A stretch of 64,000 nt of DNA from Mugil cephalus (taxonomy: Eukaryota; Chordata; Actinopteri; Mugiliformes; Mugilidae), in NCBI RefSeq assembly GCF_022458985.1, contig NC_061781.1, positions 16,895,001 through 16,959,000 of the forward strand, in the 5' to 3' direction. This document shows positions 1 through 64,000 of the stretch, one piece after another; the stretch's first letter is position 1; each line of letters begins with the position of its first letter. The position numbers and the translations under genes are program-made. The notes under the pieces are model-generated. The model ran no database searches, was not told the origin of the DNA, and saw only the letters and a program-made list of their open reading frames with translations.

Positions 1-1087
1 AACCCTTAACATGAAGACTGTAGTTTCTGGTTTCTTAATGTGTTCTTGTCTCTTCTGCCTCTCAGTCTGCTCTCCTCTCTCCTGATTTTCTTTGAAGAAA
101 CACTTTTATATCGTCAGAATCCAGGTGCATGTCACAACTTGCTGAGGTTTTATCTTGTCCCCATTCTTGTCTCATGACTTCCTGTTTTATTTTGAAATGT
201 AACTCTCCTCTCGTTTCAGGTCACTTCCTCTTCCCTTGTGTGTCACTGCTCTGTCTTCTCTGATTTCAGATCGTATCCACCTCTTCCCCATTACCCGTAT
301 GTGTGTCTATGTGAACACTGTGTATGAAGCTCAGGTCCAAGAGCAGAAGTATGAAAAAGTTATCAGAGAAGAACGTGGTGGAGGTCCAGAAAAAAACAAA
401 ATGTATTAGTGAACCATGACACATTTGAGTCTTTAGCGACATCTATTGGACAATGAAACAAACAAAACATGAAGAGCATAAAAAAAAAAAACATAAAATA
501 AACGTTGGTTATTTGGTTATTTTCCTCATTACAAGAACTATACACAGATGCATCATTTTCACATGTAATGAAATACTTTCTTTGTCTTGTACTTTGTGCT
601 TGTCAGCTCAGTGGACTCGACAGGTTTACAGGAGTCTCTCAGAGCTCATGATTGTTCTATACACCTCTAGCTCATTAAGCAGGTGTTCAGGTGGTTAGTA
701 ACAGCGCGACGAGTACAGTTTCCGTGCCTCACCGCTGCAAAATGACTTGGAGGGGGGTCTTAACACTTGAGGTGTTAAATACAGGATCAGAGTTTAGAGT
801 AAGAAGTTCAGCGTTAATATTTTAACATTTACACATTTAGACGTTTGATTTAGTGACACTTCCTTTTTACACTTGGTTTTGACAACAACTATTTATCGAC
901 TGAGAGTCTACCCAGAGTATAATTACCTCTACTAGTGTATTTCTAGTTTAACACCAAGAATTCAACTCTTCTCAGTTTGCTGTGCACGATGAACTGATTT
1001 CTGCATAAAATCAGATCAGATCATCGAAAGTATTTTTGTTTTTGTTTGAACTATGTGATGCATGTTGCAGAAATGATGAGCAAAACA
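1..1087. other. Left edge: presumed 3' flank of the decayed Ig copy
   Basis: No coding exon could be supported here. Bases about 4-26 are identical over 23 bases to 2056-2078, which overlaps the 3' end of the intact Ig gene at its polyadenylation signal. The pseudogene's duplicated unit may therefore end at the window edge. The rest is CT-rich or AT-rich unique-looking sequence. Confidence 0.4.
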
Positions 1088-1522
1088 CTGTCTAAGCCTC
1101 ATCTGTAAGTGACACTACATGAATAAAGTCCTGCATCTTCAGGTTGAGCACTGGAAATATTTTTAAAACTTTAAAATTCAGGATCTATTCTCAGTCTGTG
1201 AGAGGATACATTTGAAAACGTCTCATCTGACGTGATGTACTGTTTATAAATGAATCTTTTAAAGCTTCATTTCCGAAGCATTTTCTCTGGATATGTTGCA
1301 GTGGAACGTGACTGAGTCTCCTCTGGATACCAGCATATCCCTGTGGTCAGCTACTGAAGTCTCTAATATTGAAGAAAGCAATACAAATAGTCAGTTTAAC
1401 ATTTAATGATCAAATAAACCCAGAGAAAACAACATATGTACTGTATCTGTAAGGACATGACACAAAACCAGCAGCAGAGTGAAGAGCACAGCGGCTTGGT
1501 TTACACGAGATGTGGTGACCAT
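1088..1522 (-). pseudogene. Decayed sister copy of the Ig receptor (leader and V exon)
   Basis: The leader exon copy (1522-1447) still encodes a hydrophobic signal peptide, but its donor reads CAG|AT where the intact gene has CAG|GT. The V exon copy (about 1362-1088) keeps the first-cysteine region, a PEDAG-like segment and the second cysteine. It has lost about 16 bases around the core tryptophan, has in-frame stops, and breaks off before the normal exon end. The start of the TM-exon region is only faintly matched near 985-1015. This is a tandem-duplicate pseudogene on the same strand as the intact gene. Confidence 0.75.
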
Positions 1523-1594
1523 CAGACAGAGAAGGAGGGACTGGAACATTACCACGTGTTTTGAAATGTAGTGTGTATGTAGATGCAACAGAAA

Positions 1595-1606
1595 GGAAGT
1601 GGTTAG
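1595..1606 (-). promoter_or_regulatory. Second copy of the RUNX/ETS-like composite site
   Basis: This is the same 12-mer as at 6067-6078, placed about 73-84 bases upstream of the pseudogene leader ATG. It shows that the duplication included promoter sequence. Confidence 0.35.
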
Positions 1607-2076
1607 TTGCAGTTGAACAACAACATAACAACAACAAAAAAAAAATGAATGCGTAAGTCACACATCCATGTAAAATCTAATATGAATTATTGATGTAATG
1701 TTTGAGCTTGATTGAAAATAAACCGTGAGACTTATTTCTCGTCACTATAATCATATGATGAGCTGAAATATAAAATGCACCCCATGTTTCGCTGCAGGAA
1801 AACCTCCTCTCACGCTGAAGACACGTTGGCCTCAAGCTGTGAACACTGAGCATCCTTTACTTGTGTAACGTGCTGTACCCACAACGTGTGGCTCAGAGAA
1901 TTTAAAACACTTTGATGAGGCCTACGTCTGTTGACTTGAAGCAATTCTTAACATCTAATATTATATAGTTGTGTGTGACTGGCTTGAAATATGACGGACT
2001 CATGGGTTAGCTTTGACTTAACTTTATTTACACTATAACAACATTACAACTGTAACCTTAACATGAAGACTGTAGT

Positions 2077-2082
2077 TTTATT
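2077..2082 (-). terminator. Polyadenylation signal AATAAA of the Ig receptor
   Basis: An AATAAA hexamer on the minus strand lies about 115 bases past the proposed stop codon at 2197. A second TTTATT (plus-strand view) lies near 2025. The position fits a short 3' UTR and supports the exon 5 assignment. Confidence 0.45.
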
Positions 2083-2196
2083 GTATTAATTAGAGTCCAC
2101 TTCCCTCAAAGTGCCGGTTTTCAAACTAGAAAATGTAATGTGCTTCATACATCGTCCATGTCTCTGTTTTCATCTTCATCTTAATGACTTGTCCAC

Positions 2197-2298
2197 CTAG
2201 TTGTCACCATAGATTGAATTCAGCCTCTCCATGTACTGACTCCTCCTCTTATTGTTTCTCCGCTGATCCGTGTTGTCTTCCTCTTGATTGTGTCCCTA

Positions 2299-2335
<37 letters not shown>

Positions 2336-2470
2336 TAAAGTTCTGTACAGCCTCTAATGCAGGAGAAAAGTACAATTAAAGTTGACAAAGCTCTTCTGAC
2401 CTCTTCTCTTGATCCAGATCGAGTCTGATCCGCGACCGGAAATGTTTGCGCTGCCCTCGACCTGTTTCTT
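2197..2470 (-). CDS. Receptor exons 4-5: cytoplasmic tail (inferred)
   Basis: Exon 4 (2470-2401, 70 nt) follows a CTTTGTAG acceptor. Joined in phase 2 it gives a basic start (RRNRSR) directly after the membrane helix. Exon 5 (2295-2197, 99 nt) joins in phase 0 and gives a polar tail ending in SIYGDN and TAG. Three independent phase constraints are met. Weak points are the TTA-repeat tract before exon 5 and the non-consensus GTCAGA donor of exon 4. Confidence 0.5.
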
Positions 2471-5400
2471 CTACAAAGACAAAGCAGCGACCAATAACGA
2501 CATTGTCCTAGTTAGTACAGAGACTGTGTAAGTATAAGCAAAATGAATAGAAGACACACTTCACTGCAGAGCATATAGTGGCTACAAACAACTGCTGACA
2601 ACGAAAGATACCGCTGGTTGTATTAGTCATTGTATAAGTAAAACCAATTGCTGGTTATATCATACATCAAATCATATCATGACTTGCACACACAAACGAC
2701 ACAGACTGTAAAATTACAGCAGCTTAAAAGAAAATAAAAGTACATGTTTTATCAAAGTGAATTTCAAGCCATTTGGTGACTCCTGTTAAACATCTGTCAT
2801 GGAGCCATACATCTGGCTTAAGTCTACTGTCAAATGTCAGTTTGAAGGACGTCTCACTGTTACATTCACAGATAGTTTCTCTGTGCATGAGTTCACAGTC
2901 CGTTTATGTTTTAGTCATTGGATTTTCCGTTCAGAAAAGGATGTTAAAAAACAATTAATTTTCATTGTAAAATTCAAAAATTAAGATTGAAATCTCTTTT
3001 AATTTTCTAAGTTTCTAAAAACAAAAAATAAAATCGTTAGAAGACAGAAAAGAAACAGAAAAGCGCCCGTTTTTTTCATATTGTGCGACCGGAAGTTGTC
3101 TTTTCCAAAGTAAGAGCATGTATGAGACGGGCGGTGCGTAACAGAAGTTGATGGACACGGATCAGTTCGTTGTTTTCCGAAACAATAAAAGAGTGTGTCT
3201 CTGGGACGACATGGCTTCAGAAAAACCGCATATTTCAAACTAAAATTAATTACATATAATCAGGGAATAGTTCGCTACAGTTAACATATGCATGCAGAGA
3301 TATCTGCTCTTACTTTGAAATCGGAAACTTCCGGTTGCAAAATACGGTTGCTTTTTAGATTCTGTCTTATAACGATTTTATTTTTTGTTTTTAGAAACAG
3401 AAATTAGAAAAAAAAAGACCGGTTTTAAAGTTTTGTTCATTCATTCTCGAACATGATAAAGAAAAATGTATCAAATTTAAATTTAAATTTTTGAATTAAA
3501 GAATGAAAATCAAATAACCACTCATTTTTTTTTTTTAATATCCCTTACTGATGGGAAAATCCAATGACCAAAACATAGACATTCACAAAGAAGTTGATTT
3601 TTATGCGGGTAACAGAAGTGGACTTAAACCCTATTTGTGGTTCTGCGTCTCTACTCTGCAGTGCAGTCTGACCTGCACCTTCCCAGAAATGACTACATTG
3701 TGATGCAAATTGCAAACAAGTGCGATAGGTCAGAAATCCATTTCCTTTTTCACATCTCGCAGTGGCCAGACACACAGAGAACATTTTATTTCCCTTCTGC
3801 TTCCTGACACCACTCTCTGATGTTGTCTGCTTACATTATGATATGCCAGTAGAGGTAACAGTTTACTTTGAGAATCTATTTTTGAAGCTCAAATCTAATG
3901 CAGTCGTCTGTCATTATCATCACGTATCCCTTTAAGGGCACTGGCTAAGTCACTGGCACTGGCGAAGCAGGTGTTTATTATGAAAAGAAAATCAGCACAA
4001 GGTGCATCATTTTGTTGTTCTTTAGCCTCTAACTGAAGTAAAAGTCAGTGGTGTTGTATTTGCATTGATATAGAACCATACTCAAAGCGCTTTACACTCA
4101 CAGTGACATAGCAACTCAAACGACTAACCTGGTCTGTCAACAACCCGCTCTACCCACTTAAACACGGCCCCGATGATAAAATACACTTCTGCTCATTTCA
4201 ATAATAGCGTCAACAGTCTTATTTGGTCTGCTATGACCAGTAGCTTATGGTCGACAACATCAGATAAGATGAAGACAGCAGTGCTCAAATGTTCCACTTT
4301 GTCTCCACAATTAAATGTCATGAATTTAACAGTGAAACAATTGTCCTGTGGAAGTCTGATAATGCTTTGGCATTTCAGAGACTGTTCTGAGTCCATTCAC
4401 TGACTTAATGCGTCAGCCACGGTTTCATTTTTACGTTTAACGTGTTGTAATTGCAAGTTGCAGCGACAGTGTGTGGTTCAGTTACACTAAATGCCAGAGG
4501 TGTAGCAAGGAAGGTACGATTCAAACGCAAGATGAACAACACAAAGTAAATTTGACAATGACTAAAAAAATAAAGAACAAAGAGGGATATAAATAGTGTA
4601 AACTCTTATAAACTCCTGATGGTTTAACGAGGCGCATGAGAAACTAATGATGCGAAGCACAAAATGGGACAACACAAAGTACTGGTAACTAAAAAAGTAA
4701 ATGAAAGCCACAACAATAAAAGTAAAAACAAAAAAACAGCCCATAACCCAAAATACAATTCATGGCACAAGAAATAAGAGTCTAATAATGTACTATACTA
4801 TACTATACTATACTATACTATACTATACTATACTATACTATACTATACTATACTATCTCTTAAACTCGACACATATTAAACACTCTGTTTAAGGCAACAA
4901 ATCAACCACTGAATTGAAGTTTTAAGAGTTAAAGTGGTTAAATTTTTTATTTCAACGAATTAACTGCTAGATGCTAAACTACGTTTTGCACAAACATTAG
5001 AAAACTTTGACACACGAAGATTGAAAAGTCCAGATTCAGAGTATAATGACATGAGTAATAAAACACTCGTTGTGTCCATGTGCAGTTCAGCACTCTACTC
5101 GACCAGTGACATGACACTGACAACAAAGAGACGAGTGCTTCCAGACTGCTGCACTATGTACTGTATGTCATCTAGGAAGGGACTAACAGCAACGTGCATA
5201 AACGTCCTAGGTTTTCAAAAAGTACAACACAAACTATGAATTTAGAAATTATTATTTGTAATTTTGCATAACACGTGCTATTAAGTGCACAGAAACGTAT
5301 TTGTTCATTATGAATCTGAAGCTGAAAGGCATCACTCACCTCCAGAGGCAGACAGCTGATGTGATGACACATAGAAGCAATAGAGTTGTAGATGTGAGTA

Positions 5401-5998
5401 CGTATGGTAAATATGATGAGCTGTTTTCTACATAAAATGAGATCAGAATTATATTTAAGTATTTTTTCAGTTTAAACTGTTTGAACTGTATGAAGCATGT
5501 TGCAGACATGATTTGCTGTGGTTTGCTCTGCTCTACCTACCTTTAATGTTCTCAGACACAGTTAAATTCCAGGAAACACTGTTTAAGCCTCGTCTGGAAG
5601 TTACACTACATGAATAAAGTCCTGCATCTTCAGGTTGAGCACTGAAAATATTTAACTTTAAAAGATCGATTTTCAGTCTGTCAGAGGATACATTTGAAAA
5701 CGTCTGATTTATCAGGACAGAATGTTTATAAATGAATCTTTTAAAGTTCCAGGTAATTTCCGAAGCATTTACTGTGGATACGTTGCAGTGGAACGTGACT
5801 GAGTCTCCTCTGGATACCAGCATATTCCTGTGCTCATCAGTTTCAAACCCTAAAGTTGAAAGGAAACAATGAACTGTGCACTTAAATCTGCATAAAAGCA
5901 TCACAAACACAAACCTCCTCTTTACCTGCAAAGACACGTCGCGCTAGCAGCACAATGAGGAGCAGAGCTGCTTGGTTTTGGCTGAACATCATGACCAT
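2197..5998 (-). CDS. Single-V-domain immunoglobulin-type membrane receptor, five exons (212 aa)
   Basis: Probable leukocyte surface receptor; ligand unknown. Exons on the minus strand: 5998-5926 (signal peptide), 5849-5541 (Ig V), 5427-5340 (transmembrane), 2470-2401 and 2295-2197 (cytoplasmic tail, stop TAG). All junctions are GT-AG and the phases 1, 1, 2, 0 join without a break. Residues 1-24 are a hydrophobic leader. The V domain (25-127) has Cys46, Trp58, and the D-x-G-x-Y-x-C motif ending at Cys105, with N-glycosylation sequons at 47, 52, 72, 77 and 119. The helix at about 134-156 has no charged residue and is followed by a basic RRNRSR stop-transfer. The tail has Tyr201 and Tyr209 but no consensus ITIM or ITAM. 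Exons 1-3 are well supported. Exons 4-5 are inferred from phase, splice sites and composition, and exon 5 has a poor polypyrimidine tract made of a TTA repeat. The start at 5998 is the first ATG directly before the hydrophobic core. Exact family membership (NITR, CD300-like, other) is not decided. Confidence 0.72.
2299..2332. repeat. (AAT)n microsatellite
   Basis: About eleven AAT units lie directly upstream (minus-strand sense) of the proposed last exon of the Ig receptor. They form its unusual acceptor tract. Confidence 0.85.
2902..3580. repeat. Long imperfect inverted repeat (fold-back element)
   Basis: The left arm (2902-3119) is matched by the reverse complement of the right arm (3305-3580) around a spacer of about 185 bases. 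Outer ends pair as GTTTATGTTTTAGTCATTGG against GTCTATGTTTTGGTCATTGG. Inner ends pair around ATGCTCTTACTTTG. The right arm has about 58 extra bases. The element lies in the third intron of the Ig receptor. No target-site duplication or transposase was seen. Confidence 0.75.
4055..4170. repeat. Degenerate interspersed repeat tail (CAAAGCGCTTTACA type)
   Basis: It contains a TATAGAACC...CTCAAAGCGCTTTACACTC block, common at the ends of dispersed fish repeats. A related block occurs at 51821-51865. The class is not resolved. Confidence 0.35.
4791..4856. repeat. (TACTA)n pentanucleotide microsatellite
   Basis: Thirteen near-perfect 5-bp units run from 4791 to 4856 inside the third intron of the Ig receptor. 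Confidence 0.95.
5340..5427 (-). CDS. Receptor exon 3: transmembrane segment
   Basis: This exon of 88 nt follows a TATGTAG acceptor and ends at an excellent GGAG|GTGAGT donor. It encodes a short serine-rich stalk, then about 22 hydrophobic residues rich in Leu, Val, Thr and Ile. There is no Lys or Arg inside the helix, so pairing with a charged adaptor such as DAP12 is not indicated. Confidence 0.75.
5541..5849 (-). CDS. Receptor exon 2: Ig V-type domain
   Basis: This 309-nt phase 1-1 exon is typical of Ig-superfamily domain exons. It encodes a V-type domain with the first-strand cysteine (HCNVS), the core tryptophan (ITW) and the PEDAGLYSC signature of the second cysteine. The acceptor is TTTAG at 5850 and the donor is AAAG|GTAGGT. 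Domain identity is very secure. Confidence 0.88.
5926..5998 (-). CDS. Receptor exon 1: signal peptide
   Basis: It encodes a leader of 24 residues with a leucine/isoleucine/valine core and ends in a split glycine codon at a CAG|GTAAAG donor (phase 1). An open frame continues upstream to 6133, but the homologous upstream segment in the sister copy differs, so the ATG at 5998 is preferred. Confidence 0.7.
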
Positions 5999-6066
5999 CA
6001 GACAGAGAATGACACTCTGGAACTTTGCCGTCGGCTCTAAACATAAATGTGGAGGCGCTGAGAAAA

Positions 6067-6078
6067 GGAAGTGGTTAG
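6067..6078 (-). promoter_or_regulatory. RUNX/ETS-like composite site upstream of the Ig receptor
   Basis: The minus strand reads CTAACCACTTCC, a RUNX-type AACCAC core joined to an ETS-type TTCC core, about 70 bases upstream of the start codon. The same 12-mer stands at 1595-1606, at the same spacing upstream of the decayed sister copy. Such composites are known from leukocyte promoters. The role here is inferred. Confidence 0.4.
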
Positions 6079-6199
6079 TTGCTGTTTTGCTAAGCTCTGA
6101 GCTAATGCATATGTCACGCCTTTTAAAGAACATATTACTAAATCATGCAAGAATCATATTTTTCAGTTCAGCGTGGAGTTGTTGAGCCAAAGGAAGTGA

Positions 6200-9100
6200 A
6201 AGCATGTTATAACAAATAACTATCCCAGTTCACTGAGACACAAAGACATCTGCTGCAGAACCACTTCTGCATAGCGTAAGTCACTCTTAACCTCAACACG
6301 GTATGACTATAGGTTCAAATACTGACTGCAGCTTAACTTGCAGCACCTTGAGACTCAGGAACAATAACCAGACACTGAGTCTCTCTCTGTGATGGACTGT
6401 GAAAACCGCAAATCTTAAACACCAATACACCTTTTTTCACAGGTGACATGGTGAGTAACACCTAAAGGCAACAAGCACAGACGCCTCTCTGGCTCGCTGA
6501 AAGCACACGTCCACCACTTCACGTTTTGTATTTTACAGGCAAGTGCAAAACTCAGATCTCTATTCTCAGTCACACAGGTCTGAAACAAACCTTATTTAAA
6601 AGTTAATTTGACGTCCTTAAGCGTTTTCTTCAGCTGGGACCGACTGACGGACGGAGAGCTTTAGGTTCAGCGGTTCGTCAGGTGGTCTTCCTGTGTGGCC
6701 AGGATACATGATGTGTTACACTGCTAAATGAATGTGGTCATAAACAGTTTAAGTGTGGTCCTTAAGATGGGATTGCGTAAGGGTCATCAAAGTATCCTGG
6801 GTGTGTTGGCACGTGCGCTTAAAGCTTTAGCTAATGGTGTCATAGCCACTGGAGGAACATATGAATCAATGTGGTATTTTTAATGAAAGAGGTTTCGCGG
6901 TTGCATTAGTCACTAGCGTAAACATACAGTAGTTACAAATGGAAGAAACGTGACTGACTCAAACGTTCTTCAATACAAAACACAGCATTTGTGGCTCAGG
7001 CCTTTCATAAGCCCTGGGTTAGCTTCAGTTTATCATTTTAAGCCTTTATGGGACACTCTTTAAAATACTTGGGAATTCTAAATTTCAACCCAAGAGCATT
7101 ATTGTGGGGAATACAAAGACTGTTTTACTTTTGTGAAAGTTTTTTCATTTTCATGGAGAAACTCATGATCAATGAATTTAACATGTATGGCTCCTTGTCT
7201 TGGGATGGTGCATGCATTTAGAGCCTTAGATCAGAGCATTAGCACCCTGTTTTTGAATTACTGTAACGCACAGTGGTTTCCTCTACTAACAAAATTCAAA
7301 GAGTGACTGAACACTGGGGAATTGTGCTTTTGTCTAGAAGACCTTTGTGACATCTCAAGGGTATAACTAACTTTTTACCAACAAATTCCTCCAAACAACT
7401 CTCTCTTCCTTGGGCTTCCTGGTGCATCATAATTACCGTAATGGCAGCCTTTTTTTTTTATTCTTTTTTTTTTTTTCCAGAGAGCACTCCCTTCCCAGTG
7501 TTCAGCCACACTTTGAATTTTGTCCATCTGTGAGTCACGGTAATTCAAATACTGTAAACTTTTTTTTTAAGAACAGGCCAATGTTCACGTCTCATAAAGC
7601 GTTACTCTCTGCGTTCACATGGAGGCGTGCCTGGCAGACCACATTTGACCCAGATTTGACATGTGAATGTTTCCCAGGAAGGATGCCTGACTGACTCAAC
7701 ATGTCTTCCATAATACGTAATCGCAGCATATCAAACACAGTATTTACGGCTTAAAAGGTCGCCTGTTGCTTCAGTTTGTCATTTTAAATCGAAACCAACA
7801 CAGGAGGTGCAAACCCACTCGTTAAACAGATACAACCACAATGACCAGACGTTATCTGCAGAATGTACTTTCTGTGTTGGAACATACATGCAATGCAACT
7901 CTATCTACACACCAAACTGCACAGTTTAAGATTTGGTTGGATTTCACAAGAGTCTCATCAAGAACACACTGTCTCTGTCTCACCGTCTCTGGTTAGCCTC
8001 GGGATGGACCATTTATAACCCAACAACGAGGCTAACCATAATCGACCAAAATAGACCTCCTGTGCACTGTGATGAAGCACCTTCTCTGCAACGGCTGCAT
8101 TGCAAATGATGCATGCAAAGAAATAATAATGAATTCATGTAAATAACTGAATAACTTCTGCACGTGTATCTCCAAAGTGGTGGAAAGTTACATGTCCAAA
8201 AAAACTAAATAATAATAAGCTGTGTGATGACAGTTCCTGGAGAAAATATAAAGTAGACAATAACTATTATCAGTAACCATTATCATTGTTAAAGAGCTAT
8301 GCCAAATAAAATCACGAGCAGTGCATAAGCCGGGAGAAGTTTCTGCATGAGTTTTTGCTGATGGCGCCTAAGCAGAAATAAGAAGTGAAGGTGATTCTTA
8401 ACACTGGCATTATCACGCAGTATCATTCATTTCCGTCTTTGTTGTAACCCGGGGAACATGAGACGCTGTAGTGTCCTCTGCTCCACATCACTTTGAAGGT
8501 AACAAAGTCAGAAAGATGAAAACTTTATGATAACACAACACTCGTGTGTGCAAGTTGAGAGATGACAGGGTTAGAGGGTTTATAAACTGACACGGTCTGT
8601 TATTCTGCAGATCCCACGAGGATTCATCAAGAAACAGAATGATTGGCTGCTACCTAATATACCTTAGATAGTTACGACCACCAGCACAAAGCCACAGACA
8701 TCTTATATACGTGAGGTCTCGTGTTTCCTTTATTTCTGCCCACACACTGACACACGGGGGTAGAGACTGTCGCGAAGGAACAGGAACAGGAAGCTCACTC
8801 TTCTCTAAGGTGTCAGAGACAGAATCTATATGGCAGTAGCGTGCTCCCAGCTGTGCTTACTTGACCCGTGTCAATTTAATTTGTAATTATTGTCTACCAT
8901 GCAGTGTAAAGCATATTGTGTCCTGCAGAGATAAGCAGATTATAAGCAGAAGGCTTGAAAGTAGTTAGGAAAGGCTTTAATTGAATGGTGAACCAGCAGG
9001 GGCTGGTTGTTGGCTGCTGGCTGCTGATCACCCTTTTTTTTTTATATTCTTTCTCTCAACAGCAAAGCAGCAGGTCAGCATATGACCGGGACATACGGGT

Positions 9101-9840
9101 TAACATTGCTTATGTGACATACAGAGCCTCAACATCTGTTGCCATGTTGGTGTTTGTGCGCAGTTCAAAGTTTTTTTTTTTTTTAGACACCTCACAAAGT
9201 TGATTTTGTTGTACTGGAGCTCGCATCCTGTGATATTAACTTGCACATGCGGAACAAATTCAGGTTTAGTTTGGTTATAAATTCTCTAACTTTTGAGGAT
9301 ACATTTCGTGGCTCTGTGTGACTTGTGGCCTTATTTTGTTGATGTAACTGGGATGGACAAACTACAGTTTTTAGAACTTCACATCAAAATGAAATTAAAG
9401 CAATAAAAATCATTGTTATTACCTGAAGTGAGGGTAGATTTTATTGGAGCATATTCATATTCAGTTAGCTTTAGCTATTTACACCCAGTAAATGAGTTAA
9501 TATTTTCATCCACTTATCAGTAAGAACTGGTAAATAAATATATATTTTCTGCCATGCAAATAAAGTGACACAGCATTATAAATTAGGTTTAACTATTTAA
9601 GTTTCTTTCCTGTCATTATTCCTCTTTTTTTCTGCTTCCTCATTTGTGTTAAACTACAGAAGTGACATGTGAGAATCTGATTACAGGCTGAAGATCTATT
9701 TAAAAGCTGACCAAAGGCCAACGTGCCTGCAAAAACAAGTGCATTGAATTTATTTGATTAAATGAAGAAATGCTATTCGTTTATGCACGTGTGCATATGT
9801 GAAGGAGCATCAGCGCTTCAGTATCTGATGCAATACACGA
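6200..9840. other. Gene-free stretch with one old local duplication
   Basis: No exon with both splice sites and family similarity was found on either strand. About 100 bases at 6950-7050 (from TGACTGACTCAA) resemble 7688-7790, a degenerate direct repeat. Short T-tracts lie at 7450-7478 and 9169-9184. Confidence 0.5.
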
Positions 9841-9889
9841 CTGCGTGCGTGCTGCTTCACACTGTGTGGTTTTGTCAAAGTTTGCTGGT

Positions 9890-10245
9890 GGCGCTGTAGG
9901 ACCCAAGTGCAGGACGGAGTGCGGTGAGGCAGGAGTTCAACAACAAGCATTTAATGAAAGCAGGAAAAAACAGAGAGCCCTGCAGGTGGTAGGTTATACT
10001 AAACGCAAAGCAAAAAAATCACTGGGAGTAATCAACATGGTGGGTCTAAAATGTCACAAGGGAAGAGGGCAGAGGGATGAGGAGATGAGGGTAAAACTAA
10101 TGAGGGAGAAGCACACAAGGAGAAACCAATGAGCAACCCAGGTAAGAACACAGGGAGCAACACAAAACAGGAAGTGGGGAACCTTAACAAAATAAAACAG
10201 GAAGCTGAAAACATGATCATGAGAAGACACAGAATCAAGCAAAAA
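9890..10245. repeat. AG-rich dispersed repeat, class unresolved
   Basis: It starts with GACCCAAGTGCAGGA and continues as an A/G-rich stretch (ACACAGGGAGCAACACAA, AAACAGGAAG). This style recurs in fish dispersed repeats. The open frame through it looks like composition and does not resemble a known protein. Confidence 0.35.
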
Positions 10246-10299
10246 GTGCGTGTTTGTGCACACACCAGGGCCTTTTTATGTCCAAACGTTGGGTTAACC

Positions 10300-10854
10300 T
10301 TGAGGTTTTTGGTAATACCAGACAGCACTCACCTTTGTAAACCCACAAGACTTACAAGAGGCTCAGCCAACAACCAGGAAACGAGAGCACCGCTTTCCCC
10401 AGCAGTACGTGAACATTTTTCAGCATCTTCTCTACAAACCTCTACCCACTAGACGTCCGTCTTAATTAGCGCAGAGCAGCTGTCAGTAATGATTACGTTC
10501 AATATCCCGCCGTTCCCCTTTTGGGTGTTTGAGAGTTATTTAAGTTAAACTGGATCATACCTGTAATCATAGTTCTCGATGTGCATATACTACAGGAAGC
10601 CTCAAGCCTCAAGCCTTAACCACGCAGTTTCACTCCCCAACACGCACAAACACATGCACGCTGTCATGTTTCCATGCACTCGACTCCCCTCACACCTGGT
10701 TACACCCTCACCCACCCAACATGGAAAACAAACGTCCAGACATACAACGTTGCCCCTCTCACGCACATGTACACTTTCCCCCCACATGTCTCACAGAGAG
10801 AGACGAGATTAAAAAAGGACCTAATTGAATCTGTATGATGCATTTGTGTGTGTG

Positions 10855-10890
<36 letters not shown>

Positions 10891-11850
10891 AGTGTGCGGG
10901 ATTCTTTGTGACTATGGCTAGCCTGTCTCTGACCCTTTCAGGCATTGATGGATGTTTGTGAATATTTGAGATGCCTCTTGGAAAGCCCCTGGATGAAACA
11001 CAGAGAGACACGAGAGGAGCTAATACCACTCTTCTCTTCTCCGAACGCTGCGTGAATTGAATCAGTGTTTGAAGCACACGCACAGAGACAGAGATGGTTT
11101 TCTTATAGGGCATCTCTGCAGAACAGATTTGTCTGCACAAATGCTCGTCTTCAGCCGCTTCCTGAACATAGTGAGTGCAAATCTGTTCACACTTGCATTT
11201 ATTGGTGTGAACGTTTGCGTGAGATGCTGTGTGGGTATGACGTATGACACGGCGCATGAACTGTCTAGGAGCTATCGCGCGACAGATCAGTTAGACCGTC
11301 CCCAGAAATACCTTTTCCTCCCATTAATAGAAACATATATAGGCTTGTCACACTTATTCAAATTCTGTTTATGAATTTTGTCTGACAAATGTGCTTTGGA
11401 AAAAGACAAAGCAGCAGCCACCAGAGAACAGGGTTGGTGCTGCTGGTGTGGTTAAAGCTCTGTGGTTTCAGTTAAATGTTGATTAAAATGTCAATGCTAT
11501 AACTGCAATTATTCAGTGATCACCCACACGGAGTAATGATTGTGACAGCCCACACAAAGAACAGTTTGTAGGGACTAAAATAAAATAAAATAAAACATTC
11601 CCAGTGAATGCCTTGCAAAGAAAAGGTTTGTAAGAAAGGTTGTTCCTCAAATGGGGTCACTGTTGTTCCATCCACACACCGACAAAATGTGGCCGTGCTC
11701 ATCATGTGCTGTTCCGCGCCTATATGTGGTTACACACTGACTCAAAAGGCACTTAAACCAGTATCAGACACGACACCTAACTAGCTAGATAAAAGTTCAT
11801 ATAGGTTTGAGTTCTAGTGAATTTAGAGAAACCTTCTGTTGTTCTGCATG
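10300..11850. other. Gene-free stretch with CA/TG-rich DNA
   Basis: I see no supported gene. It holds a CA-rich segment (10620-10790), the TG microsatellite at 10845-10888 and an AAAAT run near 11578-11595. Long open frames on both strands here follow from the low complexity. Confidence 0.45.
10845..10888. repeat. (TG)n microsatellite
   Basis: About 20 TG units with one CA interruption. Confidence 0.95.
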
Positions 11851-11861
11851 TTTGATTTGAG

Positions 11862-12078
11862 TTGTTCCTAAACCGTTTTTGTGTGTGTGCCTGTGTCAGG
11901 CTGTGTCATCGCTATGGGGTGGGAGTGTCTGGCCTGGTCTAGGTGGGTGGTACAAGTCTAAGTAACATCCACTTCCACAATACCAGGTCCAAAAGCTTAG
12001 TGGTACATTGTGTTGTCACAAGATGTTATTTACTTCTCCTGTCAGTGATTTTAATGTTGTGGCTGATCAGTGTTTCTT
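11862..12078. mobile_element. Tc1-like transposon remnant (3' end), copy 1
   Basis: It ends in a block at about 12034-12075 reading TCAGTGATTTTAATGTTG then TGGCTGATCAG, typical of the terminal region of a common fish Tc1-like family. The segment from GTTGTTCCTAAACCG onward runs parallel to 32305-32630. No open transposase frame survives. Confidence 0.45.
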
Positions 12079-12079
12079 A

Positions 12080-13582
12080 TGTAGCTTTACTCAATCACGG
12101 CGAGTGACGGCGATCACCCTCAGACCGACCAAGCGAGCACAAGCTGATGCAGGCCAGAACGGCCCCACACCCACCACACCCTCTCATCCAGCCCCATATA
12201 CGTCAATGACAACATCATGGCCATTTATCTTTTTTTTGGTTTTAGTTTTTTTTTTTTTTTAACCATTTAATGAATTATATCCTGAAAACAGTTCTCTACT
12301 GATTCAACATTGCATTTTTGTAGTATTGTTGACTTGCACAAAAGGTTTAAAAGCCATGAAACAGACCTTAAGATCTTTTGTTTTGCCACTTCCACTACCC
12401 AAATGATTGCTGGCAGTTTGGCAAGACATTGCTCCTTTAAGTATTAACATGTTGTGTCTTATACTGTTTCAAAGTAGGGTCGGTTGGCAACAAACAAGGC
12501 TGAATAACTGTCGAGCAGTTAGTTATTTCACTAAAATGCTTGCCTCTGCTCACAAGTGAAGCTATGTCAGGCAACTCCCAATGGGCACCACAAAAAGAAT
12601 ATAATCTCTCCTCCTCATTTCACACTGTTTCCTGCACGGCAAGGAAACAAGGAGGCAAACAAAGGTCACTGAATGAGCGAGACAATATGGAAAAATACAG
12701 AATATCCGCCAGTTGTGATGAGCACAAGGTCATATACAGCAAGTACATAATGCCAACTTCAGCAAACAAAAAGTAAATATGTTCTTTTCCATGTTTTTTT
12801 ATGACTTGTTATTTAACATCAATGCAAATGGAAACACAGGAGCACACACACTAATGCAAAATACCTCAGGTTTTCTAATAATCGCAGCATCTGTTTAAAT
12901 AGGTAGATCTTTGCAAAGGAGATGAAGTTATTTATCACTCTTGGCTTGCAGCGGACAGGAAAACCATTCAACCTCTAGTTTCTATTCAGAATTCAGTGCA
13001 CCGCTGCATTCAATGCCTCAGACTGTCCCTCTTAATCACTCTTTAATTACTCCTCGATGGAGCATGCACACCAGTGGTAGCGTGTAATCCTGTAATACTG
13101 AAAATCACAGGAACCTGCTGAACATGAATCTTTCAGGACGTAACGCAAAAAAAAAAAAAAAAAAAAAAAAACGTCATTCGGTAGAGGATTTCTATGGATG
13201 TGCTGCTGGAGCTGCTGAAGGACACAGCTGCTGTAAATGAACATGTTGGACCTTGAATTGCTGTCTGGATCAATGATGTTCCAGCTATTCAAAGTGGAAG
13301 TAGGACAACATTTACAAGCAGAAACATGAATGGCCTGTGACTGATAACTACAACCATAAATCCTATCCGCTTAACATTTAGTGAGCCTATATAGCCAAGA
13401 ACTACAATCCTAATCACCTTGTGTACACGAAAATACTCGCATAAAATGGCCTTGTACAGTACACTGTTTGTACAAGCAAATAGAGACATTGCAATCCATG
13501 TTTAAATGTGTCAGCGCCCCTAGTGGTCATAGCAAGTATAGCATAGCAGTTTTACCAGGTGACCAATAGAGGGATGAAGTTC
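12080..13582. other. Gene-free stretch
   Basis: No supported gene. It contains T-tracts (12228-12260) and an A27 tract (13148-13172). Open frames here lack splice context and recognisable domains. Confidence 0.45.
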
Positions 13583-13590
13583 CTGTAAGG

Positions 13591-14659
13591 CAGGCATGTC
13601 AAACATACGGCCCGCGGACCGGACCCGGCCCGTTGGGTCATTTAATCCGGCCCGGCATAAATTTCTGAGTATGTCAAAAAAAGAAGCGAGTCTCTAGCTA
13701 ATTTCTATTAAAAGTTGTGATTTTTTAAAATAAATACAAACCAAATGCTCCCTCCGGCCGCTAGAGGGCAGTAAATGTGTAAAAGCGCTCACGTCAAGCA
13801 TGCGGCACTGACACGAGTTAGTCACAGGAAATAAACATTCGCAACGTGATGTGTCCAAGTAAAAATAAACCGGCAATCTTGCTTCACCATTCACCACTAC
13901 TAAACAAGTTATCGGTCAACACACCCTTCCCAAAATGGCACTGTCAAAAAAAAAGAAGAGTGGACACGGAGTGCAGAGTTTTCCAGGAGAAATGGACCGA
14001 GAAATATTTATTCACAGAACTGAATGCAAAACCAGTGTGCTTGGTATGTAATCAGCAAGTTGCAGTGTTCAAAGAGTTTAATATTCGGCGCCACTCATCA
14101 TAAAGACAAGTATGTCATATTAAAGACAATTAATATTGTGCAGTATATTCTCAGCCTCAGTAGGCCCAGCCTAGTAGTTTGATCTGATGTAGTCTAATCC
14201 TATTGCCCATGCACTGCTATAACTTTTTTATTTATTTATTTATTTTATTTTATTTTGTATTTCTTTTTTCATTTATTTCAAAGCAGTATGACAATTAAGG
14301 CGAAAATATTTTTTTTATAGCTCCCACTTGAGTTTGTTTAGTGTGGTGAGTTGGTTCAGGTGTAAAACTGCATTCACTCAACTGTTAAAATAAACCAGTT
14401 GTTAACACATTCACGGCCAAACATGAAAAACATTTTTTTTCCCATTGGTTTTGAATAAATGTGTTGTGCTTAGAAAAGATCCCTTGTTATCCGTGATTAT
14501 AATATGTAGGGTAGGCTACAAATGTAGGCTGAATGATAAAGCATAGTACTGAAAAACAAAGCTAAATATTTGGAGTTGACTTTCTTTTGCTGATCCGGCC
14601 CATCTGAGAACAGAAAGTCTGGATCCGGCCCCAGAGCCAAACTGAGTTTGACATGCCTG
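13591..14659 (+). mobile_element. hAT-superfamily DNA transposon, internally deleted, 1,069 bp
   Basis: Termini are CAGGCATGTCAAAC at the left and its inverted match ending CATGCCTG at the right. Both ends are rich in CCGG/GGCCC. A perfect 8-bp target-site duplication, CTGTAAGG, flanks it at 13583-13590 and 14660-14667. Eight-base duplications and CAGG termini are hallmarks of hAT (Charlie-like) elements. Inside is only a BED-finger-like N-terminus of a transposase; the catalytic domain is missing, so it is non-autonomous. Confidence 0.9.
13935..14104 (+). pseudogene. Transposase N-terminal remnant (BED zinc-finger, GTF2IRD2/ZBED-like)
   Basis: ATG at 13935 begins MALSKK. The frame then needs a shift at an A8 run (about 13947-13954), where one extra A breaks it. 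The downstream frame (to 14102) encodes a conserved segment with FQEKWTEKYLF, a CLVC zinc-finger pair and FNIRRH, as in hAT-derived transposases and their domesticated relatives. It stops at TAA just after the first zinc-finger histidine, where codons appear to be lost before CATAAAGACAAG. It is not functional. Confidence 0.75.
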
Positions 14660-14667
14660 CTGTAAGG

Positions 14668-16140
14668 CCTTGGGGGGATGGATGGATGGGTTGACAAAAC
14701 TTTGAATTTTAACCATCTTCGACCATTTGTGATTTTCATGTCATGCTGATGCTGTGACTTTCCCATAACCATGGCTGTATCTTTATCTCTGTAACCAATA
14801 TAACAAATGACTGCACTTATAAATAACAATCTCTTATCATGTTTATGTATCTGTAACCAAAGATGATGATCTATTTTAAACTTCACTCAAAACATTTTCT
14901 TCATCCTCATGTACGACGGAGGTATTTTTTGATGATGTGCTCACATAAGACACAAGAATGCACTACTGTTAATAATAACTTGTGTTTTTTTTACTACAGT
15001 GAATGTGAGAAATGTGTAATTCAGAAAAAAGAAAGTTGTAAAGAGTATGACCAAGTCAAAAAAACAGTAAAATGTAATTAGTTGCGCAGCATGGCAAACA
15101 GATGTGTTTTACATATAGACCTGTTCATTGAATAATAATTATCAATGAATGACTTCTAAGAAATTTTTACAAGCTCCATTATGAAAATCTAAACATTCAA
15201 GTGTGATTTGTTGCTGTTCATTCACATCAATTGTCACATGAAGTAAAAAAACAAAAAAAAACAACTAAACAATAAAAAACACATGCGCATATACAGAAAT
15301 AAATCGGTATGCAGATAAACAACATAGAGTACAATACATCATCATCACTTTAAATACAGACATACAGACCTTACAACTATACTATATTTACAGATGTGAA
15401 TGTGGCAGAAATAAGTGTGAATATTTTGTGACAGAGGCTAAAAAAAAACAGAAATAGATGGATAAGGTATGCATCATTGTACACAGTCAGACGTAAGAAT
15501 GAAGGCAGAATAAATAGAGACGGTTGTGCATCATATGTTGACATCATCCTGAAAAAGCAGAACAGAAGTCACATTTTAAATATAGCAGATCTGCTGAAGT
15601 GCGCGTTGGTGCATGTTTTGGGTTTAGGCTCAATCCAGCTCTCATTAACTCTATTTTCAACAGCAGCAAGTATCAATTTACAGTAAATCAGTGATCAGAC
15701 TGACTTACTTCACAAAAGCTAAACGTCTGGAGATTGTTCTCAGTAGGTACCGGACATACTTTTCACGTGTCTCCATTTTCAGATGTTGTGAAAAAAAAGC
15801 AAAACGATTTGAGCTTGTATAATGGTGCGCATGTCTATCAGTGTGTTGTTGGATATATTGGCCCTCGGGGTCCAGAAATGAACTGATACAGCTTTAAGTA
15901 ATTGATGAAAGCATTTCAGTAGGACACAGATGATTCACAATCCAGTGGGATTTACATTAATACCCATAGAACCAAGGCGGACTGCACTGATTTACGCACA
16001 CAAAGTAATCGCATGAATTCCCTTTTCTTTTCTTTTTTTTCTTTTTTTTTTAATAAGGACAAAGATACACAATGAAATACACTCAAACGCACACAAGCAC
16101 ACACATCCCCTGGTTCCTCCCCCTCCTCTACTCCTCTGTT
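14668..16140. other. Intergenic stretch upstream of fstl1
   Basis: No gene supported. AT-rich with scattered A-runs. It holds a CT-rich tract near 16021-16054, just upstream of the fstl1 promoter. Confidence 0.45.
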
Positions 16141-16144
16141 AATG

Positions 16145-16444
16145 TCCTCGGAGGACTCCAGACATTTTCATTGGCCGCGGCGTGGAGAGAGGAGGAGGAG
16201 AGACTGACGGACGGGCAGGAATTCCTCAGCGCTCCTCAAATTTCTTGAAATCACGGACCTTCTGCCCGACCGTGTCCTTCTCCGAGCCGCCTTGACAAAA
16301 TGGTAATGCAGTCAACAGAAATCGGGAATTCTTTTCTCCCACACACACAAGTTTTATTGTCCCGCGGAACTGCTGCGAAAACGGGCTCGTCGCTCGCTTC
16401 TCGCTTGTTAATTCTTTCCACTTTTTCTCTTCCTCCACGTCCAG
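16145..16444 (+). promoter_or_regulatory. fstl1: fstl1 promoter and 5' UTR region
   Basis: GC-richer sequence with an inverted CCAAT box (ATTGG at 16170-16174), GGAGGAGGAG purine runs and several CpGs lies 150-300 bases before the fstl1 start. The sequence just before the ATG (CCTCCACGTCCAG) could be a splice acceptor, so part of this may be intron. The transcription start is not determinable by eye. An out-of-frame ATG at 16300 would matter if transcription begins upstream of it. Confidence 0.45.
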
Positions 16445-16501
16445 ATGTTGCGAAGTGTCGCCGTTCTCCTGGTCCTGGCCGTGGCTCTCTCCAAGGCAGA
16501 G
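16445..16501 (+). CDS. fstl1: fstl1 exon encoding the signal peptide
   Basis: ATG TTG CGA opens a 19-codon leader ending in KAE at a GAG|GTAAGT donor in phase 0. The next exon starts with GAG CTG, matching the mature N-terminus of the family. This exon is shorter than most gene finders accept. Confidence 0.92.
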
Positions 16502-19500
16502 GTAAGTCTTGACAATTTGAACTTAAAATTAATTGTTTAGTCGGAGATCGGGATTGGCAGCAAATGTTTTTTTTTTTTTTTTTTTTTTTTTTTCGTCCAC
16601 ACCAAATCACTTTGAGGCCGTTGCGCGTCCAAAACTGTGCCTTCTGGGGTGACGCACAGCAGCAGGCTTTTGTTCACAAAGCTACACCAACTTGAACACA
16701 TCTGGAAAAGGTCGGGGTGTAGACTATAATCTGAGACACAGCGTTGCCGGGGTGAAAATGAGCTGTGTGGGCACAGATGGGTTTTAGGAGACGGACGATG
16801 TCTTGTTAGGCTATAGAAACATATTCATCTTCTAAAGGAGAGCCAATTACACCATTAATGTCTGCACTCCGCACAATTATGAGCTTCATTATGGAGCCAA
16901 CCTAAGTGCAACAGAAATTGCCTCTGGGATAATGTCTCCCACTATAGGGACATTTTCATCCAACCCTAGAAAAGACTGTGGTATTTTTTTTTTTTTTTTG
17001 TCTTGTCTCAACTGAAACATTTTCCCCTTTTGCTGGATGGACCGCACACACACTCCTCCTAGTTGTTTGTGGAGTTGTGAAGTTAACAGCCCGGCTAAAG
17101 CTGCCATTAGAGGAGGAGAGTGACAGAGAGCTGTGAAAAGGAAACAAAGGTGGGCTCCCGTTTGTGTACATCTCACCAAGCCCTGCTCTCTCTGAGGGTT
17201 TGATGGCCCCCTCTTCATCAGTATTGTAGGATGCTTTGGTGCGGGACGCTCTGCCGACTGGCAGCTGCTCTAATGGCACATAAACACGGCGTTTGGGTGG
17301 CCGCCCTGGGGACAGCATGTGTGTTTGTCTGTGTAGGGGTGGTGAGTGTGCCCACGGCTTGTGAGAATGCTCACCTCATGGGTCTCGCACTGCGGCGCTA
17401 AGTAGCCCGGCCTCTGAGTAAACACAGGGGTAATGTGCTGTTAGATTAGCTGCCCTGATGGTACACGGGGAGTCAAGCGGCAGTAAAGCTAAGGCATTTT
17501 CACGGTATCTCAAACAGATGTTGTTTGAATACAACTTATCGTGGATTTAAATTATTAGTCTGACATTTTACAAAATTTGCTGTGTTGCCAGGCGTTACAT
17601 GAGAAGGTTGGCAACACAAACTACGAAGTCGTGTCCTGCACAAAGGCTGGAAAACAGGGGGGAAGCGGCCAGCTCGGCTCTGTCGAAGGGCAACAAAAAT
17701 CCAGCTGCCTCCACCTCTAAAGCCTTAGCAAGACTTCCTGGAATTTCAGCTGGTCGCCCGGCAACTGGTCCCAGGCCAAAAAATGGCTAATCCCTCATAA
17801 AGTCTTGAATAGTCCAACCCCAACCTCCAGCTTTGTGCCAAGCCAAGCTAAGCTAAGCTAAGCTAACCAGCTGTAGCTTTATAATGATCACACAGACATG
17901 ACAGCTGAATCTGTCTTCTCATTAACTCTTCCTAATTAAGTGTTGCCCCAAAACTCCCCTTGAAGGAATACAAACACTCATACCAGGTGGCGCTCGGTGA
18001 CCTCGGTGGACACAGCTGTTGAACACCTGGGCTGTGTGCTGACTCCACTGTTGACCTGAGCAGCAATTACGGGAGGTAGAGGTAAACATGAGAGGGGCCG
18101 TAGCCCGACTGGAGTCTAGATTTTTCAGTGGTAGGTGCAGCCATTGTTTGCTGCCTGCTCTGACTTTATGGCTCTGTGCAGACGGCCATTAGTGTCTCAT
18201 CTGCAACAGCATTGCTCACAGCCTGACATGCGGCCCCTTCCACTGCTGTCCGTGTCTTTGCCTGCTGGCTGCTTAATGTGCCATTGTATGGCATCTTTAT
18301 TGAATCCATGGTCGTGATGTGTGAGGTATGACCTGGTGGGGAAGAGAGCACACAGCAGACTGTGTACCCAGGAAGTTCTGCAGAGCAGCATTAGAAAGGC
18401 CTCCATTCTCCGAAGATAATTAACTTCACAATATATGGCCTGTTGACTGACCGTGAGAAGGGCCTGAACTCGCATACCAGTGTGAAACCGATGAGTTTAT
18501 ATACCGTGTGTGCGCTTGCATTACGTTGAGAAGATTCCGCTTTAAATTTCCCGTCCGCACAAGCGCAAAACGATCTGGAACGACTGATGAAAAACAGGAT
18601 TCGCCGTGTGAGGACCAATGTTTGTTATTTGCCCGCGTGAGTGCACGCTATTAAAATCCGGACACTAACTCATGATTTATTATGAAGGCGATGCCCGCGC
18701 GTTTCCTGGGGTGACAAATTGCTGTGTTTGAAGATAAGCCGCTCAGAAACTTAGCAGCGGCGGGGAGGCTGGGGTCGAGACCCGGGGAGAAATCTCTGTG
18801 GGTGTCTGCAGGGCTGGGGACGAGATACGCATCTTCGCGAATACCCAAACACACCGCCAGCTTGATATGCAAAGGAGGTCGGATGCAGGCATTATGAAAG
18901 TCACAAGGGTTTGCAACCTCGGGGGGGACACGCGTGCACATCTTTGCACATAAACGCACGGAGGAAGGAGCCTTCCTGTTTTTATGACATGCGGTGTTTG
19001 TTTATTATCCTGCATCGTGACTGGGTGGAATGACACGGTGGTTAATTCAGTTATTGGACCTCTAGATTTAGAAGGATGGAAGAAAACAGATTTCAGCAGG
19101 AAGCGAGCCAGCAGGGCAACAAGACAAGCTCTCCTCCAGCCCAACAGCCGAGAGGATAAATAAGACAAAGTCACAGAAGAAACCGACTCGCTGTGTTGTG
19201 GCCCTGGACCTGCAGCAGGCCCTGATTGAGCGACGGCCTCTCAGGCGCCCCGCCATGTAGCCATGTTGATACTTGTTCTTTCCCATTCAAGGTGGGCTAA
19301 AAATATCTGCCCAGGTGGAGGGAACATGAGCATGAGGGGACGCTGTGTCCTCTGTCGGTGTCAGCCTGCTCTAATTACTGGAGCTCAACATCCAGTCATG
19401 GATCCTGTGCAGGGGACTGTGGAGGGCGGCGAGATAGAGTGATGTAAAACAGAGAGGAGACGGAGCCACAGTCATGCAATTATAGCAGGGGAGATTGGGG

Positions 19501-22500
19501 GGTGAGGTAAGACTTGGCTGCGTAGTGAGGGGGTAGGGTAGAAGAAAGAGCGGGTGTGTTGTGTTTCATGTCCCCGTAGTGTGTTCTCTTCACTCTTGGC
19601 TTGGCTTAAAAGGGATCCTCATTTAGCCTACCAGCTGTACTGGTGTCTTATCATTACCAGCGCTCTGCACTCAAAGGCACTACACACATGAATTAACGCG
19701 CACTCAAATGACAAAGAGCGGCGCTAAGGTTTTACTCACAGGGTTTGTAGAAAGAGATGAGAAAGAGATAAACAATATGTAGCGTATGGACTTACTCATA
19801 CGTACCAGAAGTCAAATATGTGTATAAGTTTAGTCAGCGATACATCCTGAAACCCCCTTTTGTTTCTTCTACACCCATGTACAACGTACACCGAACGTCT
19901 TTTACATTCAAGCCAAACAAGTCCTCATAAAGAAGGTTAAGCTAATCAGCAACAGGGAATTATTATTGTAGTTATTGATAATGTTATTTTTGTATATTTT
20001 AGTTAATTAGGTCTGTGGTGACCTTCCTGCCCTGGTGCCTTACATCTCACATCAACAAGTAAAGTTTGTCAATTGGAGCTCTGCACACGAATTGTGTTTG
20101 AGTAAATGCTACATTCAATATGTCGGTGGAAAGCTCATTTTCTTCAGATTTCATTGATATTAGCCGTTATTGGGTTTAACCAACACAGCCGACACAACCA
20201 ACACATTTTGTCGTGAATCTGGAGTGTCACCTTTCAGGGGAAGCCCAAAATTATGATTGTGCGTTGAAGCGTTCAAAGGTCCTTTTGTAGTCTCCAAGTG
20301 GCACAGTTTGGAAACATCTGGCTATACGCTTAGAAAAAAAAGAAACTCAGTCATTTTTGTATGCAATTTGAAATGAAAGTAGGCAAGACTTTATGCTATG
20401 TGTTATCCAGATGAGATCCGTCCTCACTTTCCTCTGAAGGCATCAGATAGGAAAAAAGAATATTCAGGCGAACCCAACGACTTCTTATTTTTAACTGTGT
20501 ACCATCAAGAACAACACCACGTAGACTGATTCTGATAGAAACTTCAGTCTTGGCTTTCAAAAGAGACCAAGACCATGCATGAGCTGACACTGTCCATGAC
20601 CAGCATTCACTTTGCTTTATCCTAAATAGGTGCTTTTCTACAAAAAGGCCTGAATACTCTAAGGGGTTAATGTAACCGTGGTTCTATGAATTCACCACAT
20701 CTAGCTGTCGGGGAGAATAAAATGAAAGCAGAGAAGTGTCCAAGAAAAGTTTGGGACATTCCAGATAAAGAAGAAAGTCAGACGATGATTCAACGAGAGG
20801 TCTGAAAGAAGAGGAGGGAGTGAAGGAGTTCAAGCTGTAGGCACGTTGTACATAATTGTGTTTGAGTAGTTTCTCTGCAAAGAGGAGGAGAAAAGAGTTC
20901 TGCAGTGTAGCGTTAACCTCACAGTGTAAAATTTTTTTGGTCTTTACCGTTTTTACTGGGACGTGTTAAAAAATAGTTTGAAGTCCGTGTGAAGATAAAT
21001 AGTCAAAAAAATAAATAAATAAATAGTCTCCGTACATTCAGAGTTCGTCCTCCGTTCATTGGTCCATGTAGACAAAAGCATCTGGGGATCAATTCCTGTA
21101 TCTGCAGTGTTGTTTGCTTGGTGAAAAGAGGTCGCTGTAGGATGAATGATTATCCATCTGGGATTGTTCTCTTCCACCATTGATCAGAAAACCAAAAAAA
21201 AAAAAAAATAAAACGAAAACGACTCATGTGAACAGTTTGAAACTCGTACACGATTTGTCCAAGAAACATTATTTTCTTGTGAAATCCTGCAAGAAAAAGT
21301 GGGTTCCAGTTACCATTCTCTGAGCTCTGTACTCTGTGTTTGTGTTGATTTATGCAGCCACCAAAGCTGACAAGAAACTATTTTGCATTTCAAGGTAAAA
21401 TGACATAAAAAATGTTCTTGCCCCAGTCTTGGTATTGTGAGCATTTGCTTTCTGCTGCTTTCTGTGTAACGCCGAACTGAACATAATGAAACGTATGCTG
21501 TGCGAGGGAGCGGTGGACATTCTCCTGGTTCCAAACAATCAGCTCAGAGACTAATCTGCAGCTTGAATGACAAGAGAAGTAATCACAGTTCGCAGTGTTT
21601 TTCTTTTTCAATTTAAAAGATCGGGGTCAGATTAGTTTCATATTCTCTGAAAAACAGCATTTGTGTAAAGACCGATTGTGATGCGTAACTGCATGGGTCA
21701 TATTTCAAATGTAAGGTTTTGTGTAATAGAGTTCTAACAGGGGCCAGACTCAATTTACTAAACACCTTTTTGAACATATGCTGTTGAGTGAAGATTGACG
21801 GACGAGTGATTGAGGGATTTTTGTGTGCAAGTGACTGAATGTGAAACAACCATGACTGTCCTGCACGAAGAAGCAAATAAAGTGATAAATTACCATGAAA
21901 TTATCATTTGACAGCACCAAGTTCTTCAATCAACACTGAATGCATGTAGCGTTCGCGGAGCCCCGTGCACATGCAAAGCGAATCCGCTCGCTCACCAGTG
22001 GACGTTCCAGGCTGTGGTTGCCTTGGTAACGTTCTTGTATATTTACCACCGCGAATGCTTCAAAGGGAATCGAGCGGAACATACAAATGTTGCTAGACAC
22101 GAGTGGCTCCTCTTGGCCATCACCGCTCCATTTGTCTGAAGAGACAAAAGCCCCCCACCCCCCGAGACCGTGGTGGTTGTAGGTTGATTCGATGACGAGA
22201 ACCAAAGTCGTGGATGGTGTTTCCTGCGGTAAACGTGCTTGTCTGTAACTTGAAGTGATTTAACCTCATCGCCACAGTTTGTTGTATTTCTTCACTCTTC
22301 TGTGGTCTCTTGGGTTCCTGTGTACGTGTCCTTTAACATAATGTGAGAAAAAAACTAAGACAAAACAAACAAAGAAACAAACAAAAAAAAAAAAATGGCT
22401 ATAGTAATTTTTCCTAAATTGTCATGATTTTGAGATTTCTAACCTTCTGAGAGCGGCGTGGGGACATTGCATACAAGCACGCCCAGTTAGATGGGGTAGA

Positions 22501-25500
22501 TACTTTATTTACACCCCCGGAAATTCTTATTTATATCACAGCGTTAGAGATTGGAAAGTATTTCGCAGACACCGAACACATCCTGCGCTCTGTAAATGGG
22601 CCCTTTTCCTTCTACAAACAAGTTCCAGCCATCAGCCCCAACACCGGCCTCACAGAGGGAGCACAGAGCAGAGGGCAGGGAGTCTAGTCATCCCCCCCCC
22701 CCACCGGCCTCAGTTTGAGCTCGGGGCCCCCCCCTCCTTCTCGCCCTCGCTTCCCCTCTCGGAAGAATGCCAAGAAAAGGGTGAGGGGCGGGTCAAAGGG
22801 AGGGGTGAAGGTGACAGATAGAGAAAGTTGATAAGGTTTGAGAGAAAAGTTAGAAAGCATTTACTTGAAATAGATTATTAAATACTGGAAAAGACGGTGA
22901 GACGGAAATGTGCAAGGGACGGTTGAATGACTGCGGTAGAGTGGGGGAGGCAGAGACAGTTGGTGAGGACAGGGGACAGTGTTGTACGAGGCGATTGACA
23001 GCAGGCCGAAACAGGGGAGAGGAGGGGGTCGGTGCTTTGTTCACAGCGTTTTATGTCGTCTGACGTTTTAACTGCTAGCAGATGTAGCTCTGCCCAGACC
23101 GTGACTGATTTCCTGCTTTTCCTTACCATCTCGCTCTTATATTTACTTTCACCCCTCTCCTTTGCTTCACATGCTGCGTCCTCCCCTCTCTCGTGCTCCT
23201 TTCGGGGCGTAGCTTCTACTCTTCAGCTGTTGAACAACGGGGCCGGTGGGTGTAAAATAAGCTGAGGGGTGACATCATCTTGTCCGTTGGTGCATTCCTT
23301 TCACACTGGATAAGGAGCAGGGAGAAGAATAAACAGTGCGAACCGGCCCTTACCCAGAATCCCTTTGTTTCTGCAGGTTTAATCTCGGACCAGGGCCATT
23401 TGAGACCACCCGTAGAGCGACTCACATCTGTATAACTAATTAGTCTTGCTTTGGCTTCATCATTCTGGGGACACGTCATTCCGTTTCTGCTGTCGAACCA
23501 CCAATAAATGGTCATATGGCTGCGTGGAGGCTCCACTTTATGTCTGAACTCAGGAAGCTGTCAAGTGGAGACGAATTGGGCTTGATATGAATGAAGACAG
23601 AGGCTGTGAGAGTATAGGGTTTTGAATTATTGAGGCCAAACGTTTTCTGTAACGACCGAAAAACCAAAGCCGGTGATGGTCTGTGATGTTTCTCCCCTGT
23701 GTGATGGGTTTAGCCACGAGCTCATATAAATTCCATGAAGGAGGAAACTGGATCATAGTTCGCTCGCAGTGCGTGGCGTGAGAGTGGTTCTCATTTTTCT
23801 TTGGCTATGCTCCACTTCTCTTCTGGTAATTCCCGCTTAAAGAGAAAGAACAGTAAGGAGGAGAAGGGGGAGGAGGTTTTCATAGGCAAAAGGAAGCGAG
23901 CGACTCACTCTCAACTCTCCCTGTCCTCTTGGCTCCTGCCGTGTCATGACGCCGAGGAGCATTGGACGGCTCAGTGCCGGAGAGACATCGCTGGGAAATT
24001 GGGAAAAGGAGGGGAGAGCGGGGGCACACCTCTCTGACCCAGATACTGAGGAGAATTTGGCTCGAGGCGAACTATCGGACCCCAGCCGAGACACAACACA
24101 GCTCAGGAATGCGGCCCCCCTACCTTCTCATCCTCCTGATTAAGCCTCTTGCCTCCATCCATCTCCTTCACATCTTGTTTCGCTTCTGTTAATCACCGAA
24201 AACGTACTTCTTCTTCAAGCGAACATTAGCTCGGACCTGTATGTAGGTTTGCCATGGGGCAACGAACGAGTTAACCGTTAGCATAGCATCTGTAATCTGC
24301 CTCAGCCAGTTCAGGGGATTTCCCAACTCATACTTCAACTAAAACTACAACATTCAGTTTGAAGTGTTTATCTTCAGACCCAAATCTCGCCCAGAAAGGT
24401 GAGGAAAGACCCTTATCAGCAGCAGTCGCACATTCATCAAGTGTTGAGCAATACATTTTGCGTCTTAAGAATCTCTAAATGACAGATTGATGCCTCCAGA
24501 CCACATCTGGCAGCTTTCCTGACATGCTTCATCATTATTATAACTCTCAAAGCTGCTTTTATGAGCAGTCTTTTCCCAGTCAAAACAAAAACCTTTCTGT
24601 TTTCTCAACTCATTATTTTCCTATAGTCATGAAATTAAACTCACTTTACCCTCTGTCGCAGTTTTCCGCTGTCGAAAGATCAGAAAGAAGTTCCACGTCA
24701 GTATGATGTTGATTATAATATGCTTAGATATTGACTCGTACAGATGATGATGCAACTCCCCCATCACCCATTTACATGGCAGTGTATAGTTCAGCGGCAC
24801 AGGAAACCGTACTGAACCAAGACATACTTACTGCAGCAGAGAGGAGGAGAGCGCTCAATATGAGGAGGACTGCAGGTCTGAAGTACTGAACGAAATTAAG
24901 TGAAGCCTGGTGCGCCGAATACGTTGATCGAGACGGTTAAACGGATTTCACTTTTATCAATAAAAGGCCACATTTGGTGTTTAATGCAAAGATTTTTTTC
25001 CTATCTGCAACGGAAAGTCTATCCAGAGCAGAGCATTTACAGTCTGTAAATCAATGTTTTGCATGCTAACGAGGGCGCATGATGCATTGTGGGAATGGAT
25101 TCGCAGCGACTGAAAAGTGACATCCTCAGCAGAGGAGCATCGATGAGCTCGCTAGATCAATGGAGCATCTCCGAGACGTACTCACTCACTCATACACTCA
25201 CACACACACTTTATGCATATATGCATAAAGCATGCACATGCAAGAGGATAGGCTCTGTTGTGAGGCATCCAGGTAGATCTTTTCATGTTGCTGTGGCAAG
25301 AAAATAGGAAGAAAAAAAAGCGTCTTTTCTTCGGTGAAGCATGAACACATTGCCCTTTAACTCAAACCTTCCTCAGCATGGAGTCATTCAACATGTGGCG
25401 GTTGAGAAATCGACATCGGGACGCGCGCAACCCCGCCTTCCCTCATCACCTTCTGCCTGATTGTTAATATTCAGACCCTCTGCACTAACTCTGATTCTCT

Positions 25501-28500
25501 CACTGCTCACTCATGTCCTCTCCTCTGATTTCCATCTGAGCTGTGCAAGGCCAGTCTTGATTCACTGATGCGTCTCTTGCAGCCGTAAAAAAAAAAAGGA
25601 CGTGGCTCTGGGAATAGGATGACAAGACAGAGAGAATTTCGGAACGGCAGAAATTAAAGCTCGCTAGACTTGATCTGAGAAGCACCATCCAGAGACAGAA
25701 AGATTAAATGAATGCGCTTTTTTGGCGGGAGGAGAAAAAAAAGAAACACTTAACATTTAATCTTCTTGAAACATTTAAATAATTTCATCCACTCGACAAA
25801 ATGACTAAAAGTAAAAAACGAGCCGAGGAGGAGCAGGAGCCGTGAAACGTGACTGCATACAATCAGCGATGTGCTTGAGGCTATGATTCACCAGTCATTT
25901 ACCATGGCGCTGTCTTCCATTATTGGTTTTAAATGGGAGAGAAGTTTCGCCAGTGAAAGATTCATGTCGTTTAACTGCGACACCCACAATGGGTGTGTTC
26001 TGTTTGTGCAATTTTTCTTGTGTCAGCTCTGCTGGTGATTGGTTTAATGACTATGCTTTCATTGACCATAATTATGGTGTAATATGTCGAGAATCCTCGT
26101 TACGTATGCTCAACAGTTAAAGTGGTATTCCATCATTTTGCGATATAAACATGTTTTGGCACCGGTCTCGTATCTGAAGCTGCAACCAGGAGAAAGCAGG
26201 ACAAAAAAAAAAGAAATCAAATCCATCTGCCAGTACCTTTAAAGTGCATAACACATTTTAATAGACAACCTGTCGATTTACCAAAAACTGCAGTTCCCAG
26301 AATGACCACTTGAGGCTGTTAACAAAAACTAGTCAATGCCGTAGAGCAGTGGCCAAGGACCCCAAACTGATGGAGAGATTAAGTAGGGACCCCCTTACCT
26401 ACCATATGTGTTCTATATTAAACTCTGCCCAGTGCCATTTATAAATGTATATTATTATTATAATTTTGCATTCAGTATTAAGCTATTCAAATAATATAGA
26501 GGTTCAAATATTAATATTTTTACATGCAGTATGTGGCAGTAACGTCTTCTGCCTCCATGTATCTCTTTACTAAAATATCTTGGTTTCATGTTATTGTGTA
26601 TTTAAAGAAATTAAAATTTGTAGGGGGAAATTAAAAATTATGTAAAAATTCCTAATCAACCAACCTGCAGTACTCCTGCGTACACCTAGGGGTCAAGGTC
26701 CCCTCTTGAAGATATGCCATATACCAGTGATATCAAACACAATCAGAAAGGGGCCAAAATTAGGAGCCGACTCCAAATCACAGGAAGCATGTTTATTTAA
26801 AAATGAGACGCAATTTGTTTTCTCAGATATATTATCAGAGAGTGGTTTCCGGACAAAGCTCGGTTGGCTGTTTCTCCACGCTCGTCCTGAAAACTAAGCC
26901 AGCTCCAGGGTTTAGCTTTGTATTTATCGCACAGATCTGGATGTGATGTGAATCATCTAATCTGAAGGTCTTATTTTTAAGAAGGGAAAGTGTGACCACG
27001 ATGTGCTCAGGGCTTTCTGTTCCATAATCACCTAAGAACATGTCATTAATATTTGGGTACTGCAGTTTCTCGTTATTTATTAATTTTGTCTAGTTCTGGG
27101 AATAAGTGGAAAGGATGTAGAGCAAGAGGATATTGAAACCTGGATTCTGTTTGCTCTTTTTTTTTTTTGTTAACCATTAATAACTAAAATCAGTAGTAGT
27201 GTGAACACCCTCACTGATGGTTTGTGTGTAACCCTGAATGTCTGCCCACTCCTGCTCACATCAACAGTGAAAGCTCCAGGCCACATGCAGGCATGATTTA
27301 TGAGCACATAAGGCAGCCTCCCCTCGGTGGCTGAAGGTGACATTACAGTCATTTTGTACACATTTTTTTTTTATTTATTTATTTTTTTTACATTGTTTCA
27401 TGTCTGTGTCAGCCATAAAATCTGATCTACTGTGATCTCATTATGGACTCCATTTGCGTCGATTGATTGACGCTCCCCCCACACTGGGAGCCTGTATATG
27501 CCCTCGCTATGGCAACAATCCACTTAAATCGGCTGAAACGAAGGGCCGCGTGCCTCTGTATTCATTAGCTAAATGTCAGGGACGCTCCGCTGGTTCTGCC
27601 TCGGAGAGAGACGGACAGACAGACAGCGCTCTGCGTTCATCTCAGGAGTCGATCCATTATTCATGTCCTCATTGGAGGTTTCTACAGGTTTCAGCAGGCC
27701 TCTAGCCCATCTGTGGCTAGCGGAGTGAATTGTCCAACGCGCTTGAGGCCGCGGGGATCGCTTTGAAGATTTTCCATGACCTCAACTTAGGAGCGCAAGC
27801 GTGTGCGTCTCAGGACCGTGCATGGAAATGAAGTCAATCCCTCTCTGATCTCGCCAGTTTCGAATTAAAATTGCTGCACTGGACGTGAATCACCCCCGCC
27901 TCGGCCAAGAGGACCATCCTGTTGCAGTTTGTCATTAGTGTTTATTGAGATTCGGTCACAACAACCCTCCCGCAGTTTAACCTACATACCAGACTCGTGA
28001 ACTTGGAAGCCAGCTCACGAGCAGTCGCTCAGATGGGGCCAGCTTTCTGTCTGCTCACACAGGAAACAGCGACTTAGGGTGGAGGAGGAGGAGGAGGAGG
28101 GGGAGGAGAAAAGATTTCATAGAGCATGGGAATGGGCCCAAAGGAAAACACAGCTCAGGCTCCAGATGTGGAAACACCCTGTACACACACACACACACGG
28201 TCAAATACACACATATACACACAAAGACTCACAGGCAGGGAAAGGAGGAGGTAAAGAGGGCAGTAAAACAGCCCTCGGAGCTCCGCTTGGCATCTTGTGA
28301 TTGGTCGGTCTGCGGCTCTGGTGAACTCATTTTTTTAAGTCTGCTGGTAATCTTCTCAAACACAAACAACAGGGGAAGTATCTACGAGAGAACATGGGAG
28401 TGATTAAACGTGATCGAAAAGAACACTCTGAAGAGAGGTGGTTGCTGTTCCCGTTTTGTTCCCGTTGCACTCACTAATTGTAATCTGCGCCGCTGCCTCG

Positions 28501-31500
28501 TTGAATTTAAGCCGACTTCGTGATCCAACCCTGGCCATCGCTGATATGGCACGACTGTCACGGAACAAGAGTACAGCAACAACCGGGAAACATTCATTCA
28601 AATCGAGAAACAATGAGGCTTTTTATCCCACTGGTGATGAAAATTTAACGACTGAGCCACACCTACAAGTGGTTTCCGGTTAATTGTCCCCTAAATATTT
28701 CTTGATTCTGTGAAGCAAATGAAATGAGATGTTTGTGTTGTTTTTTTTTTCTTTGAGTTCCATATGGAAGTATTGCATGTCACACTTAAGCAGTGTGGAC
28801 GTTTTCAGCGCCTCCAGCTGCAAGCGCAACAGCGCCGCCCTGTGTGCGCAACCAGCTCAAACCGTAACAAGTGCGTCGTTTTGTTTTCCAGGAGCTGCAG
28901 AGCAAAAGCAAAGTGTGCGCCAACGTGTTCTGCGGGGCCGGCAGGGAGTGCGCCGTCAACGAGAAGGGGGAGCCCAGCTGTCTGTGCATAGAGGTGAGGG
29001 TTGGGTTCGTGAGGGACCTGCAGCTCAGTTATGAATAAATAAATAAATAAATCAGACAATGCCTTACAGTTGTCACCCTGCTTCTTTCCAGACCTGTAAG
29101 CCCCACAAGAGGTCAGTGTGTGGCAGCAATAGTAAGACCTACAGGAACCACTGCGAGCTCCACAGAGATGCTTGTCTGACTGGTCTGAAGATCCAAGTGG
29201 CCCACGATGGACACTGCCAGGGTAACAAGCGACAGCACGCAATTACATTATTTATTTATTTTATTGATTGTGAAATAGACAGTACAGATATGAACAAAGT
29301 GTGTGTGTGACTTTTTTTTGCAGATCTCTCACTATCATCAGACCAGTCATAAAGCTAGTTTGTGTATTAGCACCCACATTCCTATTGTGTGTGATCCAGT
29401 GCAGGTTAGAAGCTCTGATACTATTATCTGACTTCACGGTTATAACGTCTTCTGCCTTTCTTCTGTCTCTAAACTACGACGCGATCACATTTCATCAGGC
29501 CGAACTTTAACCCCGAAGACGCTCTAAAACCTGGTTTGCAGAAGAAATGAAGTCTGCCTGGCACTGTTTATTTAAACCAAGAGATTTGGCTCATCCGACA
29601 AGCGCTGATAATCTGCGCGTGTCCGAGGTTAATTGAGCCGATTAGTAAATGATTTCTGAGCTAGCACATATTCAGGGACTGATAGCGCGAGGTGAATGGG
29701 TTGATAGTCAATCACGTAAGGTCAGGCGCTCGAGATTGCGCCGGACCAATCGGGCTGTTGGGTCCACGCCCCTGGACGTGACTCATCTATCGGAGCGCAC
29801 ATTTAATTTTAGTGTCTTATCCCGCATAAACTTTTGTTTGTCGCTCTCGGCGGCGTCACGCTCGTTGTGTCCCTGCCAGCATGAACGCTGATCAGTGGCA
29901 GAAGAGGTAGTCGAGGGTGGGGGAGGGGTGGGAGATCGTTTTATCACCGTGCCCTCTTTGCAGACCTTTGCTCAGTCACAGCCACGATTTTTTCCATTAA
30001 TCTGAATTAAAGCATTTGAATTGATTTGAACTGAAATGTCATATTCTTTTTCTCGTTTTTAACCATCTTTAGAGAAGAAAACTGAGCAAGTCGCTGCCAG
30101 CCCAGGTGAGTTGTGCGTGCATTCGTGTGCACGCTTCCCATCATCGCATGTATATGCATTTATGTTCTGAGCACTAAAAGTGTTTGCAGTATTTGCAAAA
30201 TAAGTTTTTAAAAAAAAACAAAAAAACATCAGTTTTATTTTTAGGTTATATTTAGATTGAGGTCATAATTCGAAGATCGTTGGTTAGATTAGGTAATTTG
30301 GCTGCTATATGTATTCCATGACTTTTTTATGGCCTCATGGACGTAATGAACCTGGACATTCTGGCATATGCTCAACAGGGCATGGGTCAATTGTAAAACT
30401 AAAAGCTCTAAAGATAGATTTTATTTGATTCTTTCTTGATGCCGTTGACCTTTGGAACCGTTCCCACCCCTGCAGTGGTGTGCTACGCTGCTGACCGCAA
30501 TGAGCTGAGGAGTCGCGTGATCCAGTGGCTGCAAACGGAGGTCGTTCCAGACGGCTGGTTCGCCAAGGGGACCAACTTCTCCGACACCCTGCTCAGATAC
30601 TTCAAGGTGGGGCGTCTTTTCTCTGTCGCCACGCAGAGAGACAGAATGTCTGTATTAGGTCCATAAATCTTAAGCCATTCTTTCCACACAAATGCCTCCT
30701 CCACGCTTCCCGACCCTGAAAGCTACCTCAGTCTGCGTCTTATTATTCCTCTGACAGGCCTTTCAAGCGATCCCTGTTCTGTGCAGGGAGCACCCCTGCC
30801 TCGCTCCAGATGGTTCTTTGAAAAAAAATATAAAAGTGTCTTTATTTGTCTGATCTTGTGCATCATGAAAATGTGCTGTACACGAGTGTTTCTCACTGAT
30901 AACTTTATATAACATCTCTTGAGTGTTCTCGCTTCGTCTGTCCTGCGCAAACACATTACACGGTCGTACAATGGTTGAATTATCTGAAAGCTTCAGAAAA
31001 ATATGCTGTTTCAAAAACCTGTTAAGTCGCCCTGCAGAGGCAGAATCGCAAAGCCCATACACAAGATTATTATGCTATAGTATAGATTATTATAGTATTT
31101 GACTGTATGTGGGAAAAATCCCTATATGAATAGAATTTTACATGCTGTAATGCACCGTCCTCCTAATTTTTAATTATATAATTATTATTTTTATAATAAA
31201 TGCTGGAGGGCATTGAAATCACTTGATATTAGAATTACGAGATGGTTGTCATGGTAAATAGTGTGCTCTTGGTATTTTTCATGCAAATTTGCTAATAGCC
31301 CGGACTGGCCTGTCTCTCGGGCACCACCAGTGACTAATTCCAGAGTAAAGCTTCCTCTATGCACAGACACAAACTGATTAAAATTTAATGTGAGATAAAG
31401 TGAAATCTTAGTCTTAAATGTTGTACAGTCCGGATACACTAACTGCCTTTGCTGGTTTTTAATTCCGTGTCTCTGCAGTCGTACGACAACGGTGATTCTC

Positions 31501-34500
31501 AGCTGGACTCCTCTGAGCTGCTCAAATTCATCCAGCACAACGAGTCGGTGGTGGAGCTGCAGTCTTATGCCGACCAGGAGAGCAACAAGCTGCTCAGGTC
31601 AGCGCGTTTATGACTCCGCATGCTTACACAAGTTCGCGTCAGAGGTCAAGGTTGAGCTTCTGTTCACGCTTTTTTTTTTTTTCCCACCTTCCTTCGTTAC
31701 TTTTTCTTCGGCTTATACAAACAGAATCCTATCTGTGGCTTGCGTTGCTATTTTAGGGCACGCTGCATGAATCATTAAACCCTATCTGGGCCAGAGTAAA
31801 CATTACTGAAGGCCCCCTGTGGGAGCCCGTTGAGGCATAAACACCTGTACTCTGTGGAATAAAACCCTAACTAATTACCGGTTGTAGAGTAAGTAAGTTC
31901 CTGTAATGTTCCGTTGTCATTGTACGTGGTAGCTGATATTTATTTCTGCGTGTGTGCTTGTGCTTTCCAGGAGCCTGTGTGTAGACGCCCTCATTGAGCT
32001 CTCTGACGAGAACGCCGACTGGAAGCTGAGCTTCGATGAGTTCCTCAACTGCCTGAAGCCCGGCTTCAACCCACCAGAGAAGAGTAGGCTTAAAGCGATA
32101 CTTAAATACTCTGACACACATTGTGTGGGTCTCCCTTGTGCCTCAGTAAGGCCCATGTCCTTCTGAGGGTGCCCTGTGGTGTCTTGTTAGTGGGGGCCTT
32201 TGGGTCCTGTGGGATGAGGGGGAGTGGCCTCTGTGGATCAGGCTGGCTCCAGTGCATCCCACAGATATTTGATCTCTTTGGGATCCAGTGAATTTGGAGG
32301 CCAGGTTGTTCCTGAACCGTTTTGTGTGTGCATCCTGCTGCCATCTAGGAGGTGGGTCTATGCGAACCCGTATGCCGTGGCCTGACGTGCACCTCCCTAG
32401 AAAAGTAACCATGTGTCACTGCAACGCAGATACAAATATTTGTATGACCTGAAATTTTGGCAAAGGTTCAGTCGCCGCTGTGGAAAGTGAAGCAGGAAGT
32501 GGAAATAAAAATGAACCCAACAGGCACAAATGCCAGGTCCAAACGTTTCCAAGCAGAACGTTGCATTGTCACTAGATGGTTATTCGCTTCTCCTGTCAGT
32601 GGTTTTAATGTTGTGGCTGATCGGCGTATATGCTGTATACTGTATATGCAGTGACAGAAGCTCAACAGTGCAGCCTTGACTCTCTGCGAACTGGAAGTGA
32701 GCTGCTGCTCTTTTCAGAAGAATTTGAGACACGCTGCCAATTTTGTGTTAGTCATTCCACTCTGGTCTCGATATATCTGGGGTAAAGTTCACAGGAAACC
32801 GAGGCTTTGCTCTGTCGGGTAGCCACTGTGAAGCACTGAACCCCGGAGCTTCCCCACATTCGAGGACGCGCACACGCAACGATTTGGTTAGCTGAATGTT
32901 TATTGTTAACCATTAGTTGAGTTAAAAAGAATAAAACACATCTTAAACATTGCAGTTTTTTTTTATTTTCTCCAATACACATGGTTAATTCTGCTTAGTG
33001 ATGAGTCAGATGTGCTGACTGTTTCTGACTAAGCCAAAAGTAGCCAAAGACATTGCAGTGTATCTACCGTGTGGGTGATGCGGCTGCTCATGAAAACAGA
33101 TGTTAAGCGCTGTTTCTGTTATCATTCTACTACAATCTTTTATACGAGGTCTGGCCTGTTCACGATGTCGTGTGCCTTCCTGCAGAATGCGCCTTGGAGG
33201 ATGAAACGTACGAGGACGGAGCGGAGACCCAGGTAGAGTGTAACCGCTGCGTCTGTGCGTGCGGCAACTGGGTCTGCACCGCAATGACCTGCACTGGTGA
33301 GTGAAGAAAGAGACTGAAAATGAACCTCATCCTGTTTACTGATGTGGGAATGATTTGTTTTGCGAAGCGAAATGACTCTTGACTGCTTTTGTTGTTGCCT
33401 GATCAACAGATAAACAGGCGGCTATGGATGAGTCAACGGATGCAGAGATGACTGAGGAGGAGTGGAACCTCCGTGTGGCTGAGCTCAACAAGCACCAGGT
33501 CTGTGTTTGTCATCTGAAAGCTAAACAACAAAATGCATCAGCCTTATTAATGGCAACATAATTTGAGGGCATATTGGCAGCATACATCAACATGATTTTT
33601 TTCCCCCGGAATTATACTTTTTCAATCCACTGGGTTGTGTTAAAGTTATTGAAGTGTATTTCAAAACTATATCGCTACTCGAACGGTTCCACTTGCAACC
33701 ATAAAACAGCCTCGGTGAGAGCCATGAGCTCGGTGTCTGCTTTTAGATTCCTCCAGGACATAACGGTGATTACTTGCAATGTGTTTCTGGACAAAGAACA
33801 TTTGAGGCGAATTGCTCAGCCAGCAAAATACAATCCACAGAGGAGCTGGTAGGGGTAAATCTTTATATGACTGTGTGACCGTCCCTGGCTTTCAGGAACG
33901 TTATTATTCCTGGCATAAAAAGTAAAACAATCAATCATAAACCATGAAATAAGAGACAATTAGATCAATAAAACTGTATTGCTGATATGAAATTGAGGTC
34001 TGGCAGCATGTAATATGAGTCAAAGCATCACCAACAGTTTCGAAACTGAGATTAACATAGCTAGCTGTTCCCGAGAATGAATAATAATAACTTATTATTG
34101 ACACGTGAAGCAAAGGGAAAATTAATACTGGGGTCAGTACGAATTGATGTGCAAGGTTCTGGAGATAATGGTAATAATTCGCAAACTGTTTTACTATGTT
34201 TGTGGCATGCGTGTGTGCTTGCTCATACCGTATGTGTAAATGACAAGGCAGTTGTAGGGATCTGGCTTGAGGCCATTGCTGAGTCAGCAAGGTCATGTAC
34301 TTTGTACCCCCGAAGAGCAGCTTGGACTGCCTCTGTAAACAAACTCTGTGGGTATTTATGCAGGTCTACACCTGACCGACCTTCAAATCACTGTGTTTAC
34401 GTTAATGAAATATAAAAATTATATGCGCATCCAAAAAAAGGCCCATGTTATTTTAAGAGAAATTCTCGTCGAAGGACTTTTATATGACCATCTTCCCCCT

Positions 34501-35828
34501 CGCTCAGATTGCCCTTTCAAGTCAGGCTGCACCCTTCTTGGCAAATGTACAAATGTATGTACCAGCTTTATAGATTGCTTTCAGAACCACCATAGTTGCA
34601 AGAAGTTGACATGGTTATCAAACATGGTTATCGTCTCATGCTGCCGTGGTTTAATCTGTTTCTTACCTTGTGCAATACACGTTTCACAATTCACAGCTGC
34701 TGCTATAACATTTTTTTTTCATAATTTTGTATATTTTCAATATTTCTGGTCAGTATTTAATATTTTAACCCTCTTTTATAAATCTCTGTAAATAATATCT
34801 TTTTGCACTAATTTATATATACTTGTGTTTTTGCCCTGACAAAGAGAAGCTTTCCAATCTCGTTATACAAGGGCTTTATTGACAAGTAAATTTGCAAAAG
34901 GAATTTGTCTTTGTGTTTGTAGCATAAGAAATGAAATAACATAAACCGTAAACATATACACACGAAACACACAAAAAGTATATTCACTGTACAGTACAAC
35001 AAAAGGAACATTTACAGTGGGATGGTAAGTAGAACTGGCAAGTAGAGCTCCCCCTGGTGGCTGGCTGCAGTATAGGTCCTAAGCTCCACCTCCTCCATGT
35101 CAATGGATGGGACTTGGGACAAAGTAAAGCATGAAAATACATAGAAAATGAAAAAAATTCAAGGATAGTTTCTGTAATTTTAGGTAATATAATGTTAATG
35201 CATGTTTAAGTGTAATTTGTTTTAGTTAGTTATTTGATGCTATAGAAACAGGATGGTGACCACCAGCTGCCATGCCAACCACTCTCGTAAAGCGGTCCTG
35301 TGGGATCCTGAGAATTGTATAAAAAATTTTTTTTAAAAATGGTCAAAAGTTTGGCCAGTTTAAACAAGTGGTGAAACATTGTCTATATTTAAACAGACAG
35401 TGGTGCAGCCAAACCAAACCAAGGCCGACATGACATTGCGTCACATCGGTTGAGCCAAAAAGTCTTCATCCAGTTGCCAGCAGGCACACATGGTGTATGT
35501 TCTGTGCCTTTGCAAAAGAACAGGAAACTGGAAGAACTTAAAGAGACAAGAGCTAGTACTATGGGTCATCTGTAGAGGTACAAAAAAAGATATGAGTTGA
35601 ATTGAATTTAAGGATTTTCCTGAACTGTGAATCACATAAAACTTGTTAAATCCTTGAATAAAAATATAGGTCTGAAAAGGAACATAATAGGTTGCCTTTA
35701 AAAGCTCTTGATGCTGAAACTGATACATGTTAGTTATATTACATATTATATATCTCACATTTTCTTTTCATTGTTTTAAAATACAGGAAACTGTTGAGAA
35801 GATGAAGGCCAGCACAAAGGAGGCCTAA
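16445..35828 (+). CDS. fstl1: Follistatin-like 1, ten coding exons (308 aa)
   Basis: Secreted glycoprotein of the SPARC/follistatin family that modulates BMP/TGF-beta signalling. Exons: 16445-16501, 28892-28993, 29092-29221, 30073-30105, 30476-30606, 31479-31597, 31971-32083, 33186-33296, 33410-33498, 35787-35828. All are GT-AG and the frame is continuous (927 nt). Residues 1-18 are the signal peptide. A follistatin/Kazal cysteine module spans about 28-95. An EF-hand-like pair lies at about 152-215 ([11 protein letters not shown] and [12 protein letters not shown]). A VWC-like segment spans 230-265 ([13 protein letters not shown]). Length equals the 308 residues of human FSTL1. The first intron (12.4 kb) dominates the gene. 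Whether this is the teleost a or b paralogue is not determined. Confidence 0.97.
16502..28891 (+). other. fstl1: fstl1 intron 1 (12.4 kb)
   Basis: No exon of another gene was found on either strand. It contains T-tracts (16566-16593, 16982-17000), short AAGCT repeats (17846-17866), a poly-C run near 22691-22703, a hAT-type MITE (26347-26716), a GGA-rich tract (28080-28110) and a CA run (28183-28198). Several GC-rich CpG-bearing segments (about 18600-19250, 22690-23100) could be regulatory; this is not testable by eye. Confidence 0.5.
26347..26716. mobile_element. hAT-type MITE, copy A
   Basis: It starts CAGTGGCCAAGGACCCC and ends in the inverted terminal form CTTGAAGATATG. It shares GACCCCAAACTGATGGAG, the AAGTAGGG block and an AT-rich interior with copies at 47.2-47.8 kb. 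Flanks ccgtagag and ccatatac are a possible diverged 8-bp target-site duplication (5 of 8). Noncoding. Confidence 0.6.
32130..32632. mobile_element. Tc1-like transposon remnant, copy 2
   Basis: Within fstl1 intron 7. CATCCCACAGATATTTGATC and AATTTGGAGGCCAGG resemble the antisense strand of a common fish Tc1-like transposase gene. The segment ends (32589-32630) in TCAGTGGTTTTAATGTTG then TGGCTGATCGG, the terminal motif. Heavily decayed; no open frame. Confidence 0.5.
33499..35786 (+). other. fstl1: fstl1 intron 9 with dispersed repeats
   Basis: No exon supported. An open frame at 34348-34791 shows no recognisable domain. About 34835-34890 reads like a non-LTR retroelement tail (CCAATCTCGTTATAC). 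About 35040-35110 (CCCCCTGGTGGCTGGCTGCA, GTATAGGTC) resembles a dispersed fish repeat head. Classes are unresolved. Confidence 0.4.
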
Positions 35829-37235
35829 AGAAAGGACGCAAGGAAGTTCCATACTTGATTTACCTTTCAGCCGTGTTATTAAACTGACTTTTTCATGTTT
35901 CTCTGCTATGATAATTATTATACAATTTTTTTTTACCGTGTTAAAGTGTTCATTGTTCGTTAGGTTCAGGGGCTATTGGAGAGTATAATCGGATTCCCCT
36001 GTGCGTCAGTACTGTCACGTTTGATTGTATTACTGCGTCCCTACACTAGCCGGGGCTATTTTTACTACAACCCTTATATTTTTACAGTTATTGTGAAGAA
36101 AAAAAAAAATACTGTCAAGTTGTCACTGTTTTGGGACATGGAAGTCACTGTTTGAGAAGGCAGTGAGGTTAGGAGGCTACTTGTTCAAGAATGAGAGAGG
36201 TGTCTGAGTGCGGAGATACGCTGACGACTTGATACCTGGTGCAGCATGTTTCTTTATACCCTCAGGTCACCGGATGTTGGGAAAAGAAGGTAACACTCGT
36301 TGTGCTTTTGATTTTGTTGCCATTTAGAACTGCCATAGAAGGCCACTACTTGACCATTGCACTCCTCTTTCTTTCTCCATAGCTTTGTTTAGGCTTTAGT
36401 TTACCAGAAGGCTGAATTTTATTTTGTATCCTAGTGCTTAAAGTATAATTTTGCTGCCGAACAATTTGCTTCTTCTTCTATGTAGATTATGTTTTTGGCT
36501 TGAGTTAGAAACTCATTTTGTTCCCGTGTTATCCTTAGGCAAGTCTCTCCGGTGCTTTTTGGTTAAACATTTCTCTCTGTGTCTATCTTACATTTCTGAG
36601 ATAATGAGGTCATGTCCAGATTTCGGTCTGGAGCACCACAAATGCACCTGAGCTAGACCTGATCTGAAAATAGCACGGTGAAAACTGAAACCAAAGTCTT
36701 GATGAAGTGTTTGAATAATGTACAAACTTCTCCGGGTAAAACATTACTCTGGACCCAGCAACAACACTATACCTGTGCTTTCTAAATCACTCGAACAGAA
36801 GGATTAGCCTCCCTGTCGGCTAAACTAGCTTAGACGCATTAATAACTGGGTGCATTGAAAATGTGTGTGTCTGTGTGTGAGCGTGCTATTAAAGTGTGGT
36901 GCTGAGAGTAGTTTGGTTTGTTAAATGTGTTGATTTGCTTGAATCTTGTATCTAAATTTGGATGTGTGACGATGAAAACCAGTGCCTTAGACCTGCAAAT
37001 GCAAACGGTCAGTACCTTTGCCTGCACATAGGTCATTACACCACGTGGCGTTTCAAGAACGAGTGTGCTTTGCTGGAGTTTAGCGGTGAGCCTGTGCTTT
37101 GTGGCTCTTTCCCTGATAAATGTCTGTGTGAAAGTTGCATTTAGTAGGTTCAAGCGACATCTTTGTATTCCACTAAAAGTGCAGAGACTGTAAGGAATAT
37201 GTATGTATGCCAATAAAGCCCATACACCACAACAA
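35829..37235 (+). other. fstl1: fstl1 3' UTR
   Basis: About 1.4 kb from the TAA stop to just past the AATAAA at 37212-37217. A later AATAAA near 37293 is a possible alternative. The long 3' UTR agrees with the family. Confidence 0.65.
37212..37217 (+). terminator. fstl1: fstl1 polyadenylation signal AATAAA
   Basis: A canonical hexamer, followed within about 25 bases by CACCACAACAACTTTG and a GT-rich stretch (TTATTGTGTGTGC) that would suit a downstream element. Confidence 0.6.
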
Positions 37236-38520
37236 CTTTGTTACTTATTGTGTGTGCTTTCATATGCCAAGCGGGGAAAAAGGGTTTACCTTGAATAAAA
37301 ATTAATAATTAGGATTAGATAAAGACAGTGTATCTTCTAAAAAGAAAATGTAGACGAATACAGCAGTATTGGACTGGCTGCCAGATGAGATTTAAATATA
37401 TATTTTTATTTAAGCACTACTCACATATTTCTCATATACCTAATACTTGAGAATATAGGTAACTGATGGATCTTCCCAAGCCTTAAATTTCAGATTCTCG
37501 TCATATCTCATCACAATTGGAGGAAATGCAAAATAATTACAGACCATCCTTAGGCTGCAAAAACAAAACAAATCCATTAGAGCACATTTATAGAAGAAAA
37601 TAAAGACAATAGTGGTGAATGATGCCGGGATTCATTCCATGCTAAAAAAAAAAAAAAAAAAAAAAAACTTCACAACATCCAGTCAAGTAAAGAGCATTTT
37701 ATCTACATTAACCTAAAACACGAGGACGGTTCAGGCCAGATTAGACTTTGCCACAAAACAACTAAAAAAAAAAAAAAAAGAAAGAAAAAAAAAAAGCCTG
37801 AGTAGTTCTTAGTTCTGGATTATTTGAACAGATGAAACAAAGATCAACTTGACCTTAGTACAAACTCATCGAGCTGTATTTCTCTTGCTCGAGACAAAAC
37901 TGAACCACAGACAGAGAGACCTAGAAACAACACAGCTGCAGTAAAGGCCCAGCCAAGCATCACAAAGGAGGAACCATATTCTTCGACGATATGCGTGAGC
38001 TCCAAACACCAGACATGGGTTTCTGGTTATAAATCATGAACAATTTATTAAAAAATTAACATTGTTTCTGCAATTATATGAATTTATCACTTCTGCGCCC
38101 CTTTATCTACAGCAGTCTGAACTGGTCTCTCAAACTTGTGCGATTGCGCAAGCACAGTTTTGAACAACTGGCCTAAAAGTGTATAGAATTTGTCCTACTT
38201 CTTCTGAATGGAGCTGTCTCAACATTGAGGCTGGGTCTGGATTCAACGGGAGGAACCCAATTATCCTGTACCTATTTCTCATTCCGTGCACACCAGATCA
38301 GCAGAGGATTGCATAATGTAACCGAAGAGGGGGGTTGCATAATGGCAGGAGAACTGGGCAGCTGGCATGGTGGGCCATCGAGCATCCCTCCTTGGTTGCG
38401 AGACTCAAAAAAAAACTTCAGTCGCAGCTTTTTGCACATGACAACGTGGAATCCCGAAGCTGTAAAAAAGCCAATAAACTCGGCAGTAAATCGGTTACAA
38501 CTATTTTAGTTATTGCTTTG
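37236..38520. other. Intergenic stretch between fstl1 and lrrc58
   Basis: No gene supported. It holds an A24 tract (37644-37667) and a second A-rich run (37765-37795). Confidence 0.5.
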
Positions 38521-38535
38521 GTAGTATGACAGAGT

Positions 38536-38600
38536 AGGGAATTAGCCAATCAGAGTGGCGGTGGGCGGAGCCTGTGTCCGGAATTAGCCAATCAGTGAAC
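38536..38600 (+). promoter_or_regulatory. lrrc58: lrrc58 promoter: paired CCAAT boxes and a GC box
   Basis: The 16-mer GGAATTAGCCAATCAG occurs twice, with CCAAT at 38546-38550 and 38588-38592. A GC box GGGCGG lies between them at 38563-38568. This spacing is typical of NF-Y plus Sp1 housekeeping promoters. It lies about 300 bases before the start codon, and no TATA box is evident. Confidence 0.65.
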
Positions 38601-38900
38601 ACGGAAGCAGAAAATCTCACTCTAAGAACGGCTTCATTGTAGGGACGCTGCAGCAATCTGTGTAGTTTAATGTAGGCTGTCGTCAGTACCAAGCCAGAGA
38701 CCTACTTTTCTTTTTCTTTTCTTTTCTTTCTTTTTAGTAGAGATGCTGTTAAATATTACCGGCAGGTATGTAGACACATGTCCGCAAGCCGTCAATAAGT
38801 CTTGGAGCTAACACGCGCTTGCACTTAACAGCGGAAAAACTTCTGGCCGGGATTTTCGCACAGTGCGTTTTAATTTCACGCTAAAAAAAAAACTGCCAAC

Positions 38901-41900
38901 ATGGAGATCCACGAAGGGGCAGCGGCGGTCGGCGAAGGCGTGCTCGACTTTTCCCACTTGAGTTTGAACACTTTGAACGTTGACAATGTCAGCAACGAGA
39001 GGAAGAGGGACACCAGGCAGCTCTACCTGAACTACAACCGACTCCACTCGCTGCCCTCGTCGCTCGGCGTTTTCTGCAACCTCGAGTTTTTGGACATCAG
39101 CAACAACGGACTGTCGGCCATCTGCGAGGGCGTTACGAGGCTGACCAAGCTGAAAACTCTCCTCGCCAAGAACAACCGGCTGGACGAGTTCTCGCTGCCC
39201 AAGGACTTTGGTTCCCTGCCCCTGGAGGTGTTGAACTTCAGCGGGAACCGATTTGAGGAGATTCCGCTCCAGTGCACGAAACTGCTGCGTCTACAGTCGC
39301 TTTCACTGGGTGGGAACAGACTGAAAAGTATCCCAGCGGAGATAGAAAACCTCACCTGGTATGTTAACGTCACAGGGCAACAAAACTAATCACCACCGGA
39401 CTCATGGGTTGTAGTAATGATACTTCATCCTCCGAGTTCAGACGAATTCTGAGTTACTATGAATGAGTATGTTTCATAATTGCATAGCCAAACCAATTAG
39501 ACAAGAAAAAAATTTAAAAATTGTTAAAGTTTTCCTTTTCTGTGCAAGGCAGTAAAACTGAGTGCTTGAGCAGCATTTATCGTCCCGATAATTATTTTTT
39601 AAAACCAGTCAATAGCACAGAAACTCGGGGAGAACCTTTTACCACCCAGTGGTTCCTAACAGCTAATTAAGAGACAAAAAATAAGCTGCACATTAATAAT
39701 ATTGACACTACCTTGATCACATTAAAGCTGCATCCTGGGACTGTTTTCTCCCCCTTCTGGTCAAAAGAGTAATTACGCAAACACTGTTGACCATGCGTAG
39801 GATTCATTCAGATTCAGGCACCTTTATTAATCCCACCAGGGGCAATTGGTTTGGATTTGGCTTGCATACTGTTACACAATACACATACGATAAGAACAGT
39901 TAAAGCAGAATTTAAAAAAAGAACAGAAAAAAAAGCAGAATGGAGCAAGTAAAATGCCAAGGAACACAGTGGAATCACTGGTTAATAAATAGATAAAACT
40001 GTACTAAAATAACTTAAAAGCGCCCGGATAAAAAAAAGATTATATAGAATTTAAGAGACAAATAGCACAGAGAATAAAAGGTTTTAAAAGGTAGAGCATA
40101 CCAATGACCAGAGGGCAACAGAGAAAGTTAACTGGCAGTCACAGGAGAAGACAAAATTTGTTTGCTTTCCTGAGCGTTTATTACAAAAGCTGGCCATGTC
40201 CCTAAACTTCACTCCTGTGATCTTGGAACATGTTTTTGTAATGTTGTGCAAGCTTTTTTTTTTTTTTTATCTCTCAACATAAGGCTGGGAAACCAGCAGA
40301 TGAGATGTATACTTTGTACCTCTGGAAAACCCCCGATTTGTTGTTGTTGACATAGCCTATGATGAGTTTTTACAAATAAAAACTCGTACATGAGCAGTAA
40401 GGTGACTTGACCTTTGTGTCTGGCCTCGGCATCTTCCCTTTGTCCAGCACCTAGAAGCATCAGAAGCTTTTCACCGACACTTCTTTTGTTTACACCTAGT
40501 AGTCTAATGCTTTCAGCATCTATCCACTTGCATCATGTGTCAATTTCCGGTAAGTTTATTGTGTTATTATCATGAGTCATGGTGTGTGCACAATTACTGT
40601 GTGCACAAGTTGTTCTAGTAACTATCCGGGATTGGTGTCAGAGCTATGCAAAGACATTCAGTAGTGTCAGGACATCAGCAGTGTACATTTGAAACAGATT
40701 TATTTTCGTAGTAATATATATTCCTTAACTCCGTAACATTATATTAACACCAGATCACAGACAGTTACACACTCACAGTGTTAATTAAACACAGAAAGAA
40801 CGTTACTCGTGACGAAGTAACACTGGGTGCAAACTTCAAAACAGACTTTTATAGGCTGAGTGGACTATAGAGGAGAAGCAGAAAAAGGAGGACACTATCT
40901 GCGACTTGTCACGGTGACCCAGCGTGAGGGCAAAGATCAGACCTTCCCAACCATTTTATCATATACACTAGATAGTGAAGTGTGAAGAGGTAGAGGATAC
41001 CTGCCTCTTAAACTACCTCTTAATTTCTTATTCCATGTAGCCAATCATTAAATAAAATTAATAAATGTCAACATGAGTTTTGAGATTCATAGACAGATCT
41101 GTGTGAGACACTGGACTATGCCCCCGTTGCTCTTTGCAAAGTTGGTCAACTGTTACATGGCACAGACGCCAACAACATTTTCCACAAGTTCCCTAAATAG
41201 AGTGAGGTTTGGACGACTGGGCAGCTGGTGAAAGGTGTTTATCAAGCAGACAAGGCTTCATTGTGAAACATTTGGCTTGTGCAGCTTAAGTAGCTTAAAC
41301 AGTTAAAGAAAACTGTGCTGCTGGGCTGGCTTCCTAAGACTTTATTTACATAGAATTTAAAGTGTTGTTGAAAATGTTCCATTATGAGGCTACAGTGGTG
41401 GATAAAACTACATGTTGGCTACCCACAAATTCAGATGTGATGATAATATCTGAAACACCTCTAAATGATGCACTGTGGATTATTCAGGGGGTATTTTGTT
41501 TTATTTTGCATTGTTATGGTTCAGGCAAAATGGAATATAGATGGATAGATACTGTAAATGATTTGTCAATCACAGTAAAATTGTTTCCACAGTCCGTACA
41601 GCCACGAGAAAACTGTAGAATTTACTTAAAATAAAATGGTTTAACACAAAAAACAACTAATTAAACTTAAGAATACACCACTGCTTTTTTAATTAAGAGC
41701 CAAGTCTTTGCAGGCTTTTTTTTTTCTATTCTACTTTAAAGCACAAAGGCAACAACTGCTGTGTGCACTGTCGTGTTCCCACATCGGTTATCTAATCATG
41801 TACCTCCTTCAAAGTTTCCGCAGGCCTCTTCATGGTATAGACTCTTACTGGGACATTAGGAATCAAATGCTCTTACCAGTATTTTTACTACTTTTATTTT

Positions 41901-43801
41901 TGGCCAAAACATCTACTTAGGTAGATAGTTTGATTGTTTATAACTTGAAGTCCAAAACAAGAAAAGTGGACGAGATCTCCATTATATATTATCTGTCTAG
42001 AGAACAAATGTCAACCCTGTATTTTTCGGATAAAACTTCCCCCTAAAAATTTATTGTTAGCTTTGACAAGTGTTCCATATCGTCCCCGTAGCAGACCGTA
42101 ACTATCCTGTATCCGTCTCTGTCGGCTGATTTGTGTCTGTGTGGGCAGTTGGCAGACCCTCAGTGTCTCAGCTGCTGTCACAGAGGGGTTTGCTCGGAGC
42201 TCAGTCACCAAGGACGGCATAATGGCTCCGTGTCTCGCGGTCGCTGCGTCATCAGTTCCAGCAGGCAGATGGCCTGACGGCTTACTTTCGCTGACCAGCC
42301 ATCCGTAGCTCTGTCCCTGTGTCTCTCTCTCTGTCTCTGACTCCCAATTATGCCCCTGTGTGCTCCACACCGCCATTAAGCTACCGGGGTCATTTGTTGC
42401 CTTAATAGCACGGACGTGTGCAGACCGGTTTTACTAAAACTGGATACAGTGGAGCTCGGGTCGGCGTGTAAAATAATCTAGTTCAAAATCACTGGTGTCC
42501 TTTTTGCCTTTTTTATATTTTATAAAACGAGACTCAGTTTAAATAAACTCTTCAGCGTAACAATGTGCCTCTTTAGCGCCCCCTGTGGCATGCTTTACCT
42601 TTTTAATTTGGTGTCACTAAGCTTTGTTGGCTAAAATAATTTAACTTTACAGGATGTTTAGCATTAAAACATGATCACAGCTGTATCAAGTATGCACTGG
42701 AATTGTTGGATCTGAATCTAAAACAATCTTTGCTTGGTCACAGGTGTTTAGGTAAAGATTCAACAAGATGTCAGACATATTAAAATATTTTCATAATGGA
42801 AAATGTGTCTACATACTGCCATAAAAAGAACAGTTTAGATAGTCCATGTGTGAAAGGAAAAAGTAGTATCTTGATTCAGACCTGATTCTTGTGCCGTCTT
42901 GTCCCCACCGTCAGCTTGGAGTTGTTGTACCTGGGTGGGAACCTCATCGAAGCCATTCCTCCTGAAATAGCGAACCTACCCTACCTCAGCTACCTGGTCC
43001 TATGTGACAACCGCATCCAAAGTGTGCCACCACAGCTCACCAGGTAATAACGGCGCCCCGAATCCTTCACACTATCCTCAAAGATGACATCAAAGCTGGA
43101 TTACCTTGCATTGACCTGATAAGCTCATACTCTCATAGTCTTGATTTTCAAGGTGAAAACATTCTGAGTTGCCTCTGTGTCTTTTTTTTCTTTTTTCTAG
43201 GCTCCACTCGCTACGATCTTTAAGTCTCCACAACAACTTGCTCACTTACCTCCCCAGAGAGATCCTCAGCCTGGTTCACCTGCAGGAGCTCAGCCTTCGA
43301 GGCAACCCGCTGGTGGTGCGCTTTGTCAAGGAGATGACGTACGACCCCCCGTCGCTGCTGGAGCTGGCGGGTCGTACCGTTAAGAGCAGAAACATTCCTT
43401 ATTACCCCTCTGACCTTCCCGCCAACCTGCTACGATATCTGGATCTGGCCAGCAAGTGTCCCAACCCCAAGTGTGCCGGTGAGATTTCTTTTCGCTGTCA
43501 GTATTCGGGGCCTGCGTTTATGACGGTGGTTGAATTTGTAAAATATATGCTGCCTTGGTGGATATATTTGTCTGTACTGAATAATTTTCCCTCTTGACTT
43601 TCTCCAGGCGTGTACTTTGATTCGTGCGTGCGCCAGATCAAATTCGTGGACTTCTGTGGAAAGTATCGACTGCCTCTGATGCACTACCTGTGCTCCCCCG
43701 AGTGCACCTCCCCCTGCAGCTCCAACCCCCAGAGCGACGCCGAGTCCGAGGACGAGAACAGCGTGCCGGCCGACCGCCTCCAGAGGGTGCTTCTGGGATA
43801 G
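38901..43801 (+). CDS. lrrc58: Leucine-rich repeat-containing protein 58, four exons (352 aa)
   Basis: Intracellular LRR protein; a substrate-recruiting or scaffold role is likely but not shown by the sequence. Exons 38901-39358, 42915-43043, 43201-43478, 43608-43801 join in phases 2, 2, 1 with GT-AG borders. Nine or so LRRs run from about residue 45 to 235 (consensus LxxLxLxxNxLxxLP, with SLSLHNNLLTYLPREI highly conserved). Next comes the characteristic C-terminal domain with cysteine clusters (CPNPKC, VYFDSCVRQIKFVDFCGKY, HYLCSPEC), an acidic serine stretch (SDAESEDE) and the terminal VLLG. Human LRRC58 is slightly longer (371). Start ATG at 38901 follows AACTGCCAAC and precedes the only long frame. 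Confidence 0.96.
39359..42914 (+). other. lrrc58: lrrc58 intron 1 with repeats
   Basis: No exon supported. About 39803-40140 resembles a fish non-LTR retroelement tail (TTTATTAATCCCACCAGGGG; related sequence at 48968). A T-tract lies at 40254-40269 and a CT-rich run near 42318-42342. Confidence 0.4.
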
Positions 43802-45245
43802 CACGACTCAGAGGAGCCACCGATCCTCTGCCCATTGTTCAAAAGAGAAGACGTTCCTCCGGAAAATGAGTGACAGACTGCTTTGGTCTTTAAAATATGT
43901 TAAATCCGTTTAGTGGATTGTTCTACGCGAGAAAGGTTCACATTTCATGTCACCTTTTGACTCATAACCCTGCTCATCTCACCTTCAAGCACAGGAGGGC
44001 AGTAAAACCCCAGTTTGGACCGCAAAGACTGACAGACAGAGCGACACCGACCCTTTATATTCAGGGCTGCACACCCAGTCTGTATAAAGACGCTTTCTGC
44101 TTTTAATAGCTACAGCATGTGATTCTGCATTTTCAGTTTGGATGTGAACGGTTTTGCTTTTCTCCAGCTGCTGGAAACACACAGTCATCCAAATGGCTCT
44201 GACAAAATATGCATCAAAGCTGTTATGCTAAGAAAAAAAAAGAAGTCTGGTGGATTGTTTAAAGTATGAGAGCAGGAACTGTGAAAGTAGTTTTTAAACT
44301 GACGCGTGAAATTGCCTTTTTTTTTTATTTACACTCAATAGTGTAACTGATGTGTCCCACACATTACAAAAGTAAGGTGGCAATCTTTTATCAGTGTTTT
44401 TGTCATCGCACACCACCCTTGAAAGAAATGTTGCCGTGACGGCAAAAGAACTGAGAATAAGGGCCGTGTATGTGGAAGAACGCTTGTCCAGGCGTAGTCA
44501 CTCACAGGAAGTGGATGTGGGTTGGACCAGGGGAAACCGTTCACTTGGTTAGCTCTGAAACAATAGCTATTCAGCGCGGCGCAGCAGCGGCCGTCGTGTT
44601 TATGTTCAGAGCTGTCAGGTTTGTCTGGGCACAAACATCCAGATGCTACGTGAACAATTTTTTTTTTTTGAGACCAGATCCTTAACAACGGGAGGATGAT
44701 GCTTGCGTTTCAGGTTACATCTCAGCTTTCTCCTCGTGTGGAAAACTGGGCGATCCTTTAGCATCACAGACAATTTGAGTCCATTAGCGAGGAGGAGAAA
44801 TCCCCCCCTCGGCTTCACATTAGACCCTAATGTTTAGAAAACAGAGGAACGTTGCTTTATGTTACACTAGCATTTACACTATTGCTAAGTGCCTTACTAA
44901 CGGTGACTTTTAACAGAGTAATACAAGTATGTTTGAATAAAGAGTTATGAATGCACCCTGAAATGTGACAAATTTTAAAATTCAATTTAGCATCTATTTT
45001 AACAGATTTTTATTCTCACGAAACAGACAAATGTAACATTTTCTAACAGAAATGAACTTGCTTTTATACTTTTTTCAAACACATTTATAAAAAACAAAAA
45101 AACAAACCTGCAGAATAGATGGCACTTAAGCAGAGAACATATTAAGATATTTTAAATTTATGTACTTACATCCCATTCACATAGTGTGGGTAGACTGTAC
45201 AGCATATAATAACAATAATAAAGACTGATTGTTATATCTTTAAAT
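43802..45245 (+). other. lrrc58: lrrc58 3' UTR
   Basis: It extends from the TAG stop to one of two canonical signals, AATAAA at 44936-44941 or 45217-45222. Both are followed by T- or GT-rich sequence, so alternative polyadenylation is possible. Confidence 0.55.
45217..45222 (+). terminator. lrrc58: lrrc58 distal polyadenylation signal
   Basis: AATAAA followed by ATCTTTAAATTGTGTTTGTG, a good U/GU-rich downstream element. It is the better of the two candidates. Confidence 0.5.
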
Positions 45246-47240
45246 TGTGTTTGTGTCCTTTAATGATCCAGTTAAAGCAAATGTGATTGAGCGACGTCTA
45301 CATCAAGAGCTCGGAGAGTGGAAAGAATGTTTTCATTTTTATTTATTTGTTAGACCAGCTGCTAAAATGCAACCTGTCTGTTTTTTTCTGTTAGTCAAAA
45401 GAAGTATTGGAGATTTTGAAGTGTCTTTTGTGTTTGTTTACATGAACCGAGCAATTTTGTCGCTTGAACGGGTTTCATTTGCATTTGAAGGTTACTTAAT
45501 TCTCCAGTCTGAATGCTGACAGACGTTTTTTTTTTTTCTTTTTTTCCTGTGACCCTGAACTAAAAGATGCCAGGACGAGCCCATTCTGCCCAATCTGCTA
45601 ATCCCTTAACACTACCTGCCAAGAGGTACGCCAGCTAGTTTGTTTCCTTTTCTCTCGTCCTCTTTCACAGTTTCTGTTCCTATCTCGGCGTCTCTCTCGG
45701 TTGCCTTACACCTCTCTGTTTCTTTCAGCCCGGCTTGGCGCGGCCGATGCTTCGATTTTTCACATACTTAGTTTATTTTGAATGGTCTTTGTCCAAGTCC
45801 TAGCTGGGTTCCTGTGTTTCTGCACGATTCCCTTATTTCTTTGCTCTCCGTTCTTAAACACTGAGGCCGTGCGCCAGCAGCAGGCGCCTAGGAAACACTC
45901 CAGCGCATTGTGTGGAGTTATGTTACATCCACGGTTTGTGTGTGTGTGCACATGTGCACACGGTTGGCACACTTTGCGCACTAAACACGGGGATTCTGTC
46001 ACAAATGCAACCTGAGTTGGAAGTCATAATGAGCTGTGGTGGGTGGTGACTGGTGGACGAGGAGAGTACTGTCACCAACACCCAGGAAATAATTGAGCTC
46101 CTGTTGTGGGTAAAATGAGTCATAGGAAATAAAACTGAATATGGGCATTGGAACCTGGAAATCGCTACCGAAGTGGGACAGGTGCCCAAGAAGGTGTCAT
46201 TTACATCTCCGCATTGGTAAATGTCTGTCACGTCTCTCCCGCGTGCGGTCGTTCGTTTGGGAGAAAAAACACCTACATTTTTCTCGACCCCGACGTCCAC
46301 AGCGCTGTACAGTGTTGCAGGTGATCAGCGGATCAAAGAGCAAAGTGCTTTGACATGGGAAGGTGTTTGACACTCTAATCCTCTTATCAGCCAGAGACAT
46401 ACCAGCCCATATCAGCTCACAATATAACCAGTGAATGCGGCTCCCACATGACTACTTTTAAATTTACACTAAGCCGAGACTTGGCACACTGCAGCCACGC
46501 ACTGTAGGCGTCTCGACAACAATCAAAGTCTTTAAAGTTACGCTCCTAATGCCACAAAGAGAAAGCCTGGCTGCAGCCCAGACCGGAGGGGAGGTGGAAT
46601 AGGGGTGGAAAGAATAAGTTGACAGTTAATAACTTCCTCCTTTTGCCTCTTTCTTTTCATCTGTACTCTATACGCTGTCATTTGACTCATCGTCATTCCT
46701 CTATTCATTCATCTCAGCAGACTCTTTGTAGCACATGTAACAAAAAACAAAAGTTCCCTCTGCACTTTTTTAAATTTAAAATATTACAACAATCCAGGTG
46801 TGACTACATGAACTGAGCAACATGTTTAAATTTATTGTTTTATTGATTACAATTGACTTTTATTGATAGCATCACAATGACACAGCAAATCTATCCACTG
46901 CAGAAGTTTATCAGATTCAGCTGAAAGCTGTGGAAGCGCCAAGAAGCAAGTAAGGTCACAATTTACTTAGTCCTACCATTGTGAAAATCTCTTGTAAAGG
47001 ATAGTAAGTGGCTCTTGAGGTTTTGCCTGTGGCGTTTAAAGTTATGTGGAGATGCCAGTAAGTCTAGCTTGAGTTAAAAAAAAAAAAGTGTTACGTCAGA
47101 GAGTTGTTTCAATGCTCTTCAATCCATTCATTATTCTATTCATTTTCATCCACCTAGACGAAGGTGGATCACAGTGGAAACAGGCTAAGATGTTGGTACA
47201 CAAGAGGTCCCCCTCCCTTGTGTCCCGTTCTAGTTCCTAA
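45246..47240. other. Intergenic stretch
   Basis: No gene supported. AT-rich sequence with T-tracts (45523-45545) and short TG/CA runs near 45935-45955. Confidence 0.45.
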
Positions 47241-47244
47241 TGAG

Positions 47245-47494
47245 GACGTTCTCAGGCCAGTGCCAATAATAAATATACATTATTGTTATTATCATTCTGC
47301 ATTCAAAATTAAGCTATTCAAGTGATACACAGGTCCACATATATATATATTTTTTTATTTCAAACATGTGCAACAGTAGGGAGGCAATGCTGGAATTTTT
47401 TTTTGGAGAAAATAATAATAATAAAAAAATATATATATACAAAAATGTCCAATCAACTAAAGATTTTTTGCAGATCCCCTGTTGAAGACCTATG
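47245..47494. mobile_element. hAT-type MITE, copy B (left end unclear)
   Basis: It ends in GTTGAAGACCTATG, the same inverted terminus as copy C. It shares the interior CAATAATAAATATACATTAT and AAATTAAGCTATTCAA blocks with copy A at 26.4 kb. It abuts copy C, separated by only eight bases. Confidence 0.5.
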
Positions 47495-47502
47495 TCTTAG
47501 AC

Positions 47503-47847
47503 CAGGGGTCTTCAAGGTTTTTCAGGCCAAGGACCCCAAACTGATGGAGAAATTAAGTAGGGGCTTAAAGTGCTATTCATAAATATACATTATTATTATC
47601 ATTTTGGATTCCATATTAAACTATCCTTTATTCCTTTACTAAAATATGTTAGATTCATGTTAATGTGTATTTAAAGAAATGTATTTGTGGGGGGAAATTA
47701 CAAGAAAAAAAATAAATAAAATATATATATATATGTATAGATATAGATATAGATATAAATGTCTAATCAACCAAAGGTGTCGTGACCCCACTGGAGCACC
47801 TCGGCGGACCCCCTAGGGGTCGCGGACCCCCCTGTTGAAGACCTTTG
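47503..47847. mobile_element. hAT-type MITE, copy C, 345 bp
   Basis: Left terminus CAGGGGTCTTCAAG and right terminus GTTGAAGACCTTTG are inverted matches. Flanking tcttagac and tcttgaac form a probable diverged 8-bp target-site duplication (6 of 8). Interior is AT-rich with a TA run (47720-47735). Noncoding. Confidence 0.7.
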
Positions 47848-47849
47848 TC

Positions 47850-50200
47850 TTGAACTGATCCAAATAAAGACACTTATAATCTTCAGTCATGATCAGACAT
47901 GTTCCAACATCAGATGAGATGCAATCAGATAAAAGTTATCAATTAACTCATAAACAATGTGGCTTAAGGGAGATTTGAGGCTGGTGGAGACCAAAACCGA
48001 GTTTTGAAACGTATCATGACCTGGATATGAGCCACCTGTTTAACCTACCGTTTAATCTCTTTCACTTGTTTATATTATCTTATTGCGTCAGTCGGTGTGG
48101 AAAATCATCTGTGAAAATAGAGTGAGTGGGCCGAGGCCCTGCCCGTACCTTTAATTGCTTGCATTAGAAGAACCATGACTGGAACCTGCTTGGGAGCTTT
48201 TCAGCCAGCGCAGCTAATCCAGGTCCGTAACAACACTGCAGCGTTCCAGGGAAGGATTTGTCTCTGGGTACGTTAGTGGGCAAACCTGGGCATGTCAAGG
48301 GGGAGCGTCCATGCCCTGGCAAGATGATGCCTCATGCAACTCCACACAATCCCTTTCCAGCCATGCAGTCACTAGAGAATGGCAGGGCTCACTGTGGTCA
48401 GATGTTGATTCACAACTGCAGATGCTTCCATGTCAGGAAGCAGTGGTGCGCCCTGTCAGGAGTGGTTCAACAGGAAATGGCTTGTCATGAGCCCAAAAGC
48501 TTCGCCTGTTATTTGTTTAGTTTGGTGAGCTTCCAGCTGCTACATGTGCACAACGATTGGGGGGCACAACGTTAGGGACACCTATATCTTGTAATTGGAA
48601 CAATTTAATGTTAGAATCGGTCGGCGGTAACTTCAGTAGAACGACACGTGTCCCGTTTCATCCAGTCCATCCATTCAACTTCTCCTCTCTGACTCCTGCT
48701 TTTTGAGCAACAGCATTGTGTTGCAAGATGAAATATTCACAGCGCCGGTAACGTGAGCGTAGGTGCAGCCGACCTGCTGCCGCTGCAGTCTGTCCGAACC
48801 TGATCTTGAAGGAAACCTGAGAGGGACCGCCACGCTTTAGGTGTAACAGATATGGCGACAGGGTTTCACTCCTTCAACTGTGTACAAGCGTACAAATGTC
48901 AAGTCATGTGATCCTAACCCACAAAATGGTCAAAATGGTACATTTTAAATAGACTGTTGTCACATATTCAGAATCAGAATTACTTCATTGATCCCAGGGG
49001 GAAATTACTTTTCGTTACAGCAGCTCCTACTCAAAGTGCACCAGTGTTCAGAGTAGGCAATTATAGTAAGAATACATGCACCAATGTAAAAAAAAAAATA
49101 TATATATATAAGAAATATATATAAAAATATGTACTAGTGTAAGTGAACATGTGCTCCGAGTTGTTGCTCTATAGTAACATTAAATATGGGGTATTGCACA
49201 GTTTGAAATGATTGCACATGGTGAGTCTAGAGTCCAATAAATGTATAAGGAAATATATACAAGTATATGAAAAGAAAGTGAGTTATTTCACAATATCGGT
49301 ATAAATATGGGTTATGCACACTCAGAGCGAGGAGTTGTGCTATATTTATTTCTCATCTGGTAACAGTTCAGAAGTTCAGTATTGGCTGTTGCACCTAATT
49401 GTGCTTCTGGACGTAATCCTGAGTTACGTTCACAATCAGCTGTTCATTCTGCACATTATCAGCTTAAATACCAGAGTGTGGCAACAGTTTCCCTGCATGA
49501 AAACATCCTACAACATGATAGAAGTGAACCACTCACACTACACACATCGTAGGTTAGAAACAGACACAATTGGGTGTTTGGTCTTGAAACATGAATGAAT
49601 GTATTCATTTCAAACTATATATAAAAAAACTATTATTTCACTAGTTCAGTTTTGAAATCTTTTCCATTTATTTTGCTTCCAATGAAGATTTTCACTCGAC
49701 AAAGATCAGCAGGGACTTGTTCAGGCCTTTATTCATATATATAAGGTCCGGGTCATGTTAACGTTGGTATTACTCATAACAAACCGTGGAGACGTTAGTG
49801 TTTCCTCATCATGTGTACCTGATAGAGTGTGAACTTGTTCTGCGTTTCAGGTGGCTCTTAATGCGAAATTGAAACAGAAACCCTCGAGTGACTATGCCGT
49901 GATTCTTCCTGTTTATATGTACCAGTGAACCTATACTGCGCGCAGATGAAAGGAACCCGCGCGTGTGCGAATCAAAGGGATTGACGGCGAGCGAGCATGA
50001 ATGGATATCTGCATATTCTCCTCTTCTGGAATAATCTACGTGCGTGTCTCCTTTTCCCCTTTTAGCAGATGTCAGGAGCAGAGGCACTCCCTCATCAGGA
50101 ATGACCCTGTGTGTAGGCTCACACTGTAAATCTCTGTGACGCCTTAATAACACCTTTATGCATCTTATGGCTGGCGGAACAAAAGCCGAAATGTTCCTGC
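47850..50200. other. Intergenic stretch
   Basis: No gene supported. About 48968-49290 looks like a non-LTR retroelement tail (CATTGATCCCAGGGGGAAATT) followed by AT-rich sequence with TA runs. An open frame at 48258-48575 shows no known domain. Confidence 0.4.
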
Positions 50201-50204
50201 TCTC

Positions 50205-50256
<52 letters not shown>

Positions 50257-50258
50257 TC
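50205..50258. repeat. (TTTC)n microsatellite
   Basis: Thirteen or so tetranucleotide units, perfect apart from the CT start. Confidence 0.95.
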
Positions 50259-50548
50259 ATTCCGTAGAGAGCGCCTCTTTTTGTACGTCGATCAGGCCGC
50301 AGAGCTATTTTACCGTAAACGTGTGTTTTGGGGAAACAGAGCAGAGGTGATGCGTGTGTTTGTCTTTCCACCGACACTGGCGGTGTTTTTCAGTGTAATC
50401 TATTTGGTCTGCGAGATTGTGCCGCCCTGTCCGATCTGCCAACCTGGTGGTGCCCCTGGGGGCCACAGTAAAAATGCTGCACCCACAACTGTCACAACTG
50501 CACAACCTGCTGCTCCACATGGGTCACATCACACTGTGGGGGGAGAGT

Positions 50549-50600
50549 GTGAGAGAGCGAGAGAGAAAGAGAGAAAGAGAGAGAGAGAGAGAGAGAGCGA
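50549..50600. repeat. (GA)n microsatellite
   Basis: Purine tract of GA units with AAAG and GC interruptions. It is followed by CTCCCTCCCTCCCTCC (50631-50646), the opposite strand bias. Confidence 0.9.
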
Positions 50601-50649
50601 GCACAGACACCTCCTCTCCACACACTCACTCCTCCCTCCCTCCCTCCGA

Positions 50650-53320
50650 GCTCAAATGAGAACTCCTGCAGTCTGGTGAACTTTCCCAAACTGACAGGAT
50701 CTTCCCGGACGGGCTAATTTTGAATTCATTTCAGCCGCGTTGCCACGAGAACCATGTAGCAATGGTAGATAACGAATCACCTTTCTATTTATTTTCTGGT
50801 TTTGTCATAACGTTTCTGAGTCTTGTGCAATGGAGTATGAAGCGGGACGAGGCGATGGGATCCTCCGTGCCCTTTGAAGACAGAGGTTTGCCACTTTTTT
50901 CCTTTTTTTTCTTTCTCTCTCTCTCTCTTTCTTATTCCACACTTTCAAACAAATTAGATTTGGGGCAACTAGGCCGTGGTTTTTCCTTTTTAGCTCAGCT
51001 TCACTGATGCAGCCTTAAGTGAGCATCTCTTTCACCAAACAGGCTGATTAACATGCAGCTATTGGAAATTAAATATTTAAATATTTATAAATCAGTGTCA
51101 CATCATCTATAATAAAATGCTTTTTTTATGTTATTATTACTATTATGACTCTTTCTTCAGTCATATTACTTATAACATTTAAATATTTTAAGTATACTTT
51201 CTCTTTCCTTTTAAACCGATGTGCTTATTTTATATAGTCAAACCGTGAATCTTTCTCCACGCTGTGTTGCACTTTCTCGGCGTTCTGCTTGAAATGACCA
51301 CATGGTTTCATACACGGTGCCGGCTCCTGATCCAGCCTTTCATCTTCTGATATGATTTGGACTCGATTTTAAGGAACCACTGCAACATAAGTGCACCATG
51401 TGGCAAAAAGGTGGCGTGCGCCCAGCCCGCGGCTGGCTTACAGAGCCAGTAATTGCATTCTAACTCAGCTTAAAGAATAAACTTATAAACGGATTACTGA
51501 CTCAGAAGGAATGTTTCAATATTGGCCCCTGAACCGGGCTTTACATCTGGCAGTTGCAGAGCCCTAATCTTAAAAGACAAACAGGGTGATTGACGGAACA
51601 ATGAATGGGCTTTACTCCATTTTCATTACAAGTCTCAAGGCACAGGCTGAGCACGGCAGCCTGTCACAGGTGGTTAAAATGTTCCCAGCAGCAGGTAAAG
51701 AAATGAAAGAGAAATGACACTTAAAGGGACGTGTAAGGGTAAGGTAGCCAGTGAAAACGAAGCATCCGGCAGATTAGGCCCATCCCGCGTTAATAACAAT
51801 AATAATAATACTAATAAGTTGAATTTCTATAGCGCCTTTCAGTACACAAATCGCTTTACATAAGCATGAGGAACGGATGGGGGAAGGAGGGGTGAGGGCA
51901 AACAGATGGAGGGAAGGCGTTGAAGGAAAACGTCCAAGGCCACAGGTAGCTCAGGTATTACTTGTGGTTTAGCCTTCAAGACTTCAAAAGGCACTCCTCA
52001 TGACGATCGTGAACTGTCAAAACATGTCCATAAAACAAAACCCGGCTTGTAGGGCCCTGTTTTTTCGCTGCTTGCACGCTGACCTCCGCCGCTGGATGTT
52101 GGTCAACCTTTGTCGACCTCTGCGGGGTGGCGGGTTTTTTCTCTCGACCTGAATCCTGAGGCAGGATTTTGAAAAAAGAAAAAAAAAAAAAAAACGCTGG
52201 AGGAAATGCCTCTCTCTGCCGGCTTTTCCTGCGGGGAGAAGCAGAACTGTGATCTAAACTCGGAAAGTGACGAAAGGACATGAACAGGAACTCCAGACAT
52301 TTCCCAGATATGCTGGCCAGGGAGCTTCATTGTTCTGTTAACACCGTTGCGTTTTTGGAAATAGGTCTCCGTGAGCTTCACGTAGTAATTTACATTTAGT
52401 ATCGTTCAAATAATTCATTTATATGTCCCATTGCGTGGATTATTATATTGTCTATTGTTTATTCTTTTTGTAATTCGGCCATCCTTGAGTCATTCTACAG
52501 ACAGTGACGAGACATGCGACTGCTAACAACGCGCCACTCACATAAACACTCACCTGTCTGCTAATTTGTATCAGTACAAGTGGTCTTACATCGCCGCGGC
52601 AACCTGAGGCTGAGTCACTGCGACGTTCGCAGCGATCAGACTCAGTCTAGTTACAGCTCAGAGTATCAGGTGATACCGTGGCACATAATTAAATCTGCAA
52701 CATGTCAGTGCAGCACAAGAGGTAGCCTCATAAAAATGCCTGTGGCAACTGTGACAAACTGTTGTTTGGTGATAAAAATTTACCTCTACAGTCTCAGGTG
52801 CCTTAAATAAACGGGCTGATTACAGATTGGGTGGCCCTCGGCGAAACTGTAAATGATAGCTTGGGTCACATGGCAGCTTTTTTTTTTTTTTTTCTTTTTC
52901 AGTTTTTGTGCACAAGCGTATGTGTCAACAGACTGTGGTCCACTGTGGATACTTTACCCCTGTCATGACACAGTGTTTCTGAACACCCAGTATAAGCAGA
53001 TACATGCAGTCTTCTTGTCACACAGGACTCCTGGCTTCTCAGTTGTGGGATTGGAAACACTTTATTCTTTCTTTATTCTAGGCTTAGCGCCTGTTAAGTT
53101 TATTTGTCTGATCTGAAGCGTTTTCCCCCTTGATCTCGTATCCAAGCACAGAAAAATGTCCCCGTCGCTCGCCCTCTCAGTGGTTTCAGTCAGAGCACCA
53201 CACTGTGGTGGCCACAAGTCCTACAACTACTGAGTGAATTATAAATCTGGGAACGGAAGCACATCACTGTTTCCTAATATGTGTAACTATCAAATGTCGT
53301 ATCACTTGATTCCTCTTTAG
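50650..53320 (+). other. Upstream of gpr156; 5' UTR exons possible but not identified
   Basis: No coding exon supported. A CpG-bearing segment at 52580-52650 and another at 50700-50740 could be promoter or 5' exon. The TATAGCGCC...CGCTTTACATAAG block (51821-51865) is a dispersed-repeat tail. A15 and T16 tracts lie at about 52180-52194 and 52878-52894. Confidence 0.4.
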
Positions 53321-53356
53321 GATGTGTGTGTGATGGTGCGCAGACTGGGGTCAGTC

Positions 53357-53473
53357 ATGGAGCCTGAGCTGAACTGCAGCTCCCAGTGTGATTCCCCACT
53401 TTGCTTCATCCAGTCAGGAGTCAGTCGCCAGGAGGGCATCGACATTCTGCAGAGACTATGCAGCCTAAGCACG
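53357..53473 (+). CDS. gpr156: gpr156 first coding exon
   Basis: 39 codons ending at ACG|GTAATC, phase 0. The exon probably starts at 53322 after a CCTCTTTAG acceptor, so a noncoding first exon lies further upstream. The next coding exon is 3.3 kb away, beyond the TRIM gene. Confidence 0.88.
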
Positions 53474-56400
53474 GTAATCCATCTCCTTCTCAAAGTATGC
53501 ACATTATTACACATATATAAGTAAAATAATAAAGTGAATAATACAGCGAGACAACACATTTTTTGGGGAATTCAAGGCAGATATAAATGTAGAATTCAAG
53601 GCAGACATAGCCCAGATTGATCAGACACCCAAGCTTCATTAATATCATATTCACATTCCTAAATATAGTGCGCATGGTACACTCACTTGCCAAAACAAGT
53701 GTGAGGTGTTAGCTGGAGGATGTAGTTTGTGGTGCTGTTGAATTGGATGTCAGAAATAAACATGTGTCAGTACAACACAGTACAACTCAACACCGACCAC
53801 ATTAGGGTTCAAAACACAGTTGTATTAAAAGCTCTCTTCGTTATTTTTAACACACGCTGAAGACCGCGACCTACTCGAGCCTGAGATTTAGTGCAGGGCA
53901 GTTATACTAAACCGCACACACAATTGTAATATGCAAATCTAAAAAGGGTTAAAGGATCCAAATATATCCTTTGTAATCTACGTATAAATAAGTTCACGTG
54001 AATAAAGTATACTATTATAAATTGTTTTATTAGTGAGAAACACATTAATATAACTAGATTAATGAATGACATGACACAATTTAATAGAAGTTTCGATTTA
54101 CAAAAAAACAGCTTTTCTGTACTCGCCCACTGACGTTGCTGAACAAATAAAATACATCAAACGAGAACTTACTCGAAATGCGGTAATATTCCACTGGTGA
54201 GATCATTTGAATACTAGGAGATGAGAAAGGTTAAGGGGGATGGACTACTGAAGCTATGTTTAGTGTCTCACTCGCTGGTGCCTTTAAGAGAAGACTGAGC
54301 AACACCGTGAGACGTGCACCACAGAGTGTCATGTGACTTTCCGAATAGAAACTAAAGTCGTGGAGACCCCGCGTGAAGGAACACAAATGCAACTTTCTTT
54401 CCTGGCTGCACTGCACAGAAACGAGGTGAGTTATCTCTTTGATTTCTTTCATGCTGTATAATGTTAATTTATGCACAGATCAGTTTCAAAGAGGCGTCTG
54501 CATCTTCACCCAAGGGGGAAGAGATTAGTGAGTTTCCTTTGTTATCATTACCTAACAAGAGAGTGTATTAATGTATTGTGTTACTTTATTTTTACTGGCC
54601 TTACATTCCCTCTTCATGCTTGTATATTGAGCTCAGTGGACATGAAAACCGTCAAGATGAAATACCCTTTGATGAAATGTAACACCGTTCATTTGTTGCT
54701 ATTTGTAGAGGTGGGCAGCTTGCCATGCACAAGTGTTTCTAAGCCAACTAATACAGCGGAAAAAAACAAAAATAGAAGCAGTCTACTTATTTAGTTAAAA
54801 CCCACCTGTTTTCTGTCCGTGTGTGTTACCAGATATGGCTACTGCTGGCGGAGTGCTGTCTAAGGAGCAGCTTCTTTGCCCCATCTGTCTGGATGTCTTC
54901 AACCAACCAGTCTCCACACCTTGTGGGCACAACTTCTGCAAAGACTGCATACAAAGATACCTGCAGAGCGCTATTCTACCGCAGTGCCCAATGTGTAAGC
55001 ACAAGCTGTACACAAGGCCCGACCTCAAAGTTAACACGTTCATATCAGAGGTGACTTCCCAGTTTCGACAGCTAGTTGAGAGATCACATGAAAATGAAAC
55101 CAGCGTTTTGGATCAGTCAGTGGGCTGCAAGGGAGAAGTCTTGTGTGATGTTTGTGTTGGAAAAAGGGTCAAGGCTCTTAAATCCTGTCTGGATTGTTTG
55201 GCTTCGTTCTGCGAGACTCACCTGGAGCCCCATCACGTCCTAGGCACCTTAAAGACACACCACCTGATCAAGCCCATGATGAACATGCAAGACAGGCTAT
55301 GCAAGAAACATGAGAGGCTCCTGGATCTGTTCTGTGGCACCGACCAGATGCATGTGTGCCAGGCATGCGTTAGGAAAGACCACAAGGCTCATCAGACTGT
55401 CCGTATCGAGGACGTGAGCAGAGACAGGAGAGCCCAGATTGGAGGCATCAGCGCAGAAGTGGAAGAAATGATCCAAGGCCGGCTGCAGAAAATCTGTGAG
55501 ATCAATCAAACCGTTGAGCTCAGCAGAAGAAACGCAGAAAGGGAGATTGAAGAGAGTTTGCAAGTCTTCAACAAACTGCTCCAGTTCGTCCAGAGAGGCC
55601 GCGCTGAGGTGGCCGAGGTGATTGGCGCAAAGCAGAGGCAAGTGGAAAGCAGGGCCAACGGGGTTATCGCTGAGCTGGAGCTTGAGATTAATCAACTGAG
55701 GCACAGGAGTAAAGAACTGGAGGAGCTCTCAAACACTGAAGACGACCTCTTTCTTTTCCAGTGCTTTCCCGTTCTCTCCACAATTCCAGCCACCAAAGAT
55801 TGGTCTGACACCTGCGTAAATAGCGCCGAATACGTGGGGACCGTGAGGAGAGCGGTCCGGAGAGTCGCATCTCAACTGGAGGAGACGGTAAAGGCCGAGG
55901 TGAAGAGGCTTTGCGAGACTGAATTTCAGAGGGTGCGGCAATGCACCGTAGACGTTAATTTGGATCCCGACACGGCTCATCCCAAACTGGTGCTGTCTGA
56001 AAACAGGAAGGAGGTCTATCATGGAGAGGTGGCCCTGAACCTTCCTGACAATCCAGAGAGATTCTACCCCTGTGTTAGTGTTCTGGGAAAGGAGGGTTTC
56101 TCCTCTGGCAGGTTGTACTTTGAGGTCCAGGTGAAAGGGAAGACTGAGTGGGATATCGGAGTCGGGCTTGAGTCTGTGAACAGAAAAGGGGGGAATACGT
56201 TAAACCCCGAAAGAGGCTACTGGACTCTAGGGATGAGAGATGGTGGGAGTTACTGGGCACTCAGCAACCCTCCTGTCTGTCTGCCACTGGTCGAGGAGCC
56301 AGAGAGAATCGGGGTGTACGTGGATCTGGAGTGGGGGCAGGTTTCTTTTTATAATGCAGACTCGCACTCTCACATCTACACGTTCACTGGATACTCTTTC

Positions 56401-59400
56401 AATGAACGACTTTTCCCCTACTTTAACCCCCGGCGGAATCATGGCGGCGTCAACTCTGCCCCCCTCATCATTTCACCTGTCAGCATCTAAAATTTCAGAA
56501 CATTTGAGCAGTTGCTTAATGTGTTCGGCTATTTTCTAACTATCACTTTTGTTGTTGGATAAACAAATGTTGTTGAAACTGTGATAAGATTTTATGCTGT
56601 TTGCTTTAATAAAATTGTGTGTACTGAAAGGAACTACTCTTTGTGGTTGTTTTTGCACATTTGACATTTAAAACCAAACACATTACTTATGTAAATTTGG
56701 GTTAGGGTTAGGGTTAGGGCTAGGGCTACGACTAGGGCTAGGGCAAGGGCAAGGGTTAGTTGTGTTAGATTTTAAAGGATTTGCATGTGTGTGTGCATGT
56801 GTGTAGAAGTCGGTGGAGGTCCCGAGGCGTTCCCTCTCCCCAGTGCTGAGTGCGGTGGTGTGGACACTGCTCTCCTGTGGCATCCTGCTGGAGTTCTGCT
56901 TTCTCCTCTTCACGTTGCGCTTCAAAAACAACAGGTAGACCGAAACCTATGCACAAACTCACAGACGAATCGCAATTCACAGGAGCTAACCAATTCTCTG
57001 TATGTTATGTATCATCAGGATAGTGAAGATGTCCAGCCCCAACCTGAATGTCTTGACTCTTTTTGGAAGTGTCCTCACCTATAGCGCCGGCTTCCTGTTT
57101 GCCGTTGATGAACATTCCCAATCGTCCATAGCTTTGCTACAAGTAAGCACCCAAGTGACAGTCAATACTGCATGACAGTTTTGGGGTTGCTGATTTTCAG
57201 GTAACTTTAAATGTGATGGTCTCTCCTATAGGCTCGGGCGTGGACGCTTTGTGTCGGCAGTACTCTGGTGTTTGGGCCGATTCTAGGGAAGACATGGAGA
57301 CTGTACAGAGTGTTCACCCAGCGAGTCCCTGACAAGAGAGTGGTAGGCATGCTCCTCAGGCTTTGGGCAGTCCCATCTGTTTTCAGCATCCAAAGATCCA
57401 GTCTTTGAGCCATGAGTATTTTGGTTAACCAGCATCTTGTTCATTATATACAGTAAATTGTGTGGTATGCAACCTAAACTAGTACATTTCTTTGCAAATA
57501 TCCAAAATGATTTCATCTTGATTGGATTCAATTCTAACTTGACGTTCATGGTATTTGATACACAACTGAAAACTAACTGACCGACTACACTGAAAAATAC
57601 ATTAATGCAAAAAAAAAAAACTTAGTCCACTGTTCTTTTCTTTTTTTCTTTTTTTTATAGTATTTTTTTTTAAAAAAGATGTCATCCTCCTCCAAATCTG
57701 TAGTGAGATGTTTTCTTTTTCTTTTTGTTAGTCTGTCTTTTTTTTTTTTTTTTTTTTTTAAAAACATTTTGGGTCATGTTAGAAAATTCCTTTTCTGGAT
57801 ACTTCTTGACTTCAAAATGTGCTTTAAGCTCTCTGGGCATCACAGAAGCAACCGTTTCTGCAAACAATCCTGCTGTTATTGGTGTTATGACTCTTCCTAT
57901 ACCGTACTTACGTACTGATGCTGTTGTTCCGTTTCCCATCTTTATGAAATCTCCCAGGCTGGTGTCTTATTTGTTCCTTGCTCTTGGAGCCGTGTTTCTG
58001 TGCTTCATACTCAGAAATCTGTTCTGTTCTCTTGTTCTTTTCTAACCGGGTTACTGAAATTATGGCTTTATTTGAAAATGACATGTGTTGCAATAAGTTA
58101 AACTGACAGTTGTCGCATTGAAGTTGCAATGTGGTGCTTGCATTTTAAATGTAGTATGGTATTAAGAGCTATATTTCCACCAAATATATAATTGTAACAA
58201 TACACTTCAGAGTGTTTTTCTCTGCAATTTCTTGTAATAATTAGTTTTTTGTATGTAATTTTTTTTTTTAATGTGATTGGTGACTTTAGTTTCTGTTCCT
58301 CAGATCATCCGAGACATCCAACTGATGGGCATGGTGGCTCTGTTGATCCTGGTCGACATGCTCATCCTCACCATCTGGAGCCTCACAGACCCCGTCAGGT
58401 GTTCACGGTCTGTTGGAGCTGCTGTCAAGGTAGGATTTATTATTAATCAAGTTATGATTGAGCTTTGTTGCACTGCAGGTATTGAATATATCAACTCATA
58501 CTGGCATGTTCTGCCAATTATCAACTAATTGATAGTGTTTGCTCTCCTTGTTGTAGGTGATGGAGAGGGACATTTCCTACTCTTTGTCTCAGCTATACTC
58601 TTGTTCTTCTGCATACTCCAATCTATGGATCATAATTATTACTGTCCAGAAGGTAAAGTTATCTCTACTCAATCTCAGTTTTCACACAGTGTTTTAAAAA
58701 GGATGACCGCTTTAAGTTATCATTTCATAAAGTCACTCAATTTATACCATATTTTATGTGTTTTGTTTGCATTCAAAAATTACTTTATCTCAATGTAAAG
58801 ATGAAGTTTGTCTCTAAATTCACAATCCTTAGAACTGAATTCCCCAAACTTCCAAACATCCACCACCCATTTGAGCAGAACTAACATTAAAAAGTATATT
58901 AATTTCTTTTTAGGGTTGTCTTCTCCTGTATGGCACTTATCTGGCAGGACTAACCAGCAATGTGAGTCATCCCCCGGTCAACCAGTCTCCCACCATCATA
59001 ACAGCCGTCACTTTGGTCACCGTCTCTTCCGCTGTAGCCGTCCCTGTGTTTATCTTCCTGAAGGCCTGGCCCAACCTGATCTACACCGCCGTGGCTGGAG
59101 CCATCTTAATCTGCACGCTAGCTACTAACTGCATGCTATTTGTGCCTCAGGTAAGAAACTAGACAAATATGCAAGCTGCGTGAAAGAAATGATGAAACTG
59201 AGAAGTTTTAAGTTGGAGTTGGAGGAGGTGACACCTTCTGTTTGGTAGCATCGCAGAAAACCACAACTCAGAGGAACTACTTTTTAGTCAGAACTGTCAT
59301 GCAATAATTAAAAAAATGTGTCTGTAAACCAGCAGTAAATACAGGGAGTCATTCAGACAGATGGGAAGTGTACAGACAGATACATGACAAACAGACAGAT

Positions 59401-61996
59401 GGGTGTCAGCTATGTGTACCACTTTTTGTTTATTGTTTGGATAAAACTCGTCAATTCTGTGATTGACTGTCGTGTTCGCACTTGCAGTTTCCATATGTGT
59501 GTCAGTTTTCCATGTCTATCAGTGGAGCATGACTCACACAGGGGGTGTTTATGAGTCAAAACTACGTAAGCTGTTGCAAACAGGTTTATGACACTCTGAG
59601 AGTCTGGCAGAGGGTTTATGTTTCGATAAAGGAATGCTTCTGCAGAGGAGAGGAAGGAAATATTTGAACAATGAGCAATGAGCTCAAGCACACCTGGTCA
59701 AAAACCTCAGGTCAAATGTTGCACGTACAACTTACTACTAGTGGTATCACTTGCTGAAAATAAGTGAGACATTTTTCCAAATCTGAAATGTCACACTTGT
59801 CACTTTGCAGCTGACCCAGTGGCGGCAGTTTGAGGAGGACCAGAACAACCCGAGTCAGATGGCCAAGTATTTCAGCAGCCCCAGTAAGAGCCAGCCGTCT
59901 GTGTACAGTCAGGACGAGATTTACTACCTGTTAGGAGAAAACAGCTCCATGAAAAAACTCATTAATGAGGTAATGTATTGCTTCCTGCTTAAAATCTACT
60001 ATTCAGTAAGAAAGATAAGAATATTTTGGATCTTTATTAGAATCCATATGAATCTAGATCTTACATAAATATATATAACAAAAACATTTAAATTATTCTG
60101 ATTTGTTTTGGATTACATTTTAAATTATCCAGATAGTATCTGGCCTTAGAAAGCTGTTGTAGAAGCTTAGTCAAACCCATGTGGTTGATGAAATGTATGC
60201 AGGTTTAAACAATAATGAAATTCTTTGGATAGATTTTTGGATTCCTGCTCACTGATATGGTGCAAGTTACTTGTGGTGTCCCACTAGGCCCCTACTTTGA
60301 TCCCTTTTGTTTGTTGTTTAATCTAAGAAATGCACTGACAAAGTAATGGCTCATATATTAATACAAAAATCATTTTGAAGTATAGACATGTTCCTGATAC
60401 AATTATCTGGAGCTTCATATGGAGTACAATTTCATGTGTCCAAGCTATCAAAATTAGAAAAAGAAAAAAAAAACAGCTAAAAGAATACATTACAGCTTAA
60501 GTTTCTAAATGACACAATATCTTGACTGCTTTCTCTGACTTGCTCAGTTCATATTAAAAAGGTATGAAACTCATATATGCACAGTTTCCTTTTCCTTTCT
60601 CAAAATGTTAAACACTTCTGTTTGTTGGTGCAATTTCCAGAAGAATGCTGTGATTGACAGCCTTCAGGAGCAGGTGAATAACGCCAAGGATAAACTCCTG
60701 CGACTCATGTCAGCCAGCCAGCCCTCTGAGGACCCAGACATGGACTCCTCCGCCACCCAGACCACTGAACTTCCATCTGAAGGCCCCCCTTCTTCTTCTC
60801 CATCTCAGAGAGACACTAAATCCAGAATATCCGTCTCTGATCTCTCACCTTACCCTATTTCTCCTCCTGTTTCATTATCTGCTGCTGCTGCTGAACCATC
60901 CTCTGAGCCTTCCTCTGTTTCTAACTCCTCAGCCCCTGTTTGTGTTTCCTCTCCTCTCCCCGCTGATATTAATGCAACTGAAACTAAGAGAAGGGGATCT
61001 ACTACTGGCCCTACAGTCCGAGAGTCCAGAACAGAAGAGGACATTAAACAGCCCCTGTCCACCACATTCCCTGGCTTTCTCAGGACAGCAGAGGAGACAG
61101 TTGAGTTTGTCACTTCTCTACAATCGCGCAGAGGATTGAACCCCTCTCGCATGGAAACCTTTGGCAGCGATAGCGGTCTAACGTTTCAGCAGGGAGTAAA
61201 TGCGAGGCCAACTGGTTTTATTAGCAGTGAACAGTTGCAGGAGATCCTCCAGGAGCTGAGCGTGGACGCAGTCACGGAAACAGCTCTTCGCTCTCCCGGT
61301 CAGGCATCCAGGACGCCCTCTCAGCTAAAACTGAACAAACTCCCCACGCTCTCCCCTCTTTCCATTCGGTCACCCCGCTCCCCTCATCCACCTGTTTTCT
61401 TCCGCTACCCAAGCATCTCCCCCTACTCGATGAGAAAACGGCGGCCGCCCTTTCACTCCTCCAGAAGAGGTTTGGCCCCTCCCTGCTTCTACACAGGTTC
61501 AGACATTGCTATTTGTGGGGAGATGAGAACAAACTGTGAACACCAAAATCCAGGAAATCACCCGGAGGGTTTATCTGTGGATGATGAACTTCTCCAGGTT
61601 CCCCACGGTGAGCTCGAGGGGGAAAGGGAAGAGGATGATGCAGAAGGGGAGGAAGTGGGAGGAAAATGTCAAAGGTGCGTTTCAAGGTGTCACAGATTGC
61701 GTTGTGCAGGAGAGAAGCACTCGGCTCCACCTGATGTGGAAGTGGGAGGTGATAATGAGCAGCACCATAAACACATTAGAGACTCATGCGGGTACTGGGA
61801 CTCAGACTCTAGCAGCTCAACCGACTACTGCTACTACCACCGCCCTTATTGTGAGTCTTGCCTGCAGCGAGGCTCGCTCCTGTGCTCCGACAGCTCGTCA
61901 GACTCCTCCGACAGCGAGTATGACAGCTATACGGGCCTCTACCGCTCCCCACGCCCTGTGGTATTCAAAGAAGACCTCAAACCCACTTTTGTATGA
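53357..61996 (+). CDS. gpr156: Orphan class C G-protein-coupled receptor GPR156, nine coding exons (817 aa)
   Basis: GABA-B-receptor-like orphan GPCR lacking the Venus-flytrap domain; in mouse and zebrafish it acts in hair-cell orientation. Exons: 53357-53473, 56807-56934, 57019-57142, 57232-57342, 58304-58429, 58557-58652, 58914-59150, 59811-59969, 60641-61996. All are GT-AG, frame intact. The N-terminus MEPELNCSSQCDS matches the family, so this ATG is chosen over the in-frame ATG at 53324. Seven helices span about 49-76, 90-110, 126-146, 166-188, 222-247, 261-283 and 288-311. A short coiled coil (KNAVIDSLQEQVNNAKDKLL) begins the last exon at 367. The long Ser/Pro-rich tail ends in the conserved HRPYCESC and FKEDLKPTFV. 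Human length is 814. The TRIM gene lies in the first coding intron. Confidence 0.96.
54290..54425 (+). other. Presumed noncoding first exon and promoter of the TRIM gene
   Basis: A strong donor (ACGAG|GTGAGT) at 54425/54426 pairs with the acceptor at 54831-54832, giving a 407-base 5' UTR intron. No TATA box is obvious. The exact transcription start is not visible. Confidence 0.45.
54342..54353 (+). promoter_or_regulatory. Weak ISRE-like element upstream of the TRIM gene
   Basis: CGAATAGAAACT matches the interferon-stimulated response element GAAANNGAAACT except at its first two bases. It stands about 80 bases before the presumed first exon's donor. Suggestive only. Confidence 0.25.
54835..56490 (+). 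CDS. TRIM-family E3 ubiquitin ligase, RING / B-boxes / coiled coil / B30.2 (551 aa), coding region in one exon
   Basis: Cytosolic E3 ligase of the teleost TRIM group; closest style is bloodthirsty/TRIM39-like. RING: Cys15, 18, 30, His32, Cys35, 38, 51, 54. First B-box-like finger: Cys104, 107, 118, 121, 126, His129. B-box 2: Cys155, His158, Cys166, Asp169, Cys174, Cys177, His182, His185, all present. Coiled coil about 195-305. PRY-SPRY about 371-548 (LDPDTAHPKL, WDIGVGLESV, VDLEWGQVSFY). The start at 54835 lies two bases after a TTACCAG acceptor. A donor GAG|GTGAGT at 54425 suggests one noncoding first exon. The whole coding region is uninterrupted and intact. It sits on the same strand inside the first coding intron of gpr156. 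An innate antiviral role is likely by family, unproven here. Confidence 0.93.
   Translation: MATAGGVLSKEQLLCPICLDVFNQPVSTPCGHNFCKDCIQRYLQSAILPQCPMCKHKLYTRPDLKVNTFISEVTSQFRQLVERSHENETSVLDQSVGCKGEVLCDVCVGKRVKALKSCLDCLASFCETHLEPHHVLGTLKTHHLIKPMMNMQDRLCKKHERLLDLFCGTDQMHVCQACVRKDHKAHQTVRIEDVSRDRRAQIGGISAEVEEMIQGRLQKICEINQTVELSRRNAEREIEESLQVFNKLLQFVQRGRAEVAEVIGAKQRQVESRANGVIAELELEINQLRHRSKELEELSNTEDDLFLFQCFPVLSTIPATKDWSDTCVNSAEYVGTVRRAVRRVASQLEETVKAEVKRLCETEFQRVRQCTVDVNLDPDTAHPKLVLSENRKEVYHGEVALNLPDNPERFYPCVSVLGKEGFSSGRLYFEVQVKGKTEWDIGVGLESVNRKGGNTLNPERGYWTLGMRDGGSYWALSNPPVCLPLVEEPERIGVYVDLEWGQVSFYNADSHSHIYTFTGYSFNERLFPYFNPRRNHGGVNSAPLIISPVSI
56608..56613 (+). terminator. TRIM gene polyadenylation signal
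   Basis: AATAAA about 120 bases past the stop, followed by a T/GT-rich stretch (TTGTGGTTGTTTTTGC). It gives the nested gene its own short 3' UTR. Confidence 0.7.
56699..56759. repeat. Degenerate interstitial telomeric repeat (TTAGGG-type)
   Basis: About ten hexamer units: three exact GTTAGG/GGTTAG units, then GGGCTA, ACGACT, GGGCAA variants, and a final GGGTTAG. It lies between the TRIM polyadenylation signal and the second coding exon of gpr156. Confidence 0.85.
57343..58303 (+). other. gpr156: gpr156 intron 4
   Basis: No exon supported. T/A homopolymer tracts lie at 57609-57622 and 57736-57768, which create spurious open frames. Confidence 0.5.
59970..60640 (+). other. gpr156: gpr156 last intron
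   Basis: AT-rich, no exon supported. About 60200-60330 (GATGGTGCAAGTTACTTGTG then GTGTCCCACTAGG) is reminiscent of a reverse-transcriptase scar but too short to call. Confidence 0.35.
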
Positions 61997-64000
61997 TCAC
62001 GTGTTCACGGCACTTTACATATTCATCCATCTCCACCACTTGAATTTATGTCCCTAGAAATGTCCAAAATTAGCTTTGAGGATAAAGCAGGCACAGCGAT
62101 AATCATGTGTCATGCGCTTTTCTAATGGGAGATAATTTGACAGTAGCTTTTAGTGTTATATTTCATTCTGTTTGAAGAGACGGTTGACATTCCTGTGTAT
62201 TCCTTGTGATCAAAAGCACACAGTGGTATTTTTTTTTAATATTACTTGTGGCATTAGTATTATTATTTCTTTTTTTTTTTTTTTTACTGTCAAATGAAAA
62301 ACCAAGATGTCCTAAAATGTATTTCAGAAAATGGGATGGCAGAAAGCTCTTTCACAGATCATTAGAAATGTGCATTCTATTAGCTACTGTGCAAATGCTG
62401 TATTTATTTTAATATTTATTTGTTTTGTGTACAGATTTCTGTTCTGGGCCATTTTTACTGTTTCACGTGATTCTTAAGATGTTGGTTGCTATTGTTGTTG
62501 CATAATCTGACTTAATTTATCTTGAGTGGCCCTAAGCAGATGCATGTATTATGTACATAACGATAAGGAGGGTTTCATGCTGTTACTTATCTCCACCCTT
62601 GTCACTATCGTTGCCCTGTGTCAATGAGAGTTTTTAATATACCAAGGTCACAACTATCTACAGTGTTACAGTTTCTGTGTGTGAACGAGCTGCTGGCCTT
62701 TGACTTCTGATTCTAGCCTCCGTGCAAAAGAAAAAGAAAATCACCACTTGTTCTGCAGAAACATTTTTTAACTGTGCTATGTTAAAATGCTAACGCAGAC
62801 CGTTTCATGTTAAAATGCTAAACATTTCCTCAGCTTTAGAATATTTGCAAACTTCATATTCTATACACATATTTATACACATATTCTTTTCTGACTTGCC
62901 CTTCACTCGCACCCCTTTCCACAATCTGCCTCACTGTGTTTTTTTTTTCCTACCACAAATGGGAAAATGCGTGTTTGCCGGGGGAGGTGTTGCTGCAAAG
63001 GGAAAACAGTGTCTTGCGTTACTTCTGCTCAGCTGCCTGCCTTTGAGATGCGGCTGCTCTGTCTATTCTGCTTGTGAACCACTGAAGGAGCAGCCGAGGA
63101 GAAATTCCCTTTCATATGAAGCATAACAGAGTTTATATATATATGTACTAGCCAACCTATCATTGTGAAGGAGGAAGGACTTCCCCGTTAAGATAAGAAA
63201 AGTGAAATGCATTCTGCTTGAGATGAGCTATACCGGCAGTAGAGTAGAGTTTTAGGTAATTTCTTTTAACAAGTTACCCTTTGTTAATGGTTTATAATCT
63301 GTAACGGATTGCTCAGATTTTATAGATTAGTCATAACCTTTAAATACTTCTTATTTCTGAGTAGCCAGATTATAGAACACCATGCATTTATGATTGGGAC
63401 CAACATGCATGCATTAACACGTTATTTAGAATTGTTAGTGATATACAGTTCATAGAGTCATTATTTCCAGAAGTAAAAAAAACAAACAAACAAAAAACAA
63501 TAAGCAATGGGTGGTTTCAAAGGCCAGCTGACCCAAATTTATACTTATACATTGAGATTAAACCCGATTGATATAACATGAGCAAAAGTTCAAGGTTAAT
63601 CATTTATTGTCTAAATGGAATACCGAGATGCAAAAAGAAATGCACTGGAGAAAGCCACGGCTCTCCCACACATAAAATGCACAAATAGGTCCAAGGTAGT
63701 AAAAGAATATGCAGTGCAAGATATTTTTTATTTTGCACAATATGCAAGTTATCATAAAATGTAATTCAACTTATAGGGGCATTATAGGGGCAAGCTACTG
63801 TACTAATGTTAAATTTTAAAAAAGAAAGATGTGAAATTGGAGATGCTCGTTTTTTGTTAGGAGGGATAATATGTAATATTTTAATAAGTAAATAACAAAT
63901 ACAAACACTGAAGAGTTAATCAATATTAATAAAAAAAATACAGTTATAGAATCATACATCAAACTAAGTAGCTTTTAAAGTCGCAAAAATAAGCTAAATT
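61997..64000 (+). other. gpr156 3' UTR and right flank
   Basis: No further gene supported. T-tracts (62228-62236, 62270-62285), a short TA run (63136-63143) and an AT-rich end. Only one AATAAA (63928-63933), near the window edge, was noticed, so the 3' UTR end is uncertain. Confidence 0.4.

Follow-up and report, generated by a model that had tools for sequence, protein, structure and literature searches.

The window analysed here, a 64,000-nucleotide stretch of Mugil cephalus DNA (C12:16895001-16959000, C12 being contig NC_061781.1 in a genome of 634.8 Mb in 24 contigs), holds near its start a small predicted immunoglobulin superfamily (IgSF) gene, the remains of related copies and, further along, several other genes. 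The two tail exons of the IgSF gene are referred to as the A tail and the different pair found in related genes as the B tail. The features, in positions of the window, are:

585-664, minus strand: final tail exon of a B-type copy, remnant only (C12:16895585-16895664, 96% to B tail-2)
988-1614, minus strand: disrupted copy with a leader, a V exon with stops and frame breaks, and the start of a transmembrane (TM) exon, found by blastn/tblastn
2082-2077 and 2028-2023, minus strand: two AATAAA signals, read by hand; the stretch 1980-2196 recurs in the array
2197-2295, minus strand: exon 5, tail-2, with the stop TAG at 2199-2197
2401-2470, minus strand: exon 4, tail-1 (RRNRSR...), end phase 0; the same exon lies at three other array places
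2902-3580, no strand assigned: imperfect palindromic element, a possible MITE, within the third intron (arms I1-I4)
5340-5427, minus strand: exon 3, TM stretch, end phase 2, placed by splice letters and frame
5541-5849, minus strand: exon 2, Ig V/I-type domain, phase 1-1, from Pfam and relatives on C12
5926-5998, minus strand: exon 1, leader (MVMMFSQNQAALLLIVLLARRVFA), from the ATG to the donor CAG/GTAAAG; a near-identical leader occurs in 10 other models
6059-6083, minus strand: last upstream stretch shared with other models, holding CACTTCCTTTTCTCA, from by-eye comparison and HSP ends
28868-29038 and 29047-29310: follistatin-like exons with FOLN and Kazal domain matches, respectively, which we take to be FSTL1
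38874-39389 and 43157-43597: pieces of an LRR gene, presumably LRRC58
54799-56490: a TRIM gene
58277-59162: interval holding pieces of GPR156 (match 8.9e-27)

NCBIfam gave no match over its cut-off for the TRIM frame and no match for the GPR156-like frame, and Rfam and tRNA scans of the window returned nothing.

The exon model, rebuilt by script, has five exons on the minus strand (5998-2197) of 73, 309, 88, 70 and 99 nt, with end phases 1, 1, 2 and 0 followed by the stop, GT-AG sites at all introns, and 639 nt encoding 212 residues plus the stop. The five-exon structure proposed in the earlier note is thus borne out, as is its description of a small Ig receptor gene with a long intron; this intron is the third and is common to the four A copies. 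The stop lies 115 bases above the first AATAAA (2082-2077), the distance given before and obtained again by hand reading.

The product matched Pfam I-set (3.5e-9) and V-set (2.5e-8), both above cut-off, in agreement with the single V domain claimed previously, and carries the marks of an IgSF type I receptor, i.e. an Ig domain with a Cys-Trp-Cys core, a leader and one TM stretch, the leader and the TM being read by eye from the translation. Six sequons lie N-terminal to the TM (47, 52, 72, 77, 119 and 129), as the note had counted, and there is a seventh (NRS, 159) in the tail. A motif and charge scan likewise found no charged residue in the TM and none of the ITIM, ITSM, ITAM, YxxM or YxN patterns in the tail, the two tyrosines of which fall outside them. 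A first structure prediction was poor (pLDDT 48); the second (pLDDT 72), for which a fold search returned Ig fold matches, was partly led by other Ig domains because these were included in its alignment.

A genome-wide search with the V exon gave at least 26 matches, of which at least 24 are pieces on C12:16.759-16.901 Mb and the other two lie on C20 and C2 at 28 and 29% identity (these counts are lower bounds covering scored candidates). The array pieces taken in, which leave out 16.776-16.820 Mb, contain 21 V places and 14 TM pieces, 12 of the latter full length; the two A tail exons occur together at four places. From these, 11 gene models were assembled, which account for 14 of the 21 V places; four are A-tailed and seven B-tailed, with one to three V domains each (B_847 has two V exons and B_862 has three). 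The seven V places left out comprise three disrupted copies (988-1614 in the window plus two more on C12), a truncated copy, two fragments and an open copy with no TM nearby. In total, these searches place the predicted gene in a tandemly duplicated IgSF family that was seen on a single chromosome stretch and of which it is the outermost member found.

An A-tail query of the genome gave at least 10 matches: each tail exon was hit four times, always within the array, and the two further matches were weak (E 1.47 and 7.35). Tail-1 and tail-2 form an ordered pair at the three other places, 94.8-97.8% alike over exon plus flanks, and the tail splice sites are kept in all four A copies; the recurrence of the pair rules out that the two are isolated chance exons. 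Among the A-type models, A_win (the window gene), A_871 and A_759 are open, and A_857 has a stop in the V exon and another in tail-1. The long intron measures 2,869 nt in the window copy, ranges from 2,422 to 2,926 nt among all four A copies and is 93.0-96.1% alike in pairwise comparisons, nearly as much as the tail exons; the recurrence of the latter therefore speaks for joint duplication more than for constraint. In A_871 and A_857 the intron has a common gap of 377 columns that overlaps the palindromic element (about 3171-2801, placed by hand).

Consistent constraint was also sought in the tail itself. In the frame of the earlier note, pN/pS among the A copies was 0.0267/0.0308, with no excess of silent change; the other two frames had lower ratios (0.0200/0.0584 and 0.0242/0.0395), one of them also being open over 47 codons in the window copy, and none of the three showed clear constraint. 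Variable columns made up 11/169 in the tail exons vs 232/2,134 in the long intron (Fisher P 0.09), 6/87 in the short tail intron and only 7/215 in the 3' flank. With no constraint seen, it is structure, phase and recurrence that speak for a coding tail.

All 17 B-tail matches from a genome search lie on C12, and within the array nearly identical V ectodomains precede different tails. Through a phase-2 join from the TM, B_847, B_893 and B_768, three of the seven B-tailed models, read a B tail of 51-52 residues with YQ[VG][LI] and YR[PT]I. The same join runs to an early stop in the remaining four (B_844, B_862, B_874 and H_764), where the first B exon is five bases shorter (83 vs 88) and 7-11 tail residues are read; B_874 has another frame that stays open across both B exons, and in H_764 the TM is A-like although the tail exons are of B type. 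Since the TM donor sets the frame and three models read the long B tail through this join, we kept the phase-2 join for the A tail as well; it is supported though not proven, and the B frame is a candidate. An orphan B tail at C12:16.840 Mb (L047) was rejected as a gene, its last exon being altered and no leader, V or TM being found in L047. The TM of two siblings, B_844 and B_862, contains an arginine.

These tails could be those of paired receptors, in which long B members would inhibit or be endocytosed via YxxI/L, short copies with a TM arginine would activate via an adaptor, and A members would be neutral. The tyrosine motifs of the long B tails fit such a scheme, as do the distribution of the TM arginine (2/4 short-tailed models vs 0/7 others) and a further TM with arginine at C12:16876758, outside the models. 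However, the contrast of 2/4 vs 0/7 corresponds to P about 0.11 and is not significant alone, the arginine sits at different places in B_844 and B_862, the short tails come from a five-base difference and so may reflect decay, and the Ala at -2 falls outside the ITIM pattern used. Altogether, we regard paired receptors as improbable.

The V exons and the TM exons give different relations: the four nearest V exons of A_win are all B-type (95.5-94.5%), and its nearest TM is that of A_871 (98.9%). This disagreement points to exchange of V exons among genes. Over 91 pairs, V dN/dS was 1.08, which does not show purifying selection. An open frame is present in 13 of the 14 modelled V exons, whereas in a neutral simulation (4,000 trials) stops are expected in 5.7 of 14; P for one or fewer stop-bearing V exons is 0.006, in a test that favours intact copies because 7 of the 21 V places were left out of the models.

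The window copy is set apart from its siblings at both ends. Its TAG is TGG in all three other A copies, of which A_871 and A_759 read seven codons further (WVDKSLR), and the stop thus looks derived. The 85 or so bases directly upstream of the ATG are alike in the window copy and the other 10 models, and similarity ends beyond them (150 bases per model compared by eye, plus HSP ends at C12:16901083); the CACTTCCTTTTCTCA stretch at the end of the shared part resembles, in our reading, an ETS/PU.1 site. Because its upstream sequence differs from that of the siblings, the window copy itself may be silent. Thus, of the earlier claim of a complete gene, the five open exons stand, and the word complete needs qualifying by the stop that looks derived and by the early end of shared upstream sequence. 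The B-type remnant at 585-664 was ruled out as a tail of the window gene, there being no first B tail exon at that place.

It is possible, though on balance unlikely, that the window copy, lying at the edge of the array, is a pseudogene in decay, its distal promoter replaced, its tail shortened and many dead copies lying nearby. The end of upstream similarity, the derived TAG, the disrupted neighbours at 988-1614 and elsewhere, the altered orphan B tail in L047 and a V dN/dS near 1 would all suit decay. On the other hand, no stop interrupts the frame in the leader, V, TM or tail exons, the splice sites are canonical, and the new stop costs only seven residues.

As in the earlier note, which had recognised no named family, no family name was matched here, in searches that covered solved structures and the present genome: searches against solved structures and against folds gave generic Ig matches only among the best 60, 60 and 50 matches, and none of the papers listed by literature searches was on the C12 cluster. 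CD300/pIgR-like receptors have a second disulphide in the V domain, and the ectodomain of the window gene contains two cysteines only. JAM/JAML-like proteins have two Ig domains; the window gene has one V, and JAML appeared only among many generic matches. In the B7 family a V domain is followed by a C-type Ig domain, and in the window gene and the other one-V models the V exon leads to the TM.

With the NITRs the array shares a clustered, diverse teleost family and the exon order leader, V, TM, C1, C2 (PMC2442602), and catfish NITR10 is among the 50 fold matches listed for the window product; it differs in that the array models have neither FGxG/GxGT nor an I domain. In medaka, nearly all NITRs have V or I domains that end in a J or J-like motif (FGXGTXLXV) (PMC2442602). 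A scan for this mark in the form FGxG/GxGT, rather than the looser TXLX(V/L/I), found none in the 11 models (A_857 only up to its stop), and the window gene has neither the tail ITIM of most NITR members nor the positive TM charge of some.

The NILTs of salmonids and cyprinids are similar in having one or two V domains and a tandem cluster with pseudogenes, and are described with extra cysteines as CX3C (or CX6C/CX7C) and phases 1,1,1,1,0 (PMC3022915). By contrast, the window gene lacks CX3C, a separate connecting-peptide exon and an ITIM, and its phases are 1,1,2,0. The CD28/CTLA4/PD-1 group resembles the window gene in its single V domain, TM and short tyrosine tail; its members have a proline-rich CDR3 motif and a tail tyrosine motif, the tail motifs varying in teleosts (PMC11599192). 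The CDR3-like stretch of the window gene, YSCSVTSRRGLNS, has no proline motif by eye, the array is multi-copy, and the tail motifs YxN and YxxM of the CD28 family are absent from the window gene. Overall, this is a receptor array of teleost type and familiar in kind, with no named family matched.

Outside the array, the nearest V found sits in a B7-like gene on C20 (28%, reciprocal at 27-29%), the next exon of which matched a CD80-like C2-set model above cut-off; the array models are without such an exon. In human, FSTL1, LRRC58 and GPR156 are neighbours close to CD80 at 3q13. These observations suggested that the family could be derived from B7, i.e. from a CD80/CD86-type V that lost its C domain, the products then being ligands rather than receptors, and the neighbours of the window gene (GPR156, the LRR gene and the follistatin-like exons) agree with this. 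However, 28% identity is weak between Ig V domains, the B tail has the appearance of one used in signalling, and the second domain of the C20 gene had no CD80/CD86 among its best 60 solved structures, which were mostly antibody- and MHC-like C domains. A B7 origin is therefore, in our estimate, rather unlikely.

Beside the array, at about 16.823 and 16.833 Mb on C12, there are two nearly identical V exons in tandem that resemble the PVR/nectin/TIGIT group; one of the two was searched and matched Nectin-1 (7e-10), PVR and TIGIT. The array V exons, in contrast, lack by eye the FPSGN stretch of these neighbours, and membership of the array in this group is not supported. A bolder reading, to which we give a low probability, is that the array is an undescribed teleost family with exchanged V domains (one to three) placed over YxxI/L tails, cut tails (some with a TM arginine) and motif-free A tails, and that, lying beside PVR/nectin-like genes, it is the fish counterpart of the TIGIT/CD226 type.

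The reading that we prefer is that the window gene, with its leader, V, TM and two tail exons, is an IgSF array member that probably encodes a surface receptor sharing its ligand with the B-type siblings. Put more broadly, the product is most likely a surface receptor or a ligand with a binding face common to the B siblings and with no classical tail motifs. The cluster would have arisen by recent duplication and exchange of V exons among genes. The product would be a type I surface protein of leukocytes, the ectodomain of which would bind the same kind of ligand as those of the B-type siblings, and an A tail with two tyrosines outside ITIM, ITAM and ITSM patterns would give weak or no ITIM-type signalling. 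In this way, A-type products may tune a response by sharing ligand with the long-tailed members.

Several clustered IgSF receptor families exist in teleost genomes, and such clusters are common in fish. In the present array, the comparison of duplicated copies offers a way to check tail exons that lie 2.9 kb away from the rest of the gene. Moreover, a family with different tails behind one ectodomain is naturally suited to testing how receptors that activate, inhibit or are neutral originate from each other.

Two of the short-tailed B-type gene models of the array, B_844 and B_862, as well as one unmodelled copy, contain an arginine in the transmembrane stretch (L014, L022 and L028); by contrast, the transmembrane stretch of the long-tailed copies is without such an arginine. 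An orphan pair of B-type tail exons, of which the last exon is altered, is present at L047:6235-6490, and no leader, V or transmembrane exon was found near this pair.

The long intron of the window gene contains an imperfect palindrome of ~680 bp (window 2902-3580), which is possibly a MITE and is overlapped by the gap common to the two sibling copies A_871 and A_857. Moreover, an array of 13 TACTA units is present at window 4791-4856, and an ATT repeat (window 2301-2338) immediately precedes the acceptor of the last exon. The window also includes a TRIM gene (54799-56490) with a single frame open for 563 codons and RING, B-box, coiled-coil and PRY-SPRY domains.

Outside the array, V-set matches were detected at L001-L008 in two clusters (contigs C7 and C14) and, judged by eye, resemble Ig light-chain V genes. 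Two near-identical PVR/nectin-like V exons (L048:6744-7121 and L049:3018-3395) are separated from the window gene by ~68 and 78 kb. The closest V found outside the array belongs to a B7-like gene on contig C20 (L050:3128-3466), which has a V and a CD80-like C2-set exon.
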